DNA of 64,000 nt from Cruorifilaria tuberocauda (Eukaryota > Nematoda > Chromadorea > Rhabditida > Onchocercidae): assembly GCA_013365365.1 (NCBI GenBank), contig JABVXU010000156.1, positions 1 to 64,000 on the forward strand, read 5' to 3'. The translations under genes were made by a program, and so were the position numbers. Shown here piece by piece: positions 1 to 64,000 of this stretch. Position 1 is the first letter of the stretch. Each line of letters begins with the position of its first letter. Below the pieces are notes generated by a model. That model worked only from the letters and a program-made list of their open reading frames with translations. It did not search any database and was not told the DNA's origin.

Positions 1-120
1 TTTTTCTTTGTCTAGATTTTCTAATTAAGATGGACGAATGCAGTCAAAAAAAATTATTTATAAACTTTCCGTAGTATCCTGTTAAAATACTTTATTTAAA
101 ATGAGAAACATGTAGTAAGA

Positions 121-3100
121 CAACAAGCGAAAGAAGAAAACCAATGTTTGCTGGTGATGGTAAGTCGTAGGGCAAATAGTTAAGAAGTTTAAAGTTATCT
201 GGAAGTGAAATTAACTGAATTCGTCATTAGAAGAAGAAAGAATAAAGCTTTATTGAATGTGGTACTATTGGATGTCAGATGTAGTTATGTATGGGCTTAT
301 TTAAAAGGTGTTTCTCGCTATCATAGTTTACTCCCGGCTTTTTCCGATCCGTTATTAGTGATGGGAGAAATGAAACAGAACAAAAAAAATTCGATCACTA
401 TTTTCGCATTAATAATTACATATTTAATAGGTTAAACCTAGCATAAGATAAGGCTATTATTTATTTTTCTGAGATTTTATATTTCCCATGGATTTTGATT
501 TGTTTTTGGAATGTTCATTCCGAAAAGTATAGTGCAGCTTTTTTCCTGCATTAAATTTAAAAATCATTGAATTTGTATGTTTAATTATCCGTAATTCAGC
601 GGTAGCATTGCAGCATATCAGTACTGTTATTGTTTAAGATAATTATACATTGAAGAACTCATTGAAATAGATCAATTTATCGGGAAAATTGGCACATTTC
701 TCGTCTCATCATTTTCCAAATAGCTACTGCTGTCATAGAGGGTCATCACATAATCCAGAATGGGTACTGCGACTTTGCTTTTGCCGATCATATGCCTTCA
801 AGCTTTCCACCCATCTTCACTATAGTGCCATTTTCATTCATTTTTTCCTGCACGATCGTTATGTTCCAGTTCCATGCACAGGCCATTTTCCGCATTTCTT
901 TCCTGCGATTTTTTTTAAAACAGTTCCCTACTTTCTATCATTTCAGATGTGGTTTCTGGAATTACGTTAGAATATTTTGTAAACTGAAGATCAGACTCTG
1001 TTTTATGTTAAAATCTGTCATATTACTTTCAATGAGAAATAAAGAAATTATTCAGAAGTAGTTCTAGAAGCAAATTCCGAAATTTTTTGACTGTAAAATT
1101 CTTAATGGATGAAATCTCCGACTTTCCGAATTTGTTGTTTAGGTTATTTCTAGCAAAGATGATAATGGCTATCTTGGAAATTGTATTGGTAGTCCCTTAT
1201 TGATATTACGATTTGCATGCAGATGATGGATTACTGCACTGCTAGAGATATGTGATTGTTTCAAGTCATCTCACATTTCTTGCATTACTGCTTTTATATT
1301 CAATTATAACAGTGCAATTTTAATATTCTAGTTGTTAGAATCAGTTGCAGTAATGAAGTATATTAAAATCGATAAACCATCTTATGATCTGAAGAAATTA
1401 TTTTCTCACTGTATTCTTTGTAGTGCAGTAATATGCAGCATAATTTTTTTGCAAACATATTCTTCCGTTTTTTAATATGTCGAATCGGTGATAATTATTG
1501 CACAGCATTTGTCTGTAATTCTATATCCGCATCAATGATACCACTTTTCACTTTGCAACAGATTTTTGTCTTCTTGATCCATTCTTTATTGCAACATTTG
1601 CTTTTAAAAGATAATTCGGTCCAATAATTTGGAGAAATTTCATTTTGATTTTATTATAGAAGATTTTTTCCATGATAACAGAAAGAAAGATTCGATTCTG
1701 ACAGCAATTTTTGCATACAAATGCGGCATAGTGCTATTTTGAAGAGTTTTCATCAGAATGTTGGAGGCAGGAAACTAACTACCTGTTAAATGCCTTAATT
1801 TATTCGGCTAGTAAAGTTGAAGGAAAAGAGAGATCACATTTATCAGTAATTGTTCATTATTTTTTGTCGAATAGGTAGAGTAATAATTCATGTTTCATTA
1901 TATTACATTATACTTGTGTTTGAGGTATTTTCTGAATTTTTGATTAAATGAACTAACTAATTAGCATTGATCATTTTCTACGGGTTTTCCTTGAGGGGAT
2001 TTGATACCTTGCTACTGTTATTTTCATCGCTTGATATTCCAATTTCTTCCATGCATTTTAAATTATAGTTTATTTCCAATTTTCAAAATTGAAAAAGAAT
2101 GGTTTTAATTATTGAAGCTTAGAAACTTTTCCAAATAAAATCTGAAAACATATTAGACAATTTGTGGTGACAATTTCATTCAGTTTTCCGATCTTTTCCT
2201 TCGCTACCGTATCCTTGTGCCCATCATTGTATCATCTACCATCACCATCATGAGAAAATAGATTGAAAAATTCTTTTTGTTCACTTACATCCTCAGAATT
2301 TCAGTTCCTTTTGCTACCAACTTAAATCACTTTTTTCAATTAATTTTTGTCATATTGATTTGGGTACATTTTTGCACTCTGTTTTTCTTTCACAATGGTT
2401 TTTTTCTGAATTTCTTGTTCCTTTTCTCCACCATCTGACGAAATACTTGCTTGATGTATAACTCTGTTGTTTCTTTTTTTGTGCTATGTATTTCACTCTA
2501 AAAATTTGTTTCCCTATTCTTGTGGAAATATCCAAATTTACCATGCTATTTCTATTACTCCAAAGTACCGTAATCATATTCACAGATTATATTTTTTTTT
2601 TGTCAACAATTTGTTTCCTGGGAATTTTTGTCACTTTGAAAGGTATATGTGGAACAATGTTACGGTATCACTTTGCAGTATTTTCTTAAGAAAAAAGATA
2701 TAATTTATTGAAATATTAACAGATTTTTAAGTGGGAAAGAGAGAATGAGTTGCTTGGGTGATGGTCGTATTTTTTTCGGGGAAATATTAGCTTATGTCTT
2801 ATCTGAAAGTTCATAGGTAGAGTTTATCACATCATGAACCGTTCTTTATATTTTTGTTTACTGTGATTATACTTTCATTGAGAAAAATATATAAGTGAGA
2901 TGGATGCCTTTTTGTGTTGAAATACCCCGAGCGAAGCCGAATTGCACGCCATTTAAAATTTTTAGTTTCTTGTTAGTGATTGAAGTTGCTGAAGTTGGAA
3001 CTTTCGGCTGTAAGGATTAAATAAATTAATGTAGTGAACATATGTTACGTGACTTGTTATCGACCTTTCGCCCAATCACGAGCCAATTTTTTCCTGGAAA

Positions 3101-6100
3101 AGCTCGTAATTGTTATAGTTGTTGATTTATGTATTAAAATGAATAAGCAAAAATCAGTGACAATTGGTGACTTTTTTTCAATGATTTTTCTAAACTGTTA
3201 TGCGATTTTACAAATTCTTCCTTCACTTTATCATTATTAGTAATTCTTACCGTTATTTGCGATAGTTTTTAGTATGATTTGCATTCATTAACTATAGAAA
3301 TATATACATATTTATGAATCTTGCTCATATTTGGAAAAAAAATCCTTACATATGGTGATTTTTCTGCTGTCCTTAAGCCGTTGAATAGATGTGCTAAACT
3401 TCATTTCTCGTGTAGGTATTCAGCTCACTTTATGAGGTTTTTTTTTTCTGATTTACTGTTGATAAAGCATTGAGACAAATAATAAACATCTGGAAGTTGT
3501 TTACTCATTTTTCGGCTTACAATGAAGCTAATACTGTAAACTCGAATGGTAAATGCACATGAATTTATATTTTTATCTATTTATTCTGTTTTACTCATCC
3601 AAAATATGAATTACTTCATAAATTATAACTTTTTCAGAAGTTGCTAAAACGGAAACGATATGGTGGAAGAGAAGCCGTCATTGTGCACTCCAAACAGTAA
3701 GCATAACTTTTTCAATTAAAAAGAATAAAAGAAATTTCTCGCTATATTAGATTTTCTTTCTCTGGAAATTATGAATTCTTAAAATTTTAAATGTGCGGAA
3801 ATATAGCATATACGGTAGTTTTTTGTGTATACCGTTTTTCTATTTAAGAGAATCGCCTTTTTTGAAAGTGAGTTGAATCACAGAGCTTAAATATTTGTGC
3901 AGTGGCGTTTCTAAAATGGTTTTTATTAGTTCACGTTTTGAAGGGCATCGTTTGGACATTAACGTTTCACTCTTTTATTGTTTTACTTAATTTGACAGTT
4001 TCATCGAATCAGTGGAAATTATCAGACTTCAAAATTAATGTGGGATTGAGTGAAGTGAGAGCAGATATGTTATCCCTCATACGCTATAATCCTTAAATTA
4101 TGTGTATTGGTAAATATAAATATTTATTTATGTTTATCTACATGAATATGTTCAATATATATGTGTGCCTGCGGTTTCATTGCTATGAAAACGACGGAAA
4201 ACTATTTCTGTGGTCGTTTATTGGAAGCAATTTATGACTCGTGGAGGCTAATTACGGATAAATATCTCTTTCTTTTTCATCCTAACTGTTGCATATTACG
4301 CACCCCGCTTTATATTCTCTTTCTCTCTCTCATTCTTTTATTTTAATTTTTTTTTCATAGTAATCAAAAACACGAAAATTTTCGAGTCATCTGCAGGAAT
4401 GTCGGGCTTAATATCTATATCTATTTATGCATGGTTTTTTCCTGCATTTTTTGATTAGAATAATGTCTGAGGATGAATTCTAGATTTTAAAATGCTCAAC
4501 AATGTAAAATTAAGACGCATTTTGATTCTACTGAACTGTGCTTACCTATCGTTATTGCTCACTTCTATTTATCGCACACTTTTTTCGTCTGAATGAATTT
4601 GATAATTTTCGCTCTAAAAAAAATATTTTCTCAAATGGAAGGAAAAAATGTTGAAAACTGAAAAAGTACCCTCTCCATTGTTGTTCGGTTAGACTTTCTA
4701 AATTCTAGGATTTCTGAAATTTTGAGAAATAGCTGCGCTCTATTTTTCAGCTGTCCCATTATTCTTTCTACTTTTTTCTCATGTTTCTTATCTCTGGTCT
4801 TCGAAAGGCCTTGGATGAGCGAAATAACAATTCAAATTCTCATGATTCGTTACGATAGCTGAGCATTTTTTGCTCAGTTCTCTCATTTCTTCCGTTTCGT
4901 TGAACATTTTGGAATTTCCGTGAATACCACATACCTGTTTTTGGGTCGAACAAAACTAACAATAGGGATGTTTCCACTCAAAATTTGGAGCTATACAACA
5001 AAGTTATTATTACACATAGCTAAGTATTGTTAAAATTGAAATTTAATTTTCTGGAATAAATAAGACCATTTCAAACTGAAATGCATCCAGCATGTATATA
5101 ATATTTATATATTTATAAAGTTTTGCTTTTCGTAATACAATTTTTGAATTTATCTTTTTAAGGAATAAAATCTGTGAATTAAAACAACGTATTAATGATG
5201 TGGATGACGTGAAACAACAGCAAAAGCAGAATCAGAACGTCATGAGCGCTGATTATAGAGAACTAGAATCAAATGCTCCCAACAATTTGATTTTGGTAAG
5301 TATCTCATTCTGCTCGGGAAAAATTCAATTGATTTCTCATTTTTTTGACAAGGAAAAAGAACAGCTGGTTTTAATATGCCAATTTTAAGTTTATCATGGA
5401 CTTTTTTGATAGGAAGAAAAAACGTTTTGTTCATATTTAGACTAAAATTAGCGATGACTTATAACGTACTTGCATGAAAATCTATAAACATATCCAATCC
5501 TATAATTTTTTCACTCAATGACTTATTAGAGTGCAGAATAAGAAAGCTCATATATAGCTGATATTTCTCTATAATCAAGTTAGGCTTATTTTTATGAACT
5601 TCCCTGAAACAAGTTAAATGACTCATATATAGCCTTTCTTCATATTTTTATGTATACTTGTCTCCCGGATTACTGTGTATCTATATTTATATGCCTCTTT
5701 ATCCCCGTTAAATTTTATGATGCTAATTATAATTGGAATAAATCAAAAGCACAAATCATGAATGTTTCTATTCATAATACTCTTTTAATTTGGTTTTCAT
5801 TTAAGAAAATTAAGAGAGATTCAAACAGAAATTCTTATTAAACCACAACATTCGGTATTTGCACAGAAAGTAGAATGACGCAATAGAGCAGAAATGATAG
5901 GATTGAATTGCTACAAATTACTACAATATTGATTAGAAACATACAATTTACTTTAATGGAAAACGGATAACAATTTCAGATAGAAAATAAATTATTAGTT
6001 CATTTTTTATTTGTAATTCTTATTATTTTGCTAGTACTGTCATATGTTTTTCAGGAACTTCAGCAACGCATAGGTGGGTCGAATGAGAGTGCATTGGCAT

Positions 6101-6189
6101 TGTTGGAACAACTAAAGAAATGTCTAATTGGTGGAGCAGTGAGTTCAAACATACATGTTAATCCAGAAGTGATTAGAAAGAATACTTAA
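121..6189 (+). CDS. 3' end of an unidentified coiled-coil-type gene (partial, 5' part outside window)
   Basis: Four exon-like blocks join in consistent phase: one ending at 159 (donor ATG|gtaagt, left edge unclear), 3638-3696 (acceptor ttttcag, donor gtaagc), 5163-5295 (donor gtaagt) and 6055-6189 (acceptor tttttcag, stop TAA 6187-6189). Exon phases 0, 2 and 0 match on both sides of each intron, which supports one reading frame. The joined tail is about 120 residues, rich in Gln, Lys, Asn, Glu and Leu, with heptad-like stretches (for example ALALLEQLKKCLIGG), so a coiled coil is likely. I do not recognise the family. The LEQLKKCLIGG segment faintly recalls the stalk of kinesin-2 motors, but that is weak. 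A GTGAGT at 6139 could be an alternative donor, in which case the stop at 6187 would be intronic. A possible polyadenylation signal AATAAA lies at 6560-6565. It is transcribed towards the Antp/egl-5 unit, tail to tail. Confidence 0.55.
160..3637 (+). other. Large intron of the leftmost gene
   Basis: AT-rich sequence between the donor after 159 and the acceptor at 3636-3637. Several open frames of 60-90 codons occur on both strands but none has a family signature, consistent splice borders or a composition unlike its surroundings. A TACCGTA heptamer is at 2566-2572. Confidence 0.4.
3697..6054 (+). other. Two further introns of the leftmost gene
   Basis: Introns 3697-5162 and 5296-6054 flank the 133-bp exon 5163-5295. 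They are AT-rich and I see no additional exon that keeps the phase. A TACGGTA heptamer is at 3811-3817. Confidence 0.45.
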
Positions 6190-8148
6190 AATCCATTTTT
6201 CTGTTTCTTTTGATTTTTTTTGCAATATTAAAATTATTTTTGGCAAGTTTTCCTGGCATATTCATTTTGTTTTAATTTAAATCTATTATATCACTTGGAA
6301 CTATCATTGATTGACAATATTATTTCCTTTTATGTTATATCACTTCTGTTGTATTTTATTCTGCATGAAGTAAATGCGAATTAATAGTTTTTATATTTGG
6401 TGAAAAATATATTTCATCACCAACTTAAATAGATATTTTGCTAAATATGTATTCTATAATTTAAAATCATAAAATTATTAATCCGTAAAAATCATGTTAT
6501 CTTCTTCTTTGTGTTTCTTCATTTATTTTGTTCGCTTTTCTTGTGATACTTGAAAGGTTAATAAAACTGAATGAAATGAACGAATTCATCACTAATTCAA
6601 CGAGACTACCAAATGAGGAGGTCGGTTACTGTATATTTGGTTAGGAGCAAATGGAGTAGGGAATACACCAATTTAGATGAGCAGTCATTTTAATGTGATA
6701 GCAAGAGGATAAACATGAATAATTAATTAACATGATAGATTTTAAATTTGTTGATTGGGTTCAATTTGATGGGTTTCGTCTTTTAAGGACAACTTTCAGC
6801 AAATTGAAGAAATTTGAATTTAAAAGATATCGATGTCTAGATCAAAAATTGGCTAAACCGACAGAATCTATAATGTGATATTTGAATAATGTGCTTTATA
6901 AGGAAGAATGTTCTCGAAGTATTTGTCAGGAAAGAACAAAACTTTACATAAGTTCCAGCGATGCTAAAATCATTTAATTTTCCCGAAGAATTCTTGATGA
7001 AAAATTTCGAAGTTGGAATTTTGATGAAATGTAACAATTTTTCAAAAAATTTGTTGCATATAGAGGTTTTTTAAAGTGAGAAAAAAAAAGAAGATTGGAA
7101 AGGTCGCATGAAATAGGTGTGAATTTTATTCGACTGGACAAAACTATTGCTGGAAAGGTACATAGCGAATAATTATGGAATCAATGAAATTCGCGATTTT
7201 TGAATTACCAGGTGCGAAATGTTATTGCTTTGCTATGAATGCCGCTACTCCTACTGCAAGAACTTTGTTATAACAATAACAACATTTATCGTTTTTCAAT
7301 TCTCAGAATTTGGACTATAAAATGATGAGGAATTTGACTTTTAAATTTCACTTTTCATATTTTAAAAAAAAAAAGAAAAATCAATCTTATTGCAATAATA
7401 CAACGAATGATTTCAAATACAAGGAAATTTAGCAAATTTAGAAATTTTGATATTGATCACAAAATTTAAATCCATATTTGTTTAATGAATTGATTAGATT
7501 ACTTACTTAAGAATTTTACCTTTTTTTCTTTTTTACAATTTGTTTGAATAACATCGATTCTGTTTAGCTAATTTTTTAGCTGAATATTTATTTTTATACT
7601 TTTAAAAGTGTAATTTGATTTCTTTTTTTTTCTAAATAAATTGTTAATCCTTATTAATGTACAAAAGAGACAAAAAAAAATTAAATTTATTTTTGAATTT
7701 TGAAAAATTCATTGACTAGTATTACCAGTACATGTTAATCATATAAATAAGTAGCAAAGATTTAAAGGTTGCAGTATCGAATTTAATTCGAAATCAATAA
7801 GTGAATGAATTAAAAAAATAGTACCACAAAATTTTACTAATTATCTTGCACTTGAAATAAATTTTACATGAGTAATTATAATTATAAGTTTCATGAAAAT
7901 TACAATTTATTTGAAATGCAAAATTGGCCGCCAATAATTGTTTAATAATGCTTTACTTGTTATCCTTGAAGGTTTTTCGTTTCTTTTTCTTTTTCCTTCC
8001 TATAGAATAAATTATGATATGAGGCTAATATTGAGAAAGCCTTTAATTCTATTATCATTGAGAAAGTATATAATGAATATTCAAAGCATTGCAATAATGG
8101 AATATATTTATGATTGTTTCATGAAAAAAAAGAAAATCTATTTTAAAA
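6190..8148. other. Intergenic region between two convergent genes
   Basis: AT-rich sequence holding the 3' flanks of both converging genes. AATAAA at 6560-6565 (plus) may end the left gene, and TTTATT at 7906-7911 is AATAAA on the minus strand, 238 bp past the Antp-type stop. No convincing gene is seen. Confidence 0.45.
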
Positions 8149-8414
8149 TCAATTTTCGAAATTATGAATATTCCTGTGCTCTTCCTTTGCCTTATCCTCC
8201 TTTTTCTTCTTCATCCGACGATTTTGAAACCAAATTTTGATTTGTCGCTCGGTGAGACCCAACATTCGATTTAATTCAATGCGCCGTCGTCGAGTTAAAT
8301 ATTTGTTGTAGTGAAATTCCTTCTCAAGTTCCAACGTTTGCTGACGACTGTACGTCTGCCTCCCTCTCTTCTTACAGTTATCTGCAATGATTGCATTTTG
8401 TTTCTGGATCATCG
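8149..8414 (-). CDS. ant-1: Antennapedia-type Hox homeobox exon (3' terminal coding exon)
   Basis: This exon encodes a complete 60-residue Antp-class homeodomain, [10 protein letters not shown] through MKKKKED, with the diagnostic [19 protein letters not shown] first half and the recognition helix [11 protein letters not shown] carrying Gln50, Asn51 and Arg53. A 14-residue tail follows before TGA at 8149-8151. The exon opens at 8414 after a good acceptor (cttcacttccag) with the bases CG, so it needs a phase-1 upstream exon. The only such donor I see is that of the egl-5 first exon at 10752. Joined that way it gives a 220-residue protein with the homeodomain at about 147-206. An ATG lies two bases inside the exon, so spliced-leader addition at the same acceptor could instead give an 87-residue, homeodomain-only protein. 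The KRGRQTY and YLTRRRRIE signatures fit the Antp group better than mab-5 (which has KRTRQTY, TRKRRQE) or egl-5. The role is a sequence-specific nuclear transcription factor in body-axis patterning. The symbol is from memory of filarial Hox names; C. elegans lacks this gene. Confidence 0.88.
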
Positions 8415-9387
8415 CTGGAAGTGAAGAGCACAGGAATATATTTGTTTTTTTTTTTTTTTATTTTCAATAAATGGATGTTTTTTGATTTTGTAGTAAATTT
8501 TGTCAAACATATTTATAGAATGAAAGTGTTAGGCAAGAGATGCAAGTAGATTTAAGTTAATGTAATGTCTTGAAAAACTGGAAGATGAAGAATAGTGAGA
8601 ATTAGCTTTTTTTCTTTTTGTTTTATTTTATAAGTAAATAAATTTAGCTGTTCAGAAGTTTTAAGTTGAGAAGTTTAAAATTTTAATAGCACTATAAGCA
8701 GCGTAATAATTTTTAATAAAAAGAACTTTTTAGAACTCATTTAAATTTTAAGATGAAATAGCAATTAAAAATTTTAATTAAATATTAAAGCTTAAAATTT
8801 GACTGTCAATTTTATCAGCAGTTAAATTGTAATTTGGAAAAAAAAAAAGGCGACAACATTTTCTGTCATTCATAACTTCTTCATTCATTCATACATTCAT
8901 TCATTCATCCAAAGGAATAAAGGCGCTCAAACAACACTCCCATATACGGTAATCATATAAAATTAAAATTAAAATTTGTGATCACAATCGAACATACAAT
9001 AATGCATCAAACTGAAAGGGAAAATCAATTTCTCTGAAGAGAATTAATTCAAATGCATAAATTAAAACGAGAAATTAACAAATTAAATTTCTTAATCGAA
9101 TTTTACAAAGTTTCAACTCTACTTAAATGAAATAAATTAATTACTTTACTGATTACATTTACTTATATTAGCCTAATGAAAACATTTGCAATTGTATCGA
9201 AATACTTTACAGTTTTTTTAGGCTCATTACCATCTAACTAGACGAGTATCAGTTTGTTGCATATTCTATAATCAATGAAAACAAAAACCACCGGTAATAA
9301 AGTAAAGAGAAACATTGATCGGTTTGCATTATAGCACATGTAAAAATGCACATATACAAAATATAAAATCCATCATCAAATCAGATT
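8415..9387 (-). other. Spacer between the two homeobox exons (intron if the unit is alternatively spliced)
   Basis: 973 bp of AT-rich sequence. No additional exon with a phase-1 donor and Hox-like residues is visible here, which is why an independent first exon for the Antp-type homeobox is doubtful. A short cattcattcat-type run is at about 8881-8908 and a TACGGTA heptamer at 8945-8951. Confidence 0.5.
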
Positions 9388-11149
9388 TCATAAATTGGGC
9401 GGACAAATCGGATAGGGTACATAGGATGCTGGATGAGGTGGTACCTGATTAGGCCATGGCTGCGACATCGCTGGCATCGCTGGCATACACCAACCTGCGC
9501 CAGCGGTCACTTTTTTATCTACGCGTTCTTCAACTGCGGCTGCGGCTGCAGCCGCAGCCGCAGCCGCAGCAGCACTATCAACTACCAATTGCTTGGGTGG
9601 ATTCGCTGGAAGTAAAGCAGAATGCTCGTTTTGCTCCTCGCAACGATTCTTCTCCTTCTTCGCTTTCATCCGACGATTTTGAAACCATATTTTGATTTGT
9701 CGATCACTTAAATTGGTTTGTAGCCGAAGCTCTTCACGTTGCTTTTTACTCACGTAGCTGCTTTGCTGGAATTTGCTTTCGAGCACGGACGTTTGATAAC
9801 GTTGATATGTTTGACGACCCTTTTTCGATTGCGCTGCAATTTTAGATCAAACAAAATTCTCCCAAATATTTTATCGCCTTTTTCGATCTCGTTCACTTTA
9901 TCATTTCGGGATTTCTATTTCAATTTGAAAATTTTTATAAATTTTAATTTAAACTTTTAACAAGCTCAAATTATATCTGTATTGCCAAAAATATATTTTT
10001 AAAGTGAAAATCAACTCATAAAGAAGAATGAAATGATGAATCGATCATAATTAACCATGAAAAACAATGGTATAACGATAAATAAAAATCTAAAGAATAA
10101 AATTCAAAGTTCTTTTCGATTTTAGAAGTTTTGTGAAATTTGATAAATTCAGCAAAGATAAATCTTTCATTGATGTTGAACTTTAAATGTTATAATAATG
10201 GATATCAACGAAATGGTCAAACTTAAAAAATTGGCCAGTAAATAAGCAATAGTGTGTTATTGTTATAATTAACTATAATAAGAATTATTATTAATAATTG
10301 AATAACAAAACTGGAACAATAGCGATGAACTTGTATTTAAATAAAAGTTGGTGTGATCAGGTTCTCTGTTTGGTGATACCAATGATACTAAGGAAATGCT
10401 GGCAAGGATCAGATAAGAGTTGAACCAAACGTGGTTTTAATAGTTTAATGAACCGAAACCGTTAAGCTAATATTTGAACAATAGCATTTTGGTGTGATTT
10501 GATCAATGTCTAATCGAATGATCGGTGGGGCCCGACGAAATGCTTCATTAAAAAGGGTGAGAAGGGTATTAAATAAAAATTTATGGACAATTAAATAAAA
10601 TAAAAAGATAGAATGAGTATTAGCAGTATGTATTCATCCATGAATTGGCCCTTAGAGACGGATAGATGGACAAACAAACAACAAAGATGATTTGAACGAG
10701 GAAATCGAATTAATAGCCGCCATGAACATAAATTTCATTAAATTTAACTCACCATAATTTGGCCAATGTGGAGGTGCGTAGCATTGTGCGGGCCATGCAG
10801 AAAATGCAGCCGCAGCTGGATTCATTGGCTGCCCGAATTGTTGATAATAATTAGGCCAATTGCCATACTGCTGTACATATGCAGCAGCAGCAGCACTCTG
10901 ATATAAGGCTGGATCCGGTTGAGTGGTAGTCGAATTGGGGTCACTACTATCGGAGGAACCGGAAGATTTTGTCGTGGTTGATGAAGAAGTGGTATGACCG
11001 ACACCTTGAGTCATTTGTGCAAGTCGTTGCAGATGATCATCCGTTGGAATAGCAGCGGCTACTGCAGCTGATGCTGCCGCATCTTGAAAACTTCTTGAAC
11101 CGGAAGCGGGAAATTCAAAACCCATCGCTGAAAGCGCTGGTGCATTCAT
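9388..11149 (-). CDS. egl-5: EGL-5 Hox transcription factor (two coding exons)
   Basis: Exon 1 is 10753-11149 (132 codons plus one base, donor gtgagt) and exon 2 is 9388-9833 (acceptor attgcag, stop included). The join reads PNY-A-QSKKGRQTYQR and gives 280 residues. The homeodomain is at 135-194: SKKGRQTYQRYQTSVLESKF, then the stretch QSSYVSKKQREELR, ending with helix 3 [16 protein letters not shown] (Gln50, Asn51, Arg53). The RQTYQRYQTSVLE and SSYVSKKQREELRLQT signature and the LLPANPP motif just after the homeodomain (206-212) match nematode EGL-5 as I remember it. Exon 1 has a Ser/Thr-rich stretch around 52-76, alanine runs and a Trp/Tyr-rich end (HWPNY). Exon 2 has 13 alanines (220-232) and a Pro-rich C-terminus. 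The start codon at 11149 is preceded by an in-frame TAA, and an AG acceptor four bases upstream suggests trans-splicing. EGL-5 is a nuclear regulator of posterior cell fates in nematodes. Confidence 0.93.
9534..9563. repeat. 30-bp perfect palindrome within the egl-5 poly-alanine codons
   Basis: The left half CTGCGGCTGCGGCTG (9534-9548) is the exact reverse complement of 9549-9563. On the coding strand the run uses GCT/GCG codons in its first half and GCA/GCC in its second, which makes it palindromic while still coding alanine. Confidence 0.9.
9834..10752 (-). other. egl-5 intron
   Basis: 919-bp AT-rich intron between the donor gtgagt (10752) and the acceptor attgcag (9834-9835). It is phase 1 and interrupts the coding region two residues before the homeodomain. 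No embedded gene is seen. A GC-richer patch with tggggcccga lies near 10525-10540. Confidence 0.8.
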
Positions 11150-11153
11150 GTTG

Positions 11154-11155
11154 CT
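11154..11155 (-). promoter_or_regulatory. Candidate splice acceptor just upstream of the egl-5 start codon
   Basis: The minus strand reads aatatcag followed by caac and ATG. An AG acceptor four bases before the start codon, with no coding exon upstream, is the usual look of a spliced-leader trans-splice site in nematodes. A TATAAAG (11163-11169) lies just upstream. This is inference from sequence alone. Confidence 0.4.
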
Positions 11156-11228
11156 GATATTACTTTATAGCTGCTTTTATCACATGCAACAAATTGTCAG
11201 CAAAAAAAACGGAAATGGCTGATCAATG

Positions 11229-11281
11229 GGACGGATAGATATGATCGGACGGATCGGATGGATCAGGTGGACCGGACGGAT
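11229..11281. repeat. GGATC/CGGAC-rich imperfect repeat in the egl-5 leader or promoter
   Basis: Repeated ggacggat, gatcgga and ggatcagg words cover about 50 bp, 80-130 bp upstream of the egl-5 start codon. The tract is GC-richer than its flanks. It may be a regulatory module or simple repeat slippage. Confidence 0.6.
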
Positions 11282-11510
11282 CTTGCTCTTCTCTTGCTGC
11301 TTGCTTAAAATAGCACTGCTACTGCTCCTTTGCACATTCGGATACTGCCAGAACTGCAAACCTCTTCCCCGTTAATACACCACCTCCTGCACGCAACACA
11401 TCCACATCATGCCGGCAGAAATAGTAGCAGCTCAATGTACCGTATCTCACTGGGAGGGGCGGAGCTTTCTTCTCTCAATCCTCTGCTATTGCTCCACTTC
11501 TTATCAGATG
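11282..11510 (-). promoter_or_regulatory. GC-richer island upstream of egl-5, candidate promoter or 5' UTR
   Basis: Roughly 230 bp with clearly more G and C than the surrounding sequence. It contains a GC-box-like gggGCGGagc (11456-11465) and a TACCGTA heptamer (11438-11444). An open frame on the plus strand across it has no family signature. The placement directly upstream of egl-5 suggests its promoter or an untranslated leader. Confidence 0.35.
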
Positions 11511-12167
11511 AATAAACTTAAAAGTCTTTATGGGCGTTCACCAATGAAATTCTGATTGGTTGAGTTCGCCTGAAATATCAAAATCAAATTTACGTGATTG
11601 TAAGATATCGCTGAAAAAGAAGGACGATTAGTTTATACTAAATATATTTGAATCTTATCATCTTACGTGAGCTTATGTTTTAAGCTAGAACGTGATAAAA
11701 ATAGATGTATGATAGACTTGAACAAGAAAAGGTAGCAGAAAGAGCAAGAAATTTACGTCTTAAATTCTATTAATAAAATTGACCATTTGAATAGTTTAGT
11801 TGCCTTTCAAATAGCCAAGGCATGAAGTCAGTAACACACACACACACATACACAGAAACAGCAATACTACTTATAATAATGGGCCGCTTAATGTACTATT
11901 AAAATTTGATTGCCTTTATTCATCAAATTTTCTCTCCATTCATGCAGGAAATTTTTATTGAACAAATCAGACGAAATGAAAATTAAAGATCAAATAAATA
12001 AAATCATTAAAAAAAAAAAGAGAGATCATCTCTGCGCCATTCATACAATATCTATTACATTCTCATTAATCACTATGGTTTCAGTGATAATTTAAATAGT
12101 TTTCTCACTTTCTACACTAAACTTTCGTGCTGATATAAATTTAGTGCTAATTAGGTTTCATGAATTA

Positions 12168-12248
12168 TTCTTATAAGCATAATCTATCTTATAAGCATTC
12201 TTATATTTCTTACAGGCATAATCAGGATTCTTACAAGCATAATCAGGA
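12168..12248. repeat. Imperfect 21-bp tandem repeat
   Basis: Two adjacent copies of ttcttacaggcataatcagg (plus one a) at 12207-12227 and 12228-12248 differ by one base. A diverged copy sits at 12168-12186. Confidence 0.85.
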
Positions 12249-13953
12249 GCAAAATATCAAAAACCTACAATCCTTTTTGTGTTTTCTTTCTCTCTCTTCC
12301 TTTTCTTTAAGTAATTTTTGATGATAACAAGGTTAGTCAGTATTATAGGTCTAACTTCTGATATCCTTTTTTAGTTTCTTGTTGCATGAAAGCCATTTTT
12401 AACCATATTCATGGTCCAATTTCTCTTATAACTGTAAGATTACAATTAAATGCAATTTCAAGTATTATGAGATATTTACAACGTTTTTTATTTATTGAAA
12501 GTCTAAATCAAGTTAACTTTGGGACGACAATTGGTATCAAATTTTCCAATACTAACAGACAATATAATGAAAGTTATGGCAATCTGAAATAGTAATCAAA
12601 TACTATTGGATAATTCGGCATTGTGTAAGTTGACCAAATTTATGACTACAATTCAAATGAATGAGCCATTGATAGATAACAATTTGTCAGTGCATTTTAT
12701 TAAGCTAATAAATTAGGACACCTTTAGAAGCTTAATCACACGTGGTTTACTCGTTATACATATCGGTCTAGCAAATAAACAGTTCGAATTTTATGAATAT
12801 TTTTATTTAATCGCAAAAAATTCGTACTAATTAATGAAATTTTATCAATTCAAATATTTCAAATAAGAAGTGTGAGAGTTTTTGAAACAAGATAGAAAGG
12901 TTTGTTTTTTTTTGAAAATTAACTCCGTCTGGAATTTTCTCACATTCAATAGCAATCATAAAATAAGCCGAAATATTCGAAAAATCAATGCAATACAGAG
13001 ATCTAATTTCTAGGACCACGAGAATGTATTCATTTGAAGCAGGTGCAGACGAAGAAATTCATTCAGGCGTTGTTAGGGAAACTGCATGACTGCACCACCG
13101 CAAATTCAGCATAATCAGTGAGTGATATCACATTATAGCTAGATTGTAAATATTTTTAACAAACCAAAACAAAATTTTCAACGATTACTGTAGCGATTAT
13201 AGCGATTATCACCATAACACTTTTCATACTTATATCTTGACTAACTATATTCCTAGAATGCTAAAGAATATGAAATGATTATCGTAATTTCCTCATCATC
13301 ACTAAGAATATCAACCATATCTGATCAGTGATCAAATCAAGCAACCATATCTCATGTGCCTTTCAGTTGTATAATAAATAAAACGGTTAATACTATTTCG
13401 TTTAGCAGATGGATTTGAATTAATGTCCGGTAATTTGAGAGCTTTGTAACAAAATTAATGACTCATCTAAAAATCATTTAGAAAACTGCTTTGAATGATT
13501 TATTTTGTCGATCAAATTTAATGAAACAAACAATAACAATTACCTTTAGTATATATATTAAATAATTCTCGTAAAAACTATTCAATCGTTAATACTTATC
13601 ACTTTTATCTCAATATTAATCCTAAATAATCTAACACAAAATGATGTAAAGTGAAATGGTCGAGTAAGGAGTAGAGAGGAAAATGGAGAGAAATTGGAAG
13701 AGAGGGATTCATTCATTACTATCGGAAAAACGTGGATGGGTCATAGCGAGGGTATATTCAAGAAAAAATCGAAAATTCAGGACAGAACTGAAAGGCATGC
13801 AGACAGGCATCTCATTCATCCTATTCCTTACGGACAGATGGAGAAATGCGGTGTAGAATCGGAAAACGGTAGAAAATAGAAAAAGGACGGAGGAAAGACT
13901 TTGATTAGCAGCAGGTATGACAGCTATGGATAGATGGATTTATATGCATATAT

Positions 13954-13969
13954 ATGTGTGTGTGTGTGT

Positions 13970-14027
<58 letters not shown>
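13954..14027. repeat. (GT)n microsatellite
   Basis: About 37 dinucleotide units with one CT interruption near 13974. The Cys/Val and His/Thr open frames on either strand are products of this repeat, not genes. Confidence 0.97.
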
Positions 14028-14030
<3 letters not shown>

Positions 14031-15170
14031 GAAAATGGTAGAAGATTCGAACAATGCAATAATGGATTTTATGGTACAATTTTTGAGAAAATTTTTTAAA
14101 TTTATGAAAAAAGTTCATATAAAACATTGAAAAGAATTTGCAAAAGAAGGCGAAAAAAGTTTGGTGCCATAAAGTCCAGGCCAAAATTTCATTTCAACGA
14201 TGAGGAAATTAAATTTTGTTTAGGAGGACGTTGAGGACAATATGAAGGAAAAGAAAAGTAAAGTAGTTGAAATGAGTAGAGTATCGTGGCGCCACGAAGA
14301 CGATGCGCTTATGGCCTTTCAGTTAAACACATGGATCGAATATTTGAAATGGGATACAGGAAATAGTTAGCGAAGGAAGGAATCATCGACCCCGTCAATC
14401 GAATGTAGCGAGAGAGTCACATTTTCCGTTTCTGATACTTTTTCATGTTGTTTTTCACACATCCGGTTAATGGAGTTTGACATCACTACAGTATCTCACA
14501 ACTGATCTATCGGTAACTGATACTCCCTCAAATATGAGTGTTGAAACTCAATACTTCATGTTATAATTATCAACTGTTACTACTATAAAATGACGTTTCA
14601 CGAATTTAAATTAAATATAAAGCCAGTGAGCAATTAAGCAATTAAATCGTTACAGAAAGGATAAGGAAAATGTAAAGAATTCTAAGATACTGAAACTGAA
14701 ACACGAAAATATTTCAATAATATATAAGAAAATTGAATATGAATCCGTAAGTTAGTAGAAAAAATTAGCAAAATTTAAAATTGCAATTATGAGGAAATTT
14801 ATTTGAAACATTTGAAAAGAAAAATGAATAAATTCAAAAATCTAAATATTATTTTAAATTTTACAAAAAAATATTCGATTGATTGGAAAAAGATAATAAG
14901 TTGAAAAGAGCAACTAGAAAATCAATAATACAAGTTATCAATTTTGATATAAATAAAATCAATTAAATCAGTTTATGCGCATTTTTCAAGTTGTAGCGAT
15001 TTATTTTACAATCACTAAAACAATAATAAATGAGATTTTATGATGAAGTAATTTCATCCTTAACGGGGATATAAAAATTTCTAAAAAACGAAATTTTTTC
15101 GGAGACCAATCAGATTAATTTCAATTAGTACCATTATTTTTGATAGTACCATCAAATGATATCATTATTG

Positions 15171-15235
15171 CCATCATCATCATCATCATCATCATCGTCA
15201 TCATCATCATCATCATCATCATCATCAACATCCAC
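15171..15235. repeat. (ATC)n trinucleotide repeat
   Basis: About 20 catcat-type triplets with one gtc interruption. The poly-serine frame read through it is a repeat artefact. Confidence 0.95.
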
Positions 15236-18065
15236 ATCAACCCGGGAAATCATCATTATCGTTAATATGCCATCAGGTGAGCATCGAAATGCACGACAGC
15301 AGTTCCTTTACCCCTTAGCATTCTTTCGGGTTGCTCAGATTCCTCTCCGCTTTTCCCCCCCCCCCTCTCTTCCCCGTTTCACGACCACTTCCCCCAATAA
15401 CTAGTGGTCCCGGTGCCGTTGCATTAACGAAAATGGGTATTTTACGAGTATTGCTTGCTGCCTCCCAGCCATTTTGATACCATTCCATTCTAATCCATTT
15501 CATTTCATATCATTTCGAACCAGTTCAGGAGCACTTCTCCTGATGATCGGCACAATTCTACCATTTCTATTCCATTCATTCATCTTACTTATCGGCATCA
15601 ACTGCTTCCTTACGTTATTTGCTACATTACACAGCTAAGCTACTATATAGTATCTGAGAGTTAATATCTAAAGAATCACGTGAATCATTCGCGTTCGCGT
15701 TTCAATCACCGTATTCATTCTTCAACAAATTAATTATTGAAATGTTAACATTAAGTAAAACTAAGTAAGTATTGCTCATTCTACTGCATTACTTTTCAAA
15801 TAATATTCCTGGGCCAGCTTATCTTGCTGATACTTACTATTTGATGAATTTTCAAAGCATCTCTTAGTGAACTATGGTATTATTTTGAAATATTTATCGA
15901 CGATGGTAATGCTTCGCCGAGAAAACGCTAATTTAAAATATTGCATTACTAGCAATCAGTAAGTTTACTTTAATTATAAGTAATTTGATTAAACATTAAT
16001 TAGTTAAGATTTAAAATAATTCAGGTCTTTTTTCCGAAGTATTCTTTCCTAAGTGGATATAATCAATTAGACAGAAGTTATTTGCTTTCTTTCACCCTAT
16101 AAATATCATGTAATAATTAAACAGAGATTAAAGGAATTGAGTAAAATCTGATTTACAATCCAAAGAAGTAAGAAGGAATCCTGTTAAATTCAAATAAAAA
16201 AAAATATTTATTTGACCGGAGATTGAAAAGCTAAAGAAATTGGGACGGCAGTTTTTGTTAGAAAATCGCATGTACCAACGTAAAAATAAAAATATCCATT
16301 AAAACGAAATCCTAAAACGAGGACCTATCCGAAATTGAAAAATAAATCATTTAGAGAAATTTGTATTGCTTCTAAAAACAATTTCCTACATTTGTTTATG
16401 AAAAGAAAAATGTTAGCTCGTTTTTCTCGAAAAAAAAAAATAATATTAAAAAAGAAAAGATTTCAAGGAAAAAACCAATGTAAGATATTACTGATGAAAT
16501 TTTTTTGAATACAAAAATAGCATTTTTCTGCAAAAAAATTTATGAAAAAAATATTTAAAATCTTTTTGATACTCTTCTAGGCTTCACTTTCTGAAAATTT
16601 CTTTGACTTTTACATTTCTGATTTTAATCCATAGCAAAATCGATTTTTTTTTATAATTTTTCTTATATCCAAAATCTTCAAAAATTTCAAAAGTTGAAAA
16701 AAAAGTACAACTGTTTCAATTACTCATACACTTTCTAATATCTTCTAATAAATAATCTTCTAGTAGGGATTCAGTTATGCTAATTACAAGCTTCATTCTA
16801 CGAGTATACGTATTTATAATGAAAGAGTAAAAATTTTGTTATTCGGAAATAGTGATAAATAGAATTAGTAAAAGTGTCCAAATCATCCATGCAATCATCG
16901 CATGTAAGATTCCTTTAAGGAGGATGTCAAAAAAAGAATTTTTAATCAGCCAAAACTTCAACTAAGGCAACATTTAAACTCTCCTAGGTAACAAAGCTAA
17001 ACTTAAGAAAAGAACTTGAAAATTTGTCACTGTTAAGAAATTTTTATTGTTCATTTATTAGTCCTTCGAGTGCCGTAAATAATTTTATTATTAGACAATA
17101 TCAAAAATTATGCTTAACTGAAGATTTTAGCTACTTCTGGGGAATTTCCTCTCGAGAAAACTATCTTTTATGATAAAGAGAGAAGAGAGAGAGAAAAAAG
17201 ACCACCCGAAGTGCTGCTAATTGAGACCACCCAGATAGTAAAGTAGTTCGATCGGGAAGAAGCATATGGTGATAACATTTTAGAAAATAAGCATATTCCG
17301 CCCGTGTTGTTTCATTTTTTTGGCCCATTGTTCATACAGCCAAATGTTATTTGTCTTAGAACGAACGTTTTAATTTCTTATTTCTTTTTTTCCTTCTCCA
17401 ATTCCTCTCTTTCCCCATTTTTTTCTCCGAATTTTCATTTTCGTTAAGGAATTATCTTTGGTTCGGTAAGAATTTTTGAGGGAACCGAAGATTATATGCT
17501 AAGCTAGAATTTCTTATTTTCATATAAGCAAATTTTATACTTGTAAGAAAGAATTGATTTAAAAAAAATTTATAAAATAATTCTTTGCTAAGCCTTAAAG
17601 GAAATAATTCAATTATCTACCAACAATTAGAAAATTTTATGTGCTATTTTAACTGAAATAAGATTTCTGTTTATTTGAGATAAATTGTACGAATATTTTA
17701 ATGGTTGGATATTAACATATTTAAATGCAATAACCTAATTTATAGGGTATTTCTTTATAATCTCAAATATTTCTTCACTTCGATTAGACTAGAAAAATTC
17801 GTTATTGCCAAAATTTATAATTTCAATAATTCAAGTATTACTTATTATTGATTGATCTAATATTACTGCTAACACGAAATCTATTTTTCAGTCTTACATT
17901 CATCAATCATTCTCTTAAGTCAAATCTTAATGATTACACACAGAGAAAGCATATTCTACTGTGGCATATGAAATTTATACAGTACTTTCTATATATTCCC
18001 TATATTATTGTAACTGTGATGGAGGATGATGCAGTATTATAACCGATCACAATATGAAAACATCC

Positions 18066-18084
18066 TCACGTGAATCTCACGTGA
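18066..18084. promoter_or_regulatory. Paired TCACGTGA palindromes
   Basis: Two identical 8-bp palindromes start at 18066 and 18077, 11 bp apart, or about one helical turn. TCACGTGA contains the CACGTG E-box bound by basic helix-loop-helix factors. A third copy is at 15676-15683. Function is inferred only. Confidence 0.45.
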
Positions 18085-18272
18085 ACCTGTTGTTAAATTA
18101 TTCTAGTAATTTCAAGCAAATTCTAGTAATTACTGAATTTTCATTTAAGATAAGATTATTTTGAGCTTGTTTCAATCAATAATTTTATTAATATTCTTAA
18201 AATATGGAAAATAGAGAGAAATGAAGAATATTGTTGCAATATATCAAAATTAGCGGTATCAGAAGACTATAA

Positions 18273-18278
<6 letters not shown>

Positions 18279-18313
<35 letters not shown>

Positions 18314-18325
18314 TCTCTCTACTCT
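18279..18325. repeat. (CT)n microsatellite
   Basis: Long CT dinucleotide tract. A GA tract follows at about 18476-18496. Further CT tracts in the window lie near 19412-19446, 23856-23884, 24945-24995, 53421-53450, 61481-61520 and 63652-63670. Confidence 0.95.
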
Positions 18326-21300
18326 TTTTCTTTCATATTTAATGTGAAAAGAAATTGTAAAATCTTTTATATTACTAATCTAACTACATGTTATTTGTGG
18401 AAAATGGAATGTGAGAAGGGTTGGATAGATGACCTAATAAATACATTTGTATATTGTCGAAAAATGAATAAAAAGAAAGAGAGAGAGAGAGAGAGGGGGG
18501 AAGAGTGATAAAGTAGAAGAAAATAGAGGAGTGATATGAGTCAATAAGAAGTAAGAAGAGAAGGCAGTATTATGCGAGAAGAGAAAGGTTGCAATAGGAA
18601 CGAGAATGAAAAACCCCGAGATAATGGGATCGAATCCTGTTTCCATCAGCAATTTTCAATACATTCTCTTTGTATACACATATACAAAAAAAAAAAATAA
18701 TCCATTTTATATGGTATTTCTTTTGGGATAAATTTTTGAAAAAAAAAACGAAAAAGAAAAAAAAAAAGAAATAAAGCAAGAAAAATATATATATAAACAG
18801 AGAAGTAAGAAAAAAAAGAGAAAAAGAAATCAATTAATTTTTAATAGTTAAAATTTTGTAAGTAAAAAGGTAGAAAAGAAGGGAAGAGAGAGGAAAAGAA
18901 AATATAGAATTGTTCTGTTTTTTTTACTTGCAGAAAATATTTTGAAAAAAAATAATTTTTGTTTGTTTTTTTCTTTTTTTGCTTTTTCTAAAAGACAAAA
19001 AAAGCAAATTAAGATTAAATTGAATTTCTTTCTCTAAAGATAATTGGTTTTCTTCTTCCTTTTTTTCTTAGTTTAAAAAAAAGAGCATAGGAATAAGATG
19101 AAAAGGAGAAAAAAGAGAGGAAAATTGGAAGGAAAAGAATAGAAAAAAGGAAATCATTTCAAAAAATTTAAATTAAAGATGAGTCGAATAATTCCATTTT
19201 AAAAGCATTTAATGCTTCTCTTTCAAATAGGAAGAATTGGCTATATGAGAGAGCTTTCCACATACTTCCCCTATCAAAATTCACTAACTAAAGAAAATTT
19301 GATGGAAACCCATCGGTTACCGTATCCCTAAGCAAAAATCACTAACTGGCTGATTCACTCACTCACTAACTGACTGACTGATTTGATTATATTTTCAAGA
19401 CCTTCATTATACCCTCTCTCTCTCCCTCTCCCTCTCTCTCTCTCTCTATCACTCTCTCAATGAATCAATTCCAGTTTAGAAACCCTTATCTTATCGTGTA
19501 CACACATATATACACATTTGGACAAGGACGCCAAGGGATTGACTAATGCTTTCCATAAATACTGTTAGCAATAGATCGGCAAATGATCATCGATATCATC
19601 TTACTGTTAGCTGATGATGATATATTCAATTTTTCACCAATGACTGTTCGAGGATTTTCCATCTTGCTCAGATAAATCAAACGGTATCTTTAAATAGGAC
19701 ACTGTACTGCTTTTTTTTTTGTGTACAGTTTAGTACTACAAAATTATCACATATTCACTGATAAAATATTATCATTTTGACATCTTCACTGATAAACATT
19801 ATCATTTTGCATTTGATAATAATTTCTATTAGTTAAAATTTGTAAAATGCACAGTATATTACTTTTACAATAATATAAATTAGAACAGGTTGATCTCTGG
19901 TTGACTTAACAGATATTACTATATACAGTTTCTTATCAATATTTCGAGAGTATAATAGAATGAGTTGGAGTAGGATATACGAATACAGTAATTTCATTTT
20001 CAATAGAATAATGACATGATATATCAGAGCTGAAAAATAAGGCAAGCAGCATTAAACTCTATTAGAATCAAGCAATTATTGATTGCTTAGAGCAAAAAAG
20101 CTTTACAGTATCAATCGTAGACTCAGTAAGTTACAATTGATAATGCATAAACAGATATTCGTCAACTATGATCACTTCTGTTAAGTACAGATCACTTCGA
20201 ATTCATTTTATTTAATTATAATGTTATGTCGAAGTTTGTGTCGAACGAATACTTTTGTTTTTTTTACTTTCCACTTTCTACTGCTTATTCGGTTAATGTA
20301 CAAGCAAATAGCTGGTAGATTATAGAAGACAGAATTAACAAAGAATTCATCTTATGCTAAAGTTGCTAAATACAGTTACTGAAGTTATTAAACTTTGTTA
20401 ATTTTTAATAAAGCTTTAAAAAATGAATGATAAAATAGAGTATTTGAATTTATTCAGAACTACAAATATGAATTTCATTATACTGTATTGCGTGTATTGT
20501 GCATGTCATATCATTCAGGTTTGATTTTGATTCAAATTATATTTCGGTCTCAGTACAGTACTACTTTTGCTTAAGACAATCATTTCGTGCTAGATTGAAC
20601 AAAATGAAACGAATGATTGAGCATTCATTAAAATCCTTCTAATCTATGGTATTTTTTCTCTCCAAATTTCAGGATGATTCAACAAAGTTGGATTTAAAGT
20701 TCCATTAGGACTTTTCTCAATGACTTGCTTATTCTTTGGTTCGTTAATTTTTGCCATTCAAAAAATTTCCGCAAAAGACTAGGAGCAGAAATATCAGAAT
20801 ACGAGGGAGTGAACTAGTTAATTAATGAAGCTTTATAATAGAATACAGTAATTCTTTTCTTGCTACTTTCAAGGTCTGAACGATATGATAATCATCGAAT
20901 TTGTTTATAAGTTTCAATTTGATGGAATCAAGACCACCAAATTAAGGTTAATGAGATAAATGTATTGAAATTTCAAGTTTGATGAAATTCTAAAATCTTG
21001 CTAAACTTTTTTCAGAAAATAAAGCGAACCAACAACAAGCATAATCAATTGAAAAAACAAAGAAATGAAGAGATGTAACGATGGAAATGAAACAACCTAA
21101 CAAGTTAGTCATTTCGATAAGCTTAAATTGATTTTTGTCTACTTCAAAGATCATAAAAAACGATAGAAAAAACAATAAATCAAACTATTTCCTCACTTTT
21201 TGTAAAATTTCAGTGGATTTAACAAATCTTCATTTAAGTATAACGTTTCGTTATATACATGGGTTATACTTTTATCAGAGCCCCAAATGATATAAAGTAG

Positions 21301-23695
21301 TAAATGTAATCGTAGAAGTTTTTAACATGGATGAACTTTTATTTCGCACTACTGTAAAAAATTTGAAATTCATTAATGTCACTCTTAGCTAAACTAATTC
21401 TAGCTATTTAAAATTTATTTAAAATCTTGGCATGCTGCTATAATATTATTTCTCATGCTTAAAATGAAGCACAATAGCAATCTTATGTTTTATAACGATT
21501 GGTTAAAGATATAGATTAGCGTTAGATCGTTGCTAAGTAATGGCAGATAAATTTTTTTTTACGAGAGAGAGAACTTTTTTTCATCAAATTTTATGAGCTA
21601 TAAACTTTCAATATATTAATTTGAATGCTTTTTTTAGGCATAAAATATTTTTGTAATGATGATTACATGTAATGAGACTTTGGGGAATTTTTTTAAGTTT
21701 CAATATAGCAAAGAAATTTCATGGAAAAATAGAAAACTGTTATAAGTTATCTTATCAAATTAATTCTTTCATTAAAAAAAAAAGAGAATGCTTTAGTTTC
21801 TAATATTGTCAATTGAAAATTCGCTAATATCTACTTTTTTTTCTGTATCAAATATCAAAATAAATTCCATCTATCTAAAAATTTGAGCAAGTTGAGCAGT
21901 ACGAAAGAGAAATTTCGAAAAATTAAGTTACAATGGGGACAAAAAATCAAATCCTAATCCAGTCTATCAGGTTTCTTGAAATGAAAAATTGAAGTTGAAA
22001 TAAAACGAAATGAAACATTGATATTCTAACAGTTATTTATCCTAAAATCTGCTAGATATTCTGCTTGCAATATGATAGCAGAACACTTTTAGTTAGATAT
22101 GGAAATTAATTAGATTTAATAAAAGTTTAGTAGAAAAATGAGTAGCATCAATTTTTGATCGAAATCTTCTTGATCTGATTGAACTTTCGGCACTATTTGA
22201 TCATAAATGCCTTATTATGAGTGATATGAAGTGATTGATCCAAAATCCGCTAGTCAAAGTTATATTTTAATTCTAAATATCGGAATTATAAAATTGCCTT
22301 AGTAGTTAAATAATTTTAACATTAAGCTATAATAACGACGGATAGAAGTTTGAAACATTGCAAATATTTCGAAAAAAAATAAATAAATTTCAAGATTTTA
22401 GCAAGAAATGAAAAATTTCTAAGCAAATTATTTAGGAAAGAAGCTGTAAAATTCAATTTGGATAAATCTCCAAATTGATATTTCAGTCATGGACAAATTA
22501 TATGGCTCTAAAAGGCACATGGCAAACATTCATTTGAATAACAAAGAGTTTTAGGATCGTTTAAGGGTGGTAAATGGTAACGAAAGATTTCCGGTTGTGA
22601 TTTTACCAGAACAGTTGGTTTGATGAATTTGTCCGATCCGTGCAATTGTCACGCAGCAAATGCATGATTCATCACAAATTCATCAAATCATGCTCATGCA
22701 GGCATTGAAGCCAAGAAGCAATTATGATAAATACGGTATTTAGGGATTTGAAAAAGGAAAAGTTTCAGGTTTACAAAATAAACTTCCTAAAGTAAATTAG
22801 AACATAAGTATAAACTATAAATTATTGTAAGTTGCCATTGATTTAATAATATATTTCCAATGTTATTAATTGATTATTTTGAATGCAACAACAGTTAAGT
22901 TTAATTATAGGATGCATGATGACAAGAATTGTGATTATTCATTCAGACGAATTGAGGAGGAATATTAGGTATGATGATCAATCGATTAAGCTGTAAGCAA
23001 GCATTAATTTATTACTTGATGAAATTTCCCAATGTATTCATTCATTAGCTTCATTAAATACTTCATGATAAGCTCATATAAAATATGAGAATCAAAAATG
23101 ATAAGTTTAAAATATGATTATGATTATGATTTGAAATGTTATCAATCGTAGAATAAGTTGGAATAAGAAGTGAATAAACAATTTTTTCTCTTTGCATTTT
23201 CAAATGTTAGAAAAATTGTAAGAGAGAAACGTAAACTGATAGGAAGAAGAGAGAGAGAAAAACCTTTTCTTTTTGTTTATTTTTCATTCTACTGATAAGA
23301 AAAATATTTTTCAAAAAAAACTGATTAAAAAAAGAATGAGGAAATAAATAATTATCATAAGTGATAATGATAAAGATGCATTCATGTATCAGGCGTATTT
23401 AAATGCTGGTGTTAGGATAAGGATGATTTCGTTGTTAGGGGCCTGAAGGCAAAAATCACGAACGAAGTAATAGAGTAGTTGATTGTTTTTATCAGTATTG
23501 TCGGCAAACATCAAAGACAAAGCAGAAGTGATTAAAGATAAGAGAAAAAACTCACTTCACGAGAAACGTCTCTTTTATCAGGGTGATATATGTCTTGCAT
23601 ACACGTTATATATCTAAAGTGAAATTTTCATCTTTACCTTATTATTATGCCAAATATATTCTGATTATATTTTTACGTGCAGATATGAAACATTA

Positions 23696-23748
23696 ATATA
23701 TACACGTACGTAAATTTTAATAATCTAAATATACGTACGTGTATATAT
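23696..23748. repeat. Perfect 17-bp inverted repeat (stem-loop)
   Basis: ATATATACACGTACGTA at 23696-23712 is the exact reverse complement of 23732-23748, with a 19-base AT-rich loop. No gene adjoins it. It could be a small hairpin element, a cruciform or a structured transcript. Confidence 0.9.
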
Positions 23749-24960
23749 CATAATTCTTTCTTAAATTTTATAGGAATAATTTATCTCTATCTTGTTCTAT
23801 TTTTACAAATTACAAACAGAACTATGTTTGAATTGCAGAATTTTTAATTTCTTTCTTTCTTTCTCTCTCTCTCTCTCTCTCTCCTTCTTTGTCCTTCTCT
23901 CTCTTATAAATGTACATTCAATAAATGGGTGATGAGAAAGTTCAAATACAATTGAAATTCAGCAAAATCGAATTTTCAATATATTCATTTATTGGTTTAG
24001 CAGTTAGATCAAATTACTCATCCTTCCACGTGAAGTAATTTTCATTCAGTAATTGTAAATCTATTTTAATACAAAGTTGAAAAAGGTTGATTATAAGAAA
24101 AATTATTATAAAAAATATTTTAAATAAGCATGGAAATATTTCATGTACACACCATGTTTTGTCTATATTTTGCCTGAAATTTGAAAATTTCAAAAAGTTT
24201 TTTAAATAGAAAAAAGAACTTCGAATAAATGTAATGCATGAATAGTGTAACTTCAAATCAACTAGCATCGTTAGAAGTACTAATTTCAGATTTATGTTAG
24301 CTTATTGGTTAAAAAGGTCATGATGTTCTTTACTTTAATTAATTGAAATTTAATAGCAAGTTTTTTTTTTCATGACATACATATGTTATAGTCACAAATG
24401 CAAAATGCAATTGAAATAGAACTTTTTTATTAGCTCAATATAAGTATAAAAATGATCGTAAAGTTAGCTGTTAATGATGGAGAAAAAGATTTATATATTT
24501 TATTGTTAATGCAAGCGATAACCTTTATATTTTCGAATGAATTTCAATAATTCTCAATCGCTTTCAAATTTCAAAACCTGAAATTGAACAAGAGATACGT
24601 GAAATCTATTTATTTTTTTATAACGAGAAATAATTCGTTGTAAAACAAGTTTTGAATTTTGGAAATACAAATACTGAAAAACAAAAAATAATAAAAATTA
24701 TTTTTATTTTTTGATTAAAATTAACAAAAATTTATTAAGTAAGGAAAAGTAATATTCATAAAAATTATTTTTTCTCTCTAACTGCTAAAATAAGTTTGTA
24801 AAAAGTTTTTGAAATTAATAATATATGTGAAACTAATAAGCAACTAAACCACTTTTGAATCATTTCCTCAACTGAACCACCTTTTGAACCATTTTTTGAA
24901 GCCTAACTTCATTTCACTTTTTTCCACTCTCTGTCTCTTTCTTACCTCCTCCCTCTCTCC

Positions 24961-24994
<34 letters not shown>

Positions 24995-25407
24995 TTTGCT
25001 GTTAGAATCAATTTAAAAAAGTAAAATTTGAAAAAAGCTGTGAACGGATATACTTACAAAAGCCATACTTATAAAAAGAATGAGATCTAAATGAATTATA
25101 AACTTCATATTTTAACGTACGAGTATATGTGTTGTTCGTCCGTCTTACACACGTAACTCAACACTTACACGTAACTCTCATTCGTTTTTTTTGTGGTTTT
25201 CGTTTTTTCAAAAACCGCAATCAGTGGCGGTGTGATGAAAAGAAATTATAATGGAAGGTAGTGGTTAGATGAAAGGGAAATTTTGAGAATTTTCAAGAAA
25301 CAAAAGACGATTTTTCGAAGTTAGCGCCGCTTTGTTGTATTTTTATTTGAAATTTATGCGAATGAATTTGAGCAAATAAAATTACGCTTAGGTTGAACTT
25401 GAGAAGC

Positions 25408-25441
25408 CTGAAGATGTTTCTAGGCGAAACGTTTTAAACGT
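25408..25441 (+). other. Sequence resembling a hammerhead-ribozyme core relic
   Basis: CTGAAGA (25408-25414) matches the CUGANGA box and GAAAC (25426-25430) the second box. The following ACGTT-TTA-AACGT (25429-25441) can form a short stem III of the type seen in retroelement hammerheads. The intervening stem II does not pair well and stem I is not adjacent, so an active ribozyme is not supported. It may be a decayed mobile-element fragment. Confidence 0.2.
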
Positions 25442-28400
25442 TTATCAACTGATATGAACGTGATCAATACGTGATACTGAATAAATGCCCAAAAATGGTG
25501 TAAAATCTTAACAGGTGTTGCCATTAGTCACATTAGTCGCCGAGAAGATTTAAAAATTTTTCTTTTTCAAATTACAATTAGTTTAAAAATTACTGTTAAC
25601 ATTGAATTTAAATTGAAGAATTTCAATTCCTAATTCTCATTAAAAAGTAAACAAAGGAATTAAAGTGTTGCACAAATTGGAAGAGATATACGGACGTGAA
25701 GTGATAGAGAGGAAGCAAATTGAGATGAGTTTTGAAAAGAAATGATTAAATTTTTTTTTTTGGAAATATTAAAATTGTTTCAATAGTTCAAGAGATAATA
25801 AAATATACTTACAATCATCAGTAACTTATATTAAAAGATTTAATTAAGAATATTACTAATTAGGAATGACTTGGAAGAGTAATTAAAGGTAAAAGGAACT
25901 TACAATACTGTTTAATTTTTTCAAATCTTTTAAGTGAATAATAAAATTTGGCAATTTTTGTTTTTTCTAGTAATTATCTAAAATTAATTGAAAAAAAGTA
26001 AATTTAGCAACAATAAAATTTGAAAAAAAAAAGAATTTAACATTTGAAAGATCAGTTCTTTTTCTATTGCTTTTAAACATAACGTACTTTTGCTTTTTCG
26101 TTTCTTTTTTTTAAATATCAACTTTTTCGGTGAATTTCTTTGAAACGATCAAACGTAGAAGCCCATGCATTCAAGTTCCGGATCTGTATCAGGTCAATAA
26201 ATCGAGCTCATAAAATTCACAACGGGTTCCTGCTGCCTGCTGCTTGCTAAAACTTGCAGCTGTTCATGCCGAAAAAGGCGGAAAAATGAGGAAAAAAGGA
26301 GAATTCACTTAAGTATCTGACCTTTTTAACCTTTTTAATTTGAATTTTTTTTTATTAGCTAATTAATTTGCGGATAACGATGAACGGTTTGGCTTCGGTC
26401 ACATGGCAAGATAGCAGAGATAATAGGTAAGCATTTCTTTTTAATACCGAATTGTTTTGTGATTATAATTATTGCTACTACGTCGACGAAGGGTCATAAA
26501 AGTCTAATGCTATTGAACGCTGTTGCCAATGACCTTTGTTTTTACGATCATTATTTAAACGATCATAAAATTGGTTCGAAATTTTCAATAAATCCCTTCT
26601 TTTTCGAAACATTCATTTAGAAAAATTTCCCTCCTGCCAACTAATTTGAACTTTTCATTAATTTAAAGTTTGATTTGCGAAAAAGATCATTTTCTTTGAT
26701 TATTATCAATTTCATATTAAATCGTCTTCAGGCTCATTATGATTATTCTATGATTGTTTGAGAATAATCTCTTTCATTGCTTATGATTATTATTAGAAAG
26801 TAAATGGTTTTACTTCTGAGTATTATTGAATGATTAATTTTATTATCGAAAAGAAGATAATGAATATTCAATTGCTTAAATTTCGAAATTAGAACTAAAG
26901 CTGAAATCGAGATCGTAAATTAAAACCTCAGTGACTATTTTATTGTCCAAGATAAACTATCCAATTTAATTATTTAAATTTCAAAATCAAAATTACAGTG
27001 AATTTAAAATCATAGTTTTTTACAAAATCAGCTTTATCAGATTAATGTTTGATATCAATCTGTAAACTAAGGGAAATCTCGGGAAAAATCATACAGAACA
27101 TTCGATTTTTTTTCATATTTTAGAAAAAATAAAGATGTAAATCAGTTAGAATTTCAATTCTTAACATTTTGCAAAATAATCGTTGATTGTCTTAAGATTA
27201 TCTGATAAATGATTGCTTGATTTGGTACATACTTAAAAGTGTTGTTAAGTGAACAGGAAATTTCTAGAATTTCTAGATTTCTAGAATTTACCAATTAATA
27301 AATTTTGGAATTCATTTTAATCATTCGATGTTTTTCAATTTACTCTTTTTCATTAAGTAAAAGCAAGAAGTTTTTACAGATATGTCAAGTTAGCATTACC
27401 CAATGAAGAATAGCTTTTCAGAGATTCGAAGATTTCGAGACTGAAACGATACAAAACCAAAAGCAAGAAGTATATTGGAAGGTAAAGATTATTATAATTT
27501 GAAAGAGATAACCTTTCTAGCTCAATCAATAGTAATAATCAATTAATATTAATAAGTAAGAGAATACGATTATGATAGTTTATTAAAGAATAATGTTGAA
27601 TGAATCTTTTGCTATACTAGAAAATAATTTCAAATTTAAACTGTAAAACTCTAAAAACTTTCATATAACTCTCAGAAAACCCTAAGCGAATTAAATATTT
27701 TATATTGAATTGATATTTTGCTCAATTTTTTAAATAACAATAAACAATAAGCGAAACTATACAATTAAGAGATTATAATTTGAAATAACTTTGATCTGGT
27801 ATAATTTTAAACTAGCCATAAATAATATTTCTTACTCGGTAAAACAGCCGTTGAGTAATCCGGAAAGCAAATCTGATCAGTTGATGTTTGACAATCAGGT
27901 AGCAAGAAGAGGAAATCCTGTAAAAGTAGAATTTACATCAGTGATTAGTATCATACATTTATTTTGTTAAATTACTCTCTTTTCTTGCAAAAGTAATCGC
28001 TTGAATTTTAACATAAATTCGAAATTTGCATATTTTACCTGATCCAGTTTTTTTCGCCTTATGTAGCGAAGCTTCAAGTTTTTGAATTATTTATTCCAAC
28101 TAATGATAAAGTGTTCAATTTATACAAGTTCATCTTTTTTGTAAATTAAATTGGCGGTTAGGATAAATATAATTGATATAAAATTTTAAATATTGATTTG
28201 AATTCGATGGAAAAAACTAATAAAAGTAATTTTTATTTAAAATACAAAAAAAGCTGTCATATTTTTAAACAGGAAAAAGCTTTAGGAAAATTATTTCTAA
28301 CTGCTCAACTTCATCAATCACATGAGTTCTTGTAACTGTTTGTTTAAATAAAACTACAACTCATAACTTTTCATATGAAATTTTATGCCAAATTTACTTC

Positions 28401-29248
28401 TTCAAAAATTTAACTTAATTAAAAATTTACGTTCTTTGTTTTGAAAAATTTTAGTTAATTTTTTTTTTTATTCTTATAATTTAAACAAATAAAACTCAAA
28501 ATAAATGCTCTCAAAAGCATACGATAGATTTAGAACTAATATATAAAGCTTGAAATGTTACAATCATCACTATTCGCTAAATTCTATTTTTTTTAAAATT
28601 ATTTTAAATTCTACGATTTTTGAACATTTACAGTTTCCATCGTCTCCTCTTTTAACAGTACACCACACAATTTTACAGTGTTAATAGTAACAGTAAGAAT
28701 AGAAGAATGAAAATGCTTAGAAATTGCTAAAATTAAAATATATTAAATTTCAAAAGATATCATCATTATACGGTATATTGTTTTGAGGAAGCTTAAGTTT
28801 CTCTGGACACCGTATTTTCAATGCTATCCATCATTCTAACAGCTTAATAGACATTAATAGACAATCTTGCTTTGAAATTCAAAACTGATAAATAATTTAT
28901 TGTTAGTAATTAAATTGGAAGTACCAGTTGTCGAGAGTTATCGAGAGCTATCAGATTGCTTCAGGAATCTTTCGATTATTAGCAACTGTTGCTTGGAATA
29001 TTAATTTAGATGCATTTCAAGCAGAAGTTATAGTAAGATTAATTTGAAAAAATAAAATAGAGCCCAGGTGATGTCTTGGCTTCTTCTCCTTGGCTAGAAG
29101 ATTGAAAAAGCCGGATTGATGAAGGTGCTCTTCCGGAATGATGCTTCATTTTTTTTCACATTTAATTTCACTACCCCTTTATTTCGAGATCGCTTTTTTA
29201 AAATATATGCTCACACACAGACACATACCAATTTTCTCTTTGATGTTT

Positions 29249-29308
29249 GCCGACTCGCATACACGCATACACACGCACGCACACACGCACACGCACACGC
29301 ACACACAC
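29249..29308. repeat. (CA)n microsatellite with CACG variants
   Basis: A tract of acacgcacac words. The His/Thr-rich open frames crossing it are artefacts. Confidence 0.93.
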
Positions 29309-29508
29309 AGACTATTCGAATACCCCGAAGCGTTGTTGGTGTTCTAAATGCGGTCTACGTTACTTAGTGGCAGAAAAAAAAAACGTTTCAATCACTATTT
29401 ATCTTCTTTCCTCCTTAATTGTATTTTGCACCTGTTTTCAATTTTGCTAAATTAATGACAAGTAGTATTTTTACTTTTTTTGATCATTTATTCGAATTTT
29501 CGGATCCG

Positions 29509-29541
29509 ATCAGATCGGTTCGGATCGGATCGGATCGGATC
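29509..29541. repeat. (GGATC)n pentamer repeat
   Basis: Several ggatc/cggat units in tandem (ggttcggatcggatcggatc). It resembles the GGATC-rich tract upstream of egl-5 at 11229-11281. Confidence 0.85.
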
Positions 29542-30453
29542 ACAAATGGAAAGCAATTTGATGATATCGCTCTCGTTTCGCTTTTTTTTTTAGAAAAAGT
29601 AAAATTCAAAAAAAAAAGCTATTACTATATTTAGCTGATTATTATATTACATAAGTTTTATCATGTCTTTTAAACCTGTCGTTTGAAAGTATGTTTACTT
29701 TGACAAATTAAAGAGATATCGTTGAGAGATTTCTTAAATGATTAGCAACGATTTTAATTTTTCCTTTAATCGAAAAGAAGTTTTCAATTTGTTGAAAAAG
29801 AAAAATGAACATGATGTTACTTAAAGTTAAAGAAGTTATTGAAAATCTTTCTTTAAATGAAAATGATCAAATATAAATTATTGTAAGTGATAGTAAAGAA
29901 TCTTTTCAGTTAAACTTACAGCATGACATGATTAGTTGTTTTTTGGATGAATATTTGATTTATTGAATTCTGAAAAAGTTTTTTAATTTTCTAAGTATAA
30001 CTGAAAAGAATTAAAGTTTTCTGATTCATTTAAGTTGTACTGATTTAAGTGATTTAAGTAGTAAATAGGAACGGAAATACAAAACTTTAATAATTTACTC
30101 TCAGAACTTGCAAATTGAATTCATCTTAGCTTACGCAACAAGCATAAATGATTTTTGCTGGCATTTTTTTTGCATCCATCAAAATTCCTTCAATTATGTT
30201 ATCTCCTTTTGTTATCAGTTACTTCATTTCATTGCTATCATAAGCTCGATTACCTATCTGAATCTTATCCCTTAAATTATCTCATTTCCATCATGCACCA
30301 AATAACTTTGAAGAAGCTAATTTTGAAATCTTAAAATTAAATTTAACTAAACATGCATGCCAACCTAAAAATCTATACTTGGTAATTGGATGAAATGATT
30401 GGCTAAAAATTTCAGCTTCTTCTTTTAGCTAAAATTGAAAATTCATTGTCGAT

Positions 30454-30498
30454 TGCAAATGCAAATGCATTTTTGCATGCAAACACATGCATTTGCAA
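30454..30498. promoter_or_regulatory. Inverted pair of octamer-like ATGCAAAT sites
   Basis: TTGCAAATGC (30454-30463) and its reverse complement GCATTTGCAA (30489-30498) lie 25 bp apart, with a further ATGCAT between them. ATGCAAAT is the classical POU-domain octamer. Regulatory use is inferred. Confidence 0.35.
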
Positions 30499-31560
30499 AA
30501 TGTTCTAAAAGAAAAAAGCAAAGGAAAAGTTAAAAGGTAAGAGAGAGAGGGAGAGAGAAAGGGAGAGAGGAAAATTGTTGGAAATGTTTTACTGTGATTT
30601 ATGTCCACATTATCAGAGCCAAAGCAATAGTCCCTCGATTTCGACTACTTTGCCATCTCACTGATATCGTCCAACTCTCTTCCTTCTTCATACCTTTCTC
30701 CTTAGATTGCTATTTATTTGGCCTTCCCTTCATTAGAATAGCCCTCTTTTCCTATTTCATATTTAAGAGCCAAGTAAACTCTCCCTTAACTTCATTTTCA
30801 TACCTTCTATTTACCTGAAAAATATATCCCTCTGTGAATTCTTTATAAACAATCATTTAATATTATCGTATCTAATATTGTGATGCAATTCAAAGTTCAA
30901 CATTACTGAAAATAATATTAAATTACTTTCATCAATTAGGCTAACTCAAGTTTCTCTTATAATTCCATAAAATTTCTATCAAACTTTCACATACTTTCGC
31001 TCGCTTATAAGGAATTTATTTTTTGCATTATTTTTGCATTATCTCAATTTATTTTCGTATTTTGCTTAATTCAATGTAATAATTCATTCTCTGAAGTAGT
31101 ACTTAAAGTTTAGAGATTTATTAGATTTATCAAATTCCTATCTGTCTATTGCTTTTCCATTCATTTCATTTTATAGGTAGCTTATAGAATGATTGATTTT
31201 AAAATGTTGAAAATTTTCCTTACGTGAGTGAGATATTTCAGATTCCAATATTTTTACTTTGAATAAAAATACTTAAGGAATTTCTAAGATATTCAGAAAA
31301 AAAGTATACGTAGTTAATGGAAGTAAGGAATTGGTGGAGTAGACAGAGTAATAAAAGCAATTAGAAGAGAGGAAAGATATCGATGAAAATTATTGTATCA
31401 ATACCTCGAAAAATCTTCCTCTCCATCTTAATTGTATAAAAAAAATGAGAGAAAACACATCGCCACATAATATCATTCAAACAAATTTTTCAACGTTTGC
31501 ATTTTTATAAACTTTAAGCATTTTTAACTTACTCTCCTTTAAGTAAAGTAAGTAAAGGCT

Positions 31561-31588
31561 ATTAAAGTAAAACTTTTCTTACTTTAAT
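31561..31588. repeat. Small perfect inverted repeat
   Basis: ATTAAAGTAA (31561-31570) and TTACTTTAAT (31579-31588) are exact reverse complements around an 8-base loop. Confidence 0.8.
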
Positions 31589-33623
31589 AAAAGTATCCTT
31601 CTTCTATCATTTCTAATTATTATTTTGGTTATTGACTTAAATTAATAATGAAATATTGAATATTTGTTGTTAGAATGAAAATTTAATCATTTTTGAATTT
31701 TCATTCGATAATTTAAAACGATTGAAATATCGTTGCTTGTTCAGAGTTTGAAATAATTCCGCTTTGCTCTTTCTCACTTCATTCATCCAATAGATTATAG
31801 AAACAAACATTTAAATTATTACATCTCTAACTAACAAGTTTGCAATTATATACGATATATGCTATTTTGATTGCATTATCAAGAAATCAGTTTTCATTCT
31901 TTAATCTTATTAAGCTAATTGTTTGATATTTCAATTATCTATTGATAACTTTATCATTACTTATCAATGAATGCAGAAACGTATACATTTCCAGCATGAT
32001 ATTTAATATAAATATAATTATCACTTAAATATGATTACTATTTTCCGATAACTGTATACTTCTTCCACCTTTGCATGCTAATTTCTTACAAAGCTAACTT
32101 CAAATACTCTGTAGAGAAATATTACAAAAATTTTTAATTAAAATAATTTAAAATACTTTTAGACAGTGAAAAAAAAGTTATAAGTAATATTAGACAATCT
32201 ATGATATAAGTGATAAAAAATTACAAACGATGATAAAGTCATGAAAGTTTGTTAAGTTTAATTTTTCCCTAAAGATTTAATGCATGAAAAAATAAAGAGA
32301 TGAAATGTTAAATTTACGATAACTTGTTTTGTCATAATAAAAATCAAAAATTGATCAATGATTACCGTTGTTCATTTATATCCATTATCATCTATCAGCA
32401 AAATCAGGTAACTGATTGTGTAGTTGTTTTTCAAGGTTAAAATTTTGAAAAAATAAAAAATAAAATGAGTGATAGTGATAAAAAATAGAAATAAATGATA
32501 GTTTCAATTTCATGTTGCGATAAAGAGATTTTTATCAATTTTTACTCTCAAATTATTTGTAAGTTATCAATCTTACTGAAGTTTCATCCATTCTTCCCAA
32601 AGATGTGTCTCTCAAGCTATGCTAGTAATTAATCTTACCTTTCATTGATAAATTATCATATCTCAAAAGTACAAACTCATTGATTTTTGGATTATAATTT
32701 AAAGAAATAGTACGATAAGGATAGAGGAATGAGAGAAGGAAGTATTTAATGAAATTTAACAACCGTTTGCTTTTTTTTTTGCTTCCTGTAAATAGCAAAT
32801 CTTATCATTGCTAAAATTGTTATCACTGAAACTCAAAAATATCACTAAATTCATTCTATTAAATTCAATTAATTTGAATTTACATAATTATCTCAATTCC
32901 TATTTAGCCTAATTAACCTAGTTTCTAAGGAAATAGGAAATTTTGAAAAGAAAAGCAACAAATATTAGAGTAAATAGAAATTAAATTCTTTACTTACTTT
33001 TAAAACTTCATATTATTCTCATTCTTACTATTTTCACCTAACATTTAACAAAATAACTTACTAATAATTACTAATAAAAAGAAAGTAAGAATGATTAGAT
33101 AATTTTAAAAACTTTTTAATTTATAAAAAAAAAAGCACATACCTTTTAATCTTTGTTCAATGTAATTTTCATTGCAAAAAAAAAAACATTCGAATATTTA
33201 ATAATTTCTGAAAAAATTTTTAAAGCGAAAAATGAAACAATTCAATTATCGTAAAAGTTTAATAACGAAAATACTTCCAGTACAGATAAGCAATGAAAGT
33301 AAATTACAAAGATAATCAGTTAGTGATAAGATAATATGATTTGAAAAGAATTCTTCTGCTTATAAAATCCCTCTCAATTCTATCATACGGTTAGACCGAT
33401 GTTAACATGAATTGATCTTATCAGTGATAAATGATCATAATGATTATAGTGATAACGATGATAACGATGATAAAAGCTAATGTTGCTACTGCTGCTCCTA
33501 CTGCTACTGCTGGAAGTGTTGCTGTTCGAGTGTGTGAAAAGTGTGTACGTTCGTTTTGCTCACACTTTCCTACTCTTCCGATCCGGTGGTGTACGTATCA
33601 TGTCTATGATATGATATGTATAG

Positions 33624-33643
33624 GTGTGTATGTGTGTGTGTCT

Positions 33644-33677
<34 letters not shown>
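33624..33677. repeat. (GT)n microsatellite
   Basis: Interrupted GT dinucleotide tract (with tctgtgtctg). Cys/Val-rich frames across it are artefacts. Confidence 0.95.
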
Positions 33678-33679
<2 letters not shown>

Positions 33680-34516
33680 CTACTACCGTAATACTGCAGT
33701 TAGAAAGATCAAAAAGAAAATGCCGACACTGGTTGTTTGTGATAAATTTTCTTCTGATAAGACACATATGTACACTCTATCAGTACAGACAGACAGACAG
33801 GTATACAGACATTTTTTTTTCTTTTTACTACTTTGTAATAAAACCTAAATGCCCTTATTTTAATTTTTTAAATTAAAATAGAATTAGAATTTTGAGATGA
33901 AAAGTATCAATGATTAATTAATTGATAAGCTATCAGAAAGATTGAAATTCATGACGTCAAATTAAGATTGAAATGAGAGGTGAGGAATTAAAATTTTAAC
34001 AAACAACAATAACTAACATGATAAGATAAGTTTGTGGAGAAAGCAAGCAAATGATACGAAGAGCTGATAAAATTGATAATGATAATGTTAACGGTGATCA
34101 ATGTTAAAGTGTTAAAACTTTTATTTAAGTTTTGCATTCATTCAATTAATAATAGCCAATTAATTTGTAAATTTGGCAAATAATATAAGTGGAAGATTGT
34201 GAAGAATTTTGCTTATTAGCTATGAAATTAGCAAAGTAGGAGGAGGAGAAAAATCGAACTTTTCAGGTTGTCTAGAAAATTTGAAAGAAAAAATTCAATT
34301 TACTGTCTTATGTCACTTTTTTTCTGTGACACGACAACTGTAACTAATTGATTAAATCTTGAATATTGCATTTTAGATATTTTTCAGCATAACATTTTTT
34401 TACGCTTTTCTTATCCCGAAATTGATTTACTTATCAATATCACTAGAAATGATAAGACTTACGATAACTTTGAACTATCTCAAGTAACTATGATGTATTT
34501 ATTCGTTATTATAACT

Positions 34517-34642
34517 CTTTTTAAATAACATTTTGTAAATATTCTAGGAATACTCCAAGTTCTAAAATACTCTAATTCTAGAATATTCTAAGATCCCTTT
34601 TTAAATAACATTTTGTAAATATCCCAAGTTCTAAAATATTCT
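34517..34642. repeat. Direct duplication, about 50 bp per copy
   Basis: Copy 1 (34517-34573) and copy 2 (34597-34642) share cttttt-aaataacattttgtaaatat and ccaagttctaaaat-type blocks. Copy 2 lacks about 11 internal bases. Confidence 0.85.
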
Positions 34643-37600
34643 GGGAAGAAAATTTGTGAATAATTGAACTTGGCACTAATAATCACTGGCAGATAGTGAT
34701 TTCGTTTGAAAATTAAATGTTTGATTAGGTAAGCATTTGTAGCATAATTTTTTAAAGATAAGAATACTAATTCATTCTTCCAAAATGTTTTTAGAAATTT
34801 ACTAAATGTGTTATTAATAGGTGTAACTGAGAAGTATAATAAGTTTTTTAAAAAATAATCACTTTAAGATCATTGAAAAAGTTATTGAAAAAATTTGAGA
34901 GAAGTTGATAATTTTCTATTGATTATTTAGAATATCACAGTAAATGGTAGAATATTAGATGGTTATAATCAGTATAATATCAAACAATTTAATTTAAGAA
35001 AATTTGATAATGCATTATTAAATTGAGCTTACTAATGATATTGGGTTTAAGCAGGTTTTAATCTATTGTTAAACAATTAATGATAAGTAATAAACATATC
35101 TCATAGTTCTAATTGCTCAAGCTTAATGAATTGTTAATTTGTGCAGCTGTTATTTATCCAGCAACCGAGTATTATCATCGTTATACCGAGTTTATGTCAA
35201 AATTTATGAGTGAAATTAATCAATTGGCTATCATAACGAATAATAGATTATTTAAATTAAAAATTGCCATGCTTCATTTCTTTAATTACCCAATTTAATT
35301 AACGAAACATTTACTAAATTATTAATAATTAATCAATTTTTATCACTCTTTTTCTGATCTGATGATTTTGCAGAGGGGAAAAAAAAAAAACAAACTTGTC
35401 AATATGCTAAATTTTATTAAATTTCAATATTTGTGTTCTAATTTTCAAAATGAAAAAAAGAGAAAGAACGTCGATAAGATGATCAATGCATATATATTAT
35501 ATTTGACAAAATTCTATCTTTTTTTCTTCATCACTCTCTCGTCTTTTTTTGTTTCTGATAATGAGGTTCGCAGGATGAATGGCGGTGACAATGTTGGTTG
35601 TTGGTTCAACAGAATGAAAATAATAATTGACGTTTTTATGAGCTCTTAAAAAATGCGATAACAAATGGGAATAGTGTATCGACGTTGAAATCCTATTTTA
35701 ATCAAATCCTATCAACCTTTTATATAAGGTACCATCCGTCTATACTAGCAGTTTACTGAAACAAAACCATATTATACGCATGATAAAGAGAGAGAGGTGA
35801 ACGAAGAAAGGGGAATTGTTTGAGAAAAGAGAAAGACCACCTTTGTGATGTGATGATGTTACGATGATATGATAGCGGGGGGAACGCAATGTTCGTCGCT
35901 TAGCATCAAAAGAAGTTTTCGAATGCGACAAACCTCTTTCCTCTAAATTTTGACAAAAGATACATGAGAATATGGAAGATATATCGAAGTGCAGGACGGA
36001 ACCGATCGGTTCGCAACCAAACTATTTTTGGGTTTTAAACGGTGCAGGTGAAGAGGAAGAGGATGGAGAGAATTTTTCCATGGCTTAAATTATGCGACAA
36101 AAAAGGAAAAAACGATGAGAGAAAAAATTGGTTGACAGTTTATATTTTAAATGAAGGAAATTTTAGCATGGAGAATGAAGAAAGTTGAAAAGAGAAAGCA
36201 ACTTTAAGATCATCAAATAAGCATTATTTCAAACTTAGCAAGAAAAAAAAAAGAAATGAATCAAGTAATCGAATTGCTTGGATACATAGCTATTAGCATT
36301 CATGAAAATTAAATATCAAATCTTTCTAAAAAAATTTTCATTTTTACAATTAGCTCATTTAATTCACTTACTAAAGAAGTTATTGATTGAATATTTACAA
36401 ATGTAAATTTGTCAATCAATCCATCTATGATAACAGTAATTAGCAATAAGCATGAAAAGATCTGGAAAAGTTGAAAAATAATAGACTGGAAGAAATTCAA
36501 TAATTGATGATTTTTCTGAAGCATTCTTCTGAATATTCCTAGCTATATGTCTATTTTGGGATAAAGTAAATATAATACAATCATTTTTTTATTTCGAAAT
36601 AAAGTAAGTATAAATTATTTTGGAATAAAGTATGGATAATATGGATATCTCGAGAACAAGCAAAGAACTTGAAAAGTTTGTCATATCAATTTTGTTAAAT
36701 TCTTTCTTTCCTGAATGCCATCAAAATTAGATTAGACTAATTGAATGGATGTTAATTAATATTAAATTGATGGAAACAGTAAAATGAATGATTAGCTAAA
36801 AATCCAAACATAGAATACAATATATATTTCCATAATCAGATCGCCTGAAGTAATATTACAGTTAATTGAAATGCTAAAGTAATGGTAGAAGTAATCAGAC
36901 AATCGCTGCAGTTATAAACCTGAAATTTGCTGAAAGTAATCTACACTTCACAAACTAACTATATCACATTTTAACTTGATTAAAATGATATGATAATGAT
37001 TGTTAGGAAATTCAACTTTGATCGTTGTATGAACCTTATCAAAATCTATGAAAGTTATTTAAACAAGTGGGAAAAGTAAGAAAGGTAGGATTGATTCTTC
37101 TAAATTTGCATACAACATATAAGGAATGCATTTAATTCAATTTATCAAATCTAACTGATGAACTATCCATCTCATCGTAATTATAAATTAATGATAATAA
37201 ATTTTTCTTTACTTAAATTAAATAATTTGTCATCTTTCATTACTTGTAAACATGTCAATAAACTTTTATTATCTCAAATTCTTTTAAAATAGTATCTTAG
37301 CTGAAATGATAAGTTGCAATTTTCCTGATAACACTATTTATTGTTGAAATTATACTATCCTGTGAAATTTTAATCATTTTTCAATTTTAATTCGATAATT
37401 TAAAATTATTAAAATCATACTGTTTCCCTTGTTATTTAGCTAATAGAGTAAACCAATAATTCTATTGAGTAATTATCATTAATTTCATTTAATCCTAGCT
37501 GATACTTAAATATCAAAGAAATTTCAACGATATCTTTATCAGTGAATTGTTAAAATAGTGCTAATCTTAAATAAATATTACTAAATAAAATAATTAATTT

Positions 37601-37905
37601 TAGAATTTTAAATATTATCGGATATAATTGTTGCTAAAATTTTACTTAATTCAAATAGAAAATAGTAAATCGGAAACTCTAAAAGTTACAAAATTAAGTA
37701 CTTTACTTTTATTTGAAATTTAATTTTACATATAAATTAGTTGAGATAACTTTAACTTTATCTTATTTTCAATCATACTACTTTAACCTAAAATTTAACA
37801 AAAATTTTAACATTTGATTATTCATTATCTAATCTTAAGAGATGTAATAAATCGAGTAATACAATAACAGCTTAGATTAGGACAGTATTCTTTTTAGCAG
37901 TTCTA

Positions 37906-38133
37906 CTGAAACCTGCCGTCGAGCATACCGAATATCGAAATGAATAAATTGAGATATTCAGTTAGAAGGAACTGTACCTCTCTGTGAAGTGCCAACCGGT
38001 GAATTCCGGAACCACTGAAACATTTCGTACAATTTTGCCGATATGATTTATCAACTTGGAAAAAAGTTTGTTCCACCTTACCACTATTAGTCGAAATTGT
38101 GTCGTGTTGCTCGCAACAGGAAAACAGTAAATG
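37906..38133 (-). other. GC-richer block with a 76-codon stop-free frame
   Basis: The minus strand is open between a TAA (38134-38136) and a TAG (37903-37905), without an early ATG. The translation is not low-complexity and includes QNCTKCFSGSGIHRLAL. A possible donor (ggcag|gtttca) lies near the 3' end and a weak acceptor near the 5' end. It could be an internal exon of an undetected gene, a conserved regulatory element or chance. I recognise no family. Confidence 0.2.
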
Positions 38134-41100
38134 TTATGATTGATTTGTGACTAGCTAAATTATTCTAATTAATTATCAAAGGTAGGTAAATTTAGGATAG
38201 ATAAATGTTTGATGCGTTTCACAGCTTTACAGATAGAAGTTTGTCAGTTTGATTGCTTCAACTCCAATACATTTCACTTATTTTCTTTTAATTAAATACA
38301 AAAAAATATTAAAATTTAAGAAATCATTGATTAACAATTGAAAACAATTTGATAAGATAACAAAGATTAATCAGTAAAATCAAAATGGCAATTTTCAACT
38401 ATTATCTTTTTTTTTCTTTGTCTTCTAATAAAGCTGGTAAATTTTTATTTCAAGCATAAATTTTACTCGAATGACTCATTTCAATGGTATAAGTAAATTG
38501 CTATAAGTATGAAAAAAATTGGTATAAATAAGTAAATTTGCTTTTCTCAATTATAGAAGTAAGATTGAAACAAAAAGGCTACTAATTCAGTATGGGGAAA
38601 TTTTAAACTTCCTTGTAGATGGAAGATGAATGGAGAGAAGATGAGGATGGGAAGAAGTGATCGTTGTGTAGGTTAAGCATTCAGTAGGAATCTAAACAAC
38701 GAATTTAAAAAATTCCGATACATAAATCAATTGATCCGCATTAATAGTGAATGTTGTATAAATTATTACAATAAGAATCATAATTAATCAAAATAACTGC
38801 ACTTGAACGTTTCGTAGAAAAGGTTTTCATTATGATTTCGGACAAGAACATTGAAATTACTTACATATTATGGAATGCAATGGTACTCACTCTTCTCCTA
38901 GTAAAATGTGATAATTCAGGTTGCGTGCTCTCGACAGTAGAGTTAATTTCATATTTATTTTTTCCTCATTTTAAGTTAAACTATTTTTGCTATTTTGCAA
39001 TAAGCATTTTTCAGTTAAATATTAATTAATTCATACTGCTAATATTAAGAAGTATAGTGAATATTGCATTAAGCATTAATTAGGTAATTTATCTCAGAGT
39101 TAATTAATTGTTCCCTCCTCGATAATATATGTTTAAATTCAGCGAAATTTATTCAATTGAAGAAGCCATCAGCATCATAACTGATAAGAAATTATCATCT
39201 CATATCATTTATCAAGGAAATGCAACAATCGAAGGTTTCATTACTGGACTGAAAGTGTAAGTAATTTCATTCTAATTCGTTTTCTGCAGAAAAATCTCCA
39301 TGATATCACAAACTGATAGATCTTTGCATAAGTGGAAAAAACTTTCTTTGTACTATTTCAATGAATATCGATTATCGATCCAAAATTCAGGTTAATAAAT
39401 CGATTTTCTGATTGCTTCATATGAATGGTAAATAATCATAGCTATATCATTTCAGCTCATTCGCAAAAATTAAAAGTATCATTTATATTATCATAAATAA
39501 TGAAATAATTTCGATTAAATATGAATTAACAATTTTATGAAGCATTTTATTTATTGAACTTTCAAACATTTTTATCAGTATTGAATTTTTATACTTATCC
39601 ATGCTGCAGCATAGTATATCTTATGTGTAAGTTAGGTTTACGATCTTTGGTAATTTGTTTTTTAAGCAATTAATTACTAATTGAGAGAACTAAGTTTGCA
39701 TCAAGCAAAAATGTAAGAGCTTTTAGCGATTTCTTTTACTTTTTACGAATTCATTTGTATCATTCAAATCTGATTTAACTTATGATTATAGCAAATATTA
39801 CTTTATTGATATTACTTTATTCCTGTAAGTTTTTAGGTGAAATATTCTTGAATTGCTCTTTTCTTGAAGAAATGTACATCAATGGTTAGTTCTGAAAAAT
39901 TGTTGATTTATTTACTTATTTTCTCTCATTTTATGATTTATGATTTGCTCTAATTTCTACTACCTCTCTGCGAGTTCTCTTAACTTTCAGTACCGATATT
40001 TGTTTTAGTTTTTCTTTTCTGAATTAATCTAATTTGCTTCATTTTCATGTTGCAATCAAATTTGAAAGTTTAATTTTAATAAAGCAAAAAATAGATGAAT
40101 AGAAGAACTTCATGGATTTTAATTTTTAGAAGTTTGACAGTATTCATTTATGATGAAAATCTTGAATTAAAAGTTCAGAAGTTAAAATACTGGATGGATC
40201 GATAAGTTATTGAATTCAATGTGTCAAAGTTCATTCATCATTTTCCGCATAGCATTTTTTTTCCGCATATTTACAGCAACTACCAGATGATTTTAATGAT
40301 AACTGCTGATGCACCAAATGTTTTTAAGCTTTTTAGTTTAAGGAAATTTGAATTAAGTCAATAAATTCCTCTTTCTCCTATAAGTTCCGATCAGGTAAGC
40401 TTTAGAAAATCACTTCCGTAAATATCTCGTTGTAGCAATCCGTAAAAATGAGCAAAGTGAAGTAGATTTCTAAAAGTTAAATGTTTTAAAATAATTTCGA
40501 AAAAATTATTGCATTACTACTTGATATTTTATTACTTATCATTTTGTCTTAAAAATTATTTTACTGACAAATTAGGCTCTGCCATACTTAAATACCAATA
40601 CTTAATGAACAGAATCAGAAATAAGTAAAATAGTAATTTAAATTTTGGATGAATTGCAGGTGAAAAAGCATCAAACTATAGGTAAGTATAATAAATGAAA
40701 ACATTTCTTGCAATCACTAATTATAATAATTTTAAAGAAAGAAATATTTTCATTTATGCTATAAATTATTCCTCTAAGGTTTTAATTTTCTCATCGATGA
40801 GATTTTGCGTGATTTTAGCAAATTTACAATGAATAATAATTAAGGGAAGGAATTCGATATAAATCAAAGATAGGAAACTATTCTTAACTTTCTAAATTAC
40901 TTTATTAGTTGATTATTTTAATTATAATTAAGTAATACTTTTTATTTCTTTGCTAGGAAATTCTCAAAATACAATTGAAAACTTGTTATTTCTTGCACAA
41001 AGCTTTTGTAAAATTTAAATTCAATAAAATATAATCAAGCAAAATTGATAAATAACGAAAGTAGTATGCTCAATAAGCTGAATTTAATTATTGAACAAAT

Positions 41101-44100
41101 GAATTAATAAATAAACAAATTAACAAATAAACTAAAAGTTTAGAATGATAAAGTTTTTTATTGTCATTTCTTTACTGCTATCTTCGGAACTCATTTTTAT
41201 TAAACAATCAATAATAAGTGATATCGAGTGAAATACCGAGAATGAACGGGAATACGGGGTGATTGGATTATGAAAAAAAGCACATACAAATGTCCAAATC
41301 CATCTTAGCTTTTTTGATTATTGCTTCGCTTTTTCTTTTTGTTTTTCTCTTTTCTGATTGGCTGTAATTTGAATGATTTCTTTGTTTTATGCTTATTTCA
41401 ACTCATTTCAGAGATATAAAAGAGTTTCTTTTTCAGTGTTTTGAAAAAAAGTTGTTAAAATTTCAAATTTAATTATTCACACTTTTATAGCTATAAAAAA
41501 CAGTGCAATCATTGTAATAGAAAACAAAGAATATGATGCGATTTTGTTCATGCCAGAAACTTTTTGCGAAACTTCGATAATTTGAAATTGTTGATAAAAA
41601 CAATTCTGAAAGAAAAACAACCATGACGTCATATTTTACATTGTTTTATTTTATTTAAAACAAACATATTTTTTTAATGAGAGGAAACTCTTTTGATTCT
41701 TTAATTTAAATGAATTGTTTGATGCAAAAAAACAATAAACAAATTTAATTACAATCAAATGAATTCATAGATAAATAAATATTTTGCATACTGTAAGGGA
41801 AAAAAATTTTTGAAAAGTTTCATAGAAAATTAAATTTAAATCATAAACTTTTAATTTTTTTTATTAAGGAAAGTTTTCTTGAACTAAACAAAAAAAAAAT
41901 GTTGCAAATGATAGAGTATCAAGTAGTACCGTATGATACTATCACATTTCATTATAAAATTTATCACTTGAGAAAGTTTGAGAATTTTTGTTCATAATGA
42001 CTTTATACCTAATTACCGTACGCTTTGAGAATATCATGCAAATGAAATAAATAGCAAAAGTCGTATGTAGCAGATATATGATAAGATTTATCAATCAAAC
42101 ATTATCAATATGATATGTAATAAGTAAGTAATATCAATGCTATCAGTTTAAATTTTTAAGTAAACTTTGTTGCTATTTTGCATAATTGTTATCAGCGTTA
42201 TAAAAGTAAATTGATAATTGTGGAGAGAGCTGCTTGACTGATAAGGAGAAAAGTATCAGTGATATTTTAATTGAGGATTCAATGACGGAATCCTGAGAGC
42301 TATCCAGAAAAGAGGCAAGATCAAAAACGGAATAGATTATTTATTTCCAACAAGTCGTTGAATTATTGCTCTTTCAATTTAGCTAAAAACGAAAAGTGTG
42401 AGAGTAAAACAAGAAGGAGTTTTTATCTTCAAAGCCGTTGCACTACCAAAGATTGATAGAGTTAAAATGCGATTGGGAAAGGAAAAAAAAGAGTTCTGGA
42501 TTAATTATTTTATCTAAATTTAACAATTATTGAATTTGTTTTTTTCTTTTTCTCTTTAATTGAATCTAAGCAAAAATATGAAGAGCTACAAGTTAACTTT
42601 CAAAATTGTGAAATAAAATTAAATTTAAAACCTCTTATGAATGCATTAATTAAAAGCACTCTTGTCTATTTCACAAAATTTATTCATATCCATTCATCTG
42701 TTCAATCATTTTATACCGCTTGATTAATATGAAAGATAGAGAAAGTGCAAAATAATTATTGACGAGAATATTATCGATTTTTGCGATTTTATCAAAATAA
42801 ATTTCCATGATTTTATGAAATTTAAAAAGAACGCTAAATAATAATTAATAATGAAAATTAACAATTAAATATTATTTTTGATATTGAAATATTTTGCAGA
42901 ATAATGAAATGAATTTTTGAAATTTCATTGTAGTAACATGATTCATAATAATTTGCATAATATTGCGAATTTTTGTAGTACAGTGATCTTAATTCTTGAT
43001 CCTTGTGATAATTTAAGCTTTTATTCAAAATTATCGTAAGTGATGATTTTAAATATATATTTGAATGCTATAGAAATTTCTGTAATTCAACTTGTAATTA
43101 AACCTGTTTAGATTCTCATTATGAATTGGAAATTCAAAATTTGCGAATTCTGATCAAAAACACTCTTTCTCTCAGAAAATATTGGCCGATAGTATTGCTG
43201 ATATGGTAATTATGGTAACAATAGAGCAGAGATAGTCAAAATACGATTACACGTATTACACGTTACACGTGGTATATCTTACTCCATTTTCATCATTTCT
43301 TTATAACTGTTAAAAATTCACTTCCGTAAATTATTTTAAATTAACGAAAAATATAGAATTTCTTATAGTTACTTAAATTTCATAAATTTATGATAAGTTC
43401 TTTCATTTCTTTTTACTTATTTAAAAAAACAACCTTGGAATCAATCGATAAAAATTATTCCATCACATTTAGATGAAGTAAAATTGAAGAAAAAAAAGCT
43501 CTTATAGAAATGACTTCAAGTACTTATTACTAAGTAATATTAGATGAGTAGATGAGTAAAGCTTCCAGAATGATAGCCATTTATGTAAATAAAAGAAGTA
43601 CACATCGTTAGAGTTTTAAAAATTTACAATTCGTTAATTAGATGATTTATTTTACTTATTGATCTTTGTGTTACTCGCAGATTTTAAGTTCAAAAAATGA
43701 AAATTTGTAAATTAAATAATTTATTCGTAATTATGCAACCTTTTTAGAATAAATTAATTGTTATGCCACACTGCTATGGGCAATTCACATTTTAAATTTG
43801 AATTAATATTTGAAATGAATAAATGGGCTTTTGATTATGTAGTACTTCAAAACTGTCAGGTCGCTTAAAATGATAATCGTAGAATTCAAAATAATCATGA
43901 TATCATAATCATTATAGGTTAAAGCTAGAAATTGTTTATTTCATGAACGAGAAGGAATCATTGCGCTGTTTTTTTTTTTTTTTTGGAAAAAGAGTTTTTG
44001 AAACATATTAAACAGTTTTTCTCCTGATTGACCAATCAAGATTTTTCCTTGATTACTTTTGGAAATAAGCATCAGTTAAATAAGCATCAGTTAAACTTGC

Positions 44101-44445
44101 ATATTTTTTGTCTTTTAAATGATTTCTTTTAATTTTAGGATTACCTTTATTTACTTAGCCAGTTTTTGCCACATTTTAGGATGACATAAATGATATACAG
44201 TATCATGGAGGTGAAAGTTACCTTAATCAGCATTGTGAGAAAGATAACGATAAATTCATTCATTCTTACAGGTAATCTCTTTTTCACTTTTCAATTAATT
44301 AAATCAAATTTTAGCACACTTTTTTTTCTTACTATATAATTTATCAATTAGCAATTCCAATAATTGATCGATGAAATGATCCGTTGAAAACAATTGTTCA
44401 GATCAATCTTACCATACCATATTCATAAATATAGGAAGAAAGTGA
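38134..44445. other. Gene-free intergenic region, right-middle part
   Basis: AT-rich sequence with frequent GATA-type words and no convincing exon. A cluster of three TTACACG words ending in an E-box CACGTG lies at 43247-43271, and an exact 15-bp tandem duplication (aaataagcatcagtt) at 44063-44092. Confidence 0.5.
44063..44092. repeat. Exact 15-bp tandem duplication
   Basis: aaataagcatcagtt occurs twice head to tail (44063-44077 and 44078-44092). Confidence 0.9.
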
Positions 44446-44760
44446 AGTGTTACCCTCTTATTAGCAATCGATAAGGCTTCGCAGACCATTTGCCCATCAG
44501 ATGAGTTCTTTGTTCTCGTCGATAAGTGGAAAATTGAAAATCCACGAGTGAAATCTCACTTCAAAGAAGCTGAGCCGCTCCCGATTCCCGGCATCATCTG
44601 CTTCATCCCTGCCAACTTGTCTCTCAACTGATTTATGCTATGCTTAATGCTATCACATCGCGGTCCACGGTCTATCGCAACGGACGGGTCGATCGCCACC
44701 ACCGATCGCCAATATTCAAATTTCGAGACGTGTCGCCGGCAAACATGAAATACAATAATT
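44446..44760. other. GC-rich island in the egl-5/mab-5 interval
   Basis: About 300 bp with much more G and C than its surroundings. The plus strand is open for 61 codons (44446-44628, TGA 44629-44631) without a start codon, including LVDKWKIENPRVKSHFKEAE. The minus strand is also open for about 45 codons over the same part, so coding is not proven. A direct repeat GATCGCC-accacc-GATCGCC is near 44692-44711. Candidate enhancer or orphan exon. Confidence 0.3.
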
Positions 44761-47700
44761 TTGAATAACGATTCAATGACATCTCTGAGGTTTTATCGAC
44801 TATTTGGCGTGAACAACCGCTTCACGATAGTCTTTTCATCTGACCGCATAAAGCATAGTTGAATTTGTAAGTTCGGCCGAATGATTACTTTTTTGAATTT
44901 AAATACAATTTGAAAAATGGAACGATTAGCAATTGGAATGTTTGCTTCAAGTTTCACTTAAACTTCAAACTTTGTTAATCGAATTGCATTCTTTCTCCTT
45001 TTAATAATGATTAGCTAATCATTTAGCTAATCAGTCAACTTCATTATCATTTAAGCACTCATGTTAATTAATACGCATGCTTTTTCAAAATACTCAGAAC
45101 TGTATATCAAACTTATACAAAACATAATTAAGCACAAAACATCTGCTATTTAAACTTTATTTTTTGCAATCCATTAGATACATCCGTCAAAGTCATACAT
45201 ACAGCACGTGAAACGTGTAATGATCATATATTGGACTGTATAATTAATCACATCAGATGTGAAATGGATGAATAATAATCTTAGAAAATATTTTAAATTT
45301 TATCGACAAGTTCAAGTTAAAACTTGTCAGTACAAAAATTTTGATTTAAAATTTATAGATAGCACATAGTATTGCCATATGAGAGCAATTACTACTTTAC
45401 TTACTACTTTGAATATTTATGAAATTATTTTTGATACGTACGTATCCGATAAAGCAAACGTGTAATTAAATTCGGATACATTACATGAAATCAAGACTGA
45501 TAAAATTGATAAGAGCATTTCGCATATTTCTTCAATACATTCATTACTCTGAAAATTTAAATCTTTTAATGTACCATATTTCTATTTTATTTCTTATCTT
45601 TTATCATTACTATCATTTATGCAAAAAAAGTTTAATTAAAATTTTTCGATTCTTTTCTTTTCTCTAAAATGAAATTTCAAATATTTCATAATGTAATCAT
45701 TTTTAAATTATAATTTTATATGTCTGAAATATTCGTTTCAAAAAAAAAAACTGAAAATTTTGACATAATTTATACTAATTGCTGTTTGAAAAGATTTGAA
45801 AAAGGTTGGTTGAAGAAACATTTTTGCAAAAAGGTTTTGTCGTGAAGCATTTCTCAACTTTTCGTTCAGAAAACAATTCCGGCAAATAGCAAATATTTTT
45901 TTGTGGTGTTTTTTGATTCTCTAAATGAGTACTTTTCTTCTTCTGCAAATTTTTTTTTTCTTTTTTTTTTGTTTTAAACAGATCGATTATTATCGTTTCC
46001 CATTTTGTTATCATTTTAAAGCACGAAAAAATGAAGTGAATGAATTGAACAATAAATTATAATCTTTAACAATCAACCATTAGTAAATACATATGTCTTT
46101 GTAGTGTTTATTCGAGGAGAAAAAAAATTTTAGTTCAGAAAAATTAAATTAAAATTCATGATTTCTAATAAGTATTTGTTAAGATTGTAAATTGATACAG
46201 TACTAATTTCATAGACACTGTAAATCATATTTCAAGAATTTTTGTAAGCTTTTTTTTTTCCGCATAAAAATAAATGGAAGATTACGATCGAAGTAAATAT
46301 TCAGAAGCATGGATTGGATTTCTTGAATATCGTAAATGAAATTTGCATGGTTTTTTCTACTTTTATAGATAGTAGTTAAAATGAGCTTTTATTCCAGTTT
46401 AAAACAATTAGTAATTGTCTCTTCAAATCAGGTAATGTATAAATTAATATTGCTTCAATGCTTCTTTACTTATTTTTTTGAAATTTTGAAAAAAATCTTC
46501 TCTGACAAAATTAAAAGCATGAATTAAATTAAGGTTGATAATTTTTTTTATCTTTAAAAAACGTTGATAGATGATTGATAGATGATCATTTCCGATATGT
46601 TGTTAATCAAACAATTGCAAAAGATGATGTGCTTAAGCGTCGGTCACGTTCTCACTAACAGATCACGTCAGCAAAACATTCTTCTCATATCACGTATTAC
46701 TTTATCACTGTTAAAATACTGAAAACATCATTTCACTTTCTTCAAATTCCTAATTATTATGGTTAATACCAGTATCCTAAATATCAATTTTATTTAGGTA
46801 AAAAGTTAAAAAACTGTTCCATTATCATATTTAAATGGAAATTCGAACTGTACAATGGTAGGGAAATTTCTGGAAAAATTCCCATCCTTTTTCATCAAAT
46901 CTATTTTCCCTTCATCTTTCACCCATTCCTTTCCTTTAATTTTCCATCATTCATTAAAATATTTCATTTTTTTTCTGATACTGATTTCATTACATCCATC
47001 CTGAAATTATTTATAAAATTAATTCTATCAACAATAAATACATTGTTATTGATGAGCTCTTTCTTATCTTTTTGTAATAAATAACATCTGATCACCCATA
47101 ATTCATTCTCACCTCACCTGTTCAATTCAATTTAACTTAAACTTTTTTTTTTCACTTTTACTTCACTCAATACTCGAAAACTTTTTGCTTGTTTATTTAT
47201 TATCATAGAGTCTTAATTCAAGTAAAGTTACCGTATCTGCTCTTTTAGAGCTATAATTTTGCAGTTAACTATAAATACCTCCCGTAGGATTATTTTATTG
47301 CTGATATTTTAAATAGTTTTGAAACTACGATATACCAATTGAGATAAAAATATGCATGTATATCTCTGTTTGTTTACATTTGCAAGTATTATGAGTAAAT
47401 AAATTAATTACTAACTTAATAACCTCTGGGATTTATTACTATAAAACAGCTACTGATCAACATCTTTCTTCATTCAGTTACCTTTATCAGTTACTGCTCA
47501 AATGATTGTTTTAGAATTCTACCTGATCTTTCATGCATTTTATAAAAATATATTTCATGTCAATCAAATTCAATTTACTAAATAAATAATAATTCATAAA
47601 AAAGAAAGTGGTAAGTTTTGGAGTGATTAAGAAAAAGTTATCTTATTGATATGATATGAATATATAGTGATAAAAGTGAAATTTAGTAGAACTGAATAGA

Positions 47701-48936
47701 AGAATGTTAATCATAGATATTTCTTAATTCGAAGGAATGAAGGGAAAAGTATGGTATTGTCCAGGGTGATAATAGAGTTCTCATTAGTGGAATAAGCAAA
47801 TGCACCAGCACGAATGATAAATGGAAAATCCATATTCAATATATTATTCAGTTTTTTTTTTCCGGAAATATGAGAGGAAACAATATGAGAATGAAAATTT
47901 TCGAATTAAATGGTAGAAAAAAAAACGAATAATATATTGAGTTTCAGTTTGGTACCACTTATTAATATATACCTTTTAGAGCTCTCTTCTAAATTCTTTC
48001 TGTAAAATATTTAGAAAAAGATTTTTTTTTTTTGTAAGTTTATGATTTGATATTGTTTGGGTAGTTTTGATCGTAAAATACCGTAAAATGGTATAAATTA
48101 TGGAAAATAACATCTGGATAGAATGCTTTTATTTGTAGTCTCCCAGGATAAAGTTACCAGAAAGTAAAAGTGAAAAATCATTGCTTGACCTTTTACCATT
48201 GATTATTGTAACAAATATGTTTTCAAAGGGATGACAATGTTACCGATCCTCTACAGTAACTTATCGTTAACATTTCTTGCTATATAAAATATTTAACTCA
48301 TATTTCATTAATTCTCTATTTTGCCTATATAAATCTTGTTAAAATTTTGATCTCATCAAACTTTTGTTAAATTATAATATTTAGTTTTCAATATTCATTG
48401 AAATTTCATAAATAGAAAACTTATTTTTTGATATGTGCTAGCCTAAAAATAGCTATTTTTATCATAATTTTGTCAAATTCAAATTATCATCAAAGATTTT
48501 ATATTAATGATTGACACGTAGATTGTAAGATAACTTTAAACTTTTGATGCAGAATTGAATATTTACCGAAAGCATGGGACTTGAAAGTTATTAGTTAAAA
48601 GTTAAAGTTATATTCTAGTATTTTTGATATCATGCTACAGTTAATTTACAGTTACTGTTGCTGTTTGTACTGTATTCACTCGTTTAATGGATATGATAAA
48701 TTAAAAATGGAAACGTAATTTATCTTATGAATCAATTATCCTTGATAATGGAAGTATGGTGAGGTAAAGATTGTTTGTATGTGTACGTGAAATCAGAAGA
48801 ATTCCGGTAGAATTCCGGAAAAAAGGAAAAATATGAATGAGAATATCTCGTTGAGATGGATGGATGGGTTGATATCAGTTTTGAGTGTTAAGTGAGAATG
48901 TTCATCGCTTTTATCGCTGCTTAGAAGGAAAGGAGG
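44761..48936. other. Gene-free intergenic region, right part
   Basis: AT-rich sequence with no supported gene. TACCGTA heptamers lie at 47229 and 48079. Confidence 0.5.
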
Positions 48937-49194
48937 ATGAAGAAGGAAGGGAAGAATGCTAGGAGAAGTCGTAAATTATCGCATTTCAGATTAAGGGATT
49001 CCCTTTCAGATTATAGTATTTATTACCGGTTTAATGGATGGTTTCGTGCTGTGATAGCGGGAGTGATTGTCACCGTTATTGTAATCAGAGTGGGAAATGG
49101 AAGAAGAGCTAAAAGAAGAAAGTCATCATTGATTCGTAGAGATTCAACAGGACAGGTAATCGTGCCAAATTTTGGCTATTCATTGGTTCAATGA
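48937..49194 (+). CDS. Possible small single-span membrane protein (85 codons), unproven
   Basis: An ATG-initiated frame of 85 codons ends with TGA at 49192-49194. Its N-terminus is strongly basic (KKEGKNARRSRK), a hydrophobic segment at about residues 35-52 (GWFRAVIAGVIVTVIVIRVG) could span a membrane, and a basic stretch GRRAKRRK follows. Composition is less AT-rich than the neighbourhood. A possible donor CAG|gtaatc lies near residue 73, so it might instead be a first exon. It is about 1.8 kb upstream of the mab-5 start, on the same strand. I recognise no family, and chance remains likely. Confidence 0.22.
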   Translation: MKKEGKNARRSRKLSHFRLRDSLSDYSIYYRFNGWFRAVIAGVIVTVIVIRVGNGRRAKRRKSSLIRRDSTGQVIVPNFGYSLVQ

Positions 49195-49528
49195 CCGACG
49201 ACAATACTACGTAAAGTGGTAATGTTGAGGGAAGTTGAAATGTACTTTCTCTAACTTTCCATGGAAATAGCTGTTGATAATTAATCTATCTGACGAGAGA
49301 GGTGATATCATATTGATTGATTGACTGATCAACTAGAATATTCGACTGATTTGATAGTTGAAATGTTCAAGTGAACGAATTAAATTGATTTCCTCATAGT
49401 ATCACTTTAATAAAAAAGCAAAAGATTGAAGAGAAATTTTGAAATTTGATAAGAATTCGAAGTTGCAATAATCTATTGAATCTTCAATTGCAATACAGTC
49501 GCGAATACCAATGTTGGGAGGGACAGGG

Positions 49529-49558
49529 AGAGAGAGAGAGGGAGAGGGAGAGAGAGAA
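49529..49558. repeat. (GA)n microsatellite
   Basis: gagaga/gggaga tract upstream of the mab-5 GC island. Confidence 0.9.
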
Positions 49559-49679
49559 GGAATTAGTGAGAAAAAGTAATCATATGAGAGATTAGAGGAA
49601 GAATCAGGTTTGTTTGCGTGCGTTGGAAAGGTAGTGGAATGATGAGTGATTACACCTTTTAAAAGTTGAATTTCTGAGG

Positions 49680-50260
49680 TAAGCCAAGAAGAGTTGTCCC
49701 GTAGGAAGGTATGGCCGAGCCAAGTGAAGATAAGCCGTCCATCCGTGAACTGCTTGAGGAATCAAGCATCTATTAGCTGCTTATCGGAGGAGAGGAAGAG
49801 TTCATCATCCCAGTTCGGCGAGCTCACTTCTTAAGAGAAATTTACGACATTGTTTTATGGGTTCGGGAGCCAGTTAGCGGCATACATCAAAAGATTCTCT
49901 CATCCATTGGGCTCCTTCCTCATTGGTTGCTGACGGGGTGAGGCGGGGCTCCTTTGATCTTGCCGATGGGAGGGTGAGGGAGGAGTGGCGATACTCGAAG
50001 GTACACAGGGATCGAGAGGAGGAGGAGGAGGGGGCGCCCGTACGACTTTGACCGATCGTCACGACTGCGACGCGGATGACGATGCGACGACGATGACGAC
50101 GACGACAACGACGAGGAGGACGACGACGCAGGAGACAAGGAGGCGGAGGACGAATGCATTGGCAGGGCTGCCTGCAAGAGTTGCAGGCAGCCCTGCACGC
50201 TGCAGTCCGCCTGCTCTACCATCTCGACATCGGCGACGCCCCACTATCATCACCCTTATC
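49680..50260 (+). promoter_or_regulatory. GC-rich island upstream of mab-5, candidate promoter or 5' UTR
   Basis: About 580 bp of markedly GC-richer sequence, ending about 730 bp before the mab-5 start codon. It includes GAC/ACG triplet-rich sequence (about 50060-50150) and a perfect GC-rich stem-loop (50162-50196). Open frames on both strands are Ser-, Thr- or Arg-rich and follow the triplet repeats, so I do not call genes. A 21-codon ATG frame (49711-49776, MAEPSEDKPS start) could be an upstream frame in a leader. The likeliest role is the mab-5 promoter or leader. Confidence 0.35.
50162..50196. other. Perfect 16-bp GC-rich stem-loop
   Basis: GCAGGGCTGCCTGCAA (50162-50177) and TTGCAGGCAGCCCTGC (50181-50196) are exact reverse complements around a 3-base loop GAG. 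The stem is unusually stable for an AT-rich genome and lies in the GC island upstream of mab-5. It could act as DNA or RNA structure; its role is unknown. Confidence 0.9.
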
Positions 50261-50952
50261 ATTAGGTGCCTTACAAATGGTACCATTTACTTCACATTTA
50301 TCCCGTTATTCTCTTCCTAAATTACCCCATTATTCCACATCCTATCTCATCCTCTAGTGATTTACTCTGGTGAAACGTGAAGGAAATATGTGAGTGATAA
50401 TGCTGGGATGATGATAGCTTACGAAGAATTTGTTTCTTTAATGATAACCGATAAACGTGATAAAAAAGAGCAAGAATTTATCACTTGTTTCGTAAACTTT
50501 TACGCTTCCAGTTTTTTCCTGCTGTCTTCATCGATATACTGCTTCACCAATAACCTTATCACCCTTGCCCTTTCTCTCCCTCTCCCTCCCTCCTCCTCTA
50601 CCTCTACCTCTCTCTGCATCATTTTAACATGTAAATTTAACTAGCACACATTATTTGAAGGAGCAAAATTTACCCTCATTTTTAAAATAGTTATGAACCT
50701 TTTTTCACTTTCTTTAGATTTCAATGAAGAAGTATGAATTGAACGATAATTAATTATCGTTGTAAATGTTAGCATTGCAATTTGCTTAATGCAATTTCGC
50801 CTGATTTGATGTTAACAGAGACATTCATTACAATATATGCCATTGCTCGTTTTAATTCACCTGTCCTCTATTACGGACTTTATTCTGATCTTTATCGATC
50901 ATGTTCAGGTAAATTATACTTTTCATTCATTTGAAACAGATAGCGATTTTAC

Positions 50953-50954
50953 AG
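50953..50954 (+). promoter_or_regulatory. Candidate splice acceptor upstream of the mab-5 start codon
   Basis: gattttacag ends 34 bp before the ATG at 50989. With no coding exon upstream it fits either a spliced-leader trans-splice site or the acceptor of a 5' UTR intron. A TACGGTA heptamer (50972-50978) lies in the leader. Confidence 0.5.
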
Positions 50955-50988
50955 GCTGGATTAATATACTATACGGTAGTTCACGTCG

Positions 50989-53900
50989 ATGTATCCTAAT
51001 TGGCAAAGTCCGGATGATTCGCCTACCGTACAGCCATATTGGAGTCAACATGTTAGTCAAGCGGCTAGTGCCGCAGCTACGCATCAAAAAGTTGCCGTCG
51101 CAGCGGCAGCGTACGATCCGTTACTCTATCCTGCCCAAAATTACATGAATAATATGAAGAATATGCTTGGAGCTGCTGCGCAATGGGTTGAATCATCAAG
51201 CACGTAAGTTATCAAAATCTTACTCTGTTACTTTTGTTCATTGATTACTGAATTATTTCATTCATTTATCAATCATTACTATCATTTTTCTTGAGCAGTA
51301 AATAGACAGTTTAATTTCATTCATGAAAATTAGCAATTATGATAATTATTATAAGCTTAAATCTCGACAGTAAATCAGCTTGTTTGAGATATTTTACAGA
51401 TATCATCATTTTTCCCGCTTTTTTCTTTTTTTTAACAAATATTATTAAAATTAATAATATAAATCGTTTTTTTCGCTTATCTGATTTGTTTAATTATAAT
51501 TAATGATAATAAAAATACAAAAATTATGAATAAATACTACTTCAGATAGTTTATAAATAATTTATTTGTTTTTTAATTTGTTCAGTTTGAATGAATTTCT
51601 GAAACTGATTTTCAGTTTCTTTCCTGGTTGTGTTTCCGATTATTAGAAATGGGTCAGTGAAGAAGATTTCCGTTCTTTCTAAATTGCATATATTCGAAAA
51701 AAAGAAACAGAAACAGAAAACCTTCTGTTGAAGATAAGTCACAATACAGTACAAAAATAATTAGCAAAAAAAAAATTAAAAATTTTCCGGAATTTCCGGA
51801 ACTAACAATCATAATATCTGGTGTGCTTATTTCACAAAAATTTAATTTTTTCTTTATCTTCATTCTCATATTTAGTTAGATAAAATATACTATCAATTTA
51901 TGAGTAACTTTTTGAAAGTTTAAATTTTACAATTAAAAAGTTTTGAAATTTCACGACATTCTTTTTGTTCATTTCAGCAAATTATTTAATTGTTATAAAA
52001 AACTTTTTACTTTCATTGAAATGAAATTTATCATTTTGAAAAAATTGATTTCGAAATTTGCATTTTGTCCAGTTTTCATTTCCAAAAAAAACAAAAAATC
52101 ATGTCGATAGACAGTTGTTGCACTGCAATGAACTGGTTTTATAACCCTAAAATTGAAGTATTGAAAAATGATTGGTTTTAATTGTCACCTGCCTGATGCT
52201 TCATTCAAATTAAATCAGTATGAATCAACATATTGCTAATTATTAAAGAGAATTTATTTGTTTCTTTTTCAAGTTCTTTTTTCCATATACCTAATTACTT
52301 TGTTGTATGATACAATTAAATTATTGATGTTCGTATAGCTGAACTAATTAAATTAAATAATTAAATTTAAATAAATGATTTAGCTGAAATAATAATAACT
52401 GTATGCGAAATGAATTGTAGAATGTTATTGTAATTCTACATACGGTACTTTGTAATACTATATTACTGTAATATTTACTTGCAAATAATCAATTTACGTT
52501 TATCAGATAAACCTTATATAAGCGCACTGATACTTATAAATTCATATTTTTTCTCAACTGTTTCTGGAATAATTTAACAGTATAGTTAATTTGAAAATTA
52601 AAAAAGTTTGATAAGTTATTTTAAAAATTTAAATATAACAGTGATAAGACTTTTTAAATATTTTAAAAATATTCCTATATTGATGATTTCTATGAAAACA
52701 GAACTTTGAAAGTATTTATTATTCTCTCTGAAACTATACTATTTATAAGTTGTGCAACGATACAGTATGATTGTTATCATCATCAAATTTCAAAAATCAA
52801 TTTTCATCATATGACAATTTTATAATGTTTATGTACGTTAATATTTGTTTACAAATATGTATTTTAATGTATTGAATAATACGAACAACGTATTATTAAT
52901 GAATTTACTGTAATTTTCTTAATTATCTTTTAAATGATTTGGTAAAAGTATTAATAATATTCTGCGATACCTAACTTGAAAATTGAAGTATTCATTTCAG
53001 TATCCTGTTTTTTGCTTAAAATTTAAATATAATTTAGAAATTACTTGAAAAAATAAAGTAAAATATAAATATCATATTTGGATTCTTTGGAAATTATGAT
53101 GTATTACTTCTAAAAATTAAATTGAATAAATTAATTATCAACTGCTGAAGACAATAACTGCAATTAATTTACCTCTTGAAAACAAAAATGTTTGACGAAG
53201 TTATCGAAAACACTTTTATTGATGATATTTGTTTATTTACAATTTAAGATTAGATAAATAGCTGAAATAAGCAGTAAGCAAAACTTTTAATATTTATTTT
53301 TGATTGAGATAAATCGATTGAACGAACAAAAGCATTTCAATAGTTTGTGAGTAGGAAACTGAACTTCATTAATACACATAATTTACTTTTTATTGCGCAT
53401 TTACGACCTGCCGAACTGTTCACTCTCTCTCTCCCTCTCTCTCTCTCTCCCATCACTTCCATCTTTTTATCAATAAATTTTATGTCAACTCCATGTTAAT
53501 TTAATGATTAACATTTTTAAAACATTCAAATTTATCAATTGCTCACCGATCATTTCAATTATTTGATTATTTTAATATATTATTAAAAAGTTTTATAATA
53601 GCATTTTATAGTAGACGCAATTTTATTGATATACTTTAAAAGGTATTCTTCAATATTTCCTTATTACACTTCACATTTACCTATATTTCTCGTCTATTTT
53701 CATATTTTTGAAATTATTGTATTAACTTACTTTTGATAATTTTCTCTGATAATTTGATAATAATGATAATTCCACAATTAGTGATGATGAGATTTGTAAC
53801 AGTTTCGAGTAATCAAGTAAACAATAATGAACGATCGATTAATCGATAATCATTGTAATTTGATGAATTCGGAAAGTGAAAAGAGTTAATTCACCTAATC

Positions 53901-56900
53901 TGGAATAAGTTATCATAAGGTCATCTTTGTGCAATGATCATCACCGTTATCATCATTACTTTTAATAGACTATATGCGTGTGCGGTAGTATATTTGGCCT
54001 GATATCGTTCCATCCCTTATATTGCATATATAATTCACATTTTATTGCTCGATTTACGGCTCGTTTACGATAATGCCCGAATGTACTCTTTCCCTCTCTC
54101 TCTCCCTCTCCCTTTCTTTTTTTTGTCCATTCCCTCTGTCCACTCCCTCTCAACTCTTTCTTTATTCATACACACACACACACACAGACCGATCGTACAC
54201 TTGACCAGTTACCGGACATGAACGATCACCGAGGAAACTACAAAAAGAACGAAGGGATTGGGAAAAAAAAAAGAGAGGAAAGAATAGAAAATCAAGAAAG
54301 TCACATCGTTTATTAATCGTTACTTTTTTAAGATGGAAAAAAGGTTACAGTCACAATTATTGTTATTGTCGTCACTGTAATTATCTAGCTGTCATTGTTG
54401 TCACCACAATCGTTATCATCGTAATTTATCGTTATCATCATTATTGTCATCATTTGTTGTCACAGTTTTGTGAGTAACCCTCCCATCAGTTTAGTTTATT
54501 CAATATCATTGAATTTAGCAACTCTTCTGTAGCCTTCTTACAGTTGAATCCAAGAAAGATTCAATTCTGTATTTATCAGAAATCGTCTTCTCGAAGAATA
54601 TATTTATCATTCTTATCAATAAGAAATAGTTATTTCGTTTGGTATTTTTTTTTTCGACATTTGTAAGATAGTAAAGAAAAAAGTATGGAATTCCATTTTT
54701 GGCTAATTTTTGTCAATTTTAAATTGCTTATTTCTTTGGAAAATAACAACTGACAGAATTTGGATGAAAGGATTTCATAGAAAGAAGAAGTGAATATATA
54801 AACATTCAACCTTTTGCTATTCAGAAAAGTGACTGAAGAAGAAGCGAAAGTTTTTGGTCATTAATCTTCTCCTTGAGAAAACTCTTTTTCTTCTAAATCG
54901 ACGCGTTCAAATCAAATCGTCACAACAAAGTTGACAGATTATTTTAACTTATTTCAATTGTTCTTTTTGGAATACAGTTACGCTTGATGAGAGTACTAAA
55001 AATGTTGCTTCAAGTTAAATTTAATTAAATATTTTAATATCAGTTTAAATTGTATATTTTACAGATTCCCAAATTACAATGCTTTACAACCGGCGTCCAC
55101 GTCACATTTGCCGGTGATAAGCGGTGAACGAGCGGTGCAAATAAATCAGCCGGTGTTTCCATGGATGAAAATGAGTGGTTAGTCTAAAAGTTTGCGAAAT
55201 GTTTCAATGATTCATTTCGAGAATTTTACTTATTGATTTATTCAATTTAAATTACACGGATTTGTGTAGAAGTGAATTTTGCTTACTTAAAATGGAATAA
55301 ATCTCATTTATATTTTAAGAGTTAATAAGCATACAATTTCCTCATTCTTAAGCATCATTAAGCTTCGTTCATCATAAATTTTATGAGATTTCCTTCATGA
55401 GCTACCATAGTTTTCATCTGATAACAATGATCAAAGGTGATAAATTGCAGTAATTGCATTAAATGAAGTAATTGATATCTGCCAGGGAAGTTAATTTTAT
55501 TTCGTTTAATATTGTTTTCTCTATTCATTCCTGCTATTCTTATTATCAAAATCATTATTATGACTTCTGTAAGTTTGATAGAATAAGCATAGTGATATCC
55601 AATCTTCTTAAGTTGAACTATTAGATAATAGTTAATACTTAAGTGTATTTTTTGCAGAAGTAATGATTGCAGAATATTTGATAACTAAATTTTAATACCA
55701 ATAAATAATAAAAATAGGATTAAAGGAGTTTGAAATAATGATATGCAATATAATAGGAATGATTTAAATAGTTTTAAAAGTTAGTTTTAAAAGGATTTGT
55801 TTATATAAATCAGAAAATATATTATTGTCTTGCAAAGCAAAGAAAGCAATAAGAAGCTTTGCTTGGAATAATTTGCAATAATTTCTGAAGATTTTTGCAA
55901 ATAATTTATCGATTTTCTCGGGAGAAAAAAAAACCAGATTTTTGATGTAATCGAAAATGAGTTTTTTTGAAATGATTGAATGGATGTAAGCGAGAGGAAT
56001 GGCAATTTGAAATGAATAATGAATGCATGTTAAAGCTATAATTTGGTTGATTGATAAGAACAATCCATGTTCATTTTAGCTTTAAATTGTCTACTGCATC
56101 ATCTCTTTCCTATCACCTGATAAGAATTACGACAAATTATTATCATTTATTACTATTAATTAATTAATTAATATGATCACTAACCATTATTATTAGTGTT
56201 GTAATTATTGCTATTATTATTACGGTAGTATGTTCAATTTGTAATTTAATTTCAATCATTTATAACGGTAAGAATATGAAATTAATATAATTGTAAAGCA
56301 CTTCCATAGGTTTTAGCAGTAATTAAAAAACTTTAATTTTTTTAAAGTTAAAACTAAACAAAAGAATGTGAGAAAGAAAACAAAAGGAAAGTGCAAATGA
56401 AAGGATTACTGTTTTTTCCCTCTTGTTTTTTAACATTGTGCTGTTTTAAGGTTTATCATTTTAGTGAAATGAAAAATTTTGAATTCACAGCTAGCAATCG
56501 GATAGGTTAATTCATTCTAAAATTGAATAAGACATTTCTCTCGATTTGATTCATCACTGGAAATTATATCATAACTTAATTACAACTTTTAATGAAGAAC
56601 ACGTGTGCTTTGGCGATAGAGAAAATGATTGATTTGAAATTTTGAAAATTTTTTCAACTCTTTTTTCTTACTAGAATTAAAATTCCGTTCGGTTCCAAAA
56701 ATAAATAGCTAATATTTGTGGGTGTTTGTGCTGCTTCAATGCGATCTGCTCAAAGCGCTTGTCCTACGCTAATGAATTATCGGCAAACATCAAAAAGAAA
56801 GGAAAAAAAAAACTTAGATATCCCGTGTGTATGAGCGTGCGTATGTACGTGTGTACGTGTATACGTGTCTCTGTATGTGTATGCTTCTATAAATTTATTG

Positions 56901-59900
56901 AATGTGAATTGACGTAATACGTAAGAAAGAGATATGCGCAACTGTTCAACAGATGACATCAACATTTCCTTTCCTTATCCAGATCTCGATACTTTAACCT
57001 TTATTACTAATCATAACAACTGATAGTATTGCACTCACATCTCAAGAAATAATGATATATTACTACTTTCAAATATTATGATGTGAGAAAGATGAGAGAA
57101 ATGATATTGTTTGTTGAGGAAGTGATCTGGAGATGAACAGCTTGTCACTTTTACAACATATAGCATTGAAGGGTAAAACAAGTTTAATACCGTCAAATAT
57201 CTCTCTTCCTACTAACATTTTCATTGCTAATCCAATAGCAAATGTTATCAACTCTACAGTATATTTTTCAAATTACAATTTTGAGGGATAATTTTAAATT
57301 GGCTGGATTGTAATTTGATAATTACGATTAGATACGCTCCTTAATGTAATTTAATAACAGAAATTCATTAGTTAATATTTTAAGTTCAAAATACAGTAAT
57401 GTTAGCATATATACAAACCCATCCTATGGTAATAAAGGAATTAATGGTTGAATGATTTCAGAGGGAACTGTTGAGTATTGGCATAAAATATTTGAAAATT
57501 CATTGTAAAAAAAAAAAAAAATTGTGTGTTTCTATGAAGCTCATGAAATTTTACCGTCAAGAAAGAGAGAGAGAGAGAGAGAGGGAGAGAGGAATAGAAA
57601 GAGAGAGAGAGAGAGAGAGAGCGAAATGAGTTTTTCATATGAACCCAATTTCTTCCACACGAACCCAATCTCTTCGACACCCATAAAACGACGGAATTAC
57701 GACAATGCCACTGGAAAAATGCTCAAATCGTTGTTTTTCCTCCTTTTTCTTCTCTTCTATCTCTCTTTCTCCCTCCTTCTCTCTTTCTTTTTCTCTCTAT
57801 TATTCAATGTGTAGTTCTTGCAGTTTTACTAATCGATTTAATACGAAATTTTGAAATTTTCATTTTCTTCGATTTTGAGGATTTTTTAATGCTATTAGTA
57901 ATTCGCTGAAATGAAATAATGATTGAAATTATGTCGGAGAGAAATCGATATTTCAATCTGAATTCAACCTCAAATACTTCTTTTTACCAGTTTATTGAAA
58001 TTGGGGATATTTAAAACTGTCCAAGGAAATATTATGAAAGCTGACCATTTTTAATCTCATCAAATCTTAAATTTCAAAATTAGATTCTAAGAGTTCAAAT
58101 TTACTTCGATTATATTAGAAATTTTTATCGTATTGATTGCTATCTGTTTCTACCTGTTCATCTTTTGTTTCATTTATAATTTGAAGTTTGCTAAAAACAG
58201 TAATCCATAGCACTACCGTTTATCACACAATCATTTCTATCATTAATAGTTGAATGTGATGACTAAGAAAAAATTATCTATTAGATAAACTTTCTTCAAA
58301 TGAATAAGTATATATCATTTAAGTAAACTAAAGAAATTTTTGAAATAAAGAGAATAAGTAAAATTTTGCAATGTTTACAATATGGGAAATTCGTTGAAAT
58401 GGAATGAATGAATACGGATGCTAAAAAGTAAGGGAAAAAAAAAAGACTGTTGTGTGTGATTTATTTGAAAGAAAGTTCAAAAAATAGCGCCGATCCCAAA
58501 AGACAATTGTTCATCAGTAAGTTGGATTAACTGCTTCACAGATGAATGCTTTTATCCCTGAAAACATTCTTATGGGCCATATTCTACTTTGCTGCTATTA
58601 ATAGTTGAACATCTTATCAGTGGAATAACTTTTCAATATTAATAATTTTAATGATAAATAAAAATGCCAGAAAAAATTATCAGCACTAATAATGAAATAA
58701 AGTTTAATTATTTCAATTACATTAACAGTGGTTTATCACTGGTAACAGTAATTTACTCCTTTTTTTTTTTTTTTTTGGAAAAACAATTAGAACTTGCTTT
58801 ATATGAGGAGTAGCACCATGAAATATGATTTGGTACTCATATTAAGAGTAAAATGATAAGATGATAAAATGATGATTGTATGCATGTAAATGATTTACAT
58901 TATATTTTTCTATCTAAAATTTTTTACCTTAGAAAATCTATTTTACGCGGCAATATGAAATTATCAAATGGAAAAATATTTAAACTTTTGTTAACTCAAA
59001 CCAATTTCGAATATATTTTTTTAAATGGATTTTAACGTTGACGACTTATTAATTTTCATATTAAAGAAACGCCACGAATAGTTAATTCATATTTTAATAT
59101 TAGAATTAAATTAACCTAAAATTCTTTTAATGCAAATCACTTTTATGCATACTTACCTCGTTAGAAATATGTTGAATTATTTGTAAATACTATTAAAATT
59201 TATCAATCATACAAATGTTCCCATGTATTTGTTGTAATTTATCATTTGTCAAAGTCGTTAATTTCAAAGTTTGCATCAATAGAGCAAAGGGTAGCAGAGG
59301 CGACTATAAATTTTATGAAATTTCTTACATTCAACAGAAACCCGTGAGAACTTTTGCCCAGACGAGTTTCGTTTTCAAACTTGTGACACTTGTTACTACT
59401 TTAATTTACTACTTACAACTGCTTTATTTGTTCATTAATTTCGAATAACTTCTAGCTTGCATAATATTTCCTTTATGTTATGTATTATCATACTATCATT
59501 GCTATATTTGTTCGATAAGTTATTCAACAATCTAAATATAACCAAGTTATCCTAAATACATTGATAATCAATTTGACTCCGATCAGGTTATCCTGCATAC
59601 ATTAGAAAGCAGTTTTCTTCTGATTATGCTATCTTGCATAGATATCTGGTTCCAACTAACTTATCTTACAAACATTAGAAAGGAATTTGAATGCAATAAG
59701 GTTATCATGGATGCATTAGCAGTTATCATGTTGTAACTTTAGTTATCATGATATCATGACTGAGTTATTCATGATTCGTTGTGATTACTGCTATGAAATA
59801 TTTGATATAAGTGTATGGAAATGTGATTTTCCATTAATTATTCAGCTATCTTAAATTCGATTTACTTCTATTCTTAGTTCCATTCTTTTTCCGAATAATC

Positions 59901-62900
59901 CTTCCAATCACTTCCTAAATAATAGCCAAGAGCAGCGATTATTTTAGCATTCTGTTGATGAAAGCTAATTCAAAAATGTGATAGGCTTAAAAGATGGTAT
60001 CCTCTTGAAGACTACGGTTATCCTCCTGAAGACTACGGTTATCCTCTCTCTTCAAATCCTTATTTTCCTGTTCAATACTATTAAAAACTTACTGATTACT
60101 GATTTATGCAACAACAGAAATGGTATGATATCAATATAGCACAGTGCATTCATTTCATTCGATGGCATACTGTAGGAAAAGGAAGGGGCAGGTGTGCACG
60201 CGGTTGCGATGATACGCACGTATCATCATCCTTTGACATGAGGATGATCGGGTATGATGATGATTCGGGATCTGCTATTCATGAATATGTATTCATGAAT
60301 AGCGGATCGATCATTAATTCTGATATTTTTTGGGAGAAAAAAAAAGCATGAGAAGAGAAGAAGCTAAAAATGAATTTCATTCATTTTCATCAGTTCTATC
60401 TGTCATACAGAAAAGAAATAAGATGAATTGATGGAAAATTATCAATGGAAATTTTTAATTTTATTCAAATTTTTGCGTAATCAAAAGTTTTTTTTTTTTT
60501 TTTGCATAAAAATAATGAAAGCCAAGACACTTTAATGGAAAATTCTATTACTATAATCTTTAATGAAAGATTCTATTACCCGTGGATTTACACGTGTACG
60601 TCAGTTTATTCTGTGCTAGATCACGTTACTAACAATAGATTAAGATATCAGCCATTTGCTTTAAAACATGAAGTTTACTTGAAGTATATGGATCATCAAG
60701 ACAAGTATACAAACTTGAGATTGAAAATTTTTTCATAAAACAGAGATACATCACAAACATGAGAAGGCAATCGTATGAGCCATATCAACATCCTGATCGA
60801 TCATTTTATCATAAATACTTATAAAATGATTTATTTAAAGATCAATGAATCCGAGTAAGAAAGTGGATACTGGAAATTTTCCGTAGAAATTATCCTTTCT
60901 TGAAATTTTATAAATAATAATCATGTTTACTGTATAAGACTTTTGAAATGTATCATCTCAGTCTACCCTATTATTGATAATTAGCTATCATGTTATCATG
61001 GAATCAAGAGTGAGTTGAATAAATAAAAATTTCCAATTTCTTGCTTTGGTATTGTTGTTGTTGTTGTTGCAGATAATGGCGTTGACTAATCTTGATAAAA
61101 AAAATATTGATAACAATTCCTTTTCATGTTCCGAAATACATGGCATGTGTGTGTGTGTGTGTGTCTGTGTGTGTCTGTGTGTGTGTGTATGTGTGTGTAT
61201 GTGTATGCATATTTAATACGTAAATGAAGCGTGTAACTTCTTGAAGGTACTATCACTTTATTATTATCATTCCATCAGCTTCAGCCTTCGCTTTCATGCT
61301 TACAACGGTTTGTTAGTTGAGAACGTCATATTTCATTTTGGAATCCTTTTGAAGTCCTTCCGCTCTTTCATTATTTTTCATTTATATGCCTCGAGCAATG
61401 CTCGTTTAGTAAACCGGCCATCCCGAAATATGACAATATTTTTACGACATTCGATCAAACAAAACTGGGTACATGGGTCCTTCTCTCTCTCTCTCTCTCT
61501 TTACCTCTCCCTCTCTCCCTCTCTCGCTTTCTCCTTTTTTTAAAATTTATTCACACTTCTTTCTTATCTATTCTTTTTTTCCATTTAAAAAAAAAAAAAA
61601 CTTTAAAATAAGTTTATTATGAAAGATAGTCTGTTATCTATTACGGTAAATTACGAAAAAGATTGGGCGAATGGGTACAAAGATCAAAATCTTTTTTAAA
61701 ATCGTAAGAAAATTAAGGACTAAAAGTTTAATTACATCATTAGATTAAAGATTGAAATGTTAATTTTTAAAATTTGCATCTGAAATAAACTTTCATCAAA
61801 CTCGTCAACAATTAATTTAGTTGATGAAAAGTTTTTGTAAGTTAGCAGTAATTCTTCCCAATCAATACTTTATTATATACTACAAAGATTTTATTTCTAT
61901 TCCTTTTTTTGATAAAATTCAAATATTTTACATTAATTTAAATTTCTAATACTAATATTCGAAAATTTATTTTTGTATTAATTTAAAACTTTCATTAAAT
62001 TTTCCAAAAACTTTTGGAAGTCTCAAATTGCATGTGAAACAACAGAAAGGAAATTTGAAGAAGGGTTAAAAAGAAGGCCTGAAAAAAAAGTTCGTTTTGT
62101 TTTTTTGCAAAAGCAGCGGTTTATCATTCCACTTCTCCAACGGTTTATCATTCCACTAATATAAATCAACACATATTTTGAAAATTGCTTTGACAGTTTC
62201 ACTGCTTTACTTCAAAGACAGAAACCGCTTGTTTCGTCCGTCACGAACTGAAGCACAACTTTTTTTTAAATCACTTCATTGCACAGAAATGCACAGAAAA
62301 AAAGTTAACTTTACATGTACAGTATCCTGGTACAATACGTCTTTGTGTTCCGGTTACCGTTAGCTTATTAAAATCATTACATTCCAGCAAGTTTTTTTCT
62401 TTTTTGATATTCTATTGAAAATTTTGCAAATTGTAATAAAGCTATGAAATCATGAAGAAATTCGAGAGTATAAAACTTTTTCAATTTTAAAATTTACAAA
62501 ATAAGTAAAATTTAAAATGGAAAAAAAACTTTCTAATAAAGGAAATTTGTTACTATCAAATGAAAAAAATGAAAAGCTAAAAATGTAAAATAAAATCATG
62601 AATGATCTAGATATCATTCGGATTTTTTTTTGCATTGACCTTGCCTTTGTGCATTTCTCATGATTTATTAAGTATTTATGAAGTATGTTAGGTCATTTTA
62701 TATGTGCAATGACCTCGTGAATTCTCATCACCGTTTTTTTAGGTATGCTAATGTTTAATTGTATGAAATAATTTACAACACGGTGAGTTCTAAAAAAAAT
62801 AATCACTGATCTGTGTTCACGTTTTTTTCAATTCAGGTGGCAAAGGTGGTGAATCAAAAAGGACGCGACAAACGTATAGTAGAAATCAAACGTTAGAACT

Positions 62901-62985
62901 TGAGAAGGAATTTCATTATAATAAATATTTAACGCGAAAAAGGCGACAAGAAATTTCCGAAAGTTTACAATTATCCGAACGGCAG
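50989..62985 (+). CDS. mab-5: MAB-5 Hox transcription factor (first three coding exons; 3' end beyond window)
   Basis: Exons 50989-51203, 55065-55177 and 62837-62985 join in phases 2 and 1 with good borders (gtaagt; ttttacag; gttagt; aattcag; gtttgt). The start MYPNW resembles the MAB-5 N-terminus as I remember it, and an in-frame TAG lies four codons upstream. Exon 1 is alanine-rich with Trp/Tyr residues. Exon 2 carries the FPWM hexapeptide (about 103-106), which contacts PBC-class cofactors (CEH-20/EXD type). Exon 3 reads [16 protein letters not shown], then [20 protein letters not shown], the MAB-5 signature; it covers homeodomain residues 1-44 (about 116-159). The donor falls at the common 44/45 homeobox intron position, and the part with VKIWFQNRR lies past 64000. 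Introns are long (3.86, 7.66 and more than 1.0 kb). MAB-5 is a nuclear regulator of mid-posterior fates and cell migration. Confidence 0.94.
51204..55064 (+). other. mab-5 intron 1
   Basis: 3861 bp, AT-rich, phase 2. It holds a CT tract near 53421-53450, a CA tract near 54168-54186, a run of short gtcac/gttatcatc words at 54350-54470 and a TACGGTA at 52441-52447. No embedded gene is supported. Confidence 0.8.
57561..57621. repeat. (GA)n microsatellite
   Basis: Interrupted GA dinucleotide tract in mab-5 intron 2. The Arg/Glu-rich frame across it is an artefact. Confidence 0.95.
59543..59760. repeat. Degenerate tandem array, period about 40 bp
   Basis: Recurring blocks of the form gttatcct-gcatacattagaaa start near 59545, 59586, 59627 and 59661 and again near 59700. 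Copies are diverged. A similar pattern (atcatcttagatacattaat) is seen near 63758-63800. Confidence 0.55.
59998..60046. repeat. 21-bp tandem duplication (2.3 copies)
   Basis: Copies at 59998-60018 and 60019-60039 differ by one base, followed by a partial copy. Read in plus frame they give [17 protein letters not shown], followed by a tyrosine-rich tail to TAA, so an unrecognised exon is possible but weak. Confidence 0.85.
60208..60308. other. Cluster of three inverted repeats in mab-5 intron 2
   Basis: GATGATACG (60208-60216) pairs with CGTATCATC (60219-60227). ATCATCCT near 60224-60231 pairs with AGGATGAT near 60240-60247. GATCTGCTATTCATGAATA (60269-60287) pairs with 60290-60308 across a 2-base loop with one mismatch (G-U in RNA). 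The block is GC-richer than the intron around it. Confidence 0.85.
61144..61208. repeat. (GT)n microsatellite
   Basis: Interrupted GT tract (tctgtg and tatgtg variants) in mab-5 intron 2. Confidence 0.95.
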
Positions 62986-64000
62986 GTTTGTTTTAACTTT
63001 AAATTATTTAAATTCATTTATTGAATTACAGGAATTTATTATAGAGATTAAATTGAAAGGAAATAAGTCTACTGTGGAAATATTTAAACTTTTAAAGATA
63101 AAATTTAACAAAATTAAAATTAGTGATAGAAAGATGAACGATGAATTCATAGAATTCCATGAAGCAATTTATTTATTTTTTTTTTATTTGCTAAAAATAG
63201 AATTATTGTGATTTATGAGTTTTTTTACACGTAAAAAACATTCATATCATCAAACATTAATATCGTTTTGGTTAATTCAAAATGGAAAATTTGATGATTT
63301 CTGCGAAAGCAATTTAATCGTATTTGGAGAATGCATCAATTTGATATTCATTGCGAGAGTTGAGATTCAGGAATGTGATTTCCTCCTGGATAAGTGGTAG
63401 TGAGATTCAGAAATGTAATTTCTTCTTGGATTAGTGATAGTAGTGCTCCTGGTAATGTTATAGTCAACAACTCTTGATGGATGATTGTGTTAGTGATATG
63501 TTAGCAATTAGATGTTGATAATCGAGGTAGAAATGAGTACTTGTTAATTAGTAGATTAATCATGATATTTATATTCCAGTTGGAAAGTTTTAAAATATAT
63601 TTTGCTTCCTGCAACATCTGAATCATATGACTTTCAAAGTATCATTTTCTTCTCTCTCTCTCTCTCTCTTTCTTCTTTGCTTCCCTCTCCTTCACTTTCG
63701 TAGCTTTTATCTCGAATTATAATCCTCCTCTGCAAAAATCAATCTAGATGCAATCAAATCATCTTAGATACATTAATAAACAGTCTGTATAGAACGAGCT
63801 TATATATCCTAAAAATCAGCCTGTATGCAATTCAGGAGTTCAGGAGCGCGGGCCTGAATAATAATATATCCTGATTACTTTAGATGCAGTAATAGTGAGT
63901 AAATAAGTAGTTTTGAGATTTATTTTAAAGGATTATTTGAAAGTTACCGTAAAAATGAAAATTAAGAATCATTTAAAGTATACACTTACTTTGATTTTCA
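62986..64000 (+). other. mab-5 intron 3 (continues past window)
   Basis: No exon coding the missing VKIWFQNRR helix appears before the right edge, so the intron is longer than 1 kb. It includes a 40-bp tandem duplication at 63361-63440. Confidence 0.85.
63361..63440. repeat. 40-bp tandem duplication
   Basis: 63361-63400 and 63401-63440 align end to end without gaps (tgagattcag-gaatgtgatt type), with about six substitutions. Confidence 0.9.

What the first reader, a model, noticed from the sequence alone, without database searches (positions are those of the whole stretch)
8149..11149. One 5' exon, two homeoboxes: egl-5 and an Antp-type homeodomain as alternative 3' exons
The egl-5 first exon ends in phase 1 (TAT G|gtgagt). 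The EGL-5 homeobox exon begins CG CAA and the Antp-type homeobox exon, 973 bp further on, begins CG ATG. Both are phase 1 and both complete an alanine codon (GCG). No separate first exon is visible for the Antp-type homeobox. A single transcription unit could therefore make two Hox proteins (280 and 220 residues) with one N-terminus and different DNA-binding classes. From memory, cis-splicing of egl-5 and Antp-type homeoboxes has been reported in Brugia malayi, so this may be the known case or its orthologue; I could not check.
Basis: partly seen in the sequence, partly recalled or inferred. Interest (0 to 1): 0.88.

Follow-up and report, generated by a model that had tools for sequence, protein, structure and literature searches.

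The report
Shared-exon egl-5/ant-1 Hox gene pair
In this roundworm one starting exon can probably be spliced to either of two homeobox exons, giving two different Hox proteins; this was already reported for a related worm, and the present analysis moves one splice site and suggests that the arrangement may be old.

Summary
On the minus strand there is one egl-5 first coding exon (11149-10753), an EGL-5 homeobox exon (9833-9388) and an Antp-class homeobox exon (ending at 8149), all in joinable phase.

The idea is already in print: a 2024 paper states that in Brugia malayi the ant-1 and egl-5 homeodomain exons are alternatively cis-spliced to one 5' exon (passage). This window is the orthologous locus in another, probably filarial, nematode: its EGL-5 is 93.7% identical to B. 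malayi EGL-5.

Two corrections. First, the ANT acceptor is probably 8382|8381 (ATTGCAG|AT), not 8414: at that column 7 of 8 read-through relatives carry a phase-1 CAG signature. The product is then 209 residues, not 220. Second, the matching phase carries little weight: five of five other Hox-type homeobox exons that I read in this genome also begin in phase 1.

Strongylid relatives (another clade) show the same acceptor signature, and one gene model has the same tandem order, so the unit may be ancient rather than filaria-specific. No transcript evidence was available, and no direct hybrid protein was recognised in the database listings.

The parts
10753..11149 (-). Shared 5' coding exon (egl-5 exon 1), 132 codons plus 1 nt, ends in phase 1
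   Evidence: Open frame from ATG 11149; only one place in the genome matches this part of the query (17 matches listed); aligns with B. malayi, O. flexuosa, Ascaris and Toxocara EGL-5
10754..10771 (-). W-containing motif PHWPNY directly before the splice junction; candidate PBC/CEH-20 contact motif shared by both isoforms
   Evidence: Translation; PHWPNY also in Ascaris, Toxocara, Gnathostoma, Steinernema carpocapsae, Necator and Strongylus, but altered in C. elegans (TAWPNY) and Strongyloides (PHWSSY). Function inferred from Hox proteins in general (recalled)
10747..10752 (-). Splice donor GTGAGT, phase 1
9388..9833 (-). EGL-5 (Abd-B-type) homeobox exon, alternative last exon 1; acceptor ATTGCAG|CG
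   Evidence: 280-aa open frame; 254 of 271 aligned residues identical to BMA-EGL-5 isoform c
8149..8381 (-). ANT (Antp-type) homeobox exon, alternative last exon 2, with the acceptor preferred here (ATTGCAG|AT AAC TGT), phase 1, giving 209 aa
   Evidence: Phase-1 CAG signature at this column in 7 of 8 read-through relatives; same column used in the partial Onchocerca ochengi model P0009; frame
8382..8414 (-).
   Evidence: the homologous stretch in Elaeophora P0121 lies in another frame relative to the homeodomain
8622..8627 (-). AATAAA, candidate poly(A) signal for the EGL-5 last exon (another at 8462-8457)
   Evidence: common by chance in AT-rich DNA
7906..7911 (-). AATAAA, first candidate poly(A) signal after the ANT stop codon
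   Evidence: common by chance in AT-rich DNA

Best explanation
This is the egl-5/ant-1 unit known from B. malayi, in another filaria: one transcription unit with one shared 5' coding exon and two alternative last exons. Exon 1 (N-terminus plus the W motif PHWPNY) is cis-spliced either to the EGL-5 homeobox exon, followed by cleavage in the 973-bp gap, or past it to the Antp-type homeobox exon. The choice would be set by competition between the first acceptor with its poly(A) site and the second acceptor. Both products would share an N-terminus and a W motif but carry an Abd-B-type or an Antp-type homeodomain, under one promoter. The ANT join is most likely at 8381 ([17 protein letters not shown], 209 aa), which puts the homeodomain at nearly the same distance from the W motif as in EGL-5 (PHWPNY-A-QSKKGRQTY). 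Shown here: exons, phases, open frames, conservation. Reported by others for B. malayi: the alternative cis-splicing. Inferred: use of the junctions in this species, the competition mechanism, and the function of both products.
For: Joins and open frames. PMC11603191 Discussion passage: in B. [quoted passage not shown] its reference 29 is Aboobaker & Blaxter 2003, not read). In eight relatives (seven short ORFs and the Trichostrongylus model) the sequence upstream of the Antp-type homeodomain diverges at one column, where Asp is preceded by A/A/S/P/T/P/P in 7 of 8, i.e. xCA|GAY, a phase-1 CAG acceptor; the eighth, Steinernema, fits one codon later. After 8381 the first in-frame ATG is inside the homeodomain (8265), so an exon starting there needs an upstream coding exon. 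P0004 (Trichostrongylus colubriformis, 7,180-base contig) is one gene model running EGL-5 then ANT; in P0009 (O. ochengi, partial) the EGL-5 exon is joined to ANT at the 8381-type column. P0010 (exon 1) and P0124 (ANT) both come from a Logan contig of 3,612 bases, presumably the same one.
Against: No RNA evidence was available. Neither hybrid query (220 aa, with 7,918 candidates scored under a cap; 173-aa strongylid hybrid,833 candidates) listed a protein that I recognised as the EGL-5 N-terminus joined directly to an ANT homeodomain among the best 120 of each. I read 18 and 12 of those sequences and judged the rest by identity, coverage and name. Annotators called ANT a separate short gene in Loa, Elaeophora, Necator, Angiostrongylus and Steinernema hermaphroditum. 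The phase match is expected. The pyrimidine run before 8414 looks better than the one before 8381 (by eye; no matrix was run). The acceptor signature is read from proteins, not DNA, and the four strongylid-type rows are not independent. A FPWK motif on the minus strand at 49267 leaves room for an own 5' exon.
Confidence: 0.7

Rival explanations
1. Same shared-exon unit, but with the acceptor at 8414 as the first reader proposed (220 aa, linker [13 protein letters not shown]), alone or with 8381 as a 33-nt alternative acceptor.
For: CTTCCAG|CG is a good-looking acceptor after a pyrimidine-rich run and is in frame. The Loa model begins MTVIQKQNA, similar to the window's MIQKQNA. C at exon position +1 is no objection by itself, since the EGL-5 exon also starts with C.
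Against: In Elaeophora P0121 the same stretch ([12 protein letters not shown], matching window frame 2 [12 protein letters not shown]) is in another frame relative to the homeodomain: by codon count 49 nt there against 32 nt here before the conserved Asp codon, so a join at that site would be out of frame (assembly error not excluded). In P0124 and the strongylid rows I see nothing matching this site, while the 8381 signature is there.
Confidence: 0.14
2. ANT is a separate cistron: trans-spliced to a spliced leader at 8414 and translated from the ATG at 8412 into an 87-residue, homeodomain-only protein, possibly as second gene of an egl-5/ant-1 operon.
For: An in-frame ATG sits two bases after the acceptor; Loa's model starts at a similar Met; AATAAA at 8627 lies about 210 nt upstream. 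Nematode operons and SL trans-splicing are established (recalled).
Against: The stretch with the ATG is not conserved in frame in Elaeophora, and no Met lies between the conserved acceptor column and the homeodomain in Elaeophora, P0124, Necator, Angiostrongylus, Trichostrongylus or P0041. Cis-splicing is reported for B. malayi.
Confidence: 0.08
3. ANT has its own 5' exon, inside an egl-5 intron or far upstream of egl-5, that I failed to recognise.
For: A short or W-motif-free exon would escape the scan; a minus-strand FPWK motif lies at 49267; annotators treat ANT as a separate gene.
Against: None of the four minus-strand motif hits is followed by a consensus donor by eye, while the mab-5-like exon is found with one. 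The longest ATG ORFs in the intron and the gap are 28 and 36 aa. B. malayi report.
Confidence: 0.08

Closest known systems
Brugia malayi Bm-egl-5/Bm-ant-1 unit (Aboobaker & Blaxter 2003, as cited in PMC11603191)
   Same: Same two orthologues, ant-1 after egl-5, homeodomain exons alternatively cis-spliced to one 5' exon (passage)
   Different: Another species here; neither 2003 primary paper was read (the Current Biology one is not held), so the exact B. malayi junction could not be compared
Human/mouse Hoxc6-Hoxc5-Hoxc4 polycistronic unit (PMC1831499, passages)
   Same: Neighbouring Hox genes co-transcribed from one promoter, gene-specific transcripts made by alternative splicing
   Different: That paper defines such clusters as sharing a non-coding exon; here the shared exon codes for the N-terminus of both proteins
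Arthropod/onychophoran Ubx/Antp bicistronic transcripts (PMC2938723, passages)
   Same: Two adjacent Hox genes read through together and spliced; variant II lacks the Antp sequence 5' of the homeodomain
   Different: There Ubx 3' UTR lies between the reading frames and the bicistronic RNA is not, or only partly, translated; a monocistronic Antp transcript also exists. Here the join is in frame and no own ANT 5' exon was recognised
C. elegans unc-17/cha-1 cholinergic locus (recalled; only a search listing seen)
   Same: A shared 5' exon spliced to two different coding parts
   Different: Non-coding shared exon and unrelated proteins (recalled)

Membership tests
Nematode egl-5/ant-1 shared-exon unit (B. 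malayi type) | EGL-5 and Antp-type homeobox exons on one strand, ANT downstream of EGL-5 | tested here: met
Nematode egl-5/ant-1 shared-exon unit (B. malayi type) | Both homeobox exons joinable in frame to one 5' exon | tested here: met
   280-, 220- and 209-aa frames open
Nematode egl-5/ant-1 shared-exon unit (B. malayi type) | No separate 5' coding exon for ANT | tested here: inconclusive
   No convincing one among four minus-strand motif hits in a scan that does find mab-5's exon; absence cannot be shown without RNA
Nematode egl-5/ant-1 shared-exon unit (B. malayi type) | Transcripts with both junctions | not testable with these tools
   No RNA reads; no direct hybrid recognised in the lists
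EGL-5 (HOX9-13) | Orthology to named nematode EGL-5 | tested here: met
   254/271 to BMA-EGL-5 isoform c, 260/276 to O. flexuosa, 211/247 to A. suum egl-5
ANT-1 (Antp-type HOX6-8) | Homeodomain closest to the Antennapedia class | tested here: met
   Best solved-structure hits Antennapedia 1ahd and 1hom (100.2, 99.4 bits), above Ubx 1b8i (95.0; 6m3d, engrailed fusion, 96.0); no tree was built
SL trans-spliced operon (egl-5 upstream, ant-1 downstream) | Downstream gene translatable from its own start after the acceptor, conserved in relatives | tested here: not met
   Such a Met in the window and Loa only; none before the homeodomain after the acceptor column in Elaeophora, P0124 or the four strongylid-type rows
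Hoxc4/5/6-type polycistronic unit | Shared exon is non-coding | tested here: not met
   Shared exon codes for 132 residues

The most novel reading that the evidence does not exclude
The shared-exon unit is not a filarial oddity but an ancestral chromadorean state, kept in clades III and V (and perhaps Steinernema). In it the Antp-class gene exists only as a homeobox cassette, an alternative last exon of egl-5, with a conserved phase-1 acceptor immediately before the homeodomain. Loss of ant-1 in lineages such as Caenorhabditis would then be loss of one exon of egl-5 rather than of a free-standing Hox gene.
Probability: 0.4. Interest if true: 0.6.

Novelty: already known. Interest (0 to 1): 0.38.

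Why it matters
Two Hox classes that normally mark different body regions would share one promoter, one N-terminus and one cofactor motif, and differ only in the DNA-binding domain. That is a natural domain swap: it lets one ask what the homeodomain alone contributes to Hox specificity. The 2024 review-type discussion treats the B. malayi case as a possible step towards loss of ant-1. If strongylids share the unit, as the acceptor signature and one gene model suggest, it would have been stable for a long time, and 'loss of ant-1' in other nematodes would be loss of an alternative last exon.

Tried and rejected
Phase and alanine coincidence as evidence: rejected, since five of five other Hox-type homeobox exons read in this genome are phase 1. 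Eleven distinct homeobox loci outside the unit were fetched; the acceptor was read by eye in the five Hox/ParaHox-like ones. The other six (L004-L008, L019) were printed without placing an acceptor in each; L007 also reads GCAG|AA, phase 1.

8414 as the ANT acceptor: demoted, not excluded.

Own 5' exon of ANT: the first motif scan printed nothing, not even mab-5's exon, so it failed as a control; the relaxed scan found mab-5's exon among 14 hits, 10 plus and 4 minus.

DNA of relatives: viral contigs and genome contigs gave no relative; G000 is said to have no relatives held. So acceptor phases in relatives are inferred from protein read-through. In one search three rows were left out of the count: the window itself, O. 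flexuosa (starts inside the exon) and the spliced O. ochengi model.

Statistic: background 8 of 111 (hand-summed from columns -7 to -21) gives 7.6e-8 for 7 of 8, or 2.7e-5 with the rows collapsed to four lineages. The column was chosen after looking, and the rows are related, so these are illustrative only.

Hybrid protein search: negative. Rfam scan of the window for Hox-cluster microRNAs: 0 matches at gathering threshold. Literature: searches; in what I read of them I found no statement of the unit in strongylids, but the library lacks most subscription papers and the 2003 primary papers were not read. No tree, no splice-site matrix and no structure prediction was made.

Full report
What is there. 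On the minus strand of the window, exon 1 runs from the ATG at 11149 to 10753 and ends TAT G|GTGAGT. The EGL-5 homeobox exon runs 9833-9388, and an Antp-type homeobox exon ends at 8149. Joined in a script, exon 1 plus EGL-5 gives 280 residues, and exon 1 plus 8414-8149 gives 220 residues, both open. Homeodomain matches lie at 9655-9825 and 8200-8370. Pfam scores are 71.3 and 75.4 bits, and exon 1 alone matches no Pfam family. The Antp-type domain is closest to Antennapedia among solved structures (100.2 bits, 1ahd). The EGL-5 product matches named nematode EGL-5 proteins: 254 of 271 aligned residues for BMA-EGL-5 isoform c, 260 of 276 for Onchocerca flexuosa, 211 of 247 for Ascaris suum.

Which organism. 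The assembly that holds the window has 71.7 Mb in 1108 contigs and no name. Its EGL-5 and ANT differ from those of B. malayi, O. flexuosa, Loa and Elaeophora seen here, so it is probably another filaria. I did not identify it further.

What is in print. PMC11603191 (abstract, section list and passages seen) says in its Discussion that in B. [quoted passage not shown] It adds that this might be an intermediate stage in Hox loss. It cites its reference 29, Aboobaker & Blaxter, Curr. Opin. Genet. Dev. 2003. It also reports ant-1 next to egl-5 in the core cluster of B. malayi and O. volvulus. The Current Biology 2003 paper is not held. The main claim of the finding is therefore known for the orthologous locus.

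How much the phase match is worth. I read by eye the acceptors of five other Hox/ParaHox-like homeobox exons of this genome: L013 (mab-5-like, TTCAG|GT GGC), L001 (TTTCAG|GT CGT), L015 (TATAG|AT GCA), L014 (TATAG|GT TCA) and L016 (TTTCAG|AT GTA). All five are phase 1, like EGL-5. Any Hox 5' exon could thus be joined in frame to any of these homeobox exons. The shared phase permits the fusion but does not prove it. Gene names for these loci other than egl-5 are my recall of homeodomain signatures.

Where the ANT acceptor is. Two in-frame phase-1 acceptors exist: CTTCCAG|CG at 8415|8414 and ATTGCAG|AT at 8382|8381. Databases hold predicted proteins that read through this point in relatives. Aligned on RGRQTY, eight of them (Elaeophora, Loa, a Logan contig, Necator, Angiostrongylus, Steinernema hermaphroditum, another Logan contig, Trichostrongylus) show clearly different upstream sequences, apart from the QNA-rich stretch shared by the filariae. 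Just before the homeodomain they have Asp in 7 of 8, preceded by A, A, S, P, T, P, P. These are exactly the residues whose codons can read NCA, so DNA of the form NCA|GAY, a CAG acceptor in phase 1, fits all seven. The residue before that is F, I, F, I, V, V or V, which fits xTT, so the implied sites read TTNCAG. Steinernema would fit one codon later (T|G). In the window the same column is ATT GCA|GAT, and the heptamer ATTGCAG is identical to that before the EGL-5 exon. The partial O. ochengi model P0009 joins its EGL-5 exon to ...Y-NCKKRG, as a join at this column would give. In Elaeophora the stretch homologous to the 8414 site ([11 protein letters not shown]) lies in a different frame relative to the homeodomain, so that site would not give an in-frame join there. 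Using 8381, the second product is 209 residues, with [17 protein letters not shown] against PHWPNY-A-QSKKGRQTY in EGL-5.

Does ANT need an upstream exon? After 8381 the next in-frame ATG is at 8265, inside the homeodomain, and no Met lies between the acceptor column and the homeodomain in the other rows. A coding exon upstream is therefore needed. Between the EGL-5 stop and the ANT exon the longest ATG ORF is 36 aa. A motif scan finds the FPWM exon of the mab-5-like gene on the plus strand at 55156, with donor G|GTTAGT, and four minus-strand hits without a consensus donor by eye. One of these, FPWK at 49267, I cannot exclude strictly. Egl-5 exon 1 remains the simplest partner.

How it would work. 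EGL-5 use ends at a poly(A) site in the 973-bp gap (AATAAA at 8627 and 8462); ANT use skips the EGL-5 exon and ends after 8149 (AATAAA at 7911). This is an alternative-last-exon choice. It is inferred, and such signals are common by chance in this AT-rich DNA.

How old it is. Trichostrongylus colubriformis P0004 is a single 344-aa gene model on a 7,180-base contig that runs through EGL-5 and then an ANT homeodomain. Necator, Angiostrongylus and P0041 show the same PDAC/TDAC junction. The tandem order in one model and the same acceptor column suggest that the unit predates the split of clades III and V. This rests on gene models and inferred DNA.

Against. No RNA was seen. Neither hybrid query listed a protein that I recognised as a direct hybrid among its best 120 (candidates capped at 7,918,833 candidates). 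Annotators mostly call ANT a separate short gene. B. malayi EGL-5 is listed as 'isoform c', so other isoforms exist that I did not see. After re-checking, the minus-strand FPWK hit made me raise the own-exon rival to 0.08 and lower the best reading to 0.70.

Verdict.

Noticed in passing
window 55098-62985 (+): A mab-5-like Hox gene on the opposite strand: internal exon with [11 protein letters not shown] ending G|GTTAGT near 55189, homeobox exon starting 62837 (TTCAG|GT GGC) and interrupted by an intron after SERQ; its remaining exons lie outside or were not found.
   Followed up: partly
window 11200-55000: About 44 kb between egl-5 and the mab-5-like gene with only short, mostly low-complexity ORFs in the stop-to-stop list; possibly Hox regulatory DNA. 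No Rfam match in the window.
   Followed up: no
window 8383-8437 (-): The sequence just upstream of the ANT homeobox (ATTCCTGTGCTCTTCACTTCCAGCGATGATCC) appears conserved in Elaeophora ([12 protein letters not shown]0121) although it is probably intron; P0124 keeps IPVL. A splicing element is possible.
   Followed up: partly
P0231 and P0233 (C. elegans EGL-5 isoforms a and c): The C. elegans isoforms differ at the same exon junction by four residues (GELF), as if the donor after TAT G could be skipped for a later one.
   Followed up: no
L001 (G000 C417:914), L014 (C208:62569), L015 (C998:268193), L016 (C1025:196): Further Hox/ParaHox-like homeobox exons of the same genome on other contigs, all with phase-1 acceptors by eye.
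   Followed up: partly
window 49267 (-): A minus-strand FPWK motif in a short open frame within the GC-richer 48-52 kb stretch; weak phase-1 GTs follow. Probably chance, but not excluded as an exon.
   Followed up: no
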